A stretch of DNA of 64,000 nucleotides. Origin: Nitrospira sp. KM1. Lineage in GTDB: Bacteria; Nitrospirota; Nitrospiria; Nitrospirales; Nitrospiraceae. The notes below the pieces were generated by a model. The model did not search any database. It had not been told where the DNA came from and saw nothing but the letters and a program-made list of their open reading frames with translations. Position 1 is the first letter of the stretch, and the number at the start of each line of letters is the position of its first letter. Position numbers and translations under genes: made by a program. Where the stretch lies: positions 3,472,001 through 3,536,000 of the forward strand of contig NZ_AP022671.1 in the NCBI RefSeq assembly GCF_011405515.1. Reading direction: 5' to 3'. Below, piece after piece: positions 1-64,000 of the stretch.

Positions 1-1
1 G

Positions 2-1651
2 GGTGTCATCCTGGGGTACCGGGGATTGGATGGGGTGCGGCGTCGGCTGCATTTCCGATGCAGCCCTGCCCCGACGACTATCCAGGAGGGAGAGCTCATC
101 TGTGAGACGCTTCTGCCGGCTGGCGATGCCGTGCAATGGGATCTCACGATGATCTGCGAAACCGGGGGCTCTTCGTTCGGGGAATTATCCTACGACGGCG
201 CTCTGACAGAAGTGGATCGGTCGATCAAATCCGCCGAGGCAGATGAATGTCTCATTGTCACTTCGAATGAACAGTTCAATGCCTGGCTGAACAGTTCCTT
301 GGCTGACCTGCACATGATGGTCTCTGATACCCCGGAAGGACCGTATCCCTATGCCGGGGTGCCCTGGTTCAGTACGCCGTTTGGACGGGATGGTCTCATC
401 ACCGCCTTCGAACTTTTGTGGGTCAATCCCGCGATTGCACGGGGCGTCCTGGCCTATCTTGCCGCCACTCAGGCACGAGAAGTGTCGCCTGAACGCGACG
501 CCGAAATCGGGAAGATCCTGCATGAAACCCGCAAAGGGGAAATGGCTGCGCTCAATGAAATTCCCTTCGGGCGTTATTACGGGAGCATTGACTCGACTCC
601 ACTGTTTATCATGCTCGCTGGAGCCTACTACGAGCGCACGGGTGACTTGCCGTTCATCGAACATCTCTGGCCCCATATCGAATTGGCGCTCAAATGGATC
701 GACGAGTCAGGAGACCGGGACGGCGACGGCTTTGTGGAATATTTCCGACAGTCCAGCGACGGCCTCGTCCAGCAGGGCTGGAAGGATTCGTATGATGCGG
801 TCTTTCATGCCGATGGACGGGCTGCTGAAGGTTCCATCGCTCTCTGCGAAGTCCAGGGATACGTGTATGCCGCAAAACGCCGCGCCGCCAGGCTCGCGCT
901 CGTACTGGGTCATGCTGAGAAAGCGAGGGGTCTCCTAAGAGACGCTGAGAGATTACGCGCGAAGTTCGAGAAGAGCTTCTGGTGCCAGGATTTATCTACT
1001 TATGCGTTGGCGCTCGACGGATCCAAGCAGCCGTGCCGGGTCAAGACTTCCAATGCCGGGCACTGTCTCTGGACGGGGATTGCGGATCCGAAACATGGCA
1101 TGCGAACGGCCAAGACGTTAGCGGGAGAGGCCTTTTTTACCGGGTGGGGAGTGCGGACGGTCGCGACATCCGAGGCGAGATACAATCCTATGTCGTATCA
1201 CAACGGATCGGTTTGGCCTCATGACACGGCTATCGTGGCAGCCGGGATGGCTTCCTATGGATATAAGCAGGGCGCAGTAAGAATGCTGAGCGGCCTCTAC
1301 GATGCCAGTTTGTTCCTTGAACTCAAACGTCTACCGGAACTGATATGCGGCTTTACCAGGAGACCGGGCGAAGGGCCGACGCTCTATCCCGTCGCGTGCA
1401 GCCCGCAAACCTGGTCTTCCGTTGCCGTGTTCCTGCTTCTGCAGGCCTGTCTCGGTCTGCGTATCGAAGCTCCCCGTGCCCGAGTATCGTTCTCCAAGCC
1501 CACTCTCCCTTCATTTCTCGAACACGTCGAAATAAAGAATCTTCGTGTCGGGAATGCGTCCGTCGATCTGTCGCTTGAATTGCATGCGAATGACGTCGGC
1601 ATCAATGTACTCCATCGAGATGGCCGCGTAGGCATCGTCGTGACGAAGTAG
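2..1651 (+). CDS. Glycogen debranching enzyme, C-terminal part (amylo-alpha-1,6-glucosidase), 5' truncated by window edge
   Basis: The frame is open from base 2 with no start codon that fits, so the gene begins upstream of the window. The first visible residues (GYRGLDGVRRR) look like the end of the N-terminal domain of the amylo-alpha-1,6-glucosidase family. The (alpha/alpha)6 barrel of the GDE C-terminal domain follows, with GVPWFSTPFGRDG, IPFGRYYGSIDSTPLF, QGWKDSYD and YHNGSVWPHDTAI as recognisable family blocks. The enzyme would hydrolyse alpha-1,6 branches of glycogen-like polymers or related oligosaccharides. Family assignment is secure; the exact substrate is not shown by the sequence. 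No neighbouring glycogen gene is visible inside the window. Confidence 0.9.
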   Translation, partial: GVILGYRGLDGVRRRLHFRCSPAPTTIQEGELICETLLPAGDAVQWDLTMICETGGSSFGELSYDGALTEVDRSIKSAEADECLIVTSNEQFNAWLNSSLADLHMMVSDTPEGPYPYAGVPWFSTPFGRDGLITAFELLWVNPAIARGVLAYLAATQAREVSPERDAEIGKILHETRKGEMAALNEIPFGRYYGSIDSTPLFIMLAGAYYERTGDLPFIEHLWPHIELALKWIDESGDRDGDGFVEYFRQSSDGLVQQGWKDSYDAVFHADGRAAEGSIALCEVQGYVYAAKRRAARLALVLGHAEKARGLLRDAERLRAKFEKSFWCQDLSTYALALDGSKQPCRVKTSNAGHCLWTGIADPKHGMRTAKTLAGEAFFTGWGVRTVATSEARYNPMSYHNGSVWPHDTAIVAAGMASYGYKQGAVRMLSGLYDASLFLELKRLPELICGFTRRPGEGPTLYPVACSPQTWSSVAVFLLLQACLGLRIEAPRARVSFSKPTLPSFLEHVEIKNLRVGNASVDLSLELHANDVGINVLHRDGRVGIVVTK

Positions 1652-1717
1652 ATTACACTCGGCATCCGAGAGATCCCCCTTACTCAGCACCTCGTTTCCA
1701 AGCTGTCCGCAATTTAG

Positions 1718-1744
1718 ACATTCTGTCCGTCGCGGACAAAATGT
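1718..1744. repeat. Inverted repeat TGTCCG-N3-CGGACA, operator- or terminator-like
   Basis: In the 378-bp space between the debranching gene and the first zinc-ribbon gene there are two 12-base arms (ACATTCTGTCCG and CGGACAAAATGT) separated by TCG, with one mismatch. AT-rich DNA including TATAAT (1763-1768) follows. The symmetry suits a dimeric regulator's binding site, or an RNA hairpin ending the upstream transcript, although no clean U-tract follows directly. Nothing else is recognisable in this gap. Confidence 0.4.
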
Positions 1745-2029
1745 TTCTAATCAGATATTTTTTATAATTAATCAATAGCTTATAGAGTGGAGGCTACGCG
1801 TGTTTGCCCAATAGTTCCCCGTCAGAAGTATTTCCTGCACATGATAGGCAGATGCCTACACTCATCTAACTGCACATAAATAAAATGAAATTCAGAATGT
1901 AGCCGTATCGAATCTAGGGAATTTTGAAGGTCTATCTTTTGCAAAATTATCAGGCAAGTTCGCGAATGTTTTGAGATCAGTTCGAGATCCACATCGTGGG
2001 CGCGTTCATCAAGAGGAGGAGTCGTAAAA

Positions 2030-2320
2030 ATGCAAGAAATGAATACCAACCGGCTAACGCTGATGAAAGAGCGAGCAAATCTCGATACAAGTGCGGGCGT
2101 TCGGAAACTGCCGATCGAGAGTGAGCTTGAAGGGCAAATTTGCGTTCATTGCGGCAGCAGACGGTATTCGCTGGTTTTTCGAATGGTCAAAGGGCAACCC
2201 GGCGGTCGACTGTCCGCCCGTTGTACCCAGTGCCGAGGGTACCGAGCGTTCATTCCCGACCACATCGTTCCTGAGGCCACAGAGGTAGTCGGCGGTTATG
2301 CCGGAGGACCATCGGTATAA
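2030..2320 (+). CDS. Small zinc-ribbon protein of unknown function
   Basis: This 96-residue protein has two Cys pairs, CVHC near residues 38-41 and CTQC near 65-68, separated by a basic/aromatic stretch, which is the pattern of a zinc ribbon. No catalytic motif is seen. The start is supported by a strong ribosome binding site (AGGAGGAG) eight bases upstream. A second, non-identical zinc-ribbon protein of the same length follows 87 bp downstream, so the two may be co-expressed. A role in nucleic-acid or protein binding is only a guess. Confidence 0.7.
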   Translation: MQEMNTNRLTLMKERANLDTSAGVRKLPIESELEGQICVHCGSRRYSLVFRMVKGQPGGRLSARCTQCRGYRAFIPDHIVPEATEVVGGYAGGPSV

Positions 2321-2407
2321 CCAGCATCGTCAAACCCAAACGTTTGCCGCACGGATGCTCCGTCGTTTGAAGTATCAGGGCGGATCACTCAAGAATAGGA
2401 GGCAGTA

Positions 2408-2698
2408 ATGGGACGTGATAATCGAGACAATACTGAACAATCCAAGACTACGGTTGAACCTCAGGATGGAAATCCGATGCGGTGCCAACGGTGTCAGGGT
2501 TGCATGGTCAGAGACATTTTTCTTGACGTCATCAATGTAAGCGGCGAAATGGATTTCAACGGCTGGCGTTGTTTGAATTGTGGGAACATTACCGATCCGG
2601 TCATCGTGCACCACCGGTATGCCGACCTGAATAATGAACCGGCACGGGCAAAACGTCGATGGTCCGGTTTTGTGTCGGTATTTACTCCTTCTTCCTAA
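2408..2698 (+). CDS. Small zinc-ribbon protein of unknown function
   Basis: This 96-residue protein has CQRC near residues 25-28 and CLNC near 56-59, again a zinc-ribbon arrangement. A hydrophobic/acidic strand region separates the pairs and the C-terminus is basic (ARAKRRW). AGGAGG lies just upstream of the ATG. It is the same size as the preceding gene and has the same Cys spacing plan, but the sequence between the pairs differs, so close paralogy is not evident. Function is unknown. Confidence 0.7.
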   Translation: MGRDNRDNTEQSKTTVEPQDGNPMRCQRCQGCMVRDIFLDVINVSGEMDFNGWRCLNCGNITDPVIVHHRYADLNNEPARAKRRWSGFVSVFTPSS

Positions 2699-2995
2699 CC
2701 AGTCTGAATGCGGTACGGCGGAGTGGGACGAGTATGTTGTGGGGGACGCCCAGCAATTGATACAGTCTTTCCCCCGAGTGGATGAGATGGCGTCTCCCGG
2801 AACCGATAAAAAAAGCTAGTCCTCTAGCACCTTCTAGTTTTAGAGCGCGTCACGTCTGTCCGAACACGAGCCCCCATCGGGATTCCCTTCCTCTTTCCAG
2901 CGTGCCGTAACTGCGCTCTCGCGACAAACGTAGCGGGCGGAGCCAAGCGTGGATTATCCTTGACGCTGGCCGCAAACGACTGTAATTCCTTCCCC

Positions 2996-3895
2996 ATGCC
3001 ATATCGGTCTCAGAGTCTTGCCTACGGAGCCGTCGTGACGGCAGCGGTTCTGTGGGGAGGGTCGATCGTGGCGCAAAAGCTGACGCTCAGCGGCTTTTCC
3101 GCTGTCGAAGCCTCCGTCTTACGGGATATCGGCGGTCTGGTCATTCTCCTGGCAACCTGGTGGTGGCAGCAGGAAACACTGGGGCGGCTGAGCGGGCGAG
3201 ACCTTCGCACGCTTTTTTCCCTGGGACTTGGCGTCCTTGGCAATCATCTACTGATCCTCATCGGCCTCAAATACGTCAGTGGCGCGGTTGCCGGTGTAAT
3301 TATCGGTTCATCGCCGGTTGTCACCGCGCTGCTTTCTGCTTTGTTGATCCGGGACGTCCCGCTGCGCCTGGTGTGGGGTGGTAGCGTATTGTCATTTCTC
3401 GGGGTAGGGGTGGTGTCTGTCGCGGGATATCAGGCGGCCGGCGAACAGCCATTGTTCGGCGGGTCGATGGTATTCCTCGGAGTGGTGAGCTGGGCCTTAT
3501 TTACAATCGGAAGCCGGACGATCATGGAACGCATGTCCGCTTTGACAGTGAATTGGACCACGTTGTTGGTGGCAACAGCGTTACAGGTACCATTGCTTTG
3601 GACCGACAGAAAGATGCTGCAAGCCGGCTTATCCTCTGTTTCCCCTTCGGATTGGCTGGCTCTGGGATATTTGATCGTGTTTGCGACGGCCGTTGCACAG
3701 CAAGCCTGGTTGTTCGGTGTAAAGGGAATCGGACCCTCCCGGGCCTCCGTATTCGGTAACTTGACTCCCGTCGCGGCCGTTCTTCTTTCCGCCTTGATCC
3801 TTCACGAACCAGTGGGGATGATCGAGCTGGTCGGCATCTCCCTGATTCTTATGGGTGTGTGGCTGGTCGGCAAGCAAACCGCTCGGTCAGAATAG
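2996..3895 (+). CDS. EamA/DMT family transporter
   Basis: The protein of about 299 residues is almost entirely hydrophobic and fits the ten-helix drug/metabolite transporter plan with two EamA repeats. The first repeat contains ...AAVLWGGSIVAQKL...; the second begins near residue 145 and contains GPSRASVFGNLTPVAAVLLSALILHEP, a typical EamA signature. It would sit in the inner membrane and export or import a small metabolite that cannot be named from sequence. The ATG at 2996 is preferred over an in-frame TTG at 2960 because it begins right before the first helix; neither has a strong ribosome binding site. The ~300 bp upstream shows nothing beyond a weak GCTAG/CTAGC hairpin near 2815. Confidence 0.88.
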   Translation: MPYRSQSLAYGAVVTAAVLWGGSIVAQKLTLSGFSAVEASVLRDIGGLVILLATWWWQQETLGRLSGRDLRTLFSLGLGVLGNHLLILIGLKYVSGAVAGVIIGSSPVVTALLSALLIRDVPLRLVWGGSVLSFLGVGVVSVAGYQAAGEQPLFGGSMVFLGVVSWALFTIGSRTIMERMSALTVNWTTLLVATALQVPLLWTDRKMLQAGLSSVSPSDWLALGYLIVFATAVAQQAWLFGVKGIGPSRASVFGNLTPVAAVLLSALILHEPVGMIELVGISLILMGVWLVGKQTARSE

Positions 3896-3966
3896 ATCGA
3901 ACCGAGTTTCGGCGGCTCCTCCGTTTCTGCGATCACACATTCTCAAACTCAAGATTTATGGCCGGC

Positions 3967-3985
3967 ACTTGCCGGACATAGTGTC
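3967..3985. repeat. Two adjacent inverted repeats in a 292-bp intergenic region
   Basis: Between the EamA gene and the next small gene lie CCGGCA-CT-TGCCGG and, overlapping its end, GGACA-TAG-TGTCC. They could form a transcript-end hairpin or an operator. There is no clear U-tract. The rest of the gap up to 4187 shows no recognisable feature. Confidence 0.3.
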
Positions 3986-4187
3986 CCTCCACACGACTGA
4001 ACGTTTGTACACTGAACCCTTCAGTCACAGACATCCGAATTTACACAGTCTTCGTATACTGCGAATTTATCTCCGCTTATTGAGGGGAACAGACCTTGCG
4101 AGTTTCGCATGCGGTTCACATTGAAAATGCTGAACGTGCCCGATATGGCAGCGAGTGCGGAGAATAACCGATCACGAAGGAGCAAGA

Positions 4188-4490
4188 ATGAAGGTCAAAG
4201 GTATTTTGGTAGAAGACATCGAGGGAGAAGAATTCCTGGTGACACTTCGGGATTCGACCACTGCCGGGAGGCCGGCATTTATTGTCGAGCGGCGTGAACG
4301 AGGCATATGGATGACCGCTGAACTTTCTCCCCGTCAAACGGTGACGATTACCGCCATGGCTCTGATGGGATTGAGCGCGCTCCTGGAACGTTGCGGGTTG
4401 AGATTGGATGGGACGGGAAGCGATTGCCATGGACCGAGTGCGAACGAGCCCCCTCGTACGTCAATGTCCTACCCAGGACTTTCTCAATAG
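4188..4490 (+). CDS. Hypothetical protein
   Basis: This 100-residue protein has no recognised domain. The N-terminal half alternates hydrophobic and charged residues like a small beta-sheet (KVKGILVEDIEGEEFLVTL), followed by a possible helix (TITAMALMGLSALLERCG) and a polar, proline-rich tail. The ATG at 4188 is chosen over an in-frame ATG at 4155 because GAAGGAG sits six bases before it. Neighbours give no functional hint. Confidence 0.55.
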   Translation: MKVKGILVEDIEGEEFLVTLRDSTTAGRPAFIVERRERGIWMTAELSPRQTVTITAMALMGLSALLERCGLRLDGTGSDCHGPSANEPPRTSMSYPGLSQ

Positions 4491-4570
4491 CCCCAAACTA
4501 TGTTTTCCTGCCCGCCTCTCCCAAGGATGCGGGGCAATGTCGACGCTCGCCCCCAGTCTGCTCTTTACAG

Positions 4571-4576
4571 TATGAT
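4571..4576 (+). promoter_or_regulatory. Possible -10 element (TATGAT) for the NTF2-like gene
   Basis: TATGAT lies about 30 bases before the GTG start, with GGGAGG in between as ribosome binding site. No convincing -35 hexamer at 16-18 bases is visible, so this is tentative. Confidence 0.25.
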
Positions 4577-4602
4577 AGCGGACTCACACACGGGAGGCAC
4601 GA

Positions 4603-4995
4603 GTGATTGAGCAGCGTATCGAGGAAGTGACCCTAGCGAACCAGCGGTTTTACGAAGCATTTGAGTCTCTCGATATTGCCAAAATGGATGAGGTCTGGGC
4701 ACACCTTGAGTATGTCACCTGTGTGCATCCGGGCTGGACCCTACGTTCCGATTGGCCCAATGTGCGGGATTCATGGGTGCTGATTTTCAATAACACGTTC
4801 TCGATGAAGTTCGAGCTCAGTGAGGTCACGATCCAGGTGGCGGGGGATGTGGCATGGGTGATCTGCGTCGAGAATATCACCAGCCAGCAGTCGGACGAAC
4901 CGCAACAAATCAGAGTCATCGCCACGAACCTGTACGAGCGGATCGGGGATGAATGGCTGATGATTCATCATCATGGATCCGCCGTGATGGGGTGA
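4603..4995 (+). CDS. NTF2-like / SnoaL-fold protein
   Basis: This 130-residue protein has the cone-shaped NTF2-like pattern: an N-terminal helix with NQRFYEAFESLDIAKMDEVW, then VTCVHPGW, a middle strand region and a C-terminal pair of strands ending WLMIHHHGS. This matches the SnoaL_3/DUF4440-type family, which includes small-molecule-binding proteins and enzymes, so the exact role cannot be assigned. The GTG start has GGGAGGCAC in front of it. It appears to be monocistronic. Confidence 0.75.
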   Translation: MIEQRIEEVTLANQRFYEAFESLDIAKMDEVWAHLEYVTCVHPGWTLRSDWPNVRDSWVLIFNNTFSMKFELSEVTIQVAGDVAWVICVENITSQQSDEPQQIRVIATNLYERIGDEWLMIHHHGSAVMG

Positions 4996-5090
4996 ACGAA
5001 TCGACTGGGTGACATAGCCGCGGCGGCACTGCGGGCGTTCACACATACGCCGTCCGCTCGTACGGATCGCAGTTGCAATTGATGTGTGAC

Positions 5091-5498
5091 ATGGGCAGAG
5101 CCGTACGACGGACGATCAAGACGGTGATGTTCTCTGCGGTCCTCCTCACCGGGGTGGGATGCATATCAGTTGCGCAGGTTACGACATTGTCCGACGAGCA
5201 ATGCCGTCGGACATTCGTCTCCCAACTGGAATCCATCCTCACAGAAGAAGGTGAACCCCAAGATGAAGCCGGCCGGTTGGCCGGCGCTACGGTTACAGCG
5301 CTGGCGAGCGGCCGTGTCGGGCCCAGACCCTTTTTGGTGCCTGCATCCTCCGGAGTCGATTACGGCCTGTTTGTGCAGCGCAAGTCGTCCAACTGCCTGT
5401 TGCGGTTGTTCAGCCGCCAAAAGGGATTTGTGCGGTACCAGAACAATCTGACCTATATTGCGACGCGTCAACTCGAAGGCTGTGACTGCTCGGAATAA
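5091..5498 (+). CDS. Exported hypothetical protein
   Basis: The roughly 135-residue product begins with basic residues (RAVRRTIK) and a hydrophobic stretch (VMFSAVLLTGVGC), a signal peptide that may be of the lipoprotein type (Cys at the end of the stretch), although the lipobox is imperfect. The mature part has three or four Cys, including CDC near the C-terminus, and no recognised domain. In-frame TTG (5073) and ATG (5082) codons lie just upstream, and none of the candidates has a clear ribosome binding site, so the start is uncertain. Confidence 0.6.
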   Translation: MGRAVRRTIKTVMFSAVLLTGVGCISVAQVTTLSDEQCRRTFVSQLESILTEEGEPQDEAGRLAGATVTALASGRVGPRPFLVPASSGVDYGLFVQRKSSNCLLRLFSRQKGFVRYQNNLTYIATRQLEGCDCSE

Positions 5499-5516
5499 CG
5501 TGTTTGAGGATGAGGG

Positions 5517-5765
5517 TCAAACAGAAGTGGCCCGGGGAGCAGAGGAGGACGGAGTATCCACGGTTCGGACTGTTTGCTGCCATTCGGCGGCAATGGTGTC
5601 TCGTTGTTCCATCGACATGCCGGCATAGAGAAGAAACATCTGAGGGCCTTTTCTCCGGCGCCAGGTGAGGAAACTCAGAAAATGTTCTTTACAGACATTC
5701 TGGGTTCCCGCCGGGGCATAGACTTTCCCCTGGCACCCGTGAATCATGCAGCGAAGGTCGTTCAT
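5517..5765 (-). CDS. Small Cys/His protein, putative metal-binding
   Basis: This 82-residue protein is read from an ATG preceded by GGAGGGACC on the minus strand. A longer open frame exists upstream, but it runs antisense through the PhoD-like gene and is unlikely. The N-terminal half has Cys at 6, 11 and 25 followed by His at 28, a plausible single zinc site, and a basic patch (TWRRRKG) follows. It is divergent from the PhoD-like gene with about 110 bp between the starts. Function is unknown. Confidence 0.55.
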   Translation of the reverse strand: MNDLRCMIHGCQGKVYAPAGTQNVCKEHFLSFLTWRRRKGPQMFLLYAGMSMEQRDTIAAEWQQTVRTVDTPSSSAPRATSV

Positions 5766-5877
5766 GGTCCCTCCAGCCTCAGTATGCAGGACCGTCGGTC
5801 TGTTTTTCAACCGTTCCGTATTGGGAGAGTTCCTCTGGTCTGCCGCTGACCAGAGTGATACGATTGCCCCCCTCGTC

Positions 5878-7371
5878 ATGTTGATGCGAACTCGCCCCAA
5901 TACATTGATTCTGGCGATTGTATCGTCAGTGTTTTTTCTCTCCTTTGGATGCACTTCGCCATCAAGAGAAGGTCTTCCTCCGGGCAGTCCCTTCGGTGAC
6001 GAAGCGGTCGCGGGGGAGGTTCTGTTCCCATACGGGGTTGCTGTCGGAGATGTGAGCAGTCGTTCGGCGGTTCTGTGGCTCCGTACGGATTGGCCTAAGG
6101 CTGTACAAGTCGAATGGGCACCTGCTGACATATGGGACAAGGCTGCCTCGGTAGCCTCCGTTCAAGCCCCCGTATCACGTTCGAAGGTAAGCGTGACGGG
6201 TCGCGCAACCGATTTTACTCTTTCGGTGCCGCTTCAAGGATTACAGCCGGATACGCGGTATCGCTATCACATCACCGTTAAAGATCCGAATCCGTCCAAG
6301 AAGGACGGTCTCGGAATTGTCGCCGCGCGTGGCGAGTTCACGACATGGCCGGATTCTGTACAGTCTGCCTCGCTGACATTTGCCTGGAGCGGCGATCTGG
6401 GGGGACAGGGGCGTTGCAGGCAAGGAGAAGCCGGCTATCCTATATTCGACGTCATCCGTTCCGCTCGTCCCGAGTTTTTTCTCTTTCTCGGCGATACGAT
6501 TTATGCGGACAATCTCTGCCCGTCTCCTCCGAACGACCCCGGTGCCGACTTCATCGCGACAACTCTGGAGCAATATCGTGTGCGGCATCGCTATCAGCGC
6601 GGAGCTCTTGCACTGCGCCGGCTTTTGGAGACGGTGCCCGTATATGTCATGTGGGATGATCACGAGGTGAGAAATAATTTCTCCGGGGCGTCCGAGCCGC
6701 TTATGCCGGCCGGCCGTCAGGCCTTTCGGGAATACTGGCCGATGGCGACGGTCCCAGAGGACGCGAACCGGTTTTATCGCTCGATCCGGTATGGAAAGGT
6801 TCTGGAGGTGTTTCTTCTCGATGTCAGGCAGTATCGGAGTCTGAATAGTGAACCGGATGGTCCAGCCAAGACCATGCTGGGTTTCAGACAGTTGACCTGG
6901 CTTCTGGAAGGGCTGAAGGCCTCTGACGCGACGTGGAAGGTGATTGTCAGTGGCGTGCCGCTTTCGGTCCCGAAGGGCGGTGGAACCGCGATCCCCGGAT
7001 ACGATGGCTGGGCGGGAGGACCCGATGGGACGGGTTTTGAGCGCGAACGGCAGGTAATCGTCGGGACCATTCTTGATGATCACATGAAGAATGTCGTGTT
7101 TCTGACCGGAGATGTCCATTGGGTACAGGCAAACGAATATGACCCCGACGAGGACGGCGTGTCGGATTTCTATGAATTCGTCGCTGGGCCGCTTTCGGCG
7201 AATCCCGGTCGGCTCACTGCCCCAGGTCCGGCGCTCCATCCGAAGAATTTGATCAACGAGTCGGGGTATGACAATTTCGGGCTTGCCCGCGTCACGCCGG
7301 ATGTATTCGAAGTCCGCATGCTGGACGCCCAAGGCCGCGAGCGCTTTGCGCACACGGTCAAGGCTCGTTGA
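5878..7371 (+). CDS. PhoD-like (alkaline phosphatase D family) phosphatase
   Basis: The product is about 497 residues. A hydrophobic N-terminus (LILAIVSSVFFLSFGC) suggests export, possibly as a lipoprotein with a non-ideal lipobox. A fibronectin-like N-terminal PhoD domain (GVAVGDVSSRSAVLWLRT) is followed by the metallophosphatase domain with FLGDTIYADN, MWDDHEVRNNF and FLTGDVHWVQ, which carry the metal ligands of the PhoD family. The family hydrolyses phosphodiesters or phosphomonoesters outside the cytoplasm. The start at 5878 is chosen because it begins the signal sequence; an ATG at 5884 is equally possible. The upstream in-frame extension back to 5746 overlaps the divergent small gene and is unlikely to be used. 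Confidence 0.88.
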   Translation: MLMRTRPNTLILAIVSSVFFLSFGCTSPSREGLPPGSPFGDEAVAGEVLFPYGVAVGDVSSRSAVLWLRTDWPKAVQVEWAPADIWDKAASVASVQAPVSRSKVSVTGRATDFTLSVPLQGLQPDTRYRYHITVKDPNPSKKDGLGIVAARGEFTTWPDSVQSASLTFAWSGDLGGQGRCRQGEAGYPIFDVIRSARPEFFLFLGDTIYADNLCPSPPNDPGADFIATTLEQYRVRHRYQRGALALRRLLETVPVYVMWDDHEVRNNFSGASEPLMPAGRQAFREYWPMATVPEDANRFYRSIRYGKVLEVFLLDVRQYRSLNSEPDGPAKTMLGFRQLTWLLEGLKASDATWKVIVSGVPLSVPKGGGTAIPGYDGWAGGPDGTGFERERQVIVGTILDDHMKNVVFLTGDVHWVQANEYDPDEDGVSDFYEFVAGPLSANPGRLTAPGPALHPKNLINESGYDNFGLARVTPDVFEVRMLDAQGRERFAHTVKAR

Positions 7372-7466
7372 ATTTCTCACTCCTCGATCGGCCCTTGCAT
7401 TCTCACCTGCCAGGCGGGTACGGTACCGCGTCATCTGAATTCGTATCATGGAGTGACGGCCGAAGG

Positions 7467-7715
7467 ATGATAGTTCAGCTGATATCCGTTGCCGGTGCTC
7501 TAATGGTTTTGACCGCATATGGATTGAATCAGGGCGGAGTCTGGAAGGAATTGCACGCCGGCTATCTGGCGCTCAATATTATCGGATCTCTGCTCCTGGG
7601 TATCGTCGCGGTTATTGATCAACGGGCAGGGTTCATCTTGTTGGAATTCTCGTGGGCGGCCCTCGGATTCATTGGTGTGGCGCGCGCATTCAAGGCGAAG
7701 CAGCACGCACGGTAA
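7467..7715 (+). CDS. Small membrane protein (CBU_0592-like)
   Basis: This 82-residue protein has three hydrophobic segments (residues about 2-20, 28-47 and 50-70). It resembles the CBU_0592-like domain found as a short bacterial membrane protein, containing GALMVLTAYGLNQ and LNIIGSLLLGIVA. The ATG at 7467 follows a GAAGG element; the open frame extends further upstream but without membrane character. No function is known for the family. The next gene starts 21 bp downstream and may be cotranscribed. Confidence 0.65.
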   Translation: MIVQLISVAGALMVLTAYGLNQGGVWKELHAGYLALNIIGSLLLGIVAVIDQRAGFILLEFSWAALGFIGVARAFKAKQHAR

Positions 7716-7736
7716 CACGAAAAAGGAGACGTGATT

Positions 7737-8219
7737 ATGGCCGGATTGATGTCGGCGGAAGATGTGTTCGAGAAGGTTCAGGCAGCGGCGGTTGCCGCGA
7801 CCAGTCCAGATGAAAAGGCCTTACAGATCGACTATCCCTCGCTCAAAACGAAGATCCAAGCGGCACTCGGAGACCGGAAAGTCGCATTGTGCCATGTGAA
7901 TCGCTTTCTTCCGGAAGGCTATGAGGATCAAGGGCGATTCAATCTCGTCCTGCTCACTGCGGGGAACGTCGCATTCGATATCGTCATCGGCGATTCCTAT
8001 TTCCGCTATGACGTGGTCTCGGTCGGCCAGCTGGACAAGGTGCAGGTAATCGACGCGATGTGGGACAACAAGGAAAAGCGCCGCGAGGAGCCGTTCCTCA
8101 GTTTGCGGCTGATGCACGGCGAAGAAGCGCATCTTCTGCTGGCGCTGGATGACGACGAACGCAAGAGCTTGCTGGCATTTGCGAAGGCCGTTTCGATAGC
8201 GCGCAATCCAGAACGCTGA
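7737..8219 (+). CDS. Hypothetical cytoplasmic protein
   Basis: This 160-residue soluble protein shows an N-terminal helix rich in Ala and acidic residues, then alternating strands (FNLVLLTAGNVAFDIVIG, FLSLRLMHGEEAHLLLAL) and a final helix. No domain is recognised. The ATG at 7737 is preferred to the GTG at 7731 because AAAAGGAG is eight bases before it. It may be in an operon with the preceding membrane protein. Confidence 0.6.
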   Translation: MAGLMSAEDVFEKVQAAAVAATSPDEKALQIDYPSLKTKIQAALGDRKVALCHVNRFLPEGYEDQGRFNLVLLTAGNVAFDIVIGDSYFRYDVVSVGQLDKVQVIDAMWDNKEKRREEPFLSLRLMHGEEAHLLLALDDDERKSLLAFAKAVSIARNPER

Positions 8220-8364
8220 GCATGATTCTGTAGAAGAGACTCTCAAGCCTTTTCTTTCGGCTCGCGGGTGTCCGGGTGGTGAAGCCGGAGATTGAAAAAT
8301 CCAGGTGTCCTATTCTTCCCATACCTCCGCAGCCAGCGGCAGCTCGTTTAACTCTGCCCTGACC

Positions 8365-9026
8365 TCACGCCCATGACGGGTAGTATTTTGCCAGCAGCGT
8401 GAGAAACTGCTCGCTGTGGGTGGGCGCTATCAGATGCAGCATCTCGTGGGCCACCACATACTCGAGCAGATCCTTCGGCTTTTTCACGAGCTCAGTATTT
8501 AGGCGGATGTTCCGTGCCCGGTAGTTACAACCGCCCCACTTGGTCTTCATGCGCTGGAGAAAGTACCCGGCTACCTCGACGCCCAGTTTGTGCTCCCATT
8601 TGCGGATCAATCCGGGTACTGCATCGTGCAGGAGTGATGTGTGCCACTCGTGCATGATCGCCTCGCGCTTCGACCTGCTACTGTTGGGACGCACGGTGAG
8701 CATGATCCGGCGGTGACTGAGTGCGACCGAGGGTCTCGTGTCTTTCTCCCTGACAGAGAGCAAATAACGCCTTCCCCAGAGGGAGTGGCTTTCACGCTCA
8801 ATGAACTGGCGGGGCGTTTCCTGGCCTGTCCGCGCATCTGCGACTGTTTCTCACGTATCCAGCCGAGTCTGGAAATCGCATAGGCACGAACCGCTTCCGG
8901 TCGTGTACCCTTCGGCACGACCAGCGTGACGCGCCCGTCCGGTGGATGTACCGACAGGTGGACATGCTTGATTTCCTTGCACGTCACAGCGACGGCGATC
9001 TCACCCAGTTGAATAGTCTCAGTCAT
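8365..9026 (-). pseudogene. YgjP-like zinc metallopeptidase (DUF45/M48-type), frameshifted
   Basis: Two overlapping frames together encode one YgjP-type protein. The N-terminal frame runs from the ATG at 9026 to about QMRGQA; the second frame continues with ETPRQFIERES, then WGRRYLLSVRE, RPNSS and WGGCNYRARNIRLN, and ends with the zinc-site helix HEMLHLIAPTHSEQF (HExxH). The break is close to 8820, where the minus strand reads GCCAGGAAACG; one extra G would restore a continuous reading. The start overlaps the stop of the HsdR fragment as TGATG, which matches the known habit of this peptidase gene following hsdR in type I restriction loci. It is either a real pseudogene or a one-base sequence error. 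Confidence 0.8.
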
Positions 9027-9540
9027 CAGTACCCTGGCTGGTTCTTGACCAGCTCAAAGAGCGCGAGGGTGGCCTTGCGGTCACGATTGAGCAATGGGAA
9101 CAGTGCGTTCAGCACCTGGGCTTCGCGCGCCTGGTCGCCCTTCCAGCCCGCAGGCGCTCTCTCTCGAATAGTACGGTCAATCTCTAAGGCCAACTCAACG
9201 CGCTCGTTTCCGTAGGCAGGGTGAGACTCAGCTATCACTGAATCCCGGTCCTGCTCCACCGCGAGAATCCGCGGCAGGTTGTTATAGATCACAACTGCCT
9301 CTCGTTTGCCATGCAGGGCTGAAGGCACACCCGCTTCGGGCTGCTTCTTCGCGAGCCGCTTCACCAGTACTTCGGCCTTACGCAAAAACTCCTCGTAGGC
9401 CGCCGTGTCGGCCCGGCTCTGCTGGATCAGATCGTCGAGCAGCTTTGACATCTGGTCGTAGAAACGGGGATCGGTAAGCCGGTCGCGGAGGATGGTCTTG
9501 CGGACGTTGTTGATGATCCCTTCGGCGAAGGTCTCTGCCA
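9026..9540 (-). pseudogene. C-terminal fragment of type I restriction endonuclease subunit R (HsdR)
   Basis: About 170 residues in a minus-strand frame match the plan of the HsdR C-terminus: IINNVRKTI, then DPRFYDQMSKLLDDLIQQ, AAYEEFLRKAEVLVKRL, and the terminal block LALFELVKNQPGY. HsdR proteins are normally around 1000 residues, so the helicase and nuclease parts are missing. Upstream the same frame runs directly into an unrelated COG2865-like sequence, so the fragment is joined to foreign sequence. No hsdM or hsdS is present. The remnant is very unlikely to be active. Confidence 0.75.
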
Positions 9541-9770
9541 CTTCCGCCAGGGTAATCTCCGGTCGGGCCGCGAGCAACTGAAGGATTTTCACCGGCGTTT
9601 CTACCGCCGAGTCGATGGCGTTGAGGTACTCGGACGCAAAGCCGAATTGAAGCAGCAACTCGTGGCCGTCGAGTTGCAGTTGCGGCCCCGGCCTCGCGGC
9701 AGGCCTGAAAGATGCGCTGGATGCCGCGGCCCCAGGCTTCGATCTCTCCGGCCCGGAAGAAAGCGTTGGC
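9530..9770 (-). pseudogene. C-terminal fragment of a COG2865-type (AlbA_2/ATP-binding, RecG-like) regulator
   Basis: In one minus-strand frame, about 9770 to 9684 reads NAFFRAGEIEAWGRGIQRIF, the conserved block before the C-terminus of COG2865 proteins. After a frame change near 9685 the neighbouring frame continues with DGHELLLQF, EYLNAI, and ETPVKILQLLAARPEITLAEV, the typical winged-helix tail of that family. The fragment then fuses in frame to the HsdR tail near 9535. Both ends and an internal frame are therefore broken. Confidence 0.65.
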
Positions 9771-9817
9771 GCGATGAAGCCATCGAGGCTTGCGGCGGTG
9801 TAGTATTGTGTTCTCAT
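9770..9817 (-). pseudogene. N-terminal fragment of a RibD-C/dihydrofolate-reductase-like gene
   Basis: Sixteen residues from the ATG at 9817 (MRTQYYTAASLDGFIA) match the very characteristic opening of the RibD C-terminal/DHFR-like family. The match stops exactly where the COG2865-type block begins in another frame. The fragment is too short for function and marks the third partner in this gene scar. Confidence 0.5.
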
Positions 9818-9877
9818 GGTTTGGAAGGTTTGATTTGGGCGGCTCCGTGTCCCCTTCACGCGCAGAATAGGGAGCGA

Positions 9878-10798
9878 TCATGTGCCGGCGGCAAGGCAGG
9901 CAGCGATTCCCGACCGGTAGGGCGTTGGCCCGAGTCCATAGACCGCCTGGATCTTCCCGCTGTCGAACCGATAGTCGTACTCGAACTGATACATCATCTC
10001 ATCATTCTCCCTCAACACCGGTACGAACAGTCCCATCAACCGTAACATCCAGCGCGGCGCACGCTGCATCTTGTACGGGCGTCCTGCGAGATCGCAGGCG
10101 AGGCGCACGAAGTCCTCGCCGGTCAATGGCTCTGTTGTGGTCGGCACGTGCCACGTCTGCCCGCACGCCTCCGCAGACTGTCCCAGTACCGAGACTGCAT
10201 GACCAGCATCGGGCGTGTAGGTGAAGGTGTGGACCGTCTTCGCGTTGCCGACCCATTGCGGCGTTTTGCCGGCCTTCAGGCGTTCGAATACGGTGGCATG
10301 CGGGAAGCTCTGCACCGCCCCGGGTCCGTAGAAATCGGCCGCCCGTACGATCATCGCCTGCAGGTTGCCTGAACGGATCTCGTCCAGCAGCATCATCGCG
10401 ATCCGGGCCCTGACTTCACCTTTGCGGCTGCACGGGTTGAACGGGGTCTCTTCCGTCATCGGCCCGTCGACTCTGCCGTACGCGTAGACGTTGTCGAAAA
10501 AGACGAGGCGGCTGCCATGCCGCTTGCAACCGTCGATTACGTTCCGCATGATCCGCGGCCACTGCTCATGCCAGACGGCGGTGTCGTATTGCAACCCCGC
10601 CACTAGATAGGCGACATCACTGCCAGCGATGGCTTGAGCGGTCGCCGTGGGATCCAGGAGATCCGCGGGGAAGGTCTCGTCGCCGGCATTGACCCGGCGG
10701 GGCCTGCGACTCACCTGTCGAATCCGGTCAGTCGAGGCCGAGAGGCTCCGCGAAAGCTCGCGGCCGATGACACCGTTGGCCCCCAGAATGGTCTGCAT
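9878..10798 (-). CDS. NAD-dependent epimerase/dehydratase family protein
   Basis: This roughly 306-residue protein is a short-chain dehydrogenase of the extended (epimerase) type. The N-terminal nucleotide-binding loop is ILGANGVIGRELSR, a relaxed GxxGxxG. DVAYLVAGLQYD and the NVYAYGR block follow, where YxxxK would be expected but only a Tyr is clear; FYGPGAVQSF and a C-terminal substrate domain come after. AGAAGGA ahead of 10798 supports that ATG over the upstream in-frame extension. The gene is intact and begins the accessory minus-strand block. The substrate, probably a nucleotide sugar or a small carbonyl compound, cannot be told. Confidence 0.82.
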   Translation of the reverse strand: MQTILGANGVIGRELSRSLSASTDRIRQVSRRPRRVNAGDETFPADLLDPTATAQAIAGSDVAYLVAGLQYDTAVWHEQWPRIMRNVIDGCKRHGSRLVFFDNVYAYGRVDGPMTEETPFNPCSRKGEVRARIAMMLLDEIRSGNLQAMIVRAADFYGPGAVQSFPHATVFERLKAGKTPQWVGNAKTVHTFTYTPDAGHAVSVLGQSAEACGQTWHVPTTTEPLTGEDFVRLACDLAGRPYKMQRAPRWMLRLMGLFVPVLRENDEMMYQFEYDYRFDSGKIQAVYGLGPTPYRSGIAACLAAGT

Positions 10799-10886
10799 AC
10801 GGATCGTTCCTTCTGAAGCTGGCTTACGCAATGTTCAATCACGGTCTCCGGGCAAAGAACGGAAGGTTCCTAGAATCAAGGTGCTG

Positions 10887-11327
10887 TCAGGTGCCGCGTG
10901 ACGCCCGCTCCCATGACGCTACCGATCCGGGGCGAAGGCGAAACAATGGATGGTGCGCAGGATCAGTGATGCCGCACCACTTTGAAAGAAGAGGCGGGTT
11001 GCGCGTCGAGAGTTTTTTGAGAAGGTGCTGCCACTCATAGCGAATCTGTCCGTGAGACACTGGAATGTACCCAACTACCTGAATCGGGCCAACCTTGCTC
11101 CGGTCAAAGTTGTAGCCTCGCGACAGTGCTTCGACATAGATGGCATCTAGGTATGCATTGATTGCCCGGCGCGGTGAATCATGAGAAGTAAAACGCTCAA
11201 GTTGGGGGTGATGCCTGTACCCCTTGGTCTCGCCGCGAAGGACGGCTTGCGCCAATAAGGCCTCACGCCACAGCGCTACCAAACCTTGTGGATCCAGGTA
11301 CTTTGGATGCAGGGACCAGAGACGCAT
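10887..11327 (-). CDS. Pyrimidine dimer DNA glycosylase (endonuclease V-like)
   Basis: This 146-residue protein matches the Pyr_excise family by its start (MRLWSLHPKYLDPQGLVALW), by ALLAQAVLRGETKGYRHHPQL, and by the block GYNFDRSKVG; the length is normal. Proteins of this family cut the N-glycosyl bond at UV-induced pyrimidine dimers and nick the strand, or are uncharacterised relatives. The gene seems intact. It lies between an epimerase and an integron cassette, a setting consistent with horizontal acquisition. No clear ribosome binding site is seen. Confidence 0.82.
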   Translation of the reverse strand: MRLWSLHPKYLDPQGLVALWREALLAQAVLRGETKGYRHHPQLERFTSHDSPRRAINAYLDAIYVEALSRGYNFDRSKVGPIQVVGYIPVSHGQIRYEWQHLLKKLSTRNPPLLSKWCGITDPAHHPLFRLRPGSVASWERASRGT

Positions 11328-11452
11328 CGTGTCGTGGTGTCTAAATGTGTCCCGCAGGTTGCCCGTGCCGTATAGCAGGGCGTCGCCTGGAATTGTTCGG
11401 TACCAACCTTACACCGATTTATGTTCTGTGCCAGCGCCAGAAGTGAGGAAGA

Positions 11453-11623
11453 TCATGGTCGTCGGCTCAGAAGTCCGCGTGGAACAGGCCCCGCCTCTGG
11501 GGTGACCAACAGCCAATCGTCCGTGATGCATTCGGCGATACGTTCAACGTCATTGGAGATCATCGCGGCGTTGAAATGCTCTTCAAGCTCTTGAAGAAAC
11601 TGCGGGATTTCGGTCGTGATCAT
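11453..11623 (-). pseudogene. Truncated NTF2-like/DUF4440 protein
   Basis: A 56-residue frame opens with an amphipathic helix and a block ECITDDWLLVTPEAG, the N-terminal signature of NTF2-like DUF4440 proteins, which normally run to about 120-140 residues. It stops after PVPRGLLSRRP. It starts 26 bp beyond the attC site on the same strand, exactly where the next cassette gene would be expected. I read it as a truncated or frameshifted cassette gene; a functional short protein is unlikely. Confidence 0.5.
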
Positions 11624-11648
11624 TGATTCACTTCGAACACTCCCAGCC

Positions 11649-11708
11649 GCCTAACACCTGAATTAAGCCACGCCGCGAAGCGGCGTCGGCTTGAATGAAT
11701 TGTTAGGC
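11649..11708 (-). repeat. Integron attC site (59-base element)
   Basis: The minus strand shows GCCTAAC (11708-11702), then an imperfect palindrome with the core GACGCCGCTTCGCGGCGT, and GTTAGGC (11655-11649). The spacing is 60 bp, and the inner repeats TTCAAGCC and GGCTTAATT agree with classic attC recombination sites. It lies 25 bp past the stop of the DUF1905 gene, in the orientation a cassette requires. Confidence 0.85.
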
Positions 11709-11733
11709 GCGGGTCGCGATATGACGGACATTC

Positions 11734-12276
11734 CTACTCTTCGGCTTCGGGAGCGCTGAGGCTTTTGCTGTAGAACCCGGATTGATCGAAACAGCAAACC
11801 TGCTTTTTCCCGGAAGCCAGCATGGCACACGCATTCTCTCCCCGGTTTTTGCGAGTCTTTGCCCGCTTCGCGGACTCAACCCAGTGTACGCGGGCAATGG
11901 TGGTGGTGGAATCCCATACCGCCTTGGCTTCCGGGGAGGCGACAAGTGCTTCCTGGAAGTCTGACGGCAGCTTGGGCTCAGGCTCCTTCGCCACAGAAGC
12001 AATCTCTAGCATTACCGTGTCGCCTATCTTTACGCCAGAAGCTTCACGCAGCGCTTTACTGACTTTTAACCAGTGGCTCAGTTGACCATCCGGCTCTAGC
12101 GTGTCTCGAAAGGGATGACCGTTGATCGTTCCTTCTATGCTCGTTCTACCGCGCCGTGGGAGCTTTTCGCTTGCGAACTTTGGCAAAACCAGAAAAGCCC
12201 AGGAATTCTCCTCGGCTGACTTGCCTGGGCGAAGCAGTTTTGCTTTGAAGCGTGACATTTTTGTGACTTGGCCCAT
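11734..12276 (-). CDS. YdeI/OmpD-associated family protein with DUF1905 domain (integron cassette gene)
   Basis: This 180-residue protein has the DUF1905 beta-barrel part (SRFKAKLLRP, SWAFLVLPKFASEKLPRRG, INGHPFRDTLEPDGQLSHWL), then a YdeI-type linker (PKLPSDFQEAL, KAVWDSTT, RVHWVESAKRAKTR), and a C-terminal CCFDQSGFYSK block. Length and order are those of complete family members. Function is not established. ATG 12276 is used because TAGGA precedes it; 12258 is an alternative. The gene is framed by GTTAGGC at 12293-12299 and attC at 11649-11708, making a complete cassette of about 650 bp. Confidence 0.85.
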   Translation of the reverse strand: MGQVTKMSRFKAKLLRPGKSAEENSWAFLVLPKFASEKLPRRGRTSIEGTINGHPFRDTLEPDGQLSHWLKVSKALREASGVKIGDTVMLEIASVAKEPEPKLPSDFQEALVASPEAKAVWDSTTTIARVHWVESAKRAKTRKNRGENACAMLASGKKQVCCFDQSGFYSKSLSAPEAEE

Positions 12277-12292
12277 AGTTCCTACCAACAGC

Positions 12293-12299
12293 GCCTAAC
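12293..12299 (-). other. Core recombination site GTTAGGC at the upstream edge of the cassette
   Basis: The heptamer GTTAGGC is found 17 bases before the start of the DUF1905 gene and equals the R' end of the attC site downstream, as expected for an integrated cassette. The sequence above it (to 12504) does not form a complete attC or a recognisable attI, and no integrase gene is seen, so this may be insertion at a secondary site. The remaining ~200 bp to ygfZ shows nothing else. Confidence 0.55.
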
Positions 12300-12504
12300 T
12301 AATAAGTCTGCTGCAGGCGATCTGGGCAACGTAGCACGGAAACCCACGCAGTCCAGCGGCCGGCAAGTCTAAAAAGAAATCCGTCACTTATCAAGATACC
12401 ACTCCGCTTGGCCATCCCCGGATAGACTGCGAATCCCGCAGGATATCCGGGCGATGGATAGTAGCTATGCGCTGAAAAGGAAATGGTTCAGTGCAGCTGA
12501 ACGG

Positions 12505-13596
12505 CTATGTCTTCTGGTAGAAGGGCAAGGTGTAGACTGCGGCGTCGTGGCGCGTTCCGTCGATTTCGACCGACACCGCACTGCCGGCATTACTGAAGTC
12601 CCGCAAGGGGAAGCCCAACGCAATGACGGAGTTCATCTGAGGCGAGTATACGGCGCTGCTGATCCAGCCTATTTCCCGGTCTCCGCTAAAGAGCTTTGAA
12701 CCCTTCGGGGGAACAGTGGCGTCCTTCAGTACCAAGCCCACCAGCTTTCTTCTCACATTGCCGTAGGTATCCATTCGGGCCACGACTTCCTGCCCAGGAT
12801 AGCACCCCTTGTTGAGGCTGAAAGCTTTGCTCTCCAGATTGGCCTCCGGAGGCACGATATCTTCGTTGAGGTCTGCTCCGGTTCTAGGAATCCCGGCTTC
12901 GATCCGCAGGGCCTCCAGGGCTTGTCTGCCGACTGGGATGATGCCAAACGTCGATCCCGCTTCCATGAGACGTTCCCACGCCGCAACGAGACCATCGGAG
13001 GGAATCAGGATTTCAAAATCGCGTTCGCCAGTTTCTTCCGAAGCAATGATCATTGCCGATTGTCCCGCGATCGTTGCCGAGGTGAAATCGACCGGCATCA
13101 GATCGCCGACTCCGGCTCCAAATGCCGTCTGTATGACGCTTGCGGCGTGCGGGCCGCCCACGAGCAGAAGCCCCCAAGTCTCGGAACAATTTTCAATTTT
13201 GGCCTTCGTGCCGTATAAGAGAAATTTTCTGAGAGCGGCATAGGTGGCATCGCCGATTTCGCCCACATCTTCCAGTATGACGACATCTGTCTCCATATAG
13301 CACCGGAAGTACGAAATCATCTTGCCCTTATGCGTCAGGAAGCTCGAATATCGTCCTTGGCCGTGTTGGAGCGGCAGGATATCATTACTGATGATGCTCT
13401 GAAGCCATTTGATGCGGTCCTCGCCGGTGACGCGAGACTTGCCCCGGTGAGAAAGATCGGCCAGTCCCACAGATTGGCGGACGGCATGGTGTTCGCCCGT
13501 AGGGTCACCATAGTGCAAAGGGACCGTCCAGCCCGCGACTTCCTCAAAGGTCGCTCCGGATCGAGCATGATGATCGTGGAGGCGTGACGCTCTCAT
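12505..13596 (-). CDS. ygfZ: YgfZ/GcvT-domain folate-binding protein
   Basis: This 363-residue protein has the GcvT-like fold (WTVPLHYGDPTGEHHAVRQSVGLADLSHRGK) and the YgfZ signature NKGCYPGQEVVAR (KGCYxGQE) near residue 285, which separates it from true aminomethyltransferases. YgfZ proteins use folate and help assemble or repair iron-sulfur clusters, for example in tRNA-modifying enzymes. Its ATG overlaps the stop of the upstream receiver-like gene by 4 bp, so the two are translationally coupled. Confidence 0.88.
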   Translation of the reverse strand: MRASRLHDHHARSGATFEEVAGWTVPLHYGDPTGEHHAVRQSVGLADLSHRGKSRVTGEDRIKWLQSIISNDILPLQHGQGRYSSFLTHKGKMISYFRCYMETDVVILEDVGEIGDATYAALRKFLLYGTKAKIENCSETWGLLLVGGPHAASVIQTAFGAGVGDLMPVDFTSATIAGQSAMIIASEETGERDFEILIPSDGLVAAWERLMEAGSTFGIIPVGRQALEALRIEAGIPRTGADLNEDIVPPEANLESKAFSLNKGCYPGQEVVARMDTYGNVRRKLVGLVLKDATVPPKGSKLFSGDREIGWISSAVYSPQMNSVIALGFPLRDFSNAGSAVSVEIDGTRHDAAVYTLPFYQKT

Positions 13597-13982
13597 GCAG
13601 CGGCTCCTGTGACTTCTTCCAGCAGATCCTTCGTCCTGGCAGAAAATTCATTGCGAGAGACGATTTTTGTGACGCCCATTGCTCTTGCGCGGCTCCAGGT
13701 ATCCACCTCCTCGTGATTCGCGAATGCAAGGATGGGGATGGCCTGCAGGCGAGGATTGGACTTGAGCGTCTCCAGAGCTTCAAACGCGTTGAGCACCTGG
13801 TCGTTCATGTTCAAAATGATCGCTGCCGGATTCGACGCCGACGCCTGGCCGGCGACATCCGATTGAGTCCTGGCCCGCTCGAGACGATAACCCCTCGGAA
13901 GCAAAGCATCGCGCACCTTCGTGTAGAAAAAAATATCCGTCACGGCGACCAGAATGGTTTTCCCGGAGGTGGGATCCGACAC
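13593..13982 (-). CDS. Degenerate response-regulator receiver protein
   Basis: This 129-residue CheY-like domain has no output domain. The phospho-acceptor position is Asn58 (IILNMND) instead of Asp. The N-terminal acidic pair is replaced by VAVTDIF, and the usual Lys-Pro near the end reads SRNEF. The fold is plainly that of a receiver but the phosphorylation site is lost, so it probably works by protein-protein contact. It is coupled to ygfZ (4-bp overlap) and follows a TPR-protein gene by 15 bp. Confidence 0.8.
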   Translation of the reverse strand: MSDPTSGKTILVAVTDIFFYTKVRDALLPRGYRLERARTQSDVAGQASASNPAAIILNMNDQVLNAFEALETLKSNPRLQAIPILAFANHEEVDTWSRARAMGVTKIVSRNEFSARTKDLLEEVTGAAA

Positions 13983-13997
13983 GCGTATTCTCCCTGC

Positions 13998-14513
13998 TTA
14001 GTTCAATGAACTGATCAGCCGACCCAGAGATTTCTTGGCCAGGACGTAGTCCGGATTGAGCGCCAGTGCCTGCTTGTACGAGGCGATGGCCTCCGTCCAA
14101 TCCCCCTTTTTCTCGTAGACTCTTCCAAGGTTCAAATGAGGAAAGGCGGGACTTTCGTATCGTTTGGCCAGCATCGCCTTTTGAAACCAGGGAATGGCAT
14201 CGTCGAATTCGCCTTTTTCGATCAAATAAGCGCCAATGTCGTTATAGGGGTTGCCGAACTCTGGGTCACGCTCGATAGCGCGATGACACTCATCGATAGC
14301 GTCATTGAGGCGTCCCATAAAGCTGTATGTCCAGCCGAGAAAGGTGTGGGCTTCGGCGGTAGGATGCAAATTCAACGATTGTTTGTAGAGTGAAACCGCT
14401 TCCTCCAACTCCCCTTTCATTTGCCGCTCGTATGCCCGTTGGAATAACTGCCAGGCTTCCCGCTTGTCCTCATCGCGCCCCTCGCCTTGTATCAGAAAAT
14501 CCTGTACATCCAT
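13998..14513 (-). CDS. Tetratricopeptide repeat protein
   Basis: This 171-residue protein contains about four TPR units, including HTFLGWTYSFMGRLNDAIDE, NDIGAYLIEKGEFDDAIPWF and HLNLGRVYEKKGDWTEAIAS. It has no signal peptide. The ATG at 14513 is chosen; the open frame continues 83 codons upstream through sequence with no protein-like character. It precedes the receiver-like gene and ygfZ on the same strand and is likely in one operon with them. Its partners are unknown. Confidence 0.8.
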   Translation of the reverse strand: MDVQDFLIQGEGRDEDKREAWQLFQRAYERQMKGELEEAVSLYKQSLNLHPTAEAHTFLGWTYSFMGRLNDAIDECHRAIERDPEFGNPYNDIGAYLIEKGEFDDAIPWFQKAMLAKRYESPAFPHLNLGRVYEKKGDWTEAIASYKQALALNPDYVLAKKSLGRLISSLN

Positions 14514-14632
14514 GTGTGGCTCTTGAAACTCGTCCTCAGTCGTTCGCTCTCCGCCTCGGGGCGCTCTCTCCATGCGGCCTTGCTGAATAACGGGTATGAA
14601 GAGCCGCAGGGAAGGAAGTCGAGAACATTCTC

Positions 14633-15433
14633 TTACTCCTGCTTCAGTTTCTTCTTGATCAGTTCCGCGCCATAGCGTCCGGACAACAGCATGGATCCGA
14701 ATGCGGGACCCATGCGAGGCGTTCCGTGTACGGCGGCGACGGCCAATCCGATGACAAAACATCCAGGATAGACTTCGCCGGTATGGTCCATGACGTCTTC
14801 TTCAGAGCGGGAGACCCACATGGCGCCGTTTCCCGGTACCTCGGTGTAGAGACTTCGCTTATGAAGGAGATTCACGACAGCGGCATCGTGACCGGTCGCA
14901 TCGACGACGATCTTGCTTTCCAGCGCAATAGGATCGACGTGAATCACGTCGTGGCCGGCCATTTCCGCCGTGGTATTATTGACCACGACGCCTTCGAGCG
15001 CGCCGTCGCGACGAAGTATGAGGTCCACCACTCTCGTGAGGTTCAGGACGCGCGCGCCTCCCCGATAGGCCGCCGCGATCAGCGCTCCGGTGGCATGTGG
15101 AGGATCTACGATATACATGCCATCGCAATCTTTGATCTTTTTACAGGGGACGTCCAAGTTCTCAAGGATCTTATGGGCCGGCGCGCAAATAGTGGCCTTA
15201 TTCATCAGATAGCCGCCGTGCCAGAACCCCCCGCCGAGAGCCAAGCTCTGTTCGACGATGACGGTCCGGAATCCCATTTCCGCGAGATCATGCGCGCAGA
15301 TCAAACCTGACGGTCCGGCGCCGACGACGATGACGTCGCTTTCGATCAATTGGTCGAACTCTTTGTAGTATTCCCGTGCGATCTGTCGGGTGATATCCCG
15401 TTCCCGCAGTGGCGCCGGTTTAGGTTTGCCCAT
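14633..15433 (-). CDS. thi4: Sulfide-dependent thiazole synthase (Thi4 family)
   Basis: This 266-residue protein belongs to the Thi4 family. It has the FAD/NAD-binding loop VIVVGAGPSGLICAHDLAE, the EQSLALGGGFWHGG block, and the C-terminal HGTPRMGPAFGSMLLSG. At the position of the sulfur-donating Cys of yeast THI4 (SCMDP) this protein has IHVDP, a His as in methanogen Thi4, so it should use free sulfide catalytically. It makes the ADP-thiazole precursor of thiamine. The start at 15433 has AAGGAGCAGACA before it. It lies 80 bp downstream of thiC, on the same strand and probably under the same riboswitch. Confidence 0.9.
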   Translation of the reverse strand: MGKPKPAPLRERDITRQIAREYYKEFDQLIESDVIVVGAGPSGLICAHDLAEMGFRTVIVEQSLALGGGFWHGGYLMNKATICAPAHKILENLDVPCKKIKDCDGMYIVDPPHATGALIAAAYRGGARVLNLTRVVDLILRRDGALEGVVVNNTTAEMAGHDVIHVDPIALESKIVVDATGHDAAVVNLLHKRSLYTEVPGNGAMWVSRSEEDVMDHTGEVYPGCFVIGLAVAAVHGTPRMGPAFGSMLLSGRYGAELIKKKLKQE

Positions 15434-15513
15434 TGTCTGCTCCTTGCCCACGCTGAATCACTGTAGAGAGGTCGTTTGGCGCGCGCTCCCCGGTTCGACG
15501 ACCGCCGCAGCGG

Positions 15514-17472
<1,959 letters not shown>

Positions 17473-17523
17473 CTAATCTGCAGAGGACAAATGGGGGGTA
17501 AATCGAGGCCGACGGCTGATCCG

Positions 17524-17611
17524 CTTCCCTACGCTGGTATTACCCAGGTCAGGTTCCAAGGGTCATCCGACCGATGATCGATCGGATTCTCAGCCGCTAG
17601 GCTCCCCCAGC
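17524..17611 (-). promoter_or_regulatory. TPP (THI element) riboswitch
   Basis: The minus strand contains the canonical aptamer pieces in order: GGGGGAGCC, GGCTGAGA, ACCCTT, GAACCTGA, and CTGGGTAATACCAGC followed by GTAGGGAA. It lies about 100 bases upstream of thiC in the 358-bp space between thiC and nadA. Binding of thiamine pyrophosphate should switch off thiC (and probably thi4). No clear separate terminator was found, so control at the ribosome binding site is likely. Confidence 0.97.
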
Positions 17612-17725
17612 TATTAACCGAAATCGTATGCTCCGTCTCCTTCGAAGTCAACGGGTTATTAGGCCTATCCAAGCTGATGCCGAGTGGACCTGCCCGGCTG
17701 GGACTTCTACCCGCCGGTGGATTCG

Positions 17726-17754
17726 TTGATTGTCGGCTGGACGTATCGTAAAAT
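17726..17754 (+). promoter_or_regulatory. Sigma-70-type promoter of nadA
   Basis: TTGATT (17726-17731) and TAAAAT (17749-17754) are separated by 17 bases. The expected transcript start is about 20 bases before the GTG at 17783. The promoter lies inside the upstream open extension of the nadA frame and so supports the shorter start. Confidence 0.55.
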
Positions 17755-17782
17755 TAGAATCCAACCGAGGAGTCGAGGTATT

Positions 17783-18886
17783 GTGAGCGCCGTCACATCA
17801 GTTCTCAAACCCATTAGCGAGTATCAAGCCCTTTCTCCCGAACAGTTGTTCAAGCGAACGGCTGAGGCAAAGCATGCGCTGGGAAATCAGGTGATGATTC
17901 TCGGTCATAATTACCAGCGCGACGAAGTCATCGAACATGCTGATTTCAGAGGTGATTCACTCTTGCTCTCGAAGCTTGCGGCGGAGCGCTCCGAGCGTCC
18001 ATATGTTGTATTCTGCGGAGTCCACTTCATGGCCGAGACCGCGGATATCTTGAGCCGGAGCAATCAAACAGTGATTCTGCCCGATCTGGCCGCCGGTTGT
18101 TCGATGGCGGACATGGCAGCGATCGAGCAGGTGGATCAATGTTGGGAAACCTTGGCAAGAATTCTTCCGGTTGAAGAAACAGTCATGCCGGCGGTCTACG
18201 TGAATTCCGCGGCGGTACTCAAGGCCTTCTGCGGGGAACACGGAGGGATTACCTGTACATCGTCCAATGCCAGAGCAGTCATTGAATGGTCGTGGGCCAG
18301 GCGTGAAAAGATCCTGTTTTTCCCCGATGAACACCTGGGTCGCAACACGGCGAACAAAATGGGTCTCCCGAGGGAGGAGATGCTCGTGTGGGATCCGTTT
18401 CAACCGAACGGTGGGAATAGCCGAGAGGCCATCAAGCGAGCGAAATTGATTCTGTGGAAGGGACACTGCAGTGTTCATCAGATGTTCCAACCCGTTCATG
18501 TCGACAATTTCCGAAAGCAGTACCCCCAGGGAAAGGTCATCGTCCATCCGGAATGTCATGAAGATGTGGTGAACAAAGCGGACATGTCAGGGTCTACGGA
18601 GTTCATTATTCGGACGGTCACTGCCGCTCCCCCCGGCACGGTCTGGGCCGTGGGAACCGAACTCAACCTCGTGAATCGCCTGAAGCGCGAAATGACGGAC
18701 AAGAAGGTATTTTTCCTCTCTTCGACCGTCTGCCAGTGCGCCACGATGTTTCGGATCGATGGGGCGCATCTCTGCTGGGCCATGGAGAATCTGGCGGAAG
18801 GTCACGTAGTCAATCATATTGTCGTCCCTGACGACGACAAGCGATGGGCAAAAGCGGCGCTGGACCGCATGATGGCCGTCAGTTGA
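17783..18886 (+). CDS. nadA: Quinolinate synthase A
   Basis: This 367-residue protein has the three-fold NadA repeat with ILGHNYQRDEVIEHAD, FCGVHFMAETADIL, LPDLAAGCSMADM, HPECHEDVV and the C-terminal SSTVCQCATMF; the Cys residues of these blocks include the three 4Fe-4S ligands. NadA condenses iminoaspartate with dihydroxyacetone phosphate to quinolinate in NAD synthesis. The GTG start at 17783 follows GAGGAGTCGAGG and a suitable promoter; an ATG at 17684 would include the promoter. nadD is found elsewhere in the window, about 22 kb away. Confidence 0.95.
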   Translation: MSAVTSVLKPISEYQALSPEQLFKRTAEAKHALGNQVMILGHNYQRDEVIEHADFRGDSLLLSKLAAERSERPYVVFCGVHFMAETADILSRSNQTVILPDLAAGCSMADMAAIEQVDQCWETLARILPVEETVMPAVYVNSAAVLKAFCGEHGGITCTSSNARAVIEWSWARREKILFFPDEHLGRNTANKMGLPREEMLVWDPFQPNGGNSREAIKRAKLILWKGHCSVHQMFQPVHVDNFRKQYPQGKVIVHPECHEDVVNKADMSGSTEFIIRTVTAAPPGTVWAVGTELNLVNRLKREMTDKKVFFLSSTVCQCATMFRIDGAHLCWAMENLAEGHVVNHIVVPDDDKRWAKAALDRMMAVS

Positions 18887-19070
18887 TGTCCAAGCACGCC
18901 GATCGATCAGCGTCCGCCGGCCCCCATCACGCTTGAGCTTAGTCGATCTGCGACGTTCCCTTCAGATTCATCTGGTGCCTTCACCCTTCCTTCCGGTATA
19001 TTCCTTCGATTGTTTAACGTGTTAAATATGGTTAACACCCTATCCATTTGAGAATATCGGACCATCACCA

Positions 19071-21890
19071 ATGGCCATGGATTACAAAGCCACACTGAAT
19101 CTACCCAAAACGGATTTCCCCATGAAGGCGAACCTGCCGCAGCGGGAGCCCGAACTGCTGGCTTGGTGGGAGCGTGAGCGTGTCTATGACCAGATTCAGG
19201 AGGCCGGTAAAGGCAAACCACGATTCATGCTTCATGACGGGCCTCCCTACGCGAACGGGCATATTCACATTGGACATGCGCTCAACAAAATCCTGAAGGA
19301 CATCATTGTCAAATCGAAAACGATGGCGGGGTTTCACGCCCCTTATGTGCCGGGGTGGGATTGCCACGGACTTCCCATCGAACACCAGGTCCTCAAAGAT
19401 CTGGGCGAGAAAAAGAAGACCTTGGATGCCACGGCGATTAGGAGTTTGTGCCGGCAATATGCGGAAAAGTATTTCGCGATTCAGCGTGAAGAGTTCCAAC
19501 GTTTGGGGGTGCTTGGGGACTGGACGAATCCCTATCTGACGATGCACCACGGCTATGAAGCCACGATCGTCCGTGAGTTCGGGAAATTTGTCGAGCGGGG
19601 AGGGGTGTATAAAGGGCTGAAGCCGGTGCTCTGGTGTACGCAGGACCAGACAGCCCTAGCTGAAGCTGAGGTCGAGTACGATAACCACACCTCCCCGTCG
19701 ATCTACGTCAAGTTTCCCCTGGTGAGTCCGCCCGAGATCTTGAAAACTGCGTCGCAGCTGAACATTGATCTGCCTCCCAACGTAAAGAAGGCGTCGATCG
19801 TCATCTGGACCACGACTCCCTGGACATTGCCGGCCAACCAGGCCGTCTGTCTGCATCCGGATATCGACTACGCCTTTGTTCAGACCGGCGATGAAGTGCT
19901 GGTGATTGCCGAGAAACTAGTCGATGGCGTCGTCAAAGCATGCCGTCTGGAGCAAATCCGCGTGGTCGGCTCGAAGAAGGGGCGGGAAGGATTTGAAGGG
20001 CTCGAAACCCAGCGTCCGATCAGTACCGGTCTTTCCCCGGTGCTCTTGGGCGATTTCGTCACGCTGGAGCAAGGGACCGGCTGTGTGCACATCGCGCCAG
20101 GCCACGGGATGGAGGACTACGTCCTGGTGTTGGAGCACAATGCCAAGGCTTCTCCAGGCGAGCGGCTCGAAATCCTGGCTCCGGTCGATGATGCCGGTCG
20201 CTTCACCGAGAGCGTCAGTGAGTTCGCAGGGCAGCATGTATTCAAAGCCAACCCGGCGATCGTCGAACGCTTGAAGTCGAACGGAACACTTCTCGGATCC
20301 TCGACGCTCGACCATTCCTATCCCCACTGTTGGCGATGTAAAAGCCCGGTCATTTTCCGTGCGACTGAACAGTGGTTTTTGTCAATGGAGAAAAATGAGC
20401 TACGTCGACAGGCGCTAGCTGAGATCGATCGCGTGCAATGGGTTCCGCCTTGGGGTAAGGATCGCATCGATGGCATGATTGCCAACCGTCCTGATTGGTG
20501 CTTGTCACGCCAGCGGGTCTGGGGAGTGCCGATCCCGGGTTTCACCTGCATAGGTTGCCGCAGGGTGATGGCCGAACCAGTTCTCATTGAGCACATTGCT
20601 GCGTTGATTGAGTCCGAAGGGTCTGACGTCTGGTTCAAGCGGTCTGCGTCGGAGTTATTGCCGATAGGAACTACGTGCGGAAACTGTGGGGGAACTGAGT
20701 TCGAAAAGGAGCACGACATTCTCGACGTGTGGTTCGAGTCCGGAGTCAGTTATGCCGCGGTGCTCAAGCCGAGGAAGTGGTGGCCGGCGGACTTGTATCT
20801 CGAGGGATCGGATCAGCATCGCGGCTGGTTCCATAGTTCGTTGTTAACTGGTGTGGTTACCGATAGCCGCGCTCCTTACAAAGCCGTGGTGACGCACGGA
20901 TTTGTCGTCGATGACCAGGGCAAGAAGATGTCGAAGTCGGCCTGGAATGGCGTCGCCCCCCATGAAATCATCAGGCAGTACGGCGCCGAAATTCTGCGTC
21001 TCTGGGTCTCCGCACAAGATTATCAAAACGATGTGAGAATTTCGCCTGCGATCCTGATGCAGTTGGTGGAAGCCTATCGGAAGATCCGCAATACCTGTAG
21101 GTTTCTCCTAAGCAACCTGTATGATTTCAACATTGCCGTACATCGGGTTCCATTTGAACGTTTGCCAGAGTTGGACCGCTGGGCACTCATGCGGCTGGAA
21201 GATCTCAAGGGACGGATCCGCAGCGCGTATGATCAATTCGAATTTCACGCCATTTATCATGCGTTGAATAATTTCTGCTCGGTCGACCTGAGCGCCGTCT
21301 ATCTGGACATTTTGAAGGACCGTCTCTACACCTTTCGGGCCGACAGCGCCCTACGCCGAGCATCCCAGACCGTGCTGTTTGAGATCATCAGTGCCATGAC
21401 AAAACTGATGGCGCCGGTGTTGAGCTTCACAGCCGAGGAAATCTGGAAATCTCTGTCTTCACAAGCCGGCGCGGCAATGCCGTCGAGCGTGCTCCTGACC
21501 GAGTTTCCCGAAGCCAGACCCGAATGGAATGATGCCGTGCTGGCCAAACGCTGGGAACGGATTCTCTCGATTCGCGAGGTTGTGCAGGGAGTACTTGAAG
21601 TCAGTCGGCGGGAAAAAGTCATCGGCTCTTCGCTCGAAGCGGCAGTGGAATTACGGGCCAATGCAGACGACTATGCCTTTCTCCTGTCCTGTCAGCATGA
21701 CCTGGCGACGCTGTTGATCGTCTCTCAGGTCAAGCTCGTCCGGGCCGATGACGACGGGAGTGCGCTGTCCGTATCCGCCGCGAAATCCGAATATGCGAAG
21801 TGCGAACGCTGTTGGAACTACCGTGAAGCCGTCGGCGCAGATTCGGCTCACCCGACGCTGTGCGACCGTTGCGTGGAGGCGGTCGCGTGA
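19071..21890 (+). CDS. ileS: Isoleucyl-tRNA synthetase
   Basis: This 939-residue class I synthetase is full length. The HIGH motif is in [16 protein letters not shown] (about residues 58-73) and KMSKS is in [11 protein letters not shown] (about 617). The CP1 editing domain lies between them ([13 protein letters not shown]). The C-terminal zinc site is CERCWNYRE and CDRC. It charges tRNA-Ile. The start at 19071 has no clear ribosome binding site; ATG 19077 is an alternative. lspA overlaps its stop. A TTTAAC-GT-GTTAAA repeat lies about 50 bases upstream. Confidence 0.97.
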
Positions 21891-22417
21891 ATCGAACAGC
21901 GCTTCGCTATGCCTGTCTGGGACTGCTCGGACTCGTCATCGTCGTCATCGATCAGATGACGAAGTTTTGGGTCATGCAAACGATGCGATTGCATGAGACC
22001 ATTCCGATCATTCCGAACCTCTTCAGTCTGACCTATATCCGCAATCCCGGCGCAGCCTTCGGACTGCTTGCGGGAAGCAGCAACGCGTTTCGCATGGTCT
22101 TTTTCGGTGTGACGTCGCTCTTTGCGCTTGGGCTGTTAGGAACGATTCTCATCCGCTTGCCGGAAAGAGATTGGATTGGACAGCTCAGTATCGCGGGCAT
22201 TCTGGGGGGTGCGATCGGAAACCTGATTGATCGCGTGCGGTTCGGCGAGGTCATCGACTTTCTTGACGTATATGTCGAGCCCTATCACTGGCCCGCATTT
22301 AACGTAGCGGATTCGGCGATCAGTATCGGTGTGGTGTGCCTCATCATCCATTTCGCGTTCGAGCGGAAAGAAACGTCGGTTCCGGCCACGGAAATGCACC
22401 CGCCTTCGTCCCTCTAA
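21887..22417 (+). CDS. lspA: Lipoprotein signal peptidase (signal peptidase II)
   Basis: This 176-residue membrane protein has four hydrophobic segments. The family motifs [39 protein letters not shown] and AFNVADSAI carry the two catalytic Asp residues. It cleaves prolipoprotein signal peptides, and several lipoprotein genes lie in this window. The GTG start overlaps the ileS stop (GTGA) and is preceded by GGAGG, so translation is coupled to ileS; the ileS-lspA order is common. Confidence 0.95.
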
Positions 22418-22758
22418 CTGTTAATCCGCCAGAGCGATGACAAAGCCCGTTTCCCTTGCACTGCCTCTGTTGCTCGGCAGAAAACATGACCAATGGCTCG
22501 CTAATGACAGAAGCCGCAGACTTCGAGGAGAATGGGAGGTCATCTCTCCGAGGCTTTGCTGGTGGCGTCGGGCAAGTCTGATGGCCGTTGAGTGGTCGGT
22601 CGTCGTCACTTCGAAGTGTAATGGCCCGTTCTTTCCCTGAATCCTCGTATCGAAGAATGGACGGTCACGGCAGTCTCCTCCTTAGCAGGCGGTTGAAAAA
22701 CTGTTTTGGACCCCGGAAAACACAGAGCCGGGTATGATCGCTGATCGGGTCGGAAGAG
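22418..22758. other. Intergenic region without a supported gene
   Basis: Only short frames without recognisable domains occur here on either strand. Near 22682 there is TTAGCAGGCGGTTGAAAAACTG, which resembles the end sequence of the adjacent repeat element and may be a third, degenerate copy of that end. Confidence 0.5.
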
Positions 22759-22981
22759 CTCACAGGATGTTCAAAAAGGCTGCTGTTCTCACCCAGCCAG
22801 CCCCGGCGATTCCATTTCCACCCTCCCACCCACCGATTGCTTTGCAATCGTTATCCCGCAACGCGCCGTTCCGCGGGCAAAGCCGCAGCGAAGTCCGCGG
22901 CGCGAAGAATAATGAGCGTCACGGTTGCGGACCGGCGCGAGCCGGTGAGCGCCCAGTGTCTTGAGGCGAAGCGTGACCATT

Positions 22982-23118
22982 CTCACCCGCCCGCCCACCG
23001 ACTGCGGGGACAGTCGTTTTCCCAGGTCTCACCCGCCCGCCCACCGACTGCGGGAACAGTCGTTTTCCCAGGTCTCACCCGCCCGCCCACCGACTGCGGG
23101 AACAGTCGTTTCCCGGGT
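22982..23118. repeat. Three tandem copies of a 46-bp unit
   Basis: Units start at 22982, 23028 and 23074; the third is 45 bp. Each begins CTCACCCGCCCGCCCACCGA and contains the hairpin CGACTG-loop-CAGTCG. Copies differ at only a few positions. A diverged partial unit with CGATTGC-TTT-GCAATCG is seen near 22837, and the CTCACCCGCC start recurs at 23119. There are no spacers, so it is not CRISPR. Confidence 0.9.
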
Positions 23119-23179
23119 CTCACCCGCCGCCCTGAGCGGCCCAAGCCGCTCTTACCCGGGCCGTACGCTGAGCCTCTGA

Positions 23180-23219
23180 GGTTCACGCCGTGCCGAATAA
23201 GGCACGGCACGCCTGTGAA
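23180..23219. repeat. Long palindrome inside the repeat element
   Basis: GTTCAC and GTGAAC flank the inner arms GCCGTGCC and GGCACGGC around GAATAA, giving a stable nested stem-loop. It adds to the hairpin-rich interior of the element and has no adjacent gene start. Confidence 0.6.
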
Positions 23220-23329
23220 CGCCGCTGAGATGGTGAGGCGGCAGTGTTCTGCGAGAACAAAGCCTGGTGAAGTCGTGTCTTGGCACGTCCGGGCGGGCGG
23301 GTGACATGAGCGACTTTTTCAACATCCTG

Positions 23330-24211
23330 CTAGAGACCGAAAATATACAAGACGATGAGGCCCATGAGGATGCGATAGTAGGCAAACGGCCGCAACGTGT
23401 GGCGCTTCACAAATGTGAGAAATGCAGCGATCACGATCCATGCCGTGAGAAACGAGACGATGAGGCCGATTGCGAGCGCCATATAGTCATCCGGTCCGAA
23501 GAGTCCACGAGACTTCAGGAGTTGATACCCTGTGGCCACGATGAGTGTCGGGAGCGCGAGGAAGAAGGAGTATTCTGTTGCGACTTTGCGGTCGAGACCG
23601 GCCAGCAAGCCGCCGATGATGGTCGATCCAGATCTGGACATTCCGGGAATCAGCGAGGCGCATTGCGCGAGACCGATGAGCACCGCGTATCGGAGGCCGA
23701 CCTGTTCCAGCCGGACGACGCGTGTCCGATTAGGCAGCCCCTCGACGATCAAAATGATCACTCCGCCGATAATCGAAGTAATGGCGACCGTGAGTGGACT
23801 GAACAAGTGGCTCTTGATCCAATCGTGGGTGACGAATCCCACGAGTCCGGCCGGCACGAAGGCGACTCCCAACCCAATGAGGAACCACAGGTGCGGGTGA
23901 GCCGACAGGGATTGCCGCAGCAGAGCGGCCCATGTATCCATGGCCGACTGGCTTCGAATCGATCGCACCAATGCGGTCTGTTCGGCTTGCGCGTTTGAAA
24001 TCAACGATCGCAATTTCGCGCGTTCATACACGATCACCGCCAGGATGGCGCCGAGTTGAATCGAGATTTCAGCATGCGCGGCCGTCTCGCCGGTAAACCC
24101 AAGCGCATGGCCCACGAGGATGAGGTGACCTGTAGAGGAGACCGGCAGAAACTCTGTGAGTCCTTCCACGATGCCGAGAATGATCGCGAGTGAGACGCTC
24201 CATTCATTCAT
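23330..24211 (-). CDS. uppP: Undecaprenyl-diphosphatase UppP (BacA)
   Basis: This 293-residue membrane protein has the two UppP signatures: GIVEGLTEFLPVSSTGHL near residue 12 and GMSRSGSTI near 190, with about eight hydrophobic segments. It recycles undecaprenyl pyrophosphate for cell-wall synthesis and gives bacitracin resistance. The ATG at 24211 follows AAAGGATC. The stop codon TAG is part of the CTAG end of the repeat element, so the last residues may have been set by insertion of that element; the length remains normal. Confidence 0.95.
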   Translation of the reverse strand: MNEWSVSLAIILGIVEGLTEFLPVSSTGHLILVGHALGFTGETAAHAEISIQLGAILAVIVYERAKLRSLISNAQAEQTALVRSIRSQSAMDTWAALLRQSLSAHPHLWFLIGLGVAFVPAGLVGFVTHDWIKSHLFSPLTVAITSIIGGVIILIVEGLPNRTRVVRLEQVGLRYAVLIGLAQCASLIPGMSRSGSTIIGGLLAGLDRKVATEYSFFLALPTLIVATGYQLLKSRGLFGPDDYMALAIGLIVSFLTAWIVIAAFLTFVKRHTLRPFAYYRILMGLIVLYIFGL

Positions 24212-24479
24212 GAGTGATCCTTTGAATCTTGCATGTACTGAGAACAAAGACGCATAGCATACGACGGTGCCCGTGAGTCAAGCTGAGACGACGATGTCAT
24301 GAGATGGCGATGTCTGTGGTATCGGTCCGATGGCGGGCAAATCAGTTGACAAAGTACGAGGCATGGCATACACAGAGTCTTAGCGCCGGATCATCCCCTA
24401 GTCAGGCCGGATGACCGTTGTGCCAGGAAAGACACGAAACAGCAAGCGGTGCTACACCGCCGGAGTAGAGGAGGTTCGC

Positions 24480-25178
24480 ATGAAGCCACAGTGGATGGCA
24501 GCGGTCGCGGTCATCGGGGCAGTCTCGATGGGCGGGTGTGTGGTCAGCAACAGCAAGTATCAGGATGCCGTCGCCGAAACCGAAGCGGCGAAGACGGAAC
24601 TGGCGACGACGCGGGCGCAGAAGAGTGCATTAGAACAGCAGGTGAAGACGCTGAAGGAATTGAACGTCAAGTTCGGCAACGAGGCCCAGGCCGCCAATGA
24701 CGAACTGGAACGTATTCAGCATGGGCGTGATAAGGAGCGGAGTTCCATCGATGCCAGAACCAAAGAACTTGAGGACCGGGTAAAACAATTGACGACCCAG
24801 AATCGGGCGATTCGGGGTGAATACGAGGATGCGAAACGTCACAATGAAACTTTGAAGTCTCTCGTGGCGCGGTATCAAAAGGAGCTCAAGGAACGCGCTG
24901 TCCCCGGCGCGCTGTCCCCGTCTACCACCGCGCCCAGCTTGCCTCCTGCCGCCATGCCGCCTTCTTCAGGAGCGGCCACGCCGCCTGCGTCGGGCATGAT
25001 GAACGTCAACAAGGCTTCCGCCGGGGACATGGTGCTGGTGTTGGGAATCCCCAAAGACGTTGCCGAACGGATCGTCTCCAACCGCCCATATAAAGTCAAA
25101 GGCGAATTGGTCGCAAAAAATGTGTTGCCGAAGGAAACCTTCGACATGATCAGGGAGCGTATTACCGTCAGCCCCTAA
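24480..25178 (+). CDS. Lipoprotein with coiled coil and ComEA-like helix-hairpin-helix C-terminus
   Basis: This 232-residue protein opens with a signal peptide and a lipobox-like SMGGC, placing Cys at about residue 20. Residues about 30-140 form a long charged coiled coil (ETEAAKTELATTRAQKSALE and following). A Pro/Ser/Ala-rich linker follows, and the last ~55 residues (MNVNKASAGDMVLVLGIP) resemble the HhH repeat of ComEA-type proteins. The start has GAGGAGG before it. It is probably outer-membrane anchored; its role is unknown. A terminator follows, so it is transcribed apart from macA. Confidence 0.75.
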   Translation: MKPQWMAAVAVIGAVSMGGCVVSNSKYQDAVAETEAAKTELATTRAQKSALEQQVKTLKELNVKFGNEAQAANDELERIQHGRDKERSSIDARTKELEDRVKQLTTQNRAIRGEYEDAKRHNETLKSLVARYQKELKERAVPGALSPSTTAPSLPPAAMPPSSGAATPPASGMMNVNKASAGDMVLVLGIPKDVAERIVSNRPYKVKGELVAKNVLPKETFDMIRERITVSP

Positions 25179-25200
25179 TCCGGTCGCAGGGTCTTCTGGC

Positions 25201-25242
25201 GGGCCTCTACGTGCACCGGCATGTAGGGGCCCGTCGCTTTTT
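25201..25242 (+). terminator. Rho-independent terminator after the coiled-coil lipoprotein gene
   Basis: GGGCCTCTACGTGC and GCATGTAGGGGCCC form a 14-bp stem with G-U pairs, followed after GTCGC by TTTTT. It lies 22 bp past the stop. Confidence 0.8.
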
Positions 25243-25318
25243 GGCGCCTATCGATAGATGATTCCCTATCTGCTTCTTGCTAGAATGTGCGGCAGTTCTT
25301 CTTCCGGAGATCCTTTTC

Positions 25319-26572
25319 ATGCGACGTTCCGCACAGATTGCCGCCGTGTTGTTGATCTGCCTGGCTATTGCCGGCTACGTGTTTTTCAACGGCGAGCGGA
25401 AAGTTCCTATCCGCTATAGAACCGCTACTGTCGAGCGCGGATCCGTGGTGTCGCTCGTGACGGCCACCGGGACCATCAGCCCGGTCGTGTCCGTTCAAGT
25501 CGGTACCCAGGTGTCCGGCATGATTAAAAGTTTGCATGCGGACTTCAATTCAGTGGTGAAAGCCGGCGATGTGGTGGCCATCATTGATCCTGAGCCGTTC
25601 AGAGCACGACGGGACCAGGCGGCCAGTAACGTGGAAATGGCTCGGGCGAATCTGGCGCGGTCCAAGACAGATCAAGCGCAGCGCCGGCGCGAGCTGGAAC
25701 GCACGAAATCACTGCTATCTCAGCAGTTTGTGTCGCAAAACGACGTCGACGTCGCCGTCACCAATGCGCAGGGGGCCGAAGCACAGGTCAATCTAGCGAC
25801 CGCGCAGGCGAAACAGGCTGAGGCTGCTCTCAATGCCGCCGAGCTCGACTTGAAGTATACGACCATCCGATCGCCCGTCAACGGCATTGTCGTGGTGAGG
25901 AACGTTGAGGTTGGTCAAACCGTTGCCGCAAGCTTTGCCACGCCGAACCTTTTTCTGATCGCGTTGGACCTGACGAAAATGCAGGTGGATACCAATGTCA
26001 GCGAATCGGACATCGGTGGCATCGTCGAAGGCAAAGAAGCCGTGTTTACAGTGGATGCCTATCCGGGTATTCCGTTTTCGGGAACCATCCGACAGATCAG
26101 GTTGGCGCCGATCAATATTCAAAACGTCGTGACGTACAACGTTGTGGTAGGCGTGGATAACGACGATTTACGGCTGAAGCCTGGGATGACTGCCAACGTC
26201 TCCATCGTTGTGGCCCAAAAGGACGGCATTCTCAAGGTTTCCAATGCCGCGCTTCGGTTCGTTCCACCGAAAAGCGAGCACCCGGCTTCAGTCTCATCGG
26301 TCGGTGTTTCCACAGGGGCATCCGACCTCCCTCCCTCGGGAACGGTGCCACGCATGGTCTGGAGACAGAACGAAAATGGAGATCCGGTTCCCCTTGTAGT
26401 CTACGCGGGTATCTCGGACGGGGCCTTCACCGAGATCGCCTCACCAACTGTTGGTGAGGGCGAAACAGTCATTGTCGGGATCGAACCGATCCGTGGCGCC
26501 CGGAGTAGTACCGATTTGCCTCCAGGTTTCGGGACGAGCGGCCAGCGCCGGACTCGAGACCGCGGCATGTAA
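25319..26572 (+). CDS. macA: Periplasmic adaptor subunit (MacA-type membrane fusion protein)
   Basis: This 417-residue protein has an N-terminal membrane anchor (IAAVLLICLAIAGYVFF). The split lipoyl domain (TATGTISPVVSVQVGTQVSG and IRSPVNGIVVVRNVEVGQTV) brackets an alpha-helical hairpin of about 100 residues, and beta-barrel and membrane-proximal parts follow. This is the membrane-fusion-protein plan of MacA. It links an ABC exporter to an outer-membrane channel, and the two following genes encode that exporter. No TolC-like gene is next to it. Confidence 0.9.
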   Translation: MRRSAQIAAVLLICLAIAGYVFFNGERKVPIRYRTATVERGSVVSLVTATGTISPVVSVQVGTQVSGMIKSLHADFNSVVKAGDVVAIIDPEPFRARRDQAASNVEMARANLARSKTDQAQRRRELERTKSLLSQQFVSQNDVDVAVTNAQGAEAQVNLATAQAKQAEAALNAAELDLKYTTIRSPVNGIVVVRNVEVGQTVAASFATPNLFLIALDLTKMQVDTNVSESDIGGIVEGKEAVFTVDAYPGIPFSGTIRQIRLAPINIQNVVTYNVVVGVDNDDLRLKPGMTANVSIVVAQKDGILKVSNAALRFVPPKSEHPASVSSVGVSTGASDLPPSGTVPRMVWRQNENGDPVPLVVYAGISDGAFTEIASPTVGEGETVIVGIEPIRGARSSTDLPPGFGTSGQRRTRDRGM

Positions 26573-26719
26573 CCTGGGACAGCGCGGCATTCGAATTGTG
26601 AAAGCCCGATCGCGATTGTCAGCGCACTGCCTGCGGGCGACTGTACCGCCCTCCGTTCACACTGGTTCGTGCTTCGACAGAGACTGCGACCCTGGCTCCC
26701 GAATGGCTCTACCCCGTGC

Positions 26720-27424
26720 ATGCTGATTCAATGCGACGATATCTGGAAGGTGTATCGTCTCGGGGATGTCGAGGTCCAGGCATTACGCGGCATCAGTGTC
26801 GGTATTCAGCGAGGTGAGTTCGTCGCGATCATGGGGGCATCAGGCTCGGGCAAATCGACCCTGATGAACATCATCGGATGCTTGGACAAGCCGACCAAGG
26901 GTGCGTATCAATTCGATGGTGCAGACACTGCGCGGCTCCACTCCGACCAACTCGCCGATCTCCGCAACCGTCAGATCGGATTCGTCTTCCAAAATTTCAC
27001 CCTGCTTCCGCGGACGAGCGCGCTGGAGAATGCACAATTACCGCTGTTGTATCGGGGGCTCACGCTGCATACCCAACGAGCGCGGGCCGCAGAAACCCTC
27101 CGCCGTGTCGGATTAGCCGGACGGGAGCGGCATTATCCGACGCAACTGTCTGGAGGGCAGCAACAGCGTGTTGCGATTGCCAGGGCACTTGTGACCGAGC
27201 CGGCGCTGCTCCTGGCGGATGAACCGACGGGAAATCTGGATACGCAGTCGAGTGCCGAAATCATGGACATCTTGGCGTCACTCAATCGGGATGGCATGAC
27301 GGTCATCGTCGTCACGCACGATGCGGAGGTGGCAGCGCATGCATGTCGGGAGATCGTCTTAAAAGACGGGGCCATCCAGAGCGATCGGATGACAACGGAC
27401 GGTTCGACAGCGGTCGAGGTGTGA
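26720..27424 (+). CDS. ABC transporter ATP-binding protein (MacB-type ATPase half)
   Basis: This 234-residue ATPase has Walker A GASGSGKST, Q-loop FVFQNFTLL, signature [15 protein letters not shown], Walker [13 protein letters not shown] and switch His (VTHD). It belongs to the MacB/LolD group. The ATG at 26720 begins the conserved fold; the frame extends upstream without support. It ends 1 bp before the permease gene, so both are made from one mRNA with macA. In E. coli the two halves are fused in MacB; here they are separate. Confidence 0.93.
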   Translation: MLIQCDDIWKVYRLGDVEVQALRGISVGIQRGEFVAIMGASGSGKSTLMNIIGCLDKPTKGAYQFDGADTARLHSDQLADLRNRQIGFVFQNFTLLPRTSALENAQLPLLYRGLTLHTQRARAAETLRRVGLAGRERHYPTQLSGGQQQRVAIARALVTEPALLLADEPTGNLDTQSSAEIMDILASLNRDGMTVIVVTHDAEVAAHACREIVLKDGAIQSDRMTTDGSTAVEV

Positions 27425-28660
27425 ATGCCGGCGTTCATCTGGCTCACAACAGTGACGGCCTTACGGATACTCGGTCGGAACCGCCTACGTGCGGGGCTGA
27501 CCATGCTCGGCATCATTATCGGGGTTGCGGCGGTCATTGCCATGGTGGGGATCGGCGAAGGGGCCAAACGGGCGGTTCAGGCTCAGATCGCCTCGATCGG
27601 GACGAATGTCGTGATCGTGTTCCCTGGGGCCACCACGGTCAGCGGAGTACGGAGTGGGCAAGGTGGCGCGGTCACCCTCACCGTCGCCGACGCCCTGGAT
27701 ATCAAGAAACGGATCCCCCTGCTGGCGGACACAGGTTGGGCCAAGCGCGATGTCATGCAGATTGTCAATGGGAACAGAAACTGGAACGGGCCGGTGAGCG
27801 GCATTTCACCAAATTATCTGACGATCCGTGACTGGTCCTTCACGAGCGGGGGGGCCTTCACCCAGGCGGATCTGGATAGCGCTGCTCGCGTAGCGCTCAT
27901 TGGACAAACGGTGGTTGAAAATCTCTTCGAACCGGGCGAGGAACCGGTCGGGGCGGTGATTCGGATCAGGAATGTCCCGTTTCGGGTTATTGGTGTACTG
28001 ACGCCGAAGGGACAGTCGGCGCAAGGCTCCGATCAGGATGATGTGATCTTCATTCCGTTCACCACTGGAGAACGCAAGGTTTTCGGCACGTCCTTTCTCG
28101 GCTCGGTGGGAGCCATTGTCGGGTCGACCGATCGTCCTGAAGATCTGCCGGAAGCGGTCGATCAGATTCGAGAGGTGCTTCGGATGCGACACCGGCTGCA
28201 GTATGAGCAGAATGACGACTTCACCGTACGAACGCAGGTTGACATCGGGAAGGTACAAGAGGGGACCAGTCAGACATTGACGATCATGTTGTTCTCGATC
28301 GCCTCTGTGTCGCTGGTCGTCGGCGGGATCGGCATCATGAACATCTTACTCGTCTCCGTGACGGAACGGACGCGAGAGATAGGCGTTCGGATGGCGGTCG
28401 GTGCAAAACGCCGGCACATTCTCATGCAGTTCCTGATCGAAGCCATGACGTTGAGCCTGCTCGGGGGGATCGCGGGGATTGCGTTTGGGATTGTCGGCGC
28501 CAAACTCACGACCATCGTCGCCGGTTGGCCGACCATCATATCCGGAGACGTCATCGGCGTGGCATTCCTCTTTTCGCTTGCCGTGGGGCTGTTCTTTGGC
28601 CTGTACCCCGCCCGTAAGGCATCCCGGCTCAATCCAATCGATGCGTTGAGGTACGAATAG
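27425..28660 (+). CDS. ABC transporter permease (MacB/FtsX type)
   Basis: This 411-residue protein has one N-terminal membrane segment with RAGLTMLGIIIGVAAVIAM, a MacB-type periplasmic domain, and a C-terminal FtsX domain of three helices (VVGGIGIMNILLVSVTERTR, IGVRMAVGAKRRHIL, FGLYPARKASRLNPIDALRY). It pairs with the ATPase just upstream and with MacA, forming a tripartite exporter for peptides, macrolides or siderophore-like compounds. The cargo cannot be told. Confidence 0.93.
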   Translation: MPAFIWLTTVTALRILGRNRLRAGLTMLGIIIGVAAVIAMVGIGEGAKRAVQAQIASIGTNVVIVFPGATTVSGVRSGQGGAVTLTVADALDIKKRIPLLADTGWAKRDVMQIVNGNRNWNGPVSGISPNYLTIRDWSFTSGGAFTQADLDSAARVALIGQTVVENLFEPGEEPVGAVIRIRNVPFRVIGVLTPKGQSAQGSDQDDVIFIPFTTGERKVFGTSFLGSVGAIVGSTDRPEDLPEAVDQIREVLRMRHRLQYEQNDDFTVRTQVDIGKVQEGTSQTLTIMLFSIASVSLVVGGIGIMNILLVSVTERTREIGVRMAVGAKRRHILMQFLIEAMTLSLLGGIAGIAFGIVGAKLTTIVAGWPTIISGDVIGVAFLFSLAVGLFFGLYPARKASRLNPIDALRYE

Positions 28661-28714
28661 TTCTCAGAAGGCTCCAAGACCTTCTCGGATCAGGCGAGCA
28701 GCCGACGATTCTGA

Positions 28715-29962
28715 TCAGGCCGCATGAGTGGCAGCCCCACGCAATTCCTCAGGGCTATTGAGGACGGAATCAATGGCGCGTTCGGGCGGATGGCCGTCCT
28801 GATGCGCCAGGTCGATGACAAATGGAGCCGGATAGTGGCCGCCCCCCGGTTCATGCGTTACGGTGACGACCGGTTGGTGGAGCTTTGCGGGATTTAAGCT
28901 GGTTACCACGGCCAGTTCTCTCGTGCTCAAGCGGACGGAACTATGGACCGGATAAATGCCGACCGCCTTGATGAAGCGCGAGAGGATCTCCTGATCGAGG
29001 GTGCCCTCGTGCGCCTCTCTGTACAGACGTTGGAGAGCCTGGTGTGGCGCCAGAGGCGTGGCGCCGCCGAATCCGGTGATAAGTTCATCGTAGCGATCCG
29101 CAATGACGAGGATGCGTGCCTGATCGGACGTAAACTCGCCGCGTGTTTCTGGAGGGTAGCCGCTTCCGTCCAGAAGCGCATGATGTTCTCCGATCAAGTG
29201 AAGCGTAGCGGCATTGAATCCTTGTTGCCGCTCAAGCAGCGTCACGGCCAGACGGGGATGGCTTTGGAAGTGCAGGAGGTCCCGCTGGCTCAGGGGTGCC
29301 GATGTCGTCGCGCTACGTTTGACGATCGTGTCGGGAACCTTGAGCAGACCGATGTCATGCAGGAGCGCAGCCGTTGCCAATTCGTGAAGGACCAGAGGAT
29401 TGTAGCCGTATGTTTGTCCCAGGATCAGCGCCAAGGTGCATGTGGTCAACGCGTGTTGACTGAGCGAGGAATCCCCCGCGCGGTCCTGGCTTGACGCCAT
29501 GAACATGGCCGCCACTGGCAGCGTACGCGTGGCAATGAGAATTTCCTGTACGGCTTCACCCGCCGTTTGGGCTTGAGGGCCATGACCTTGATTGATGGCG
29601 GAGAATACGGCTCGCACGGATCGCTCGAGCTGCATTCTGGCCAATATGGCGTGTTCACGTTCCTCTTTGAGTTGGTCAAGCGATTTGTAAGGGGTGGCCG
29701 AGGCAGCGAGTGCGGGATGCTGTCCCTGCCCTTGCCCAGGAGAAGCGTTCGAGAACGGAAGGTGGGCTGGCGGTAGCAGTCCGTAATCGGGATCGATTTC
29801 AACCGTCCGAACACCGGCTCCTCGTAATTTCTCGATTTGCGCGGCATCGTCGATTAACAACGAATGACGCAAGAATGGCGACCGAAACCAGGAAAGGTCC
29901 AATTTGCAGACGTACATCCCAACGCGAAGCTCGTCCAAAGAAATTCGTTGTCTGGCCATCAT
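28715..29962 (-). CDS. HD-GYP domain protein (putative c-di-GMP phosphodiesterase)
   Basis: This 415-residue protein has an N-terminal DUF3391 segment (RISLDELRVGMYVCKLDLSW) and an HD-GYP domain with LLHDIGLLKVPD (HD) and HHALLDGSGYP (GYP). Both metal-binding motifs are present, so hydrolysis of cyclic di-GMP is likely. A Pro-rich C-terminal tail of about 50 residues is unassigned. No membrane segment or receiver is seen. Its direction is convergent with the macB permease gene. Confidence 0.9.
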   Translation of the reverse strand: MMARQRISLDELRVGMYVCKLDLSWFRSPFLRHSLLIDDAAQIEKLRGAGVRTVEIDPDYGLLPPAHLPFSNASPGQGQGQHPALAASATPYKSLDQLKEEREHAILARMQLERSVRAVFSAINQGHGPQAQTAGEAVQEILIATRTLPVAAMFMASSQDRAGDSSLSQHALTTCTLALILGQTYGYNPLVLHELATAALLHDIGLLKVPDTIVKRSATTSAPLSQRDLLHFQSHPRLAVTLLERQQGFNAATLHLIGEHHALLDGSGYPPETRGEFTSDQARILVIADRYDELITGFGGATPLAPHQALQRLYREAHEGTLDQEILSRFIKAVGIYPVHSSVRLSTRELAVVTSLNPAKLHQPVVTVTHEPGGGHYPAPFVIDLAHQDGHPPERAIDSVLNSPEELRGAATHAA

Positions 29963-30041
29963 TCGTTAGGGATGGATCAGAAAATTCGGATGAACACGTT
30001 GTCGTAGGAACTCTATCGGCAGAAAACGGACGATCTGTAGT

Positions 30042-30599
30042 TCAGGTAAGCGAGGATACGTTGGACAGAGCGACTTCGATGCGCGGATTGATCTTATCGA
30101 CATGTTTGTAGAGGTGGGTTTCCACGATGCGGTTATCGTTGAGGCCCAAGCCTTCGCAGAGAGCATCCTGCGCGATCTTCAGACCCCCGTCCACATCGCG
30201 CCGTAACGCGGAGGTGAAGTAAAACCGGACGGACAATGTCAGGAATCCGGATTGTAGACGATGGAGCAGCCCATCGCGGTCAGTGTCTTTGGTGAGGGCT
30301 AACCAGACGAGTTCACTGACCTGGGCTTTGTAGGAACGACCTGCCGCAGTGAGCAGCCTCCTACCGTTCACAGTTGCATATTGGTGATTGACACTGGGCG
30401 GAATGGGGAGGGTCAACGTGATCGTTGCGGGTGAAGAGATGGCGGGGAAGACATTAGGGCGGGGTATGGTCCGCCGCGCTGCCGCACGTGGCCGCCTGAA
30501 CGGACGCGCCGACGGAATGGGAGCCATGCCGAAAGACGACGCCAGTTGAGGCGGTAACTGCGAAAAAGATAAGCGGATCGGTCTCCGATAGGCAGGCAT
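30042..30599 (-). CDS. rusA: RusA family crossover junction endodeoxyribonuclease
   Basis: This 185-residue protein carries the RusA fold in its last ~125 residues: LPIPPSVNHQYATVNGRRLL, RRDVDGGLKIAQDALCEGLG, and NDNRIVE, which contain the acidic residues that bind metal. RusA cuts Holliday junctions. The first ~58 residues are basic and Pro-rich and have no counterpart in standard RusA; a later start is possible, but no ribosome binding site favours one. It begins 9 bp after mraZ. Solitary RusA genes are often of phage origin. Confidence 0.8.
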   Translation of the reverse strand: MPAYRRPIRLSFSQLPPQLASSFGMAPIPSARPFRRPRAAARRTIPRPNVFPAISSPATITLTLPIPPSVNHQYATVNGRRLLTAAGRSYKAQVSELVWLALTKDTDRDGLLHRLQSGFLTLSVRFYFTSALRRDVDGGLKIAQDALCEGLGLNDNRIVETHLYKHVDKINPRIEVALSNVSSLT

Positions 30600-30608
30600 G
30601 CGGACGGT

Positions 30609-31049
30609 CTAGAGCAGGTTCAGAATCTTGGACATGTTTTGATCGTATCGCTCTTCTGAACGGGCGATGTAGCGGCGCCACGAACTTGGGTTCCACATTT
30701 CCATGCGGTGGTAGAGACCAACGAGGATGATCTCTTGGTCTTCATCGAGCGGAACGAGTTTTCGGAGACGGCCCGGGATCAGAATTCTTCCCGTCTTGTC
30801 GATTTCCGATATGCCAGCTTCGGACACGACGAAATGCATGAAGAGGCGGCTTTGTTCTTCGTCCAATGTCGCCTTGGTTCGTTCCAGAACCTTGTCCCAT
30901 TCTTTGGAGGAGTAAATGAGAATGGATTCTTCCGGCCCCTTGAGAAAGACCACCGCTCGTCCTTCGGACTCGATCTGCTCGCGAATCGGGGAGGGAGCGA
31001 TAAACCGTCCCTTTTCATCGACTTTGCAGAGATACTCTCCCGCAAACAT
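30609..31049 (-). CDS. mraZ: MraZ-type transcriptional regulator
   Basis: This 146-residue protein has the two tandem MraZ/AbrB-like halves (MFAGEYLCKVDEKGRFIAPS and ISEIDKTGRILIPGRLR), each with the GR-(F/I)-(L/I) turn. MraZ binds DNA repeats upstream of mra/dcw operons and regulates division genes. Here it is not followed by mraW, ftsL or other dcw genes but by rusA, so it is an isolated copy with an unknown target. Confidence 0.9.
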   Translation of the reverse strand: MFAGEYLCKVDEKGRFIAPSPIREQIESEGRAVVFLKGPEESILIYSSKEWDKVLERTKATLDEEQSRLFMHFVVSEAGISEIDKTGRILIPGRLRKLVPLDEDQEIILVGLYHRMEMWNPSSWRRYIARSEERYDQNMSKILNLL

Positions 31050-31063
31050 CTAGTGATCCTGTT

Positions 31064-31270
31064 TCATTGCGGAGACAGACGTGACCGCGTGCGGTGCCGT
31101 ATCCATTGTTCCAGATCCGAACGCACGAATCGCCATTCTTTTCCAAGCTTGAACGCGGGAATTTGGCGACTCTGAAGATAGCGGTAGAGCGTGCGCTGGG
31201 TAATTTTCAGATATTGACAGGTCTCCTCCGCCGTCATCAGTTCGCTCTTGAGCGCTTTGGCCATTGACAC
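31064..31270 (-). CDS. Excisionase-like helix-turn-helix DNA-binding protein
   Basis: This 68-residue protein is a single winged-helix/MerR-like domain of the excisionase (HTH_17) type: LMTAEETCQYLKITQRTLYR followed by PAFKLGKEWRFVRSDLEQWI. GTG (31270) and ATG (31264) are both possible starts. Proteins of this kind are excision factors or small regulators; no integrase lies nearby. It is 15 bp upstream of mraZ on the same strand. Confidence 0.85.
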   Translation of the reverse strand: MSMAKALKSELMTAEETCQYLKITQRTLYRYLQSRQIPAFKLGKEWRFVRSDLEQWIRHRTRSRLSPQ

Positions 31271-31373
31271 GCCGTGATCGAGAGGAGTCCATGTCGGTTA
31301 CGGGGCTCCGGATATGATGTGAGCGTAGGTAAAAACGGCCAGACTGTCAAGTGAAATTATATGACAATACATG

Positions 31374-31718
31374 TCATATCACGCCAGCGTCACCTCCATC
31401 CGTGAGATCGAGGTTCGGGTCCAGCCCTGCCTCATCCATGCCTGATGCAGCCTCATCTCCCATTTCATGCCCCATGTTCTTCATGAACCGCGATACGCTT
31501 TCTGGGTCGTTTTCGTCGAGTCCGGCGAGCGCATCCGGATCGGCAAATGATTCAAACCCGGCGGCTTCCGATCTCGGCGATGCAAACCGTGACAAAATTC
31601 GTTCCAGGCGCATTCCCTTACAATGACCGCAGAAAACCGGGCGCGGATTGGTCACGCTTAATTGAAGAATCGAGCTTCGCTGTCCACACGTAAGGCATCG
31701 ATATTCATAGATTGGCAT
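31374..31718 (-). CDS. FmdB family zinc-ribbon protein
   Basis: This 114-residue protein starts with the FmdB zinc ribbon MPIYEYRCLTCGQ, with the second Cys pair in FCGHC near residue 35. The C-terminal half is acidic and low in complexity (Asp, Glu, Gly). The family has regulatory roles by annotation history but its function is not established. It stands alone, about 70 bp downstream of comF on the same strand. Confidence 0.85.
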   Translation of the reverse strand: MPIYEYRCLTCGQRSSILQLSVTNPRPVFCGHCKGMRLERILSRFASPRSEAAGFESFADPDALAGLDENDPESVSRFMKNMGHEMGDEAASGMDEAGLDPNLDLTDGGDAGVI

Positions 31719-31788
31719 GATTCACCAAAACGGCATCAGCAGGGTAGGATGGCTTGGGAGTCATGTCTGCGGCCGTGATACGATCATA

Positions 31789-32631
31789 TCAGCATCCCAG
31801 TGTAGAGAGGGGTCGTGAACTCGGTTTGGCAACGATTCGATCCGGAACAAGGCTTCCTGGGATGGTTCGCGCCAGCGTGAGAACTGTGACTGATAGGGCT
31901 CCAGCTTTCCGAAGGACTTCTGCACACTCGTTTACAGTGGTGCCGGTGGTGAAGACATCGTCGATCACAAGGATCCGACGCTCTTGCACGCCGGTGGTAT
32001 CTCGAATCGCAAAGGCGTTGCGAAGATTCCGCAACCGATCATGACGCGACAATGTCGTTTGAGGCTCGGTCGCGGTTACACGCATAAGCGCATTCGGCAG
32101 AACAGGCTTTACAAGGTGTCGAGAGAGGTTGTCAGCCAACAGCAGCGACTGATTGAATTCTCTACCTCGAAGACGAGACGAGTGCAGAGGGACTGGCACA
32201 AGCACATCCGCGGGCAATTCTGATGGGAGTGCCGAGAGCATGAGTCTGGCCAGAGGTTCGGCAAGCGCGCTCTTCCCACGGTATTTGAACGAACAGATTG
32301 CATCCTGCAAGGGTGGAATGTAAGGGAATAATGTCCATGCCTTGTGATACGCCGGCGGGTGTGTGAGACAGGCCTGACACTGATGTGCTGGCGTATATGA
32401 TGTAGCCGCGGGTGATACGAACGGCTGACTGCACCGCTCGCAGGCCGGACCCTTCAGTGGCGTAATCGTGGCCCAGCATGAACGGCAGAAGAATGGGACA
32501 GGGTCGCCATACAGACGCTCTCCACAGGCGGTGCAGTCTGATGGCAGAACAAAGCGTATCGTGCGGAGGCCCCACTCCTTCAATCGATTGATGACCAGTT
32601 CAGACGAGAGACGCGTTGTAATGGAAGACAT
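31789..32631 (-). CDS. comF: ComF family protein (phosphoribosyltransferase-like)
   Basis: This 280-residue protein has an N-terminal double zinc site (CTACGERLYGD, CRSCW, CERCSQPF, CQAC) and a C-terminal phosphoribosyltransferase domain with the PRPP loop RILVIDDVFTTGTT. This is the normal ComF layout. ComF proteins take part in DNA uptake in naturally competent bacteria. The window also has a ComEA-like lipoprotein and a pilin gene, but they are far apart. Length is somewhat above average (220-250). Confidence 0.92.
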   Translation of the reverse strand: MSSITTRLSSELVINRLKEWGLRTIRFVLPSDCTACGERLYGDPVPFFCRSCWATITPLKGPACERCSQPFVSPAATSYTPAHQCQACLTHPPAYHKAWTLFPYIPPLQDAICSFKYRGKSALAEPLARLMLSALPSELPADVLVPVPLHSSRLRGREFNQSLLLADNLSRHLVKPVLPNALMRVTATEPQTTLSRHDRLRNLRNAFAIRDTTGVQERRILVIDDVFTTGTTVNECAEVLRKAGALSVTVLTLARTIPGSLVPDRIVAKPSSRPLSTLGC

Positions 32632-32752
32632 GCAGTCGTTGCTCCAGCAATAGGTCTTCTATGAAAATTGTCCCTGCCTGTCAAGGTTGTTGCATCATAA
32701 ATGGTTGTGTTATACGAAGAACATCGATCAAATCAGGAAGGCGAACTTGCGG

Positions 32753-33451
32753 ATGGTCAGGCTCGACGGGGTATCAAAACTGTATCAGTTGGGCTCCCGC
32801 TCCGTGACGGGTCTCGATGCCGTCTCATTGCACGTGGCGAAAGGTGCGTTTTGCGCATTTGTCGGTCCCAGCGGCTGCGGCAAGAGCACGTTGCTAAACC
32901 TGGTTGCCGGGTTGGATCGTCCCTCTAGCGGCGAGATTCTCCTGGATGGCCGCTCCACGACCCGTTTCACATCCGATGACTGGACAACAGCCAGACGGGA
33001 GGTCATCGGCATCGTCTTCCAGGCGTTTCATCTGATAGCGGGCCTAACGGCCGAAGAGAACGTCGCGTTCCCACTCTTGTTGCAAGGGCAGAACAGTGCA
33101 GCCGTGATGAAACGGGTGAGCGAGGTACTCGAATTGGTTGGCATGACTCATCGGCGTCGTCATCGGCCAGGTGAACTCTCCGGAGGAGAACAGCAACGCG
33201 TGGCCATCGCAAGAGCGATCGTGCATAAGCCAAAAATCCTGTTGGCCGACGAGCCGACGGGCAATCTCGATTCGCAGCATGGGACCGAGATCATCGCCCT
33301 GCTGCGGACGCTGGCTCAGCGGTTTTCTCAAACCGTTCTGCTGGTCACGCACAGTTCGACGGCGGCAGAGGCAGCCGATTACACCTGGACGATGAAAGAC
33401 GGCCGGCTTGTCGACCGTGTCATCCCGACGAGATTGGCGGTAGGTGTGTAA
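32753..33451 (+). CDS. ABC transporter ATP-binding protein (LolD/MacB group)
   Basis: This 232-residue ATPase has Walker [10 protein letters not shown], signature [15 protein letters not shown], Walker [13 protein letters not shown] and a switch His (VTHSS). ATG 32753 is taken because it begins the fold ([13 protein letters not shown]). Its stop overlaps the ATG of pyrD by one base. The likely partner is the large FtsX-type permease about 1.5 kb downstream, beyond pyrD and a divergent regulator gene. Confidence 0.9.
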
Positions 33452-34377
33452 TGGAATTGTCGGTTGACATTGCGGGTGTCAAGTTCCCGGGGCTTTTCAT
33501 GAATGCCTCGGGAGCGCGGTGTGTGACACGCGAGGAGTTGCTGGCTCTCGGCGCTTCTCGATCCGGTGCGATTGTCACGAAGTCCATGACGGTCGATCGT
33601 CGGGAAGGCAATCCGTCGCCGCGATACTATGGATTTCCCGGCGGCTCGATCAATTCGATGGGGCTGCCGAACCTTGGCTACAAAGCCTATGCCGATCTCA
33701 TCCCGGAATTGAAAAGGTTCGGGAAGCCGGTCGTTGCTAGCGTGGCGGGACTGTGTGAAGACGATTTCCCGACGATTGCGGAACTCATCAACGCGGCCAA
33801 TCCGGACTTGATCGAGGTCAATCTTTCCTGTCCCAATATTCCGGGCAAGCCTCAAATCGGTTACGATCCCGACGCGTCCGAACGTCTCATGAAGCGGGTA
33901 CGGAAAATCGTTACGGTCCCGATGGGGGTGAAGCTGCCGCCTTATTTCGATCCCGCCCACCACAAAATCATGGGTGATGTCATTGGCCGGTGCGGAGTGG
34001 ATTTTCTCAATCTCATCAATTCGGTCGGGAACGGGCTGGTGGTCAATCCCGAGACGGAGACTGCGGTGATCAAGCCAAAGGGCGGTTTCGGGGGACTTGG
34101 AGGGAGCATCATCAAGCCGGTGGCGCTGGCCAATGTGCGCGCATTCTGGAGGCATTTCACTGGACGCATGCCAATCATCGGGACGGGTGGTGTGATGAGC
34201 GGCACGGATGCGTTTGAACATCTTCTGTGCGGGGCTTCGGCGGTGCAGGTCGGCACCGCGCTTGTCGAAGAAGGACTGGACGTATTTACTCGCCTGGAGT
34301 CAGAACTTGCGATATGCATGCGCCAGAAGGGATATCGAACTGTAGCGGATTGCCGAGGACGGCTCAAAGAACTGTAA
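33451..34377 (+). CDS. pyrD: Dihydroorotate dehydrogenase, class 1A type
   Basis: This 308-residue FMN enzyme has PGLFMNASGARC, the catalytic block VNLSCPNIPGKPQ with Cys as base, NGLVVNPETETAVIKPKGGF, and the phosphate site GTGGVMSGTDAFEHLLCGA. Cys as catalytic base together with the GGFGGLGG region fits the class 1A soluble enzyme, which uses fumarate, rather than the quinone-dependent class 2. It oxidises dihydroorotate to orotate in pyrimidine synthesis. It is coupled to the ABC ATPase gene upstream by a 1-base overlap. Confidence 0.9.
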   Translation: MELSVDIAGVKFPGLFMNASGARCVTREELLALGASRSGAIVTKSMTVDRREGNPSPRYYGFPGGSINSMGLPNLGYKAYADLIPELKRFGKPVVASVAGLCEDDFPTIAELINAANPDLIEVNLSCPNIPGKPQIGYDPDASERLMKRVRKIVTVPMGVKLPPYFDPAHHKIMGDVIGRCGVDFLNLINSVGNGLVVNPETETAVIKPKGGFGGLGGSIIKPVALANVRAFWRHFTGRMPIIGTGGVMSGTDAFEHLLCGASAVQVGTALVEEGLDVFTRLESELAICMRQKGYRTVADCRGRLKEL

Positions 34378-34516
34378 GCTCGCGCGTCGTAGGATCGGAC
34401 TGCGGCAATCAGCGCCGCCACAGGGGAATGTCCTATAGGCTCCGTTTCTCGACGCGTTCAATTAGGATGATCGGCGATTTCGGGAAACGTCGGGTGCCCC
34501 GAGTAGACGAGAAGAC

Positions 34517-34780
34517 TTATTTCCCGAATGATTTGGCGAGCAGCCCGAGTTGGAGGGCTCGTCTCAGCAGTTGAGCTACGTTCCGAACATTCAAGCGGCG
34601 CATCAGATTAAACCGATGCACTTCGACGGTGCGCACGCTGATCTCCAGCATCGACGCGATTTCGCGATTGGTATGACCGACCGACACCAGTCGTAAAATG
34701 TCCCGCTGACGTGGTGTCAGAAGATCGAGTTCCACCGGTTCGGCTGAGGATTCAACCTTTCGACGTAGCGCACTCTTCAT
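34517..34780 (-). CDS. Stand-alone LuxR-type HTH regulator
   Basis: This 87-residue protein is nearly only a LuxR/FixJ-type DNA-binding domain: LTPRQRDILRLVSVGHTNRE, IASMLEISVRTVEVHRFNLM, RRLNV. The receiver or sensor part of usual family members is absent and there is no sign of a broken upstream part; a normal start (ATG) follows a GAGAT element. It may respond through its level alone or by dimerising with other regulators. It lies between pyrD and the large permease gene on the opposite strand. Confidence 0.85.
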   Translation of the reverse strand: MKSALRRKVESSAEPVELDLLTPRQRDILRLVSVGHTNREIASMLEISVRTVEVHRFNLMRRLNVRNVAQLLRRALQLGLLAKSFGK

Positions 34781-34916
34781 ATCTCACCTTGCATCTCGTG
34801 AATGACTGAAGCGAGTCTAACAAAGGTGGGTAACCCTGTAAACGAAACGACTGATTCCTGCACGACGCCGCGTCTTGTCGGCTCCAGTGCCGACGGCGTG
34901 CGCTGTCGTAGCGGGA

Positions 34917-37574
34917 ATGGTTATTCTTTTCCGTGAGAAAGAAGGGTTGCAGGAGGTGAGACTGCTCTCGCCGCATCTTCAGGTGCTCATCCGGGCGCAT
35001 GTTCGGGAACGACCGGTGCGTGTTCTGCTGAGCGTGGTTGGTGTGGCTCTGGGCGTTCTCGCTTCCACGGCCATTGGTACGGCGAATGTCGAAGTCCTTC
35101 GCTCGTTCGAACGATCCGTGGCAGCGGTGGCCGGTCCTGCCGCATTGGAAATTGTCGGCCACGACCTGGGGATAGATGAAAAAGAGATTACGCGCATTCG
35201 CCGCAGCGGGGGAGTGGTCGCGGCTTCTCCACTGGTTGAAGAGAGCGTTGTTGTCCTGTCGGGTGATCATCGCGGCGAGGTCCTTCAAGTGTTCGGCCTT
35301 GACCTCTTGAGCGAGGCTGGTGGCGGACGACTGCAGGTCGATGAGGACAGCCGAGAGCAGGTGATCGACGATCTGATGGCCCCGGACACGGTCTATGTCG
35401 GCCGCTCGCTCGCTCATGCCTGGAATCTGCAGGTCGGGAGCATCCTGGAAGCCGGAGCGGGAACACAGAACCTCCGTCTTCGCGTCGCGGGTTTAATTCA
35501 CGGGAAAGAAGGCAGGGAGTCGCTGTGGGACCGGGTGGCGGTGATGGATATTGCCGTTGCGCAGTTGGCATTCGACTCGATCGGCCGGATCGACCGCATC
35601 GATCTTGTCGTCGAGCCCGACCATCCAATCGACGATGTGGCGGCGACGATTCGTTCTACGTTGCCTCCGCATCTCATTGTTCAGCGGCCGTCACAGCGGA
35701 CTGCGCAAGTCGAGAACATGATCCGTTCGTTTCAGCTCAATCTGACCGTCTTGAGCTGGGTCGGGCTCCTCGTCGGTACGTTCCTGATCTACAATACGAT
35801 GGCGTTCGCTGTCACCCAACGGCGGAAAGAGATCGGGATCTATCGCGCGCTCGGCATGACGCAGCGGCGTGTGTCCATGCTGTTTATCATTGAGGGAGGA
35901 TTACTTGGCCTCCTCGGAGGCATGCTTGGAGGCATCGGGGGCGTCTGGTTGTCTCAAACGTTGATCTCGCTCGTCAGTCGCACCATTACCGATCTGTATG
36001 TTCCGCTGGAGTCGGTGACGACGACGCAATGGCTGGACGTTCGCAGCCTGTTGACTGTGATCAATGGCATGGGCTTCGGCGCGGTGGTGGCCATGCTGGG
36101 CGCATTGGCTCCCAGCATTGAGGCCGGACGAACCGTGGCGGCCAGGGCGCTGGCGCCGGGAGATTATGAACAGACACAGCAACTGCGAAGCCGTATGTTC
36201 GTGGCGGTCGGTCTTATCCTCTTCGTGCTTTCCGGTTTGTGCTCGTTCATGGGGCCGGTGGGTGGACTGCCGCTGTTTGGGTATCTCGCTACACTGTGTC
36301 TCCTCGCAGCGTTCGCGTCATTCTCGCCCCTTTGCATCCAGGCCTTGGGACGTCGGACAGCCCTACGTGATGGCGCTTCGACGAATGGGGATGTGAAACT
36401 TAGGGTTATTGCAACTGAGCATGCGGCGCGTCACCCGGGCCGCAACGCGGTGACGGTTTCCGCTCTGATGGTCGGTCTTGCCATTATGATTGGCGTCGTG
36501 GTGATGGTGCGGAGCTTTCGTGAAACCGTCGAAGTATGGGTGAACGAGACCGTCATGGCTGATTTGATTGTCGCGCCGCCGTCCTGGTTGCAGGGCAAAC
36601 AGATCGGCCACGCGTCGCGGGCTCTTCCCATTTCATGGCTGCCGGTGTTGTCAGGACTGGAAGGCGTCGACGCCGTCGATACGTATCGCGACGTGCAGGT
36701 CATGGCACAGGGACAGTCCGCGATGCTGGTGTCCAGAGACCTTCGGCTTCATGCGCGTCGGAGTCGCTATTTGCTTCTTCAAGGCGATTCGAGCGCCGCG
36801 CTGAACCGCGCGGCCGAAACCGGCGGGGTGCTGGTTTCGGAAGTGTTGGCCAACCGGTTGAGGCTCAAGACGGGCGAGAATATTACGATCACGACTCCTC
36901 GTGGACCGAAGATCGTGCCGATAGAAGGCGTCTTCTACGACTATGCGACGGATGGCGGGAAAATGGTCATGGATAGGAGCTTGTACCGGCAGCTCTGGGA
37001 AGACGACCTTGTCACGGTATTTGCGGTGTATCTGGCGTCTGATGCAGCCGGCGAATCCGTTCGACGCACCATCGTGCGTACGTTTGCGGACATGAAAGGA
37101 GCGGTCGCGCCCCCAATCGTCATCAAAAACAAGGAGCTGCGACAAGAGATTCTGGAGATTTTCGATCGAACCTTCTTGCTTACGTACGTGCTGGAGTTGA
37201 TCGCCGTGCTGGTCGCGGTCCTGGGAATTGTCAACACGCTGGTGACATCGGTTCTCGAGCGGCGGCGTGAGCTTGCGACGCTGCAGGCGATCGGCGCCAG
37301 TACGAAACAGGTGGAGCGTCTGGTTCTCTGGGAGGCCGTCTATCTCGGTTTGATCGGAGCTGGGCTTGGGGTAGGAGGTGGCCTAGCCATGGCCTGGATC
37401 CTGATCGCGGTCATTAATAAACAGTCCTTCGGCTGGACGATCCACATGACCGTTCCGGTGGGACTGCTTGTGCAAGCGGTTACGTTGGCGGTATCCGCGG
37501 CCTGGATTGCCGGTTATTTTCCCGCACGGTGGGCGGCGAGGCAGTCGCTGGTCGACGGCTTACGAGACGAATAA
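34917..37574 (+). CDS. ABC transporter permease with two FtsX domains
   Basis: The protein of about 885 residues has an N-terminal membrane segment (RPVRVLLSVVGVALGVLAST), a periplasmic domain and a first FtsX domain (FLIYNTMAFAVTQRRKEIGI, YRALGMTQRRVSMLF), a central membrane pair, a second periplasmic domain, and a final FtsX domain (LGIVNTLVTSVLERRRELAT, LQAIGAS). This is the ten-helix large permease type found with LolD-like ATPases. It probably moves a lipid or lipoprotein, or drives a periplasmic machine. The start is uncertain (ATG 34875 or 34917, TTG 34947). Confidence 0.85.
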   Translation: MVILFREKEGLQEVRLLSPHLQVLIRAHVRERPVRVLLSVVGVALGVLASTAIGTANVEVLRSFERSVAAVAGPAALEIVGHDLGIDEKEITRIRRSGGVVAASPLVEESVVVLSGDHRGEVLQVFGLDLLSEAGGGRLQVDEDSREQVIDDLMAPDTVYVGRSLAHAWNLQVGSILEAGAGTQNLRLRVAGLIHGKEGRESLWDRVAVMDIAVAQLAFDSIGRIDRIDLVVEPDHPIDDVAATIRSTLPPHLIVQRPSQRTAQVENMIRSFQLNLTVLSWVGLLVGTFLIYNTMAFAVTQRRKEIGIYRALGMTQRRVSMLFIIEGGLLGLLGGMLGGIGGVWLSQTLISLVSRTITDLYVPLESVTTTQWLDVRSLLTVINGMGFGAVVAMLGALAPSIEAGRTVAARALAPGDYEQTQQLRSRMFVAVGLILFVLSGLCSFMGPVGGLPLFGYLATLCLLAAFASFSPLCIQALGRRTALRDGASTNGDVKLRVIATEHAARHPGRNAVTVSALMVGLAIMIGVVVMVRSFRETVEVWVNETVMADLIVAPPSWLQGKQIGHASRALPISWLPVLSGLEGVDAVDTYRDVQVMAQGQSAMLVSRDLRLHARRSRYLLLQGDSSAALNRAAETGGVLVSEVLANRLRLKTGENITITTPRGPKIVPIEGVFYDYATDGGKMVMDRSLYRQLWEDDLVTVFAVYLASDAAGESVRRTIVRTFADMKGAVAPPIVIKNKELRQEILEIFDRTFLLTYVLELIAVLVAVLGIVNTLVTSVLERRRELATLQAIGASTKQVERLVLWEAVYLGLIGAGLGVGGGLAMAWILIAVINKQSFGWTIHMTVPVGLLVQAVTLAVSAAWIAGYFPARWAARQSLVDGLRDE

Positions 37575-37670
37575 CTGGAGTGTGAGTCTCAGCTATGAAG
37601 GTGGTATCTCCGCAGCTTCAAACAGATCCGATGACGGAAGGTTTATAAATGACCTGAGGCGGCGCCTGCT

Positions 37671-38666
37671 TCAGCACGCGACGGGTTGTCGATAATCGAC
37701 TTCGATGCTGAACCCCAGATCCTCGATCATGCCCCAGACTTCCGGTGCAGGAGTGCCGGGAGTCGTCAGATACCCGTTCACGAAGACGGAGTCGGCCGGA
37801 TAGAGAGCGAGCGGCTGCAGGGACCGTAAATTATGTTCCCGACCGCCGGCAATTCGGATTTCGGTCTTGGGGTGGAGGAAGCGGAAGAGACACAAAATCT
37901 TCAAACAACGCTGTGGAGTCAGTTGGTGGGAATGTTCCAACGGGGTCCCTGCCACAGGGTGCAGCGTATTCAATGGAATCGAGTCCGGTTTGACATCCCG
38001 GAGGGCGATGGCCAAGTCGATGATGTCTTCGTTCGTTTCACCCATGCCGACGATGCCGCCGGAGCAAATCTCCAAACCGGCCGCGCGAGCGTTTCTGATC
38101 GTCGCGAGACGATCCTGAAACGTATGGGTCGTGCAGATTGATGCGTGATACGCTTCGCTCGTATTGAGATTGTGATTGATGCGGTCCACGCCGGCCGCCT
38201 TCAGCCGCCGCGCCTGCTGTTCGTTCATCAGGCCAAGCGAACAGCAAATTTGAATCGGCGTTTCCTGCTTGATCGAGCGGACGGCTCCAGCGATTTCGTC
38301 AATCTCACGGTCCAACGGACTTCTGCCGCTGATCACGATGCAATAGCGTTGTGCTTTGGAGGCGGCGGCCCGGCGGGCGCCTTCGATCATCTGCGTCTGT
38401 GGCAAGAGGTTGTATCGTTCGATTGGCGCGGTCGAGATCGACGATTGTGAACAGTAATGACAATCCTCCTGACAGGCTCCGCTCTTGGCATTTTGCAGCA
38501 TTTGCAGGCGGACCGTCTTGCCGAAATAGCGCGACCGCACGATAAATGCGGCCTGCAACAGCTGAAGCAAGTCCTCGTCCGGAGCATTGAGAACGGCGAA
38601 ACATTCCTGGTGAGTCAACAGTTGGTCGTTGAGAGCTTTGGACGAGAGTGCAGAGTAATCCGCCAT
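37671..38666 (-). CDS. bioB: Biotin synthase
   Basis: This 331-residue radical SAM enzyme has the cluster motif CQEDCHYC (Cys 65, 69 and 72), YCSQSS, and the C-terminal IRIAGGREHNLR. BioB inserts sulfur into dethiobiotin. No other bio gene lies next to it. It is the last gene of a minus-strand series, 104 bp after lapB. Confidence 0.96.
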   Translation of the reverse strand: MADYSALSSKALNDQLLTHQECFAVLNAPDEDLLQLLQAAFIVRSRYFGKTVRLQMLQNAKSGACQEDCHYCSQSSISTAPIERYNLLPQTQMIEGARRAAASKAQRYCIVISGRSPLDREIDEIAGAVRSIKQETPIQICCSLGLMNEQQARRLKAAGVDRINHNLNTSEAYHASICTTHTFQDRLATIRNARAAGLEICSGGIVGMGETNEDIIDLAIALRDVKPDSIPLNTLHPVAGTPLEHSHQLTPQRCLKILCLFRFLHPKTEIRIAGGREHNLRSLQPLALYPADSVFVNGYLTTPGTPAPEVWGMIEDLGFSIEVDYRQPVAC

Positions 38667-38769
38667 GGCTTATACCTTTCGGGCAACTGTGAACGGTCTG
38701 AATGCGTTTTGGAAAATCACTGGAATATCAGAGGAACGGACGGTCGGCGTGAAACCAACCGTCGGGACC

Positions 38770-40170
38770 CTACACGGTTTCAAATGGAGAAGCAATGCCT
38801 TGGTATGGAACCGAACGCACGGGAAGAGGACCGCTTTCCTGCTCCGATACTGATTGGACCGAGTCGAGTTTGGGAAGTGCCACGAGCGTGTTCCAGCTGC
38901 CGCAGCGGCGGCAGCGTCCGGCCCATTCAGCGGTGTCCTGCTGGCAGGCGGTGCACACGTAAGGGACGACGACCCGCTTTTTGAACTGCAACGCTCGCTT
39001 GAGCTCGATAACCGCCTGTTCCATGTGTTGCTTGCGGAGAAAAAGGTTTGCCATGATCTTATGGTAATCCACGAGCTGGTCCTGAGGACCTTCGATCGTA
39101 GAGAGGATGTCGAACGCTTCGTCCACCATTTCGAGGCGGTAATAAAGCTTCCCGAGATAGAACCGAAGCATGGGATTGTCTGGGTCCTGCTCCAGCGCCT
39201 CCTGATAGGTGCGAATGATTTCGCTGGGTTCTCCTTGCTCCAGGAATAATTCTTCGAGCCGGTGAAGCAGAATGACGTTTCTCGTTCTGGCATAGACTTT
39301 CTTTAGAATTTCCACGGCTTCTTTGGTCTTGCCTTCACGGATGAGAATCTCACCCAAACCGATGTATGCCGGCAGGAAGGTGCGGTCTTTCTTGATCGCT
39401 CCTCGGAAGTATCGCCGGGCCTTGTCTGGATGCCCGCGCTCCAGCAATTGGCGCCCGACCTCATACATGCATCCGGTTAGGAGATGCGCCTCAATACGGC
39501 GTTCCGACTCAGGAAGATTCACCTTGAGTAGCCTGTGCTGGATCTCAAGCGCTTCGCTCCACTTTTCAAGACGGATGGAGAGGTCTCGCTTGCGAATGAG
39601 GGCGGTGAGATTATCCGGTTCGATTTTGAGAATTTTCTGTAAGGCCTGCAGTGAATCCTCATACCGCTTGGCGGATTCCAGGTCCTTGGCCAGCTCAAGA
39701 AGAATTTCAATGCTCCGGTCATCGATCCGGTTGGCATGCTGGTGAAGCCGGATCGCTTCGGAAAAATTGCTTTCCGACCGGTAGATATTCCCCAGCCATA
39801 GCAGCGAGTCGACGCGGTTCGGGTCGATGGCCAAAGCTTTTTCGAATAGACTGACGGCCTCGCCGATCCGTTTGGACATGAAGGCATGTGTTCCTTCGCG
39901 ATGAAGGGCGTCAACCTTTTCCTTGCGCCGTTGAAGTCTGGTACTCCGCCAGTTGCCGATCACGTGGACGGTTTGCCGGAATCCGACCGCGAGCGCGACG
40001 AATACCGCGCCAACCGCCATCGAAAAGACCACTAATGTAACCGAGCTGAGTTCGAAATGAGTCGACGGCCCGGCATGGACCGTAATGGTACCGGGGTTCA
40101 ATTCCCGGAAGTAGCTGTAGATGAAGATCCCGGTACTAATCAGGAAAATCGTGGAGAGAAGTCTGAGCAT
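38770..40170 (-). CDS. lapB: LapB-like TPR protein with C-terminal rubredoxin-type zinc site
   Basis: This 466-residue protein has an N-terminal membrane segment, a second hydrophobic stretch (LVVFSMAVGAVFVALAVGF), about eight or nine TPR units, and near residue 410 the metal knuckle CTACQQDTAEWAGRCRRCG. This is the plan of LapB/YciM, which in Gram-negative bacteria regulates LpxC turnover and lipopolysaccharide assembly at the inner membrane. The protein is longer than E. coli LapB (389), with a second hydrophobic segment and an unassigned C-terminal tail. It starts 4 bp after the rsfS stop on the same strand. Confidence 0.8.
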   Translation of the reverse strand: MLRLLSTIFLISTGIFIYSYFRELNPGTITVHAGPSTHFELSSVTLVVFSMAVGAVFVALAVGFRQTVHVIGNWRSTRLQRRKEKVDALHREGTHAFMSKRIGEAVSLFEKALAIDPNRVDSLLWLGNIYRSESNFSEAIRLHQHANRIDDRSIEILLELAKDLESAKRYEDSLQALQKILKIEPDNLTALIRKRDLSIRLEKWSEALEIQHRLLKVNLPESERRIEAHLLTGCMYEVGRQLLERGHPDKARRYFRGAIKKDRTFLPAYIGLGEILIREGKTKEAVEILKKVYARTRNVILLHRLEELFLEQGEPSEIIRTYQEALEQDPDNPMLRFYLGKLYYRLEMVDEAFDILSTIEGPQDQLVDYHKIMANLFLRKQHMEQAVIELKRALQFKKRVVVPYVCTACQQDTAEWAGRCRRCGSWNTLVALPKLDSVQSVSEQESGPLPVRSVPYQGIASPFETV

Positions 40171-40174
40171 GAGT

Positions 40175-40552
40175 TTATGCTCGCCTGGTCGCCCGTTCTC
40201 GCTTCAGCCGGGACGGCTTGGGTGGCTCCGCCGTTCCATTGACCGCCTCGGCAGGAACTGGAATGCTCTTGGCATCGGCCCAAAGACGTTCAAGTCCGTA
40301 GTGATGGCGCGCATCGTGCCGGAATATGTGGACGACGACGTCGCCGAAGTCCATCAGGACCCACTGCGAAGAGGCCTTTCCCTCGATACTGAGCGGGCCG
40401 GACCCGGATTGGGATAAGACGCCGTCAACATGATCGGCAATGGCTCTGGTTTGTCGATCTGATTCAGCAGAGCCAAGAACAAGAAAATCGGCAACCGAGG
40501 TCAGTTTCGCGACATGAAGCACCAGGACATCTGTCGCTTTCTTGTCGAGCAT
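40175..40552 (-). CDS. rsfS: Ribosome silencing factor RsfS
   Basis: The RsfS fold is shown by DVLVLHVAKLTSVADFLVLG, SDRQTRAIADHV, SSQWVLMDFGDVVVHIF and YGLERLWADA. RsfS binds ribosomal protein L14 and blocks subunit joining in starvation. The ATG at 40552 omits the first conserved helix: codons upstream in the same frame read TSKATALAIARAM, which fits the family. The only initiation signal there is AAGGGG six bases before an ATC codon at 40597, so the true start may be non-standard. The C-terminal ~25 residues are basic. Confidence 0.9.
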   Translation of the reverse strand: MLDKKATDVLVLHVAKLTSVADFLVLGSAESDRQTRAIADHVDGVLSQSGSGPLSIEGKASSQWVLMDFGDVVVHIFRHDARHHYGLERLWADAKSIPVPAEAVNGTAEPPKPSRLKRERATRRA

Positions 40553-40607
40553 CGCTCTGGCGATGGCAAGGGCAGTAGCCTTGGATGTTTGTGCGATCGG
40601 GGTCCCC

Positions 40608-41264
40608 TTAGTATAAATGATGTTGAATTATATAGGACTCCACCTCGCTGGGCAATAGATTAGCCAGGGAATGCCCTTGACGAATTCTCGCTCGAACCTC
40701 CGATGCAGAGATATCGCACGATGCTAATCGAAGGCATATGACTCGTTGACGGCCACACGCAATGTCTACACGCGCAGTCCGTCCGGCATCGAGGTCCAGG
40801 AGAGCTTGTCGTGGAATAGCCGGCAGAAGCGGAAGTGCATGTAATGATTGAAAGGAGGTTCCCGGCCTGAATATGACCACGAATGAGCAGAGACGCAGCA
40901 GTGCCTCAGGTTCTCGCCAACTCGGGAGGTCAAGGAACGCGTCGAGCCCGATTAGAAATAAGAGATCGGTCTGGTGCCCGTAGGACTGCCGGAGTGATCT
41001 CACCGTGTCGATCGAATAGGATTTGCCGGTCCGACGTATTTCGATGTCCGACAATTCAAACGTCGGTTCAGACTCAATGGCCAGCCGTACCATTTCGGAT
41101 CGGTCCCTGGATGTGGCCAAGGCGATTTCCGTCTTGTGAGGCGGGTCCCCGGTGGGGATGAAGAGGATGCGGTCGAGCTCGAGCACTTCGCGCGTTTGGC
41201 GCGCAATCGAAAGGTGCCCATTGTGGACCGGATTGAAGGTGCCGCCGAAAAGACCGAGACGCAT
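40608..41264 (-). CDS. nadD: Nicotinate-nucleotide adenylyltransferase
   Basis: This 218-residue nucleotidyltransferase has the family start MRLGLFGGTFNPVHNGHLSI (GxFxPxHxGH), LFIPTGDPPHKT, and the C-terminal CDISASEVRARIRQGHS (ISxTxxR-like). It makes deamido-NAD from nicotinate mononucleotide. An in-frame ATG lies eight codons further upstream; 41264 matches the family start. It is followed by rsfS, a common pairing. Confidence 0.95.
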   Translation of the reverse strand: MRLGLFGGTFNPVHNGHLSIARQTREVLELDRILFIPTGDPPHKTEIALATSRDRSEMVRLAIESEPTFELSDIEIRRTGKSYSIDTVRSLRQSYGHQTDLLFLIGLDAFLDLPSWREPEALLRLCSFVVIFRPGTSFQSLHALPLLPAIPRQALLDLDAGRTARVDIACGRQRVICLRLASCDISASEVRARIRQGHSLANLLPSEVESYIIQHHLY

Positions 41265-41354
41265 GGACGTGTGGTGCCGAGTGTTCAAAACCTTGAAGCG
41301 ATCCCACAGCCGTGAGAGCGGGAAATCATCTCGATAATCAGTCGTCGCGTCAGT

Positions 41355-42476
41355 CTACAGGATGACAAGATTATCTCGGTGGATCACCTCTTCGTACTCC
41401 TGTTGTCCCAGTTGGCGATTGATATCGGAGGTTTTCATTCCCTTGATCCGGCCGACCATCTCCGAAGAACAGTTGACGAGTCCCTTGGCGAATTCCCGGC
41501 CCTCTTGATCCACGCAACTCACGGGATCTCCCGCTTCAAACGGGCCGCTGACGTCCAGGATGCCGGAAGGAAGCAGGCTCTTGCCGCGCTGTGACAACGC
41601 CTCAACCGCGCCGTGATCGAGCGTAATCTTGCCTCGCGCGCGCAGGGTAAAAGCGATCCAGTGCTTGCGGCTGTTCAAGCGCCGTCCTTTGGCCAGAAAC
41701 AGGCTTCCGGCAGCTTCGCCAGCCAGCACTTTTGGTAGCAGCCCCGGCTGTTGGCCATTGAGGATCAGGGTGGCGACGCCATACTCTCCGACTTTCTTGG
41801 CTGCCCGTACTTTGGTAGCCATTCCACCAGTGCCTTCAAAGGTACTCGAGAGACCGGCCCGCTTTTCAATATCTTCGTTGATCTCGGTAATCAGCGACAT
41901 CAGTGCGGCGGAAGGGTGTTTCCGAGGATCTTCTGTGTAAAGTCCGTCCACGTCCGACAGGATAACCAACAAATCCGCATCGACCAGATGAGCGACCTCA
42001 GCCGCCAGTGTATCATTGTCTCCCACGCGGATCTCGTCGACGGCCACGGTGTCATTTTCGTTGATAATGGGAATGACGCCGAATCCGATGAGGGCAGCCA
42101 GCGTATGACGGGCATTCAAGAACCGTCGGCGATCCGCAAGATCGTGATGTGTGAGGAGGATCTGAGCCACCTTGACGTCCAGTCGCTCAAACGACCGTTC
42201 ATACGCCCACATCAGGCGGCTCTGACCGACAGCCGCCGCGGCCTGTTTGATCGGAAGACTCTTGGGATATGCCTTGAGCCCCAGCTTCTTGATGCCGGAG
42301 ACAATCGCCCCTGACGAGACGACCAGAATTTCTCGACCCCCGGACTGCACGGCGGCGATTTCTTCGCTCAATCGATCGATGCGATCCGTCCGCAATCCGG
42401 AATCGCGCGACGACACCAGGCTGCTTCCGATCTTAATGACGATCCGGCGTGAGGATGTTAGGATTTCGTCCCGCAT
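41355..42476 (-). CDS. proB: Glutamate 5-kinase
   Basis: This 373-residue protein has an amino-acid kinase domain (VIKIGSSLVSS, GREILVVSSGAIVSGIKKLG, NENDTVAVDEIRVGDNDTLA) and a C-terminal PUA domain (about 280-360, with GKSLLPSGILDVSG). It performs the first step of proline synthesis. Its ATG lies 19 bp inside the end of obgE, so the genes overlap; obgE-proB adjacency is common. proA is not in the window. Confidence 0.97.
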   Translation of the reverse strand: MRDEILTSSRRIVIKIGSSLVSSRDSGLRTDRIDRLSEEIAAVQSGGREILVVSSGAIVSGIKKLGLKAYPKSLPIKQAAAAVGQSRLMWAYERSFERLDVKVAQILLTHHDLADRRRFLNARHTLAALIGFGVIPIINENDTVAVDEIRVGDNDTLAAEVAHLVDADLLVILSDVDGLYTEDPRKHPSAALMSLITEINEDIEKRAGLSSTFEGTGGMATKVRAAKKVGEYGVATLILNGQQPGLLPKVLAGEAAGSLFLAKGRRLNSRKHWIAFTLRARGKITLDHGAVEALSQRGKSLLPSGILDVSGPFEAGDPVSCVDQEGREFAKGLVNCSSEMVGRIKGMKTSDINRQLGQQEYEEVIHRDNLVIL

Positions 42477-43483
42477 GCGGCTGCCCGGAGGTGGTCGACC
42501 TGTTGTCCGACGAATGTGGTCAATTCAGCCAGCCCCGACCTTGTGGCGGCTGAGATGGGCAGGCATGTATACCGATGCCGGGAGCAGTAGCTCTGCAGTG
42601 CGGCGAGCCGTTCGCCTTCACCTGAGATGTCGATCTTGGTCGCAACAATCGCAAAAGGTCGCCCAATGAGTGATGGATCGTATGATTCCAATTCTCTGCG
42701 CATGACTTCAAAGCTTTCAATAGGCTGTTCCGGAGCCCATTCGGATACATCAATGAGGTGAAGAAGAAAGGACGTTCGCTCGATGTGTCGTAGAAACTGA
42801 AATCCCAGTCCCTTGCCTTCGTGTGCGCCCTCGATGAGACCCGGAATATCGGCGACCACGAAGGTGCGATCCGATGCCCATTGCACGACGCCGAGATTCG
42901 GCGTCAGAGTCGTAAAAGGGTAACCAGCGATCTTGGGCCGTGCGGCCGAGATGGCCGCGATGAGAGTGGATTTCCCGGCATTGGGATATCCGACGAGTCC
43001 CACATCGGCCAACAGTTTGAGCTCCAGGCGGAGCTGCCGCTGTTGTCCCTGTGTGCCGTGTTCGAAGTGGGTCGGGACGCGATTGGTGGATGTGGCAAAG
43101 TTCCCATTCCCTCGTCCGCCGCGCCCGCCTTGCGCGATGGTGACGGTGACGCCATCCTCGGTAAGATCAGCGAGGATCTCCCCGGTGTCGTCGTCGTAGA
43201 CGACGGTGCCCACAGGGAGGCCGACAATCACGCACTTTCCTCGCCTGCCCGTGCAATTGGAGCCTGCGCCAGGCTTGCCGTCCTCGGCCTCGTAATGTTT
43301 TTGATAGCGCAGATCGAGCAGGGTGGTCAGTCGATGAGAGGCGGTAAAGATCACGTCGCCGCCGTTTCCACCGTCGCCTCCGTCCGGTCCCCCGCGCGGT
43401 ACAAACATTTCTCGACGGAAACTGCAGACGCCATCACCACCGCGGCCTGACCTGACGGTAATGCGTACTTCGTCGACAAACAT
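42458..43483 (-). CDS. obgE: GTPase ObgE/CgtA
   Basis: This 341-residue protein has the Gly-rich Obg domain (VRSGRGGDGVCSFRREMFVP, GGPDGGDGGNGGD) in residues 1-155. A G domain follows with VGLVGYPNAGKSTL, the switch block PFTTLTPNLGV, DIPGLIEGAHEG and ATKID. Obg binds the 50S subunit and links ribosome maturation to growth control. It follows rpmA and rplU, the usual order rplU-rpmA-obgE. Confidence 0.97.
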   Translation of the reverse strand: MFVDEVRITVRSGRGGDGVCSFRREMFVPRGGPDGGDGGNGGDVIFTASHRLTTLLDLRYQKHYEAEDGKPGAGSNCTGRRGKCVIVGLPVGTVVYDDDTGEILADLTEDGVTVTIAQGGRGGRGNGNFATSTNRVPTHFEHGTQGQQRQLRLELKLLADVGLVGYPNAGKSTLIAAISAARPKIAGYPFTTLTPNLGVVQWASDRTFVVADIPGLIEGAHEGKGLGFQFLRHIERTSFLLHLIDVSEWAPEQPIESFEVMRRELESYDPSLIGRPFAIVATKIDISGEGERLAALQSYCSRHRYTCLPISAATRSGLAELTTFVGQQVDHLRAAACGTKS

Positions 43484-43582
43484 ACGAGTCCATCCCGATG
43501 AGGTGAGTCGGAGGGACTGCCGCGAGGGCAGCCCTATATGACATCGCCGGTGAGGTGAACGATGGAAGAAGAGGAAGAGCCG

Positions 43583-43846
43583 CTATGAATTTATGGGCGC
43601 GGGGTAGACGCTGACCTTCTGCCGCGCGCGTCCTCCCTCGAACTTCACGGTTCCCGTTACTCGGGCGAACAGGGTGTGGTCTTTGCCGAGGCCCACATTG
43701 AATCCGGGGAAAAACTTAGTTCCACGCTGACGAACAATGATCGCCCCCGCCTTCACGGTTTCACCGCCGAACGCTTTGACGCCTAGATATTGTGGATTGC
43801 TGTCACGCCCGTTTCTGGATGAGCCGCCGCCTTTATTTGTTGCCAT
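43583..43846 (-). CDS. rpmA: 50S ribosomal protein L27
   Basis: This 87-residue protein begins [20 protein letters not shown] and carries [20 protein letters not shown], the L27 signature. The N-terminus matches the direct type, without the cleavable extension seen in Firmicutes. It lies 15 bp after rplU. Confidence 0.98.
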
Positions 43847-43861
43847 GGAAGGTCCTTGTGT

Positions 43862-44176
43862 CTATGCGGTGTGAATGCCAGTGATACGGAGTTGGGTAAA
43901 TCCCTGCCGGTGACCTTTTGTGCGCCGGTAGTTTTTTCGCCGCTGCTTTTTGAACACCATGATTGAACGTGTCCGTCCTTGATTCACAATTTCAGCGGTG
44001 ACTCTAGCGCCTTGCACGAGAGGCTGGCCGATGACGAGGCCGCCGGTTCCCTGCACCAGCCGTACTTGATTGAGTTCCACCGTCCCGCCGACATCTCCCG
44101 GGAGGCTTTCGACTCGAACTACGGTTCCGTTTTCGACCCGATACTGTTTGCCGCCTGTCTCTACGATCGCGTACAT
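43862..44176 (-). CDS. rplU: 50S ribosomal protein L21
   Basis: This 104-residue protein reads MYAIVETGGKQYRVENGTVV at the start and FKKQRRKNYRRTKGHRQGFT near the end, both diagnostic of L21. It heads the rplU-rpmA-obgE-proB series. Its upstream region (44177-44380), shared with the divergent PilZ gene, shows no certain promoter. Confidence 0.98.
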   Translation of the reverse strand: MYAIVETGGKQYRVENGTVVRVESLPGDVGGTVELNQVRLVQGTGGLVIGQPLVQGARVTAEIVNQGRTRSIMVFKKQRRKNYRRTKGHRQGFTQLRITGIHTA

Positions 44177-44382
44177 ACTACGTGCCTCCGTAATAGAACA
44201 CAGCTGTGTATCATAGTGATTTCAAAAGTGTCAAGCCGCAAACCGCATAGACCAACCACCATGAGCGGCCATGACAATCGCCATGTCGAACAATTCTGAG
44301 CGGGAGAAGTGCCTCTTTTAGGGGGCTACCGCAGTCGAGCCGGCGATTGTATTCTGAACTTCTGAAAGTGAGGGCTTCAAAT

Positions 44383-44742
44383 ATGAAGACTCATACACGA
44401 TCCGTCTCCAGAAAATTTACCCTCAGGCCCTACCGCAGGATTCCCACCTGGTACACAGCCTTCTATATGACCGGTCATTCGATTGGAAAAGGCGTTGTGA
44501 TGAATCTGTCACTTGGCGGCATGAGAATGCTGGGCGATCACGCTCTCAAGCCCGGCGCCGAATTGACAGTTCGCTTTGCGATCGATGACACACGCCCTCC
44601 AGTGGAAATTGCAAAAGTCTCCGTGCGATGGGCGAAAAATGGCGAACTTGGACTGCAATTCGACCAAATCAGTCCGTTGGCGTCTCGCCATATTGTGACG
44701 GTTCTTAACGAGCAAGCCAATGCGTTTCGTGAAGACCTGTAA
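44383..44742 (+). CDS. PilZ domain protein
   Basis: The product of about 119 residues fits a single PilZ domain: an N-terminal basic patch (RKFTLRPYRRIP), the central GKGVVMNLSLGGMRML, which parallels the D/NxSxxG motif, and a final strand block (VRWAKNGELGLQF). The RxxxR part is imperfect, so cyclic di-GMP binding is probable but not certain. The ATG at 44383 has GAGGG upstream; an in-frame TTG lies at 44347. Confidence 0.8.
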   Translation: MKTHTRSVSRKFTLRPYRRIPTWYTAFYMTGHSIGKGVVMNLSLGGMRMLGDHALKPGAELTVRFAIDDTRPPVEIAKVSVRWAKNGELGLQFDQISPLASRHIVTVLNEQANAFREDL

Positions 44743-44858
44743 CAGAAATATAGACGGCCACCCGGCTCCATTCTCCGACGTGTAAGTTCGTGGTCTCCCT
44801 TTAGAACGATGCGCCTTCGTTCGAGTCGGCCTCGGCCTACTCGATGCCGACCGGTTGC

Positions 44859-44888
44859 TTGACGCTTCTTTAAGGGCGCTGCTATAGT
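44859..44888 (+). promoter_or_regulatory. Sigma-70-type promoter of ilvE
   Basis: TTGACG (44859-44864) and TATAGT (44883-44888) are 18 bases apart. The expected transcript start is near 44895, only about seven bases before the ilvE ATG, so the mRNA would be almost leaderless. Confidence 0.65.
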
Positions 44889-44901
44889 TCGCCCGATCAT
44901 C

Positions 44902-45813
44902 ATGGAACAACAAGGAAAAATCTGGATGGACGGCTCCTTTGTCAACTGGGAGGAGGCAAACGTTCATGTGCTCACTCATTCACTTCATTACGGACTGGCG
45001 GCGTTTGAAGGTATCCGCTGCTACAAGGGCAAATCCGGATCGGCCATTTTCCGGCTGCAGGACCACATCGATCGCCTATTCGAGTCGGCGCATATCGGCA
45101 TGATGGCCATACCGTTTGATAAAAAGCAGGTTGCCGACGCCGTTGTGGAGACCGTGAGAATCAATAATCTCGATGCCTGTTACATCCGTCCGCTGTTGTA
45201 TATCGGACACGGGGCAATGGGCGTGTATCCTGGTGATAACCCCATTCGTTTGGCCATCGCGGCTTGGAAATGGGGTACCTATCTCGGTGATGAGGCATTG
45301 GCCAAGGGGATCAGCGCGTGTGTATCCTCATTTACCAGGCATCATGTCAACGTCTCTATGACCAGAGGGAAGATCTCTGGCTATTACGTGAATTCGATCT
45401 TTGCGAAACGCGAAGCCAAATCGGATGGCTATGACGAGGCTATTCTTCTTGATCCCGAGGGATATGTATCAGAGGGAACAGGAGAGAACATCTTCATCGT
45501 TCGGAAAGGCCGAATCAAGACAACTCCGCTTACGTCCATCCTGGAGGGTATCACCAGGAATTCGGTAATCGAGTTGGCGCGCGAGCAGGGAATCTCCGTG
45601 ACGGAAGAGCGTTTCACGCGTGACGAGATGTATATTGCCGATGAAGTGTTCGTAACCGGAACTGCCGCTGAATTGACTCCCGTTCGAGAGATTGACAATC
45701 GACGCATCGGTGCGGGGCATCCCGGGCTCATCACTCAGGCTCTGCAGAAGCGTTTCTTTGCCATCGTGCGTGGAGAAGATGCTGTCCATGAGTCTTGGCT
45801 GACACGTATCTGA
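44902..45813 (+). CDS. ilvE: Branched-chain amino acid aminotransferase
   Basis: This 303-residue class IV aminotransferase has HSLHYGLAAFEGIRCYK, RPLLYIGHGAMGV, the PLP-lysine block YYVNSIFAKREAK (Lys about 169), EGTGENIFIVR, and GTAAELTPVREID. It exchanges amino groups with the keto acids of Leu, Ile and Val. No ribosome binding site is visible upstream, in line with a very short leader. It is monocistronic. Confidence 0.95.
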   Translation: MEQQGKIWMDGSFVNWEEANVHVLTHSLHYGLAAFEGIRCYKGKSGSAIFRLQDHIDRLFESAHIGMMAIPFDKKQVADAVVETVRINNLDACYIRPLLYIGHGAMGVYPGDNPIRLAIAAWKWGTYLGDEALAKGISACVSSFTRHHVNVSMTRGKISGYYVNSIFAKREAKSDGYDEAILLDPEGYVSEGTGENIFIVRKGRIKTTPLTSILEGITRNSVIELAREQGISVTEERFTRDEMYIADEVFVTGTAAELTPVREIDNRRIGAGHPGLITQALQKRFFAIVRGEDAVHESWLTRI

Positions 45814-45988
45814 TCGAGATCAGATCCTGACTTCCTGCCGCCAGTTCCCTTGAGCAAACACATCTCAGCTGATTTGGGACGATCCAGTCATCGATATGCA
45901 GCGCGTTGGACGCAAATGCCACCGCTTTGCCAATGGCGACGGAGGCGCAGGATGTTAGGGCAGCGATTATCGGAAGCGACGAATCAGT

Positions 45989-46342
45989 TTAATGTGCGGA
46001 GGAAGGGGCATCACCCGCTGGGTGGGTCTCAGTGGCCGGTTTTTCGGACGAAGTTGCGGGGGCTGGCGCAGAACTGTCTTTTTTCTTCATGTCGATTACC
46101 GTCGAAGCAAAGTTGCGCTCCTTGGCCATAATGGCAAGGGTCAGGGACGTCAACATGAATACTGCAGCAACGATCACTGTAAACTTGCTCAAGAAATTGG
46201 CCGGGCCTCGGCTGCCAAAAACCGTCTGACTCGACCCTCCGAAGGCTGCACCGATTTCAGCACCCTTTCCTGATTGGAGAAGGATGGCTCCGATCATCAG
46301 AAAACAGGCCAAAAGATGAATGATGATAACCAGTGTGTGCAT
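45989..46342 (-). CDS. secG: Preprotein translocase subunit SecG
   Basis: This 117-residue protein has two membrane segments around the SecG signature LLQSGKGAEIGAAFGGSSQTVFGSRG, then a Ser/Pro/Ala-rich tail of about 35 residues. SecG is part of the SecYEG channel. It ends the gap-pgk-tpiA-secG operon, 10 bp from tpiA. The ~175 bp between this gene and ilvE contain no recognisable tRNA or other feature. Confidence 0.95.
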   Translation of the reverse strand: MHTLVIIIHLLACFLMIGAILLQSGKGAEIGAAFGGSSQTVFGSRGPANFLSKFTVIVAAVFMLTSLTLAIMAKERNFASTVIDMKKKDSSAPAPATSSEKPATETHPAGDAPSSAH

Positions 46343-46352
46343 AGTTCCCTAT

Positions 46353-47114
46353 TCAATGTACCGCGGCGCGGATGATTGTAGCAAATGAATTCACGACGAG
46401 ACAAGCCCCACCGACAAGTGCTCCATCGATTCCTTCAGCCGACAACAACGCGCCGGCATTGTGAGGTGTCACACTGCCTCCGTATAGGATGCGAATTGTC
46501 TCGGCTGCGTCTTTGCCCCACCGCTGGCCGATGAAGGTACGGATTACCGCATGCACTTCGACGGCCTGCTCCACCGTCGCGGCCTTTCCGGTCCCGATCG
46601 CCCATACTGGCTCGTAGGCAACGATGACCGAGGTTAAGTCACCGGCGGTCAACTGGTCCAGCCCCGACTGCAGTTGTTCCGTGATCACGTTGTGAGTCTG
46701 CCCGTTTTCACGTTGTTGCAGAGACTCGCCGACACAAAGAATAGGTTGAAGCCCATGAGCCAGCGCAGCCTGCACTTTCTTGTGAATGTCGGGGTTGCGT
46801 TCTCCAAACAGTGAGCGACGTTCGGAATGACCAATGAGTACGTGGGTACAACCCAGATCGCGCAACATTGGACCTGAAATCTCTCCAGTAAACGCCCCTT
46901 GAGGCTCCCAGTGCAGATTCTGTGCTCCCAGCCCGATCCCTGAAGAAGGTCCTAATGTCTCCCGTACCGCTGCGAGCGCGGTGAACGGCGGTGCGATGAC
47001 GACATCGACCCTGGGAGAGGTCGAGAGGTGCGCGACCAGCTCCCGGACGCAGGCAGATGCCTCCGAGGCCGTCTTGTTCATTTTCCAATTACCGACGATG
47101 AGCGGCTTTCGCAC
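46353..47114 (-). CDS. tpiA: Triosephosphate isomerase
   Basis: This 253-residue barrel enzyme has GNWKMN (Lys 12 region), THVLIGHSERRSLFGE (catalytic His), AYEPVWAIGTGKAA (catalytic Glu) and ILYGGSVTPHN. It interconverts glyceraldehyde 3-phosphate and dihydroxyacetone phosphate. It lies between pgk and secG in one minus-strand operon. Confidence 0.98.
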   Translation of the reverse strand: MRKPLIVGNWKMNKTASEASACVRELVAHLSTSPRVDVVIAPPFTALAAVRETLGPSSGIGLGAQNLHWEPQGAFTGEISGPMLRDLGCTHVLIGHSERRSLFGERNPDIHKKVQAALAHGLQPILCVGESLQQRENGQTHNVITEQLQSGLDQLTAGDLTSVIVAYEPVWAIGTGKAATVEQAVEVHAVIRTFIGQRWGKDAAETIRILYGGSVTPHNAGALLSAEGIDGALVGGACLVVNSFATIIRAAVH

Positions 47115-47158
47115 GGTGTGTTCCGCGGAGGACTGGTGAATAGGGCCGGCCGATTGCC

Positions 47159-48358
47159 CTAGTCCCGTCGTTCAGGCAGGGCGGTCAGACCAGGGAGTTG
47201 TTTGCCTTCCAAGAGTTCCAGCGCCGCACCGCCCCCGGTTGAGATAAAGGAGATGTTTTCGGACTCTCCGGCGCGATGAACGGCCATCGCTGTTTCTCCT
47301 CCACCGACAATCGTCAATGCATAGGCATCTGCAATCGCATGGGCGACTGACAGCGTACCTCTGGCATAGGCGTCAACCTCAAATACTCCCATGGGACCGT
47401 TCCAAAGGATCGTTTTTGCATTCTGGACCGCTTCGTTGAACAGTTTGACCGACGCAGGGCCAATATCCAGCGCGTACCAACCCTTGGGGATTTCTTGGAC
47501 GGGAACGATCTTGGTTTCCGCTCCGGGTTCGCGGCTTGCGGCGACGACGCAATCGACGGGAAGGTAAAATTTCACACCGCGTGAGAAGGCATGGTCTTCT
47601 ATGCCTTTCGCAAAGTCCAGCATGTCGTTTTCGACGAGGGAATTCCCGATTTCAAGCCCCTTGGCTTTTAGAAAGGTAAAAGCCATGCCGCCGCCGATGA
47701 TGACCTTGTCGACTCGTTTGCCGAGATTCTCAATGACGCCGATCTTACCGGACACCTTGGCGCCGCCGAGAATGGCCACGAACGGACGGACGGGATTTTC
47801 GACGGCTCCTTCGAGGTATTCGATTTCTTTCTTGAGCAAGAAGCCGGCTGCCGCCGCCGTAATGAATTTCGTAATGCCGACTGTCGAGGCATGGGCCCGG
47901 TGCGCAGCGCCGAACGCGTCGTTGATATAGACATCGCCGAGGTTGGCGAGCGCCTTGGAGAAGGCCTCGTCATTTTTCTCTTCGCCGGCATGGAAGCGAA
48001 GATTTTCGAGCAACATGACGTCGCCCGGATTCATCTTAGCCACCAGTCCTTCAACGGTGGAGCCGATGCAGTCGGGCGCAAAAATGACATTTTTCCCCAG
48101 AAGTCTTCCAAGCCGCTTCGCGATCGGGGCGAGACTGAATTTGGGATCGAACTTACCGTTTGGCCGTCCCAGATGGGAGCAGAGAATCACTTTCCCGCCA
48201 TCGTCAACGACGCGGTTGATGGTCGGAAGAGTGGAACGGATGCGGGTGTCGTCGGTGATCTGCAAGGAATCGTCGAGCGGAACATTGAAGTCCGCGCGAA
48301 TGATCACCCGTTTATTGGCGAGGGTCAGATCGTCGATTGTTTGCTTGTGCAGATTCAT
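47159..48358 (-). CDS. pgk: Phosphoglycerate kinase
   Basis: This 399-residue protein has RVIIRADFNVPLDD, LCSHLGRPNGK, FAVAILGGAKVSGKIGV-like sequence, WNGPMGVFE and the nucleotide loop STGGGAALELLEGK. It makes ATP from 1,3-bisphosphoglycerate. It follows gap by 50 bp. Confidence 0.98.
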   Translation of the reverse strand: MNLHKQTIDDLTLANKRVIIRADFNVPLDDSLQITDDTRIRSTLPTINRVVDDGGKVILCSHLGRPNGKFDPKFSLAPIAKRLGRLLGKNVIFAPDCIGSTVEGLVAKMNPGDVMLLENLRFHAGEEKNDEAFSKALANLGDVYINDAFGAAHRAHASTVGITKFITAAAAGFLLKKEIEYLEGAVENPVRPFVAILGGAKVSGKIGVIENLGKRVDKVIIGGGMAFTFLKAKGLEIGNSLVENDMLDFAKGIEDHAFSRGVKFYLPVDCVVAASREPGAETKIVPVQEIPKGWYALDIGPASVKLFNEAVQNAKTILWNGPMGVFEVDAYARGTLSVAHAIADAYALTIVGGGETAMAVHRAGESENISFISTGGGAALELLEGKQLPGLTALPERRD

Positions 48359-48408
48359 GAGAAATCCTTCGAGCGGAAGCGAATCGGGCGTCCTAGGCAG
48401 TTCCGCCG

Positions 48409-49434
<1,026 letters not shown>

Positions 49435-49436
49435 TC

Positions 49437-49469
49437 AAAGAAAAAATGAGCCGGTGAATCCACCGGCTC
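49437..49469 (-). terminator. Terminator-like hairpin in the leader of gap (possible attenuator)
   Basis: Read on the minus strand, GAGCCGGTG-GATT-CACCGGCTC is a perfect 9-bp stem followed directly by ATTTTTTCTTT. It ends about 14 bases before the gap start codon. No other minus-strand gene lies between it and divergent mutS2, so it would act on the gap transcript itself. Confidence 0.75.
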
Positions 49470-49476
49470 GAACGAT

Positions 49477-49493
49477 CGCCGATAGTATCGGCG
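49477..49493. repeat. Near-perfect palindrome upstream of gap
   Basis: CGCCGATA and TATCGGCG are separated by one base. The close symmetry suits an operator for a dimeric regulator or, as RNA, a second hairpin before the terminator-like stem. The remaining intergenic DNA to 49667 shows no other clear element. Confidence 0.5.
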
Positions 49494-49667
49494 ACGTCAC
49501 AGCATTGTCAAGTCATACGAAAGGGTAAACCCGCGTGGGATTAGGTGTTTCGCATGTATTTGCCGCGCAGGAATCCCTTGCCGGATTGAGCAGGTTTCAC
49601 GCCTTGCGTCACGGTAAGTGGTTGTTTAGAGTTTGCGGGATAATCTTATGAAGAAACGGAGACAATT

Positions 49668-52070
49668 GTGAATCTTTTCGATCTTGCGAAGCAGGTCCTG
49701 GAATGGGACAAGCTTCTGGAGATCTTGGCCTTACAGGCCCGCTCATCGATGGGGGCAATCCGTTGTCGTTCGATGACACTAGCGGAAGAACTGGGAGAGG
49801 CCCAACGTCGACAACAGGAAACGATGGAAATGGCGGTACTGATCGAAGGAGCCGATCCTTTTCAGGCGGTAGCATTCCCGGACGTCCGTGAATCACTGAC
49901 CAGAGCGTTCAAGGGAGGGGTGCTCGATACACATGAACTTCGTGACCAGGCGCTGATTATCGCTCTTATCCAGGATACGTTCCAGTACATTGGCCGGCAT
50001 CGAGATGCGGTGCCGGCAATTGCCAGGTTTGGAGATGCCCTGCAACAGGCAAGAGAACTTCGCCCCGTCGGACTCGCGATCCAAGCCTCTATCTATGAAG
50101 ACGGATCAATCAAAGAAACAGCGACACCGGAACTCAGACGGTTGACGCAGTATGCCAACGGGTTAAAGCAGCAGATCCGCCAGGACCTCGATCGGATCCT
50201 GCACTCCACGCGATATGCTGAAGCACTGCAGGAACATTATTTCGATCAACGTGAAGGACGCTATGTGGTGCCGATCAAGGTCGAAATGCAAGGTCGGGTG
50301 GCGGGTATTGTACATGATGTCTCGTCAAGCGGGGCTACTGTCTTCATCGAGCCGCGCGAACTTCTTGACTTGAACAATGCCATCAAAGTTGCAGACCTCG
50401 AGATTGACAGAGAGATCCGTAAAATACTCCGAGAATTGTCGATCGCGGTGGCGAATCGTGCCGATTTGATTAGAGCCTGTATCGAGGTATTGGCCGAACT
50501 CGATGAGATCATGGCCCGTGCCGTTTTCAGTCGTCTCCTGCAAGCGAATCCGGTCACGCTCAATATCGAGGGGCGTGTGATCTTGAAGCAGGCACGACAT
50601 CCCTTATTGGCTCTGTCAAAACCACACATCGTGCCCAACGATATCAAGCTGGATGAAACCATCGATGTCTTGATTGTTTCTGGTCCGAATACTGGCGGGA
50701 AGACTGTCACACTTAAAATTGTCGGGCTCTTTGCCCTTATGGCGAGGGCTGGTCTGTTGCTGCCGTGCGCACCCGGATCCGAGATGGCGATATTTTCGCA
50801 AGTATATGCCGACATCGGGGACGCTCAAGACCTGTCCAGAGACCTCTCTAGTTTCTCGGCTCATATGACCCAGATGATTCAATTGCTGCGTGAAGCGAGA
50901 GCGGCGCGCGAACTTCGTCCTGTTTCGACATCCATCCATTCGCTCGTGCTGCTGGATGAACCGGCGACCTCGACCGATCCCATCGAAGGAGCCGCGCTGG
51001 CCGAAGCATTATTGTGCCGTCTGTCTGAATTGGGCATGAAAGTCGTGGCGACGACTCATTACCAGTCTCTCAAAGCGCTTGCCCAAAGCACCTCGGGGTT
51101 TGCCAATGCCAGTGTGGAATTCGACGTAAGCACGCTCTCTCCGACCTATCGATTGTTCATGGGAATTCCCGGCGGATCATCGGCCATTGAGATCGCGGGG
51201 CGTTTAGGTATGGAAGATGATCTCTTGGATGACGCCCGACGAAGGATGGATAGGGATGATCGAGCCGTGGAGCGCATGTTGGAGGACCTGCATGCCAAGC
51301 AACGCCGTCTATCCGCTGATCTCGCCAGCGCAGTCAACGCGAGAGAGGAGGCGGACACCGCAGTGCGACTTGCCAAGGAACAGCTGGCGAGGTTGGAAGC
51401 CACGGACAAAGAACAACGCAAGGATTTCCGGAAAAAACTGCAGGAACAATTTAGCCGAGCCAGGGCTGAAGTGCAGGCAACCGTTGACGAAGTGAAGCGG
51501 GATCAGCGATTGATCAAGGCCAGAGAAGCGAAGCAACGGCTCCACGCTCTCGAAGCGCAGGCGACCAGCGAACTCGTTCCGATCGGGGAAGCCATTCCGC
51601 TCGACAAGCTGGTGGCGGGTGATCGGGTCGAGATCGGAGGGTTGGGACTGACCGGAACGCTGCTGGAGCCGGTACAGGGCAGGAAGCGCGTGCGGGTGAA
51701 GGTCGGGGAGGGAGAGCTATCGGCAACTGTCTCCAGTTTGATCGGGCTGCCCCGCGAATCCGTCGCTTTAGGATCTCCTCGATCCATTCAGCATGATTTG
51801 CCAAAACAGCGGCCGTATCATTCCGATGCACAACCGGTCGTTGATGTGAGGGGACGGGCAGTTGACGACGCGTTGGATGAGGTGGTTGCGGCCTTGGACC
51901 GGGCCATCTTGTGCGGTGAGCCGATGCTGCGAATTATTCATGGCCACGGAACAGGCAAGCTGAAATCGGCTCTGCGTGAGTATCTGAAGGGATCACCCTA
52001 TGTCCAAACATTTCGAGCCGGCGACCGCTCGGAAGGTGGAGACGGGGTCACGGTGGCGAATCTCCCTTGA
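49668..52070 (+). CDS. mutS2: Endonuclease MutS2
   Basis: This 800-residue protein has the MutS core and clamp domains, Walker A GPNTGGKTVT (about 339-348), DEPATSTDPIEGAALAE, a long coiled coil with a KOW-like part, and a C-terminal Smr domain (VVDVRGRAVDDALDEV, IIHGHGTGKLKSALREYL). The lack of a mismatch-recognition domain marks it as MutS2, which acts in recombination control or rescue of collided ribosomes. The GTG start lacks a strong ribosome binding site. Confidence 0.95.
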   Translation: MNLFDLAKQVLEWDKLLEILALQARSSMGAIRCRSMTLAEELGEAQRRQQETMEMAVLIEGADPFQAVAFPDVRESLTRAFKGGVLDTHELRDQALIIALIQDTFQYIGRHRDAVPAIARFGDALQQARELRPVGLAIQASIYEDGSIKETATPELRRLTQYANGLKQQIRQDLDRILHSTRYAEALQEHYFDQREGRYVVPIKVEMQGRVAGIVHDVSSSGATVFIEPRELLDLNNAIKVADLEIDREIRKILRELSIAVANRADLIRACIEVLAELDEIMARAVFSRLLQANPVTLNIEGRVILKQARHPLLALSKPHIVPNDIKLDETIDVLIVSGPNTGGKTVTLKIVGLFALMARAGLLLPCAPGSEMAIFSQVYADIGDAQDLSRDLSSFSAHMTQMIQLLREARAARELRPVSTSIHSLVLLDEPATSTDPIEGAALAEALLCRLSELGMKVVATTHYQSLKALAQSTSGFANASVEFDVSTLSPTYRLFMGIPGGSSAIEIAGRLGMEDDLLDDARRRMDRDDRAVERMLEDLHAKQRRLSADLASAVNAREEADTAVRLAKEQLARLEATDKEQRKDFRKKLQEQFSRARAEVQATVDEVKRDQRLIKAREAKQRLHALEAQATSELVPIGEAIPLDKLVAGDRVEIGGLGLTGTLLEPVQGRKRVRVKVGEGELSATVSSLIGLPRESVALGSPRSIQHDLPKQRPYHSDAQPVVDVRGRAVDDALDEVVAALDRAILCGEPMLRIIHGHGTGKLKSALREYLKGSPYVQTFRAGDRSEGGDGVTVANLP

Positions 52071-52135
52071 GCGATGCAGGGTGCAACGGAGGCTGTCGGT
52101 TGATGGAATAGGCACATTATTCCGATCCGGATATT

Positions 52136-52797
52136 TCAGTCAGGCATCAAGGCGTCAGGAATAGATCTGACTGGCGAGACGACGAACGTGGGAGATAGAG
52201 AAAAATCGACTCCAAGAGGAGCTTGGTGATGCGGTACCAGCACGCGGTGAAGCTGCGCACGTTTCGCAGCCTGTATTTTGAGATTGATTCTACCGACACG
52301 CCCGATCCGGCCGTCCGAGTAAACGGTGCCGGTGAGAACAGAGCCGGCATGAACCCGCTTCCCTTGGGCCGGGCTGATACCGTGAGGCCGACCATCGCGG
52401 AAAGGCTGTCACCGGAAAGCTGCACGTCCGGATATGGGCTGGTCGGCTGGACGGTCCAGGAGTCTGTCGACAGCTCGAGATATCCGGCCACCTGTCTTAT
52501 CGCCCGCTCAGTCGCGAATTGCGCCACGGGAGAAAATCGACCGGGCTGATCATGAAATCACACCGTGAGCCCGCGGCGGTCGGCCCGTTGCTTCACGGCG
52601 ACGACAATGTCTGTCACGGATCCCTGCGATGGCGTATCACTGGTAACGCTCAGAATGGGTATGAGTTGCTCATGAGATTGTGCCTCCTCCATTGCCGGAG
52701 TCACCGTCCAGAGCATCAAGCAGAGGCAAAGTCCGAATAGGCGACGACAGATTTGAGGCATGAGATGAATCGTGTGTTCGTTGTGAGCCCTCATCAT
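52136..52797 (-). pseudogene. Lon-like (S16 family) protease-domain gene, disrupted by a stop and a frameshift
   Basis: The reading starts with a signal-like stretch (RLFGLCLCLMLWTVTPAM) and continues VTDIVVAVKQRADRRGLTV, then TGA at 52560-52558. The same frame goes on FHDQPGRFSPVAQFATERAI, SWTV and LSGDSLSAMVGL (nucleophile Ser region). Near 52355 the frame changes: one more G gives VHAGSVLTGTVYSDGRIGRV, INLKIQAAKRAQLHRVLVP (Lys region) and a stop at 52136. The pieces align with the S16 fold, including both dyad residues. CGA to TGA and loss of one G in a GGG run would explain both breaks. Confidence 0.8.
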
Positions 52798-52949
52798 GTC
52801 GGCAGGACTTCGCTTAGACTTGAGTGTTTTGCCATCCGATGTCGAAAGTGAGCAGTGAGAAGCACGCAAGCGGTTGGTCGCGAGAAATTGGCCGAAGCGT
52901 TTGTGTGAGCAAAAGCTTGGAAGCAGGTCGTGGAACGGAGGGCGTTTTA

Positions 52950-54308
52950 TTAAGTGAGATGATGTTTGGCCATGCGATATCGAAGAGTATTGCGCGTCAT
53001 CTTGAGAAGCCGACTGGCCTCTGTGACGTTGCCCGCGGCCTTATAGAGAGCTTCTTCCAATATTTTTTTCTCCATCTCCTGGAGAGACAGGCCGAATGCC
53101 AGTAGTGAGAGCTCTCCGTGGGAGGATCTGGGCGAAGGTTCCGCCGGATCGCGAAATGACGAGGGAAGATCGTCTACGGTGACCATTTCCTGTTTGCACG
53201 TGATCGTGAGCCCCTCGACGACGTTGTGCAATTCCCGCACATTGCCTGGCCAATCATGGCGTTGAAGCCTCATGAGCGCAGCTTGCGTAATCCCTCTGAT
53301 TCGATGGCCATGAGCCTGTCGACTGCTTTCAAGGAATGCATGAAAGATCGGTTCAAGGTCTTCTGGTCGTTCCCGGAGGGAAGGGATTCTGAGTTGATAA
53401 ACATTCAAACGGTAATACAAATCCAAGCGAAAACGTCCGGCCTTGATTTGTGCGGGCAGATCTTCATTCGTTGCAGCAACCACCCGGATGTTCACGGGTA
53501 CGCTGCGGGTGTCGCCGAGGGGATCAACTTCATGCGTCTCCAGCACTCTGAGCAGCTTGGCCTGGGCAGAGGGACTCATCTCTCCGATCTCGTCGAGGAA
53601 GAGGGTGCCGCCTGCTGCCGATTGAAATCTCCCTTGCTTGGCATGTTTGGCATCGGTAAAGGCGCCGCGTTGATAACCGAATAATTCGGATTCGATAAGA
53701 TGTTCGGGAATCCCTCCGCAATTGAGTGCGACGAACGGCCCGCGAGACCGTGCGCTGCCGAGGTGAATGGCCTTGGCGAACAACTCTTTGCCCGTTCCGC
53801 TTTCACCGGTGATGAGCACTGTCGCGTCTGTCGCAGCAACTTCGAGTGCCAGGCGTTTGAGCAGCTGCATCTGAGGAGACAGGCTAATGAGACGATCGAA
53901 TCCTTCCTCCTGATGGGAACGGTCGCCGGAGTGTGAAGCTGTTCTCCGTTCGAAGCGGGCGAGCACAGGCCGCAAGGCCTCCACGGTGAACGGTTTGGCG
54001 AGATAGTCGTTCGCGCCATCCTGAAGCGCCTGCACAGCGGCTCTTGCCGAATCTGTCTCGCCCAGCACGATTATTGGGATTAGGGGAGCCAACTTCAAGA
54101 TTTCTGATATGACAGTTCGGCCATGGATTTGCCCACCACTTTCGTCGATCACCGCACAGACAACGTCCTGAGACCGTGAGAGCGATTCGAGCCCTTCGTT
54201 TGCCGAACGGCTAACCAGGAGGGAATGGTGAGTGCCTGAGAGAGTCTCCTCGAGCAGGCGGTGGGAGTTAGGATCGGCTGAGATGAGCAGAAAGGTCGAA
54301 GGATGCAT
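52950..54308 (-). CDS. Sigma-54-type (NtrC family) response regulator
   Basis: This 452-residue protein has a receiver domain (Asp55 in CAVIDES, Lys105 in LAKPF), an AAA+ domain with Walker A GESGTGKE (168-175), GAFTDA at 215-220, Walker B GGTLFLDEIGEM, and a C-terminal Fis-type helix-turn-helix (NVTEASRLLKMTRNTLRYRM). The loop that contacts sigma-54 is normally GAFTGA, so the Gly-to-Asp change may alter or weaken that contact. No histidine kinase gene is adjacent. Upstream on the same strand is queG. Confidence 0.92.
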   Translation of the reverse strand: MHPSTFLLISADPNSHRLLEETLSGTHHSLLVSRSANEGLESLSRSQDVVCAVIDESGGQIHGRTVISEILKLAPLIPIIVLGETDSARAAVQALQDGANDYLAKPFTVEALRPVLARFERRTASHSGDRSHQEEGFDRLISLSPQMQLLKRLALEVAATDATVLITGESGTGKELFAKAIHLGSARSRGPFVALNCGGIPEHLIESELFGYQRGAFTDAKHAKQGRFQSAAGGTLFLDEIGEMSPSAQAKLLRVLETHEVDPLGDTRSVPVNIRVVAATNEDLPAQIKAGRFRLDLYYRLNVYQLRIPSLRERPEDLEPIFHAFLESSRQAHGHRIRGITQAALMRLQRHDWPGNVRELHNVVEGLTITCKQEMVTVDDLPSSFRDPAEPSPRSSHGELSLLAFGLSLQEMEKKILEEALYKAAGNVTEASRLLKMTRNTLRYRMAKHHLT

Positions 54309-54391
54309 CCCGCACCCTCGGGTCGAATGTGACGAGCACTGGAACGTATTCTTAGCCTACTCCTATCTGCGGGAGTATGAAAGGGGCACGG

Positions 54392-55354
54392 TCACGAAGC
54401 CCGTGATTCATTGTCTTGAGCAATCGCAGCATTTCGCATCAAACCCGCGTGTTTGGCCCTTTTGAGTGGACTGGAATGAAATGTCTCGGCGAACCGGGCT
54501 TCGGTGAAATCGGTCAATTCGTCCAGACGCGGGGCAAGGGTGCCTGGCTGAGGCAGGAACTCGGCATGAACCGAGGGGTCCGCGCGAAGGTTAAAAGGAC
54601 ATACATCCAGACAATCGTCGCAACCGAAAATGTGATTTCCTATTGCCGAGGCCAGGTCGTCAGGTATCGACTCACGGTCTCCGCGATACTCGATCGTCAA
54701 ATACGAGATGCACCGTCTTGCGTCCACCACGTATGGTTCGGAAATGGCTCCCGTGGGACATGCCTTGATGCAGAGAGAGCAACTGCCGCATAGATCGGTG
54801 CCAGGTTCGTCGCCCGGCAATTCAAGGGTCGTAAGAATTTCACCGAGCAACAGCCAGGACCCATGATCGGAAGATACAAGGTTGGAATGTTTGCCGATCC
54901 AGCCGATTCCCGCCTGCTGTGCCAGTGATTTTTCCATGATAGGTCCGGTATCGACATAGACGCGTGTCCGTGTATCGGGCACCTGTTCAAGAATCATCGC
55001 CTCCAGCTGACGCAATCGTGATTCCATTACGCCATGATAGTCCTTTCCCCAGGCGTATCGGGCGATGCGGCCCAAACCAGGACCTTCCGTCGGACGGTGT
55101 CCCGTATTGTAATTCATGGCGACGCAAATAATGGAGCGGCATCCCGGCAAGATTCGCCCGGGATCGGCGCGACGAGCCGGATCCCGCTCCATCCATGACA
55201 TCGACGCGTGATAACCACGCTGGAGCCATTCTTGAAGCCGCCTGAGCCGTTGGGGTGCCCCGTGTTCGGAAGGGTCTTGTCTCAACGAAATGATACCGAC
55301 GGCATCGAATCCGAGGGAGCGGGCTTCATGCTTGATCCTCTCAGCGGAAAGCAT
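54392..55354 (-). CDS. queG: Epoxyqueuosine reductase
   Basis: This 320-residue protein has the QueG blocks EARSLGFDAVGI, CRSIICVAMNYNTGH, VDTGPIMEKSLAQQAGIGWI and GKHSNLVS, and two 4Fe-4S motifs (CGSCSLCIKACPTGAI and CDDCLDVCPFN). It reduces epoxyqueuosine in tRNA to queuosine with a cobalamin cofactor. The ATG at 55354 is chosen from homology; no clear ribosome binding site is seen. A secreted-protein gene lies just upstream on the same strand. Confidence 0.93.
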   Translation of the reverse strand: MLSAERIKHEARSLGFDAVGIISLRQDPSEHGAPQRLRRLQEWLQRGYHASMSWMERDPARRADPGRILPGCRSIICVAMNYNTGHRPTEGPGLGRIARYAWGKDYHGVMESRLRQLEAMILEQVPDTRTRVYVDTGPIMEKSLAQQAGIGWIGKHSNLVSSDHGSWLLLGEILTTLELPGDEPGTDLCGSCSLCIKACPTGAISEPYVVDARRCISYLTIEYRGDRESIPDDLASAIGNHIFGCDDCLDVCPFNLRADPSVHAEFLPQPGTLAPRLDELTDFTEARFAETFHSSPLKRAKHAGLMRNAAIAQDNESRAS

Positions 55355-55362
55355 GGCGCGGG

Positions 55363-55734
55363 TCAATGGGGATTGCAGTCGAACCGAACGATAAATTGTA
55401 CGGTGCACTGGGCGGAGGTGCAGCGTCCGCAACTTCCGGTAATTCTGGTTTTCCAGTCGGTTGATTTGTCGTCGAAACGGCAGACCGTTTTGCCGCCTTT
55501 AGAAATAGTCGTCCAGGGTCTATCAGTACCGGGCGTGCGGGCGACCAAACAACCGGCCGGGATCGGCACCTGGCAATTCCGGCTAGTCTCGCCCTTGCCC
55601 ATGCCGAAACTACAGGATCGCTCCGTAGTGGCTGGAAAACTGGGCGTGTCTTGCGCCATTGCTAGAGGGGAGGTCCAAAGAAGCCATCCAGAGATCAGGC
55701 AAACGATTACAACCAGGTGCCGCAGGAGTTGCAT
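55363..55734 (-). CDS. Exported Cys-rich hypothetical protein
   Basis: This 123-residue protein starts with a clear signal peptide (LLRHLVVIVCLISGWLLWTS, cut after AMA). The mature part of about 95 residues has six Cys (SCSF, RNCQ, GCLV, VCRF, SCGRC) and more in QCTV and DCNP, which suggests disulfides. No domain is recognised. It may be cotranscribed with queG (8 bp between). Function is unknown. Confidence 0.7.
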   Translation of the reverse strand: MQLLRHLVVIVCLISGWLLWTSPLAMAQDTPSFPATTERSCSFGMGKGETSRNCQVPIPAGCLVARTPGTDRPWTTISKGGKTVCRFDDKSTDWKTRITGSCGRCTSAQCTVQFIVRFDCNPH

Positions 55735-55843
55735 ACGGCAGATCGTACCACAGGGCTTACGCTTGCGGCTATGCTTGCGGCCATGATGGACTCTGCGTAG
55801 AATGCGCCCAGGTTCAGGGCATCATCTTCTCCCAGGAGGGATC

Positions 55844-56956
55844 ATGCTGGCGACACGGATACGGCAGAAGGAAGGGACGTTCTATTTCATCGGGTATCAG
55901 GCGGTGGATCTGCTGTCGAAAGTCCGATTCACGAGCCGATATTTTTTTGAGGGAGAGGAACTGGCCCAGTCCAAGTTATCGGATAACGACGAGGTCGCTC
56001 AATTCATCGCCGGCATTGAACGGAGCGAAAAGGGATTTCAACGATTATTGAACCGGCAAAAGATCAAGCAGATCGTCAATTTCTACGAAACGGTCGTCGT
56101 CCAGCCCATGATTCCGGGCACAGTCCTGTTATTCACTGACGAAACATTGCGATTTCAACGGTCTGCTGATTCCGAATCTATCGGACATCTGAGCGAACCC
56201 AAAGGAAAGTATCTGATCATCGATGGTCAGCACCGGCTGGCCGGGCTCCATTTCTTCCAACAGCGTCATCCAGATCAGATCAGCAACGTCGAGGTGCCCT
56301 GTATCCTGTTCGACGGTCGAAGCGGCGACTTTGCTACGGAGATGTTCGTGATCATCAACAGCACGCATACCCGCATCAATCGCTCCCACCTGGTGGACCT
56401 GTATGAGAAAGTATCCTGGGAAAGTCCTGAGAAGAAATTCTCGGCCAAGGTCGTGAACATGCTGTACGGGGAAGATGATTCGCCGCTTCAATACAAGATC
56501 AACAGACTCGGTGGCCGCAGCAGACAGGAAAAATGGGTGCTCCAGTCGGAAATCTTCAACGAACTCCTCAAAGTGGTGATCGCACACAAACGGTGGATGG
56601 AATCCCATTTCGACATGAAGGCGGACCGTCTGTATGCCTTGATCCGGGACTACTTGAAGGGGGTCAAAGAGGTCATGGAAAGTGTCTGGGGTGACAACGA
56701 TCGGTATATGTTTACCCGCGACGTGACGCTCAAAGCGTTGTTCCGGGTCCTGGACGATATCATTGTGGACCGCAAGCTTGTCGCCGATTGGGAAGCTCAG
56801 CGCTCGCCCAAGCCGTTTGCAGAACTGCTTAAGCCGTGGGCCGCTCTTGGGAAAGAGTTCAAGGCGGAAGGATTTTATGAGCGGTTCCCTGCGAAAGGGC
56901 AATTGGAACGCGTTCGCAAGATCCATCAGCGATTATTGGATGCGATCGTCGGGTAG
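55844..56956 (+). CDS. DGQHR-domain protein (DndB/DpdB-like)
   Basis: This 370-residue protein has the DGQHR motif in YLIIDGQHRLAGLHFF near residue 130, followed by FVIINSTHTRINRSHLVDLY, both hallmarks of the DGQHR/DndB superfamily, a ParB-like fold. DndB represses the dnd phosphorothioation genes; DpdB belongs to a 7-deazaguanine DNA-modification cluster. No dnd or dpd partner is seen here. CAGGAGGG supports the ATG at 55844. Its stop overlaps the start of the next gene, so both are probably coexpressed. Confidence 0.85.
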   Translation: MLATRIRQKEGTFYFIGYQAVDLLSKVRFTSRYFFEGEELAQSKLSDNDEVAQFIAGIERSEKGFQRLLNRQKIKQIVNFYETVVVQPMIPGTVLLFTDETLRFQRSADSESIGHLSEPKGKYLIIDGQHRLAGLHFFQQRHPDQISNVEVPCILFDGRSGDFATEMFVIINSTHTRINRSHLVDLYEKVSWESPEKKFSAKVVNMLYGEDDSPLQYKINRLGGRSRQEKWVLQSEIFNELLKVVIAHKRWMESHFDMKADRLYALIRDYLKGVKEVMESVWGDNDRYMFTRDVTLKALFRVLDDIIVDRKLVADWEAQRSPKPFAELLKPWAALGKEFKAEGFYERFPAKGQLERVRKIHQRLLDAIVG

Positions 56957-57536
56957 AAACACCGGCTATCGGTTGGTGCACATTGCCGTACTCGGTCTGG
57001 CCGTTCTTCTTCCCATCTGTCCACTTCAACTCTTCGCCGCTTTGGATTCAGGGGAAGTAGACGTCACGACAGGGGCGGATGGGGCCATCCATGCCAAAGC
57101 GCACCTGCTCTTTTCTGCCGCGCCTGAAATCATCTCCGCGTTGTTGACGGATTATGCGCATTGGCCCGATTTGTTCGAGGTGCGCATGCGCGTGGCAAGT
57201 GTGACGATGCAGCATGGCGTGGCGACGACAGACCTGCGGATCGAGCATGCACTGATGCCGGGGGAGCGCCGGCTTATTACAGAGTCGCGCCAATTCCCGG
57301 ACGGAAGGATCGTCACGGATCTTGCCGGCGGTGGTGATTTCAAGCGATATCATCGTGAGTGGAGGCTTGGAGCAGGCGCGACTCCGAATCAAACAGTCGC
57401 CGATTTTGAACTGATCGTTGCGATCGACACCATGGTGCCGGACTGGATGATCGCATTGGCCACGAGGCGCGAACTCGAATCTCATTTTCGAATTGTGAAG
57501 GAGAAGGCTGCTCGGCGGGCTACTCAGGAAAGGTGA
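56940..57536 (+). CDS. Exported SRPBCC/START-like protein
   Basis: This 198-residue protein has an N-terminal signal sequence (LVHIAVLGLAVLLPICPLQL) and a lipid-binding SRPBCC-type domain: IHAKAHLLFSAAPEIISALL, TDYAHWPDLFEV, EWRLGAGATPNQTV, and a final helix (RELESHFRIVKEKA). Such domains bind hydrophobic ligands. The ATG overlaps the end of the DGQHR gene by 17 bp. It converges with thiI and their 3' ends overlap by 17 bp. Confidence 0.75.
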   Translation: MRSSGRNTGYRLVHIAVLGLAVLLPICPLQLFAALDSGEVDVTTGADGAIHAKAHLLFSAAPEIISALLTDYAHWPDLFEVRMRVASVTMQHGVATTDLRIEHALMPGERRLITESRQFPDGRIVTDLAGGGDFKRYHREWRLGAGATPNQTVADFELIVAIDTMVPDWMIALATRRELESHFRIVKEKAARRATQER

Positions 57537-58698
57537 ACGTTGTGTTCTCGGCCTTGTCGATGCCCTGTTTGACCAGTCCGCCGATATCCAGAGCCCGCTC
57601 GACTTTGCGGATGTCATCGAGGCGAGTCTTGGTGCTGGGGTGGGCGGGGGTGAAGAGGGAGCAGCAATCCTGATCCGGTTCAATGGAAATAGGAAAGGTT
57701 CCAATTCTCGTAGCTTCCTCCGTAATTTCCAGCTTGTCCATGCCGATGAGCGGACGGAGAATCGGAAACTCCGATGCTTCTTCGATCACGCAGAGGTTCT
57801 CCGGAGTTTGCGACGCTACTTGGCCGAGACTGTCTCCGGTCACAAGACCCCAACAATGTTCCCGGTTAGCAAATTCCCCGGCGATTCTCACCATCAAACG
57901 GCGATACAGGACCACGCGATACGGAGCCGGTGCCCTCGCGACGATTTCCCGCTGAATTTCTCCGAATGGCACGACATATAGGCGGCTGTGCCGTTGGTAG
58001 GCGGACAGCAACTTGACCAGTTCGTGCACTTTTTCTTCCGAGGCCCTGCTCACGAGAGGCCGCCCCGTGAAATGGACAAAGACCGCATCGCATCCTCGCT
58101 TCATCATCCGATAGGCGGCCACCGGTGAATCGATCCCTCCTGAAATAAGACAAGCCACCGTTCCGCTGACTCCGACGGGCATTCCTCCCGGACCCTGTAT
58201 CTTTCCCGTCGAATAGAAGGCCTCTTTCGACAGCAACTCGATGTATACCGTCAGGTCAGGGTCGATGAGCCGTACCTTCTTATTCGTCGCTTCGCGCAGG
58301 TGTTCCCCCACGGCACGTTCCACATCCATGGAGGTGAGGGATAGTCGTTTGTCGGCCCGTTTGGCCGTGATTCGAAATGTGTCGAAGGCGCGATGTTGCA
58401 CGGCCTCCGCCGCTCCGCGCATCAATTCTCTCAGGTCGGGATTCGCGAGGTCCAGCGGGACGGATTCAGCGAGTGAAAAATTTGCAATGCCAAACACCCG
58501 TGCCAGACGCTCAGTCACAATCTGGTCGTCAAGTTGCGCGGGGAGGAGGATTCGAATGCGGCTCCGAAGACGCTCGATTCTCTTCACCCCGAGGTCTTGG
58601 AGCACGTATCGTATGTTAAGAACAAGACGCTGTTCGAAAAAGTTCCGGTTGCGCCCTTTGAGCGCGAGTTCATGATAATGGACAATGACGCAACGCAT
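57520..58698 (-). CDS. thiI: tRNA 4-thiouridine synthase ThiI, without rhodanese domain
   Basis: This 392-residue protein has a ferredoxin-like/THUMP region (about 1-165, with DTFRITAKRADKRLSLTS), the PP-loop LISGGIDSPVAAYRMMKRGC, FVHFTGRPLV, and the ThiI C-terminal CCSLFTPAHPSTKTRL. The E. coli enzyme has an extra C-terminal rhodanese domain, missing here, so sulfur must be passed in another way. Since thiazole is made by a sulfide-type Thi4, its job is probably only s4U8 in tRNA. Confidence 0.93.
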   Translation of the reverse strand: MRCVIVHYHELALKGRNRNFFEQRLVLNIRYVLQDLGVKRIERLRSRIRILLPAQLDDQIVTERLARVFGIANFSLAESVPLDLANPDLRELMRGAAEAVQHRAFDTFRITAKRADKRLSLTSMDVERAVGEHLREATNKKVRLIDPDLTVYIELLSKEAFYSTGKIQGPGGMPVGVSGTVACLISGGIDSPVAAYRMMKRGCDAVFVHFTGRPLVSRASEEKVHELVKLLSAYQRHSRLYVVPFGEIQREIVARAPAPYRVVLYRRLMVRIAGEFANREHCWGLVTGDSLGQVASQTPENLCVIEEASEFPILRPLIGMDKLEITEEATRIGTFPISIEPDQDCCSLFTPAHPSTKTRLDDIRKVERALDIGGLVKQGIDKAENTTFTFPE

Positions 58699-58762
58699 GG
58701 AGGTGATGGTGGCCGCTTACATGGGCATGGAATGCCGGCTGAGCACCGCGTGACGAAGACGG

Positions 58763-59683
58763 TCAGGCATGAAGGGATTCCAGATATCGCTCTGCATCGA
58801 TTGCGGCCATGCAGCCCGTTCCTGCGGCCGTGACTGCCTGGCGGTAGACGGGGTCTTGGACATCGCCGGCTGCAAATATTCCTGGGATACTGGTCATCGT
58901 TCCGCGAGAAGTCCTGATATACCCTCTCTGGTCCATGTCGAGCTGGCCAGAGAACAAGGCCGTATTTGGACGATGACCGATGGCCACGAACACTCCGGCA
59001 CCGGGGAGCTCAGCGGTCTTCCCGGTGACGATGTTTTTCAGCTTGGCTCCGGTCACAAACGCGTCTCCAAGGATGTCCTCGACCACCGAATTCCACACAA
59101 AAGCGATTTTTTCGTTTTTTAATGCACGGTCCTGCATAATTTTCGATGCCCGAAGTCTGTCTCGCCGGTGGACTACCGATACTTTTGTCGCGAATTTCGT
59201 CAAAAAGGTCGCTTCCTCCAGTGCACTGTCTCCTCCTCCGACCACGATCAATTCCTTGCCGCGGAAAAAAAATCCGTCGCAGGTGGCGCAGGTGGACACC
59301 CCGTGCCCCGTCAGGCGGAGTTCATTTTTCAGCCCGAGCTGAATTGCAGAAGCGCCGGTGGCGATGATCACGGCCTTCGTTTCAATGGTGCCTCCTGAGT
59401 CCACATCGATAGTAAATGGGTGCGCACCGAATGCGACCTTCGTCACGTCTCCGGTCAAGAATTCTGTACCAAAGCGCTCGGCTTGCCCGCGCATTTCTTT
59501 CATCAACTCCGGCCCCATGATGCCTTTGGCGAATCCAGGAAAGTTTTCCACTTCTGTGGTTGTCGTAAGCTGTCCACCCGATTGCCACCCTTCGATCACG
59601 AGAGGAGACAGGTTCGCTCTCGCCGCATAGACGGCAGCGGTGAGCCCGGCCGGTCCTGAGCCGATGATGACCACGCGTCGCAC
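58763..59683 (-). CDS. trxB: Thioredoxin reductase
   Basis: This 306-residue flavoprotein has FAD motif IIGSGPAGLTAAVYAARA, redox motif CATCDG (Cys 132 and 135), NADPH loop VVGGGDSALEEA, and GVFVAIGHRPNT with a C-terminal GIFAAGDVQDPVYRQAVTAA. It keeps thioredoxin reduced. It stands between coaE and thiI on the minus strand. Confidence 0.96.
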   Translation of the reverse strand: MRRVVIIGSGPAGLTAAVYAARANLSPLVIEGWQSGGQLTTTTEVENFPGFAKGIMGPELMKEMRGQAERFGTEFLTGDVTKVAFGAHPFTIDVDSGGTIETKAVIIATGASAIQLGLKNELRLTGHGVSTCATCDGFFFRGKELIVVGGGDSALEEATFLTKFATKVSVVHRRDRLRASKIMQDRALKNEKIAFVWNSVVEDILGDAFVTGAKLKNIVTGKTAELPGAGVFVAIGHRPNTALFSGQLDMDQRGYIRTSRGTMTSIPGIFAAGDVQDPVYRQAVTAAGTGCMAAIDAERYLESLHA

Positions 59684-59727
59684 GCAAACAATCTAACACA
59701 GCGCCGCTTGCGATTGACACGGCGCCA

Positions 59728-60330
59728 TTAAGCCAGCCGCTTCAGACTTTTGTAGAGAGCACGTACGGCGGTATGGAGTTGTTGGGGCGAGTCCGATCCG
59801 TCGAGTATCCAATTCGCCCGTCTCGCTTTGCGATCCAGCGGCATCTGGCTCTGGATCCGCCGGAGGGCGTCCGCTCTGTTGAGACCATTGCGCTGCCTAA
59901 GTCGCATCAGTTGCGTTGATTGGGCAGCCGTGACGACGATGGTGTAATCCACGCGCCTATCGATTCCCGTCTCGAACAGCAGAGGGACATCGTAAATCAC
60001 CACCACTTTGGGGTTTCTCGTGGTTGCAGCCTTCGTCAACCGCCGTTGTTCGCGAGCAACAAACGGATGAACGATGTTTTCCAGCATGCGGCGTTTGGCG
60101 CGGTCGCGAAAGACAACTGCGCCCAAGGCGCAACGGTCAACGGTTCCGTCAGGATTGAGAATCCCGGTTCCAAAAGCCTTTCGAATCTTTCTCCAGGCGG
60201 GTGTGCCTGGAGTCACGACCTGGCGAGCCAGCCGGTCCGCATCGATCACCATGGCCCCTAACCGTCGAAACATCAGAGCCACAGTACTTTTCCCTGTTGC
60301 CACGCCTCCAGTCAGACCTATCAGGATCAT
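59728..60330 (-). CDS. coaE: Dephospho-CoA kinase
   Basis: This 200-residue P-loop kinase has the start MILIGLTGGVATGKSTV, DADRLARQVV, and VYDVPLLFE-like sequence (IYDVPLLFETG). It adds the 3'-phosphate of coenzyme A, the last step of the pathway. The open frame continues upstream by 104 codons without family similarity; ATG 60330 fits the family and 60348 is the only near alternative. Confidence 0.95.
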   Translation of the reverse strand: MILIGLTGGVATGKSTVALMFRRLGAMVIDADRLARQVVTPGTPAWRKIRKAFGTGILNPDGTVDRCALGAVVFRDRAKRRMLENIVHPFVAREQRRLTKAATTRNPKVVVIYDVPLLFETGIDRRVDYTIVVTAAQSTQLMRLRQRNGLNRADALRRIQSQMPLDRKARRANWILDGSDSPQQLHTAVRALYKSLKRLA

Positions 60331-60420
60331 GGCGGGCGAGAATACCATGCTGATCAGAGACTTCCCATACGAAATCCGTCGGTTGACTTCTCGAAGGATG
60401 TCCCTGTAAGAGCTAAACCC

Positions 60421-61446
60421 ATGCGTGTTGGAAGCGGCATCCATTTTGCGGCGATGGTCCTGGTTGCTTGTCTCGACCCTGCGTTTGCAGCCGAACCGGT
60501 CAACCAGACCGCTCGTACCATTGTCGTGGCGCTGGACGGCAGCGGCGACTTTATATCCATCCAGGAGGCAGTGGATTCGGCCAAGAAAGGAGACACGGTG
60601 TTTCTTAAGCCTGGCCGGTACAGTCAGGACGTCACTGTTCATAGTAAGGAACGGGTCAAACTGGTAGGCGCGGGACGCGACGCAGTGACCCTGGTCGGTC
60701 GCGAGGATGTGGTGGGGGTGCTACACGTCGGCAAATGGCCTTATGGAGCCACGGACATAGAGATCAGCGATATGACCATTGAGGAACACGGCGGTCACGC
60801 CGTCGGTCTGTTCAATGGCCGAGGAGTGACTCTTCGCAGATTGACCGTGAACGGGATGCTGTTCAGTCAGCAGTTCGATGATATACGAATCGAAGACTGC
60901 GCAATCGGAGGCAGTGAGACTACCGGTGTACAATTTGCCGATTCGCAAGCGGTACTGCTCGGCAATTTCATCCATGACAACGACCACGGGGTCAATGTTG
61001 CAGGGAAATCGAAAGTTCGGCTAGAGCGAAATATCATTGTGAGGAGTTTGTTCGAGGCCATCGTCGTTACGGACAAGGCCAAAGCCACACTGGTAAGCAA
61101 CACGCTGGTGAAAAACGGGGGTGGGGTGGCGTTCCTTGGACAGTCGGAGAGTGAAGTCAGCGGAAACGTCGTTGGACTCAATAAGGTCGGATTTCTCGTG
61201 GCATCTTCCAGTCGGGCTACCACCTCCTATAACTCACTATATGGCAACGAGTGGGATTATGGGCGTGCTGGTACTCCCAATGAACCGGCACCTGACCTCA
61301 AGCAACAGTCAGATATTACCGGAGACCCGTACTTTGTCGATCCGGCCCATGACGATTTCCGTCTGCGCGGCGACACTCCGCTACGAAAAATCGGCGAGTT
61401 TCCATTCCTCGGCGCCCTCCCCCCCATTACCACCTCTTCCCCATAG
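60421..61446 (+). CDS. Exported right-handed beta-helix protein
   Basis: This 341-residue protein has a signal peptide ending LDPAFA, then DGSGDFISIQEAVDSAKKGD with FLKPGRYSQDVTV, the pectin-lyase-like opening. Parallel beta-helix (PbH1) coils follow (IEDCAIGGSETTGVQFADS, LLGNFIHDNDHGVNV, RLERNIIVRSLFEAIVV). NosD/PbH1 proteins bind or cleave polysaccharides outside the cell; no catalytic residues can be assigned. It is divergent from coaE. Confidence 0.85.
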   Translation: MRVGSGIHFAAMVLVACLDPAFAAEPVNQTARTIVVALDGSGDFISIQEAVDSAKKGDTVFLKPGRYSQDVTVHSKERVKLVGAGRDAVTLVGREDVVGVLHVGKWPYGATDIEISDMTIEEHGGHAVGLFNGRGVTLRRLTVNGMLFSQQFDDIRIEDCAIGGSETTGVQFADSQAVLLGNFIHDNDHGVNVAGKSKVRLERNIIVRSLFEAIVVTDKAKATLVSNTLVKNGGGVAFLGQSESEVSGNVVGLNKVGFLVASSSRATTSYNSLYGNEWDYGRAGTPNEPAPDLKQQSDITGDPYFVDPAHDDFRLRGDTPLRKIGEFPFLGALPPITTSSP

Positions 61447-61635
61447 TTCAAACTTTTCCCTATAACGCAAATAAAACCTGCGCTTACAATGTCGTTGGCG
61501 TTCAAGCGACGATCATGTGCTATGCTGTTTGTATCTGACGATTGACCACAAAATGGTTGGCTCAAGAATTGCTGGGTATTAGCCGATATCTGTAACAAGA
61601 ACAAGCCTGAACGCAGTCATTAAGAGGAGCAGACA

Positions 61636-61821
61636 GTGGCGAGTTACCGGCAAGATTTGGAAAAAAGGTGTGGGGACGGGATTCCCTCACTAGACGATAT
61701 CGAGCCGGGGAAAATCGTCGGAGCCGTCATTCCCATGTCCGAGCGTGCCCAGACACAAATGCGGGATAGCATAGAAGTGATCGACTACTTGCTCAATCAA
61801 GAACGCGTTGTCTGGAGTTAG
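61636..61821 (+). CDS. Small hypothetical protein
   Basis: This 61-residue protein has a GTG start with GAGGAG eight bases upstream, which is its main support. It is polar, with a Gly/Ile-rich middle (PGKIVGAVIPMSERAQTQ) and an acidic C-terminal helix. No domain is known. About 190 bp upstream of it, after the beta-helix gene, shows no recognised element. Confidence 0.5.
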   Translation: MASYRQDLEKRCGDGIPSLDDIEPGKIVGAVIPMSERAQTQMRDSIEVIDYLLNQERVVWS

Positions 61822-62014
61822 CCCTGGTCCTTCCCACCTTCTCGCAACTGCACCGTTGACATCGGTTGAGTTCCTCCGTAGCCTGCTGCGAGTCCTGTCG
61901 ATAGCTATAGAGTTACAGGGATAGAATTTCACTCCAGAGCGTCCGCTAGGGTTTCACGCGATGTGGCCGCCATGCCGATCATGTAGGTGCGGCTCGCAAT
62001 GTCGGACATTGCTC

Positions 62015-62467
62015 ATGTATGTTCGATCTGCACCTGTCGGTATGCTTGTCCTGCTCTGTTCCGCTGGTTGCAATAGCGATCTTCCCGATCCGGCCACCAC
62101 GGCCGTGGACGAACTCAGAGCGAAAGTGACTCTGACGCGCGTAGCCACTCATCCATTTCTTGCACGGTTCAACCTCAAGTTAGATGTGAATGTGAATGAA
62201 GCGTGCTCAGCGTCGGCCGACCTATTTCCCGACACGGGCGGCGTGAGCAGGCGAAATCTTTATGTCAGGTCCGACGGCCGGTTATACGTCATAGGGCAAT
62301 TCGATGTCCGAGCGTTTGATGCAAAACAATGTCAGGTGTCTCTTGTTGAGTTCCGTTCGATTCAAGACGGGATGCGATATTTGGGGACATTCGATGTTGA
62401 CCGTGAGAAGGGGTGGACATTTGTTCCTGCCTCCGTGCGGCCTGAGCGGCTGTTCGAGAAACTCTAG
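62015..62467 (+). CDS. Putative lipoprotein
   Basis: This 150-residue product has a short hydrophobic signal (VGMLVLLCSAGC) with a lipobox-like CSAGC, so it is probably a lipoprotein. The mature part has two more Cys (NEACSA and AKQCQV) and alternating beta-like stretches, with no recognised domain. The start (ATG 62015) is chosen by the signal peptide; an ATG at 61961 is possible but gives a long Cys-rich leader. Confidence 0.6.
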   Translation: MYVRSAPVGMLVLLCSAGCNSDLPDPATTAVDELRAKVTLTRVATHPFLARFNLKLDVNVNEACSASADLFPDTGGVSRRNLYVRSDGRLYVIGQFDVRAFDAKQCQVSLVEFRSIQDGMRYLGTFDVDREKGWTFVPASVRPERLFEKL

Positions 62468-62551
62468 AGCAGGGATTGGGTCTGTAACGGTTCAGATCAA
62501 CGAACTCGACAGGATGCCATAGACGACCAAATCACGAGACTCACAGGATCT

Positions 62552-62749
62552 ATGAAGCAGCCGATTATCGGATATCATCAAGACGAACAGGGAGATTGGG
62601 TCGCCGATTTGGCGTGCGGTCATGGCCAACATGTGCGCCATCATCCACCCATGACGAACAGGCCATGGGTACTTACGGTTTCCGGACGACAAGACCATTT
62701 GGGCAGCTTTCTCGATTGCAAACGATGCGAGGAACCGAGTTCATTTTGA
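62552..62749 (+). CDS. DUF3565 family protein
   Basis: This 65-residue protein closely follows the DUF3565 pattern: MKQPIIGYHQDEQGDWVADL, CGHGQHVRHHPP, NRPWVLT, and a final LDCKRC. Two Cys-containing motifs and three His suggest a metal site. The function of the family is not known. It appears complete and independent. Confidence 0.85.
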   Translation: MKQPIIGYHQDEQGDWVADLACGHGQHVRHHPPMTNRPWVLTVSGRQDHLGSFLDCKRCEEPSSF

Positions 62750-62845
62750 CGATTTTCTTGGGACTCCTAGCCCGCCGGTGCTACTCTCTTCTTGCGCTGC
62801 ATTCTCTAACATTCCGAGGACATCTGCCAGGTGGGGGATACTGCT

Positions 62846-63478
62846 ATGACCACACTTGCTATCGGGAAGGCGGGATCCGCTGAACTCAAAGATCAGCGGA
62901 GGCTGCATCGAATTCAAAAGGGATATGCATTGTGGATTGGCTTGCTCTTGTTTTTGTATTCATCGTTATTCTTCACGCTCGCCTTCTTTGGCCCCCATCT
63001 ACAACCGCTCATGACGCTTTATACAACCCGATCTCTCATCGAACGGCAGGAAGCGGCAGTGGAACTCCTGACATTGAGCGAGACCGTTTGGGTAGCCGTA
63101 CCAGTTCTGTTTTTTGGAGCGGTCGTGTTCAGTCTCATCCTCACAAGGCGCGTCGCAGGCCCGTTGAGGAATCTGGAACTGAGCGTTGGAGAATGGGCTC
63201 AGGGGAATCTGACCGCTCGATTGCAGTTCAGGAAAACGGATAGGCTTGATCATTTGGCGACATCGATCAACGGAGCCATCGAAACCATTGAAGGAGCGTT
63301 CATCACCGTTTCGGGGGAGCATACTCGAGCACTCACTGCACTCGACAGAGCCCGGGCGGCCATTCAGTTGTCCCCAGCATTGTCTCAGGATCTTCTCAAA
63401 AATCTGACCGACGCCTCGGAAGCTTTAACCCGTGCTGAGGCATCGGTCGAGCGATTTCGATTCAGAAAGTCGAATTAG
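62846..63478 (+). CDS. Membrane protein with HAMP domain
   Basis: This 210-residue protein has two membrane segments (residues about 28-50 and 83-103) with a short outside loop, then a HAMP domain (TRRVAGPLRNLELSVGEWAQ, GNLTARLQFRKTDRLDHLAT) and a C-terminal helical coiled stretch. It lacks a kinase, cyclase or methyl-accepting signalling domain. It may transmit membrane state to a partner, perhaps the following pilin-like system, which starts 10 bp downstream. Confidence 0.75.
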   Translation: MTTLAIGKAGSAELKDQRRLHRIQKGYALWIGLLLFLYSSLFFTLAFFGPHLQPLMTLYTTRSLIERQEAAVELLTLSETVWVAVPVLFFGAVVFSLILTRRVAGPLRNLELSVGEWAQGNLTARLQFRKTDRLDHLATSINGAIETIEGAFITVSGEHTRALTALDRARAAIQLSPALSQDLLKNLTDASEALTRAEASVERFRFRKSN

Positions 63479-63487
63479 GGTCGTCGT

Positions 63488-64000
63488 ATGGCTGGACGCT
63501 CCACGCCCGTATCGAGGGCCGGCGGCTTCACGCTGATCGAATTGTTGACGGTGCTGGCAATTGTGTCAAGCCTCATCGCCGTCGGAGGCCTGTTCTATTC
63601 CCGTCTCATCGACAAAGCGAGAGCCGTCGAGGCGGAAATTGCACTGTCTGAGATTAATCGTCTGGAGCAGATATACTATGCGTCGAACGGGTCTTACACG
63701 ACCAACATGAACGAGCTGGGATTCAGACCCTTCCAACCGATGAAATATTATACGCTGTCTGTGCAAGTGTTGAGTCAACAGGGCACTAGCGCATTTCGTG
63801 CTTTTGCGGTGCCAGTAGCCGGTGCCGGAACTGGCCAGACATTCTCGGTGGTCCAATACGCGAATCCTGCCATGGCCGGAGGTGTCAACCCGGCCACGAT
63901 CACGTCGTCCAGCGGCATGGCATTTGGTGGAGAGGGCTGGAGTGATGAAGGGATTGTCCGAATTGAGACGGGTCCCAGTTCTAGAGGCGGAATCGAAAAG
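63488..64000 (+). CDS. Type IV pilin/pseudopilin-like protein, 3' truncated by window edge
   Basis: The frame from ATG 63488 has a short basic leader, the prepilin peptidase site GG-FTLIELL, and a hydrophobic helix (LLTVLAIVSSLIAVGGLFYS). A GspG/PilE-type body follows with AEIALSEINRLEQIYYASNG and SYTTNMNELGF. It is open to base 64000 with no stop, so the end is outside. It would be cleaved and assembled into a type IV pilus or type II secretion pseudopilus. Confidence 0.9.
   Translation, partial: MAGRSTPVSRAGGFTLIELLTVLAIVSSLIAVGGLFYSRLIDKARAVEAEIALSEINRLEQIYYASNGSYTTNMNELGFRPFQPMKYYTLSVQVLSQQGTSAFRAFAVPVAGAGTGQTFSVVQYANPAMAGGVNPATITSSSGMAFGGEGWSDEGIVRIETGPSSRGGIEK

Follow-up and report, generated by a model that had tools for sequence, protein, structure and literature searches.

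A probable decayed chromosomal integron beside ygfZ in Nitrospira sp. KM1, with an attI leader and one complete cassette and no integrase

Background

Integrons commonly lose their integrase, with pseudogenes making up nearly a third of intI genes (PMC2426708). In Xanthomonas the integrons lie downstream of a fixed anchor gene, ilvD, and carry species-specific cassettes; intI has been lost repeatedly with the cassettes remaining, and most strains have lost IntI activity and kept integron sequences (PMC12444791). In the chromosomal integrons of Treponema the transcription of intI runs towards attI and in the same sense as the cassettes, and in T. phagedenis attC sites are kept without intI (PMC3607928). 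Elements consisting of attC sites and cassettes without an integrase are catalogued as CALINs by IntegronFinder 2.0, which reported just two of them in the phylum Nitrospira and whose default mode no longer looks for attI, a site that is poorly characterised outside class 1 (PMC9024848).

Here we analysed 64,000 nucleotides of the chromosome of Nitrospira sp. KM1 (NZ_AP022671.1, positions 3,472,001 to 3,536,000; hereafter the window, in whose numbering all coordinates are given) and compared the locus with genomes of its genus and family. The element is of a known kind, caught during decay. It shares with Xanthomonas a fixed anchor gene, species-specific cassettes and repeated loss of intI with cassettes remaining, although the anchor here is ygfZ, the intI of genus-mates points to the array and the intI of the window is wholly gone. 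As in Treponema, intI is read towards attI at related loci of the family and, as in T. phagedenis, attC is kept without intI, whereas the anchor and the sequence are different and the attI and its leader can still be recognised although intI has been lost.

Results and discussion

A complete cassette with a genuine attC

The initial annotation, made from the sequence of the window, had placed a 60-bp attC site behind a DUF1905/YdeI gene, and this reading survives a covariance search of the whole genome. The outer boxes of the palindrome at 11649-11708 form a perfect 7+7 pair (GCCTAAC...GTTAGGC), which by itself is weak evidence for an attC because 0.34 perfect R''/R' pairs would be expected by chance and one is observed. 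The structure as a whole is strong evidence, with the site folding at -19.2 kcal/mol (z -6.35, no shuffle being equally good) and representing the sole R''/R' pair with a hairpin within the 64-kb window. A covariance model that included the window attC returned the site with an E value of 4e-15 as the only match in the genome of 4,509,223 bases. As this first model had contained the site in question, a held-out model was rebuilt from 5 other sites, leaving out the window attC and one nearly identical site, and it scored 11649-11708 on the minus strand at 54.7 bits (E 1.5e-10). We conclude that 11649-11708 is a genuine attC, read on the minus strand. Rfam gave no match in 10800-12600, and a further copy of the 60-bp site was sought throughout the genome, with just chance matches of 14-18 bp returned.

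The window attC is 91-97% identical by BLAST to the attC sites of the class 1 plasmid cassettes aac(6')-IIa, sat2 and fosI, and 3,674 plasmid records match it; among phage records one P1 record alone has it in common. In contrast to those cassettes the gene in the window is unrelated, the locus is chromosomal and no class 1 intI or attI1 was found.

Upstream of the attC and in the same orientation lies an intact gene of 180 aa (11734-12276, minus strand, ATG at 12276 and stop at 11734) with DUF1905 and OmdA domains (Pfam E 5e-20 and 8.5e-14), the latter being described in Pfam as bacteriocin-protection, YdeI or OmpD-associated. The GTTAGGC core that had been noted just before the gene is confirmed at 12299-12293 (minus strand). 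With GTT cores as borders on both sides, at 12299 and 11655, the interval 11655-12298 is a complete integron gene cassette of 644 bp that runs on the minus strand from the attI core to the attC crossover (cassette 1). Relatives of the gene are common chromosomal genes, mostly of Pseudomonas among the best 80. Several of them adjoin an attC, in a Methylibium MAG with an attC on both sides (L185), in Acidovorax kalamii (L108) and at two further loci (L116 and L177), and the gene is therefore one that travels as a cassette. A relative with 80% protein identity was also seen in the genus-mate G001, where it occupies an isolated position elsewhere in the chromosome (L014:1501-2075) and is followed by just the 3' half of an attC.

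The truncated NTF2-like gene that had been reported behind the attC on the same strand is likewise present. The open reading frame beginning at ATG 11623 shares 79% protein identity with the start of a full-length DUF4440 cassette gene in the genome G084, which has an attC right behind it that is 86% identical to the window attC. Because the homology to this full-length copy ends at 11477, the interval 11477-11654 (minus strand) holds only the 5' part of a second cassette, its first third, with the start of the DUF4440/NTF2-like gene; roughly the 3' two thirds of the cassette and its attC are lost. We did not find the DUF4440 fragment on plasmids. We considered whether the whole of the stretch beyond, 8220-11476, might consist of cassettes; a search of it for attC found none. 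A Pyr_excise gene (pyrimidine dimer DNA glycosylase-like, 10887-11327) adjoins the truncated cassette and shares its orientation; it is present in 2 of the 172 family genomes with the window genome counted, and its sole relative in the family (G105) has no attC nearby. Further along, a YgjP-like metallopeptidase gene at 8368-9026 seems to be split across two reading frames.

An attI leader in front of the cassette

The initial annotation had seen neither intI nor attI; the first half of that statement holds, and the second gives way to an attI leader at 12292-12450. The 155 bases before cassette 1 are homologous to the leader that lies between intI and attI in intact integrons of the same family. 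One such comparison is with G101, of another genus, which encodes an intact integron integrase (TIGR02249, 456.9 bits) and whose leader starts 42 bp past the stop of intI and ends in the core; window positions 12450-12292 match it at 78% identity over about 160 bp (E 2e-33). On the minus strand, the leader opens with an imperfect palindrome, GGATATCCTGCGGGATTCGCAGTCTATCC (12420-12448), that is conserved after intI in G101, G003 and G002, and further contains GCCTGCAGCAGACTTATTAGTTAGGC and a promoter-like TTGATA-N17-TAGACT (12366-12394). The latter, found by a consensus scan and kept in most leader copies, is a candidate for the cassette promoter Pc, with the caveat that scans for promoters and terminators carry little weight on their own.

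In an alignment of 25 leader copies the 20 bases preceding the core have a conservation of 0.85 and the GTT one of 0.92; the value falls to 0.69 in the next four bases and is 0.40 further on. Such a drop past the crossover base would be the pattern expected of an attI with differing cassettes behind it, and attC sites do lie behind several of the copies. From the leader homology and this drop we place the end of a putative attI at 12293-12318 (minus strand), with its core at 12299-12293 and the crossover between 12299 and 12298, and cassette 1 would accordingly sit at the primary site.

An insertion at a secondary site, the alternative raised by the initial annotation, does not agree with this placement. 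It would have one or two cassettes joined by a trans-acting IntI into an attG-like site that was never an integron, which suits a single attC and a genome without intI in the window or elsewhere, and the lone G001 relative with its half attC shows that cassettes can be found in isolation within the genus. The roughly 160 bp before the core are nonetheless homologous to integron leaders, and pieces of intI lie in the orthologous gap of two genus-mates, so that we regard such an insertion as highly improbable.

The leader is present in 34 of the 172 family genomes. Several genomes have multiple copies, most without a complete intI (L087-L090 in G014, L091 in G101, L092-L093 in G044), and G014 has four copies with no IntI above the search threshold.

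Absence of the integrase and its erosion in the family

A genome-wide search for IntI gave no TIGR02249 match above the cut-off, which bears out the description of the locus as an integrase-less remnant; the two best integrase candidates score highest with tyrosine recombinase, XerD and XerC models and fall far below the IntI cut-off. No trace of intI is left in the 64-kb window. Set against a complete integron, the locus has an attI next to the first cassette, by homology, and no intI in the locus or the genome. The term CALIN-like array, also offered by the initial annotation, is right as to the missing integrase, the window having attC and a cassette without one as CALIN elements do (PMC9024848), but is not quite fitting, as there is one complete attC where the default threshold is two and an attI is present.

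Elsewhere in the family intI can be found in front of the leader at different stages of loss. It is complete in G101, is reduced to residues 173-315 in G089 and has internal deletions in G014 (L088; residues 1-67 plus 237-315 kept) and G003; the last 52-71 residues are kept at the second copy of G101 and in G100, G044 and G118, the last nine or so in G039 and G135, and none in the window and others. In the G003 pseudogene (L031:9401-10046) the N-terminal part is fused to the sequence at about residue 258, and the break points of loci with the last 52-71 codons lie near residues 245-264. From the end of the longer intI tails to the end of the leader there are about 195-211 bp, a nearly constant spacing, and in at least 10 loci intI or its eroded 3' end precedes the leader at such a distance.

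This spacing bears on whether the 160-bp leader might have nothing to do with integrons and be a dispersed repeat or a promoter element that came to lie beside the cassette by chance. Such an element could well be present more than once in a genome, as the leader is (the maximum is four copies, in G014, with no IntI above threshold), yet the nearly constant distance to intI, the halt of conservation at G^TT and the attC sites behind several copies make it barely credible.

Most copies without intI are 52-80% identical to the consensus, with one exception at 90%, and several of those with larger intI remains reach 87-89%, G002 and G003 being exceptions. Because most intI-less copies are further from the consensus than those with larger intI remains, the leader appears to be decaying; selection on the leader after intI loss was considered and is not supported by these figures, which fit decay.

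The ygfZ-anchored gap in the genus

The leader of the window begins about 55 bp past the stop of a ygfZ/gcvT-like gene (12505-13596, minus strand; YgfZ domain NCBIfam TIGR03317 above cut-off) with orthologues of 68-76% identity in all 7 genus genomes. Between this anchor and a second conserved gene (7731-8219, plus strand), whose orthologues stand beside the gap wherever genus contigs reach, lies a variable gap, 8220-12504 in the window. Integron remains with an attI-like site fill it in 5 of the 7 genomes, two of these with a broken intI. In G003 there are a broken intI, attI and attC sites, and in G002 a 3' piece of intI and attI, readable up to the contig end; G001 and G005 have an attI-like site and attC matches without intI. 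In G004 and G006 the gap is nearly empty with the two anchor genes about 30 bp apart, and while both are draft assemblies, in each of them a single contig carries ygfZ together with the next gene. Where readable, the first genes differ among the filled gaps. The cassette is thus not fixed among relatives, a point on which the initial annotation had made its reading depend: it is absent from the orthologous gap in each of the 6 other genomes of the genus, which for G002 covers the gap as far as its contig extends.

In both G002 and G003 intI at the ygfZ locus is directed towards attI and the array, and this inverted order recurs in 9 of the 10 family loci that have intI or a piece of it together with attC. 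G044 contains both arrangements, with intI and cassettes diverging in the usual way at L051 and in inverted order at L050. With intI gone from the window its orientation is read from these relatives, and the element would be a sedentary integron of the inverted kind.

The leader itself complicates the comparison. Over about 160 bp it shares 78-79% identity with the copies in G014 and G101, which belong to other genera, and just 44-55% with those of genus-mates at the same locus, which hints at an exchange of platforms between lineages. Because of this closer resemblance to other genera we retain, as unlikely, the arrival of attI leader and cassettes as an intI-less block from another lineage by homologous or other recombination, replacing an older ygfZ integron; leaders without a complete intI are also common in the family. 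Such a replacement is at odds with the position of the leader just past the ygfZ stop, as expected from deletion of intI in place, and with the intI pieces in the same gap of genus-mates, and the poor conservation of the genus-mates' leaders can equally be decay.

A proposed history of the locus

Taken together, we think it likely that a sedentary chromosomal integron stood at the ygfZ anchor and has since decayed, with its integrase deleted and its cassette frozen. Three observations count against this: the window has no trace of intI, the leader is nearer to those of other genera, and 8220-11476 is without attC. In its working state intI would have stood beside ygfZ, read in the same direction as ygfZ and followed by the leader of about 160 bp with its promoter-like sequence and attI. 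Circular cassettes would have been joined into attI by IntI through attC x attI recombination and would have piled up away from ygfZ, in the direction of intI, giving the inverted arrangement. One deletion would then have taken out the whole of intI in place and another cut the array, leaving attI, the promoter-like sequence, cassette 1 in full (the DUF1905/YdeI gene and its attC) and the beginning of the second cassette. Since the genome has no IntI, the cassette would now be fixed and could move only with an IntI from outside. It is probably still transcribed from the old promoter-like sequence.

A broader possibility concerns the family as a whole. The attI-promoter platforms may outlive their integrases, several per genome, and act as multiple docking sites on which a single IntI encoded elsewhere would work in trans, the window platform being a former member that is now without an IntI. 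G101 has an intact IntI together with a second attI leader that has an eroded intI and attC matches, and G044 has two IntI and two leaders without an intact intI. We put this forward only tentatively and consider it improbable.

Conclusions

Comparison of leaders across the family allowed an attI to be recognised after the loss of intI, and the same comparison finds such leaders in 34 of 172 genomes; among those examined, the majority have no complete intI adjoining. It also supplies a concrete series for the decay of an integron, from a full intI through an internal deletion, a 52-codon tail and a 9-codon tail to nothing. The wider pattern, in which a genome has several attI leaders that lack a complete intI, is worth following. 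Since the window attC is nearly identical to the attC sites of resistance cassettes on plasmids, the environmental members of this family seem to draw on the same pool of cassettes.
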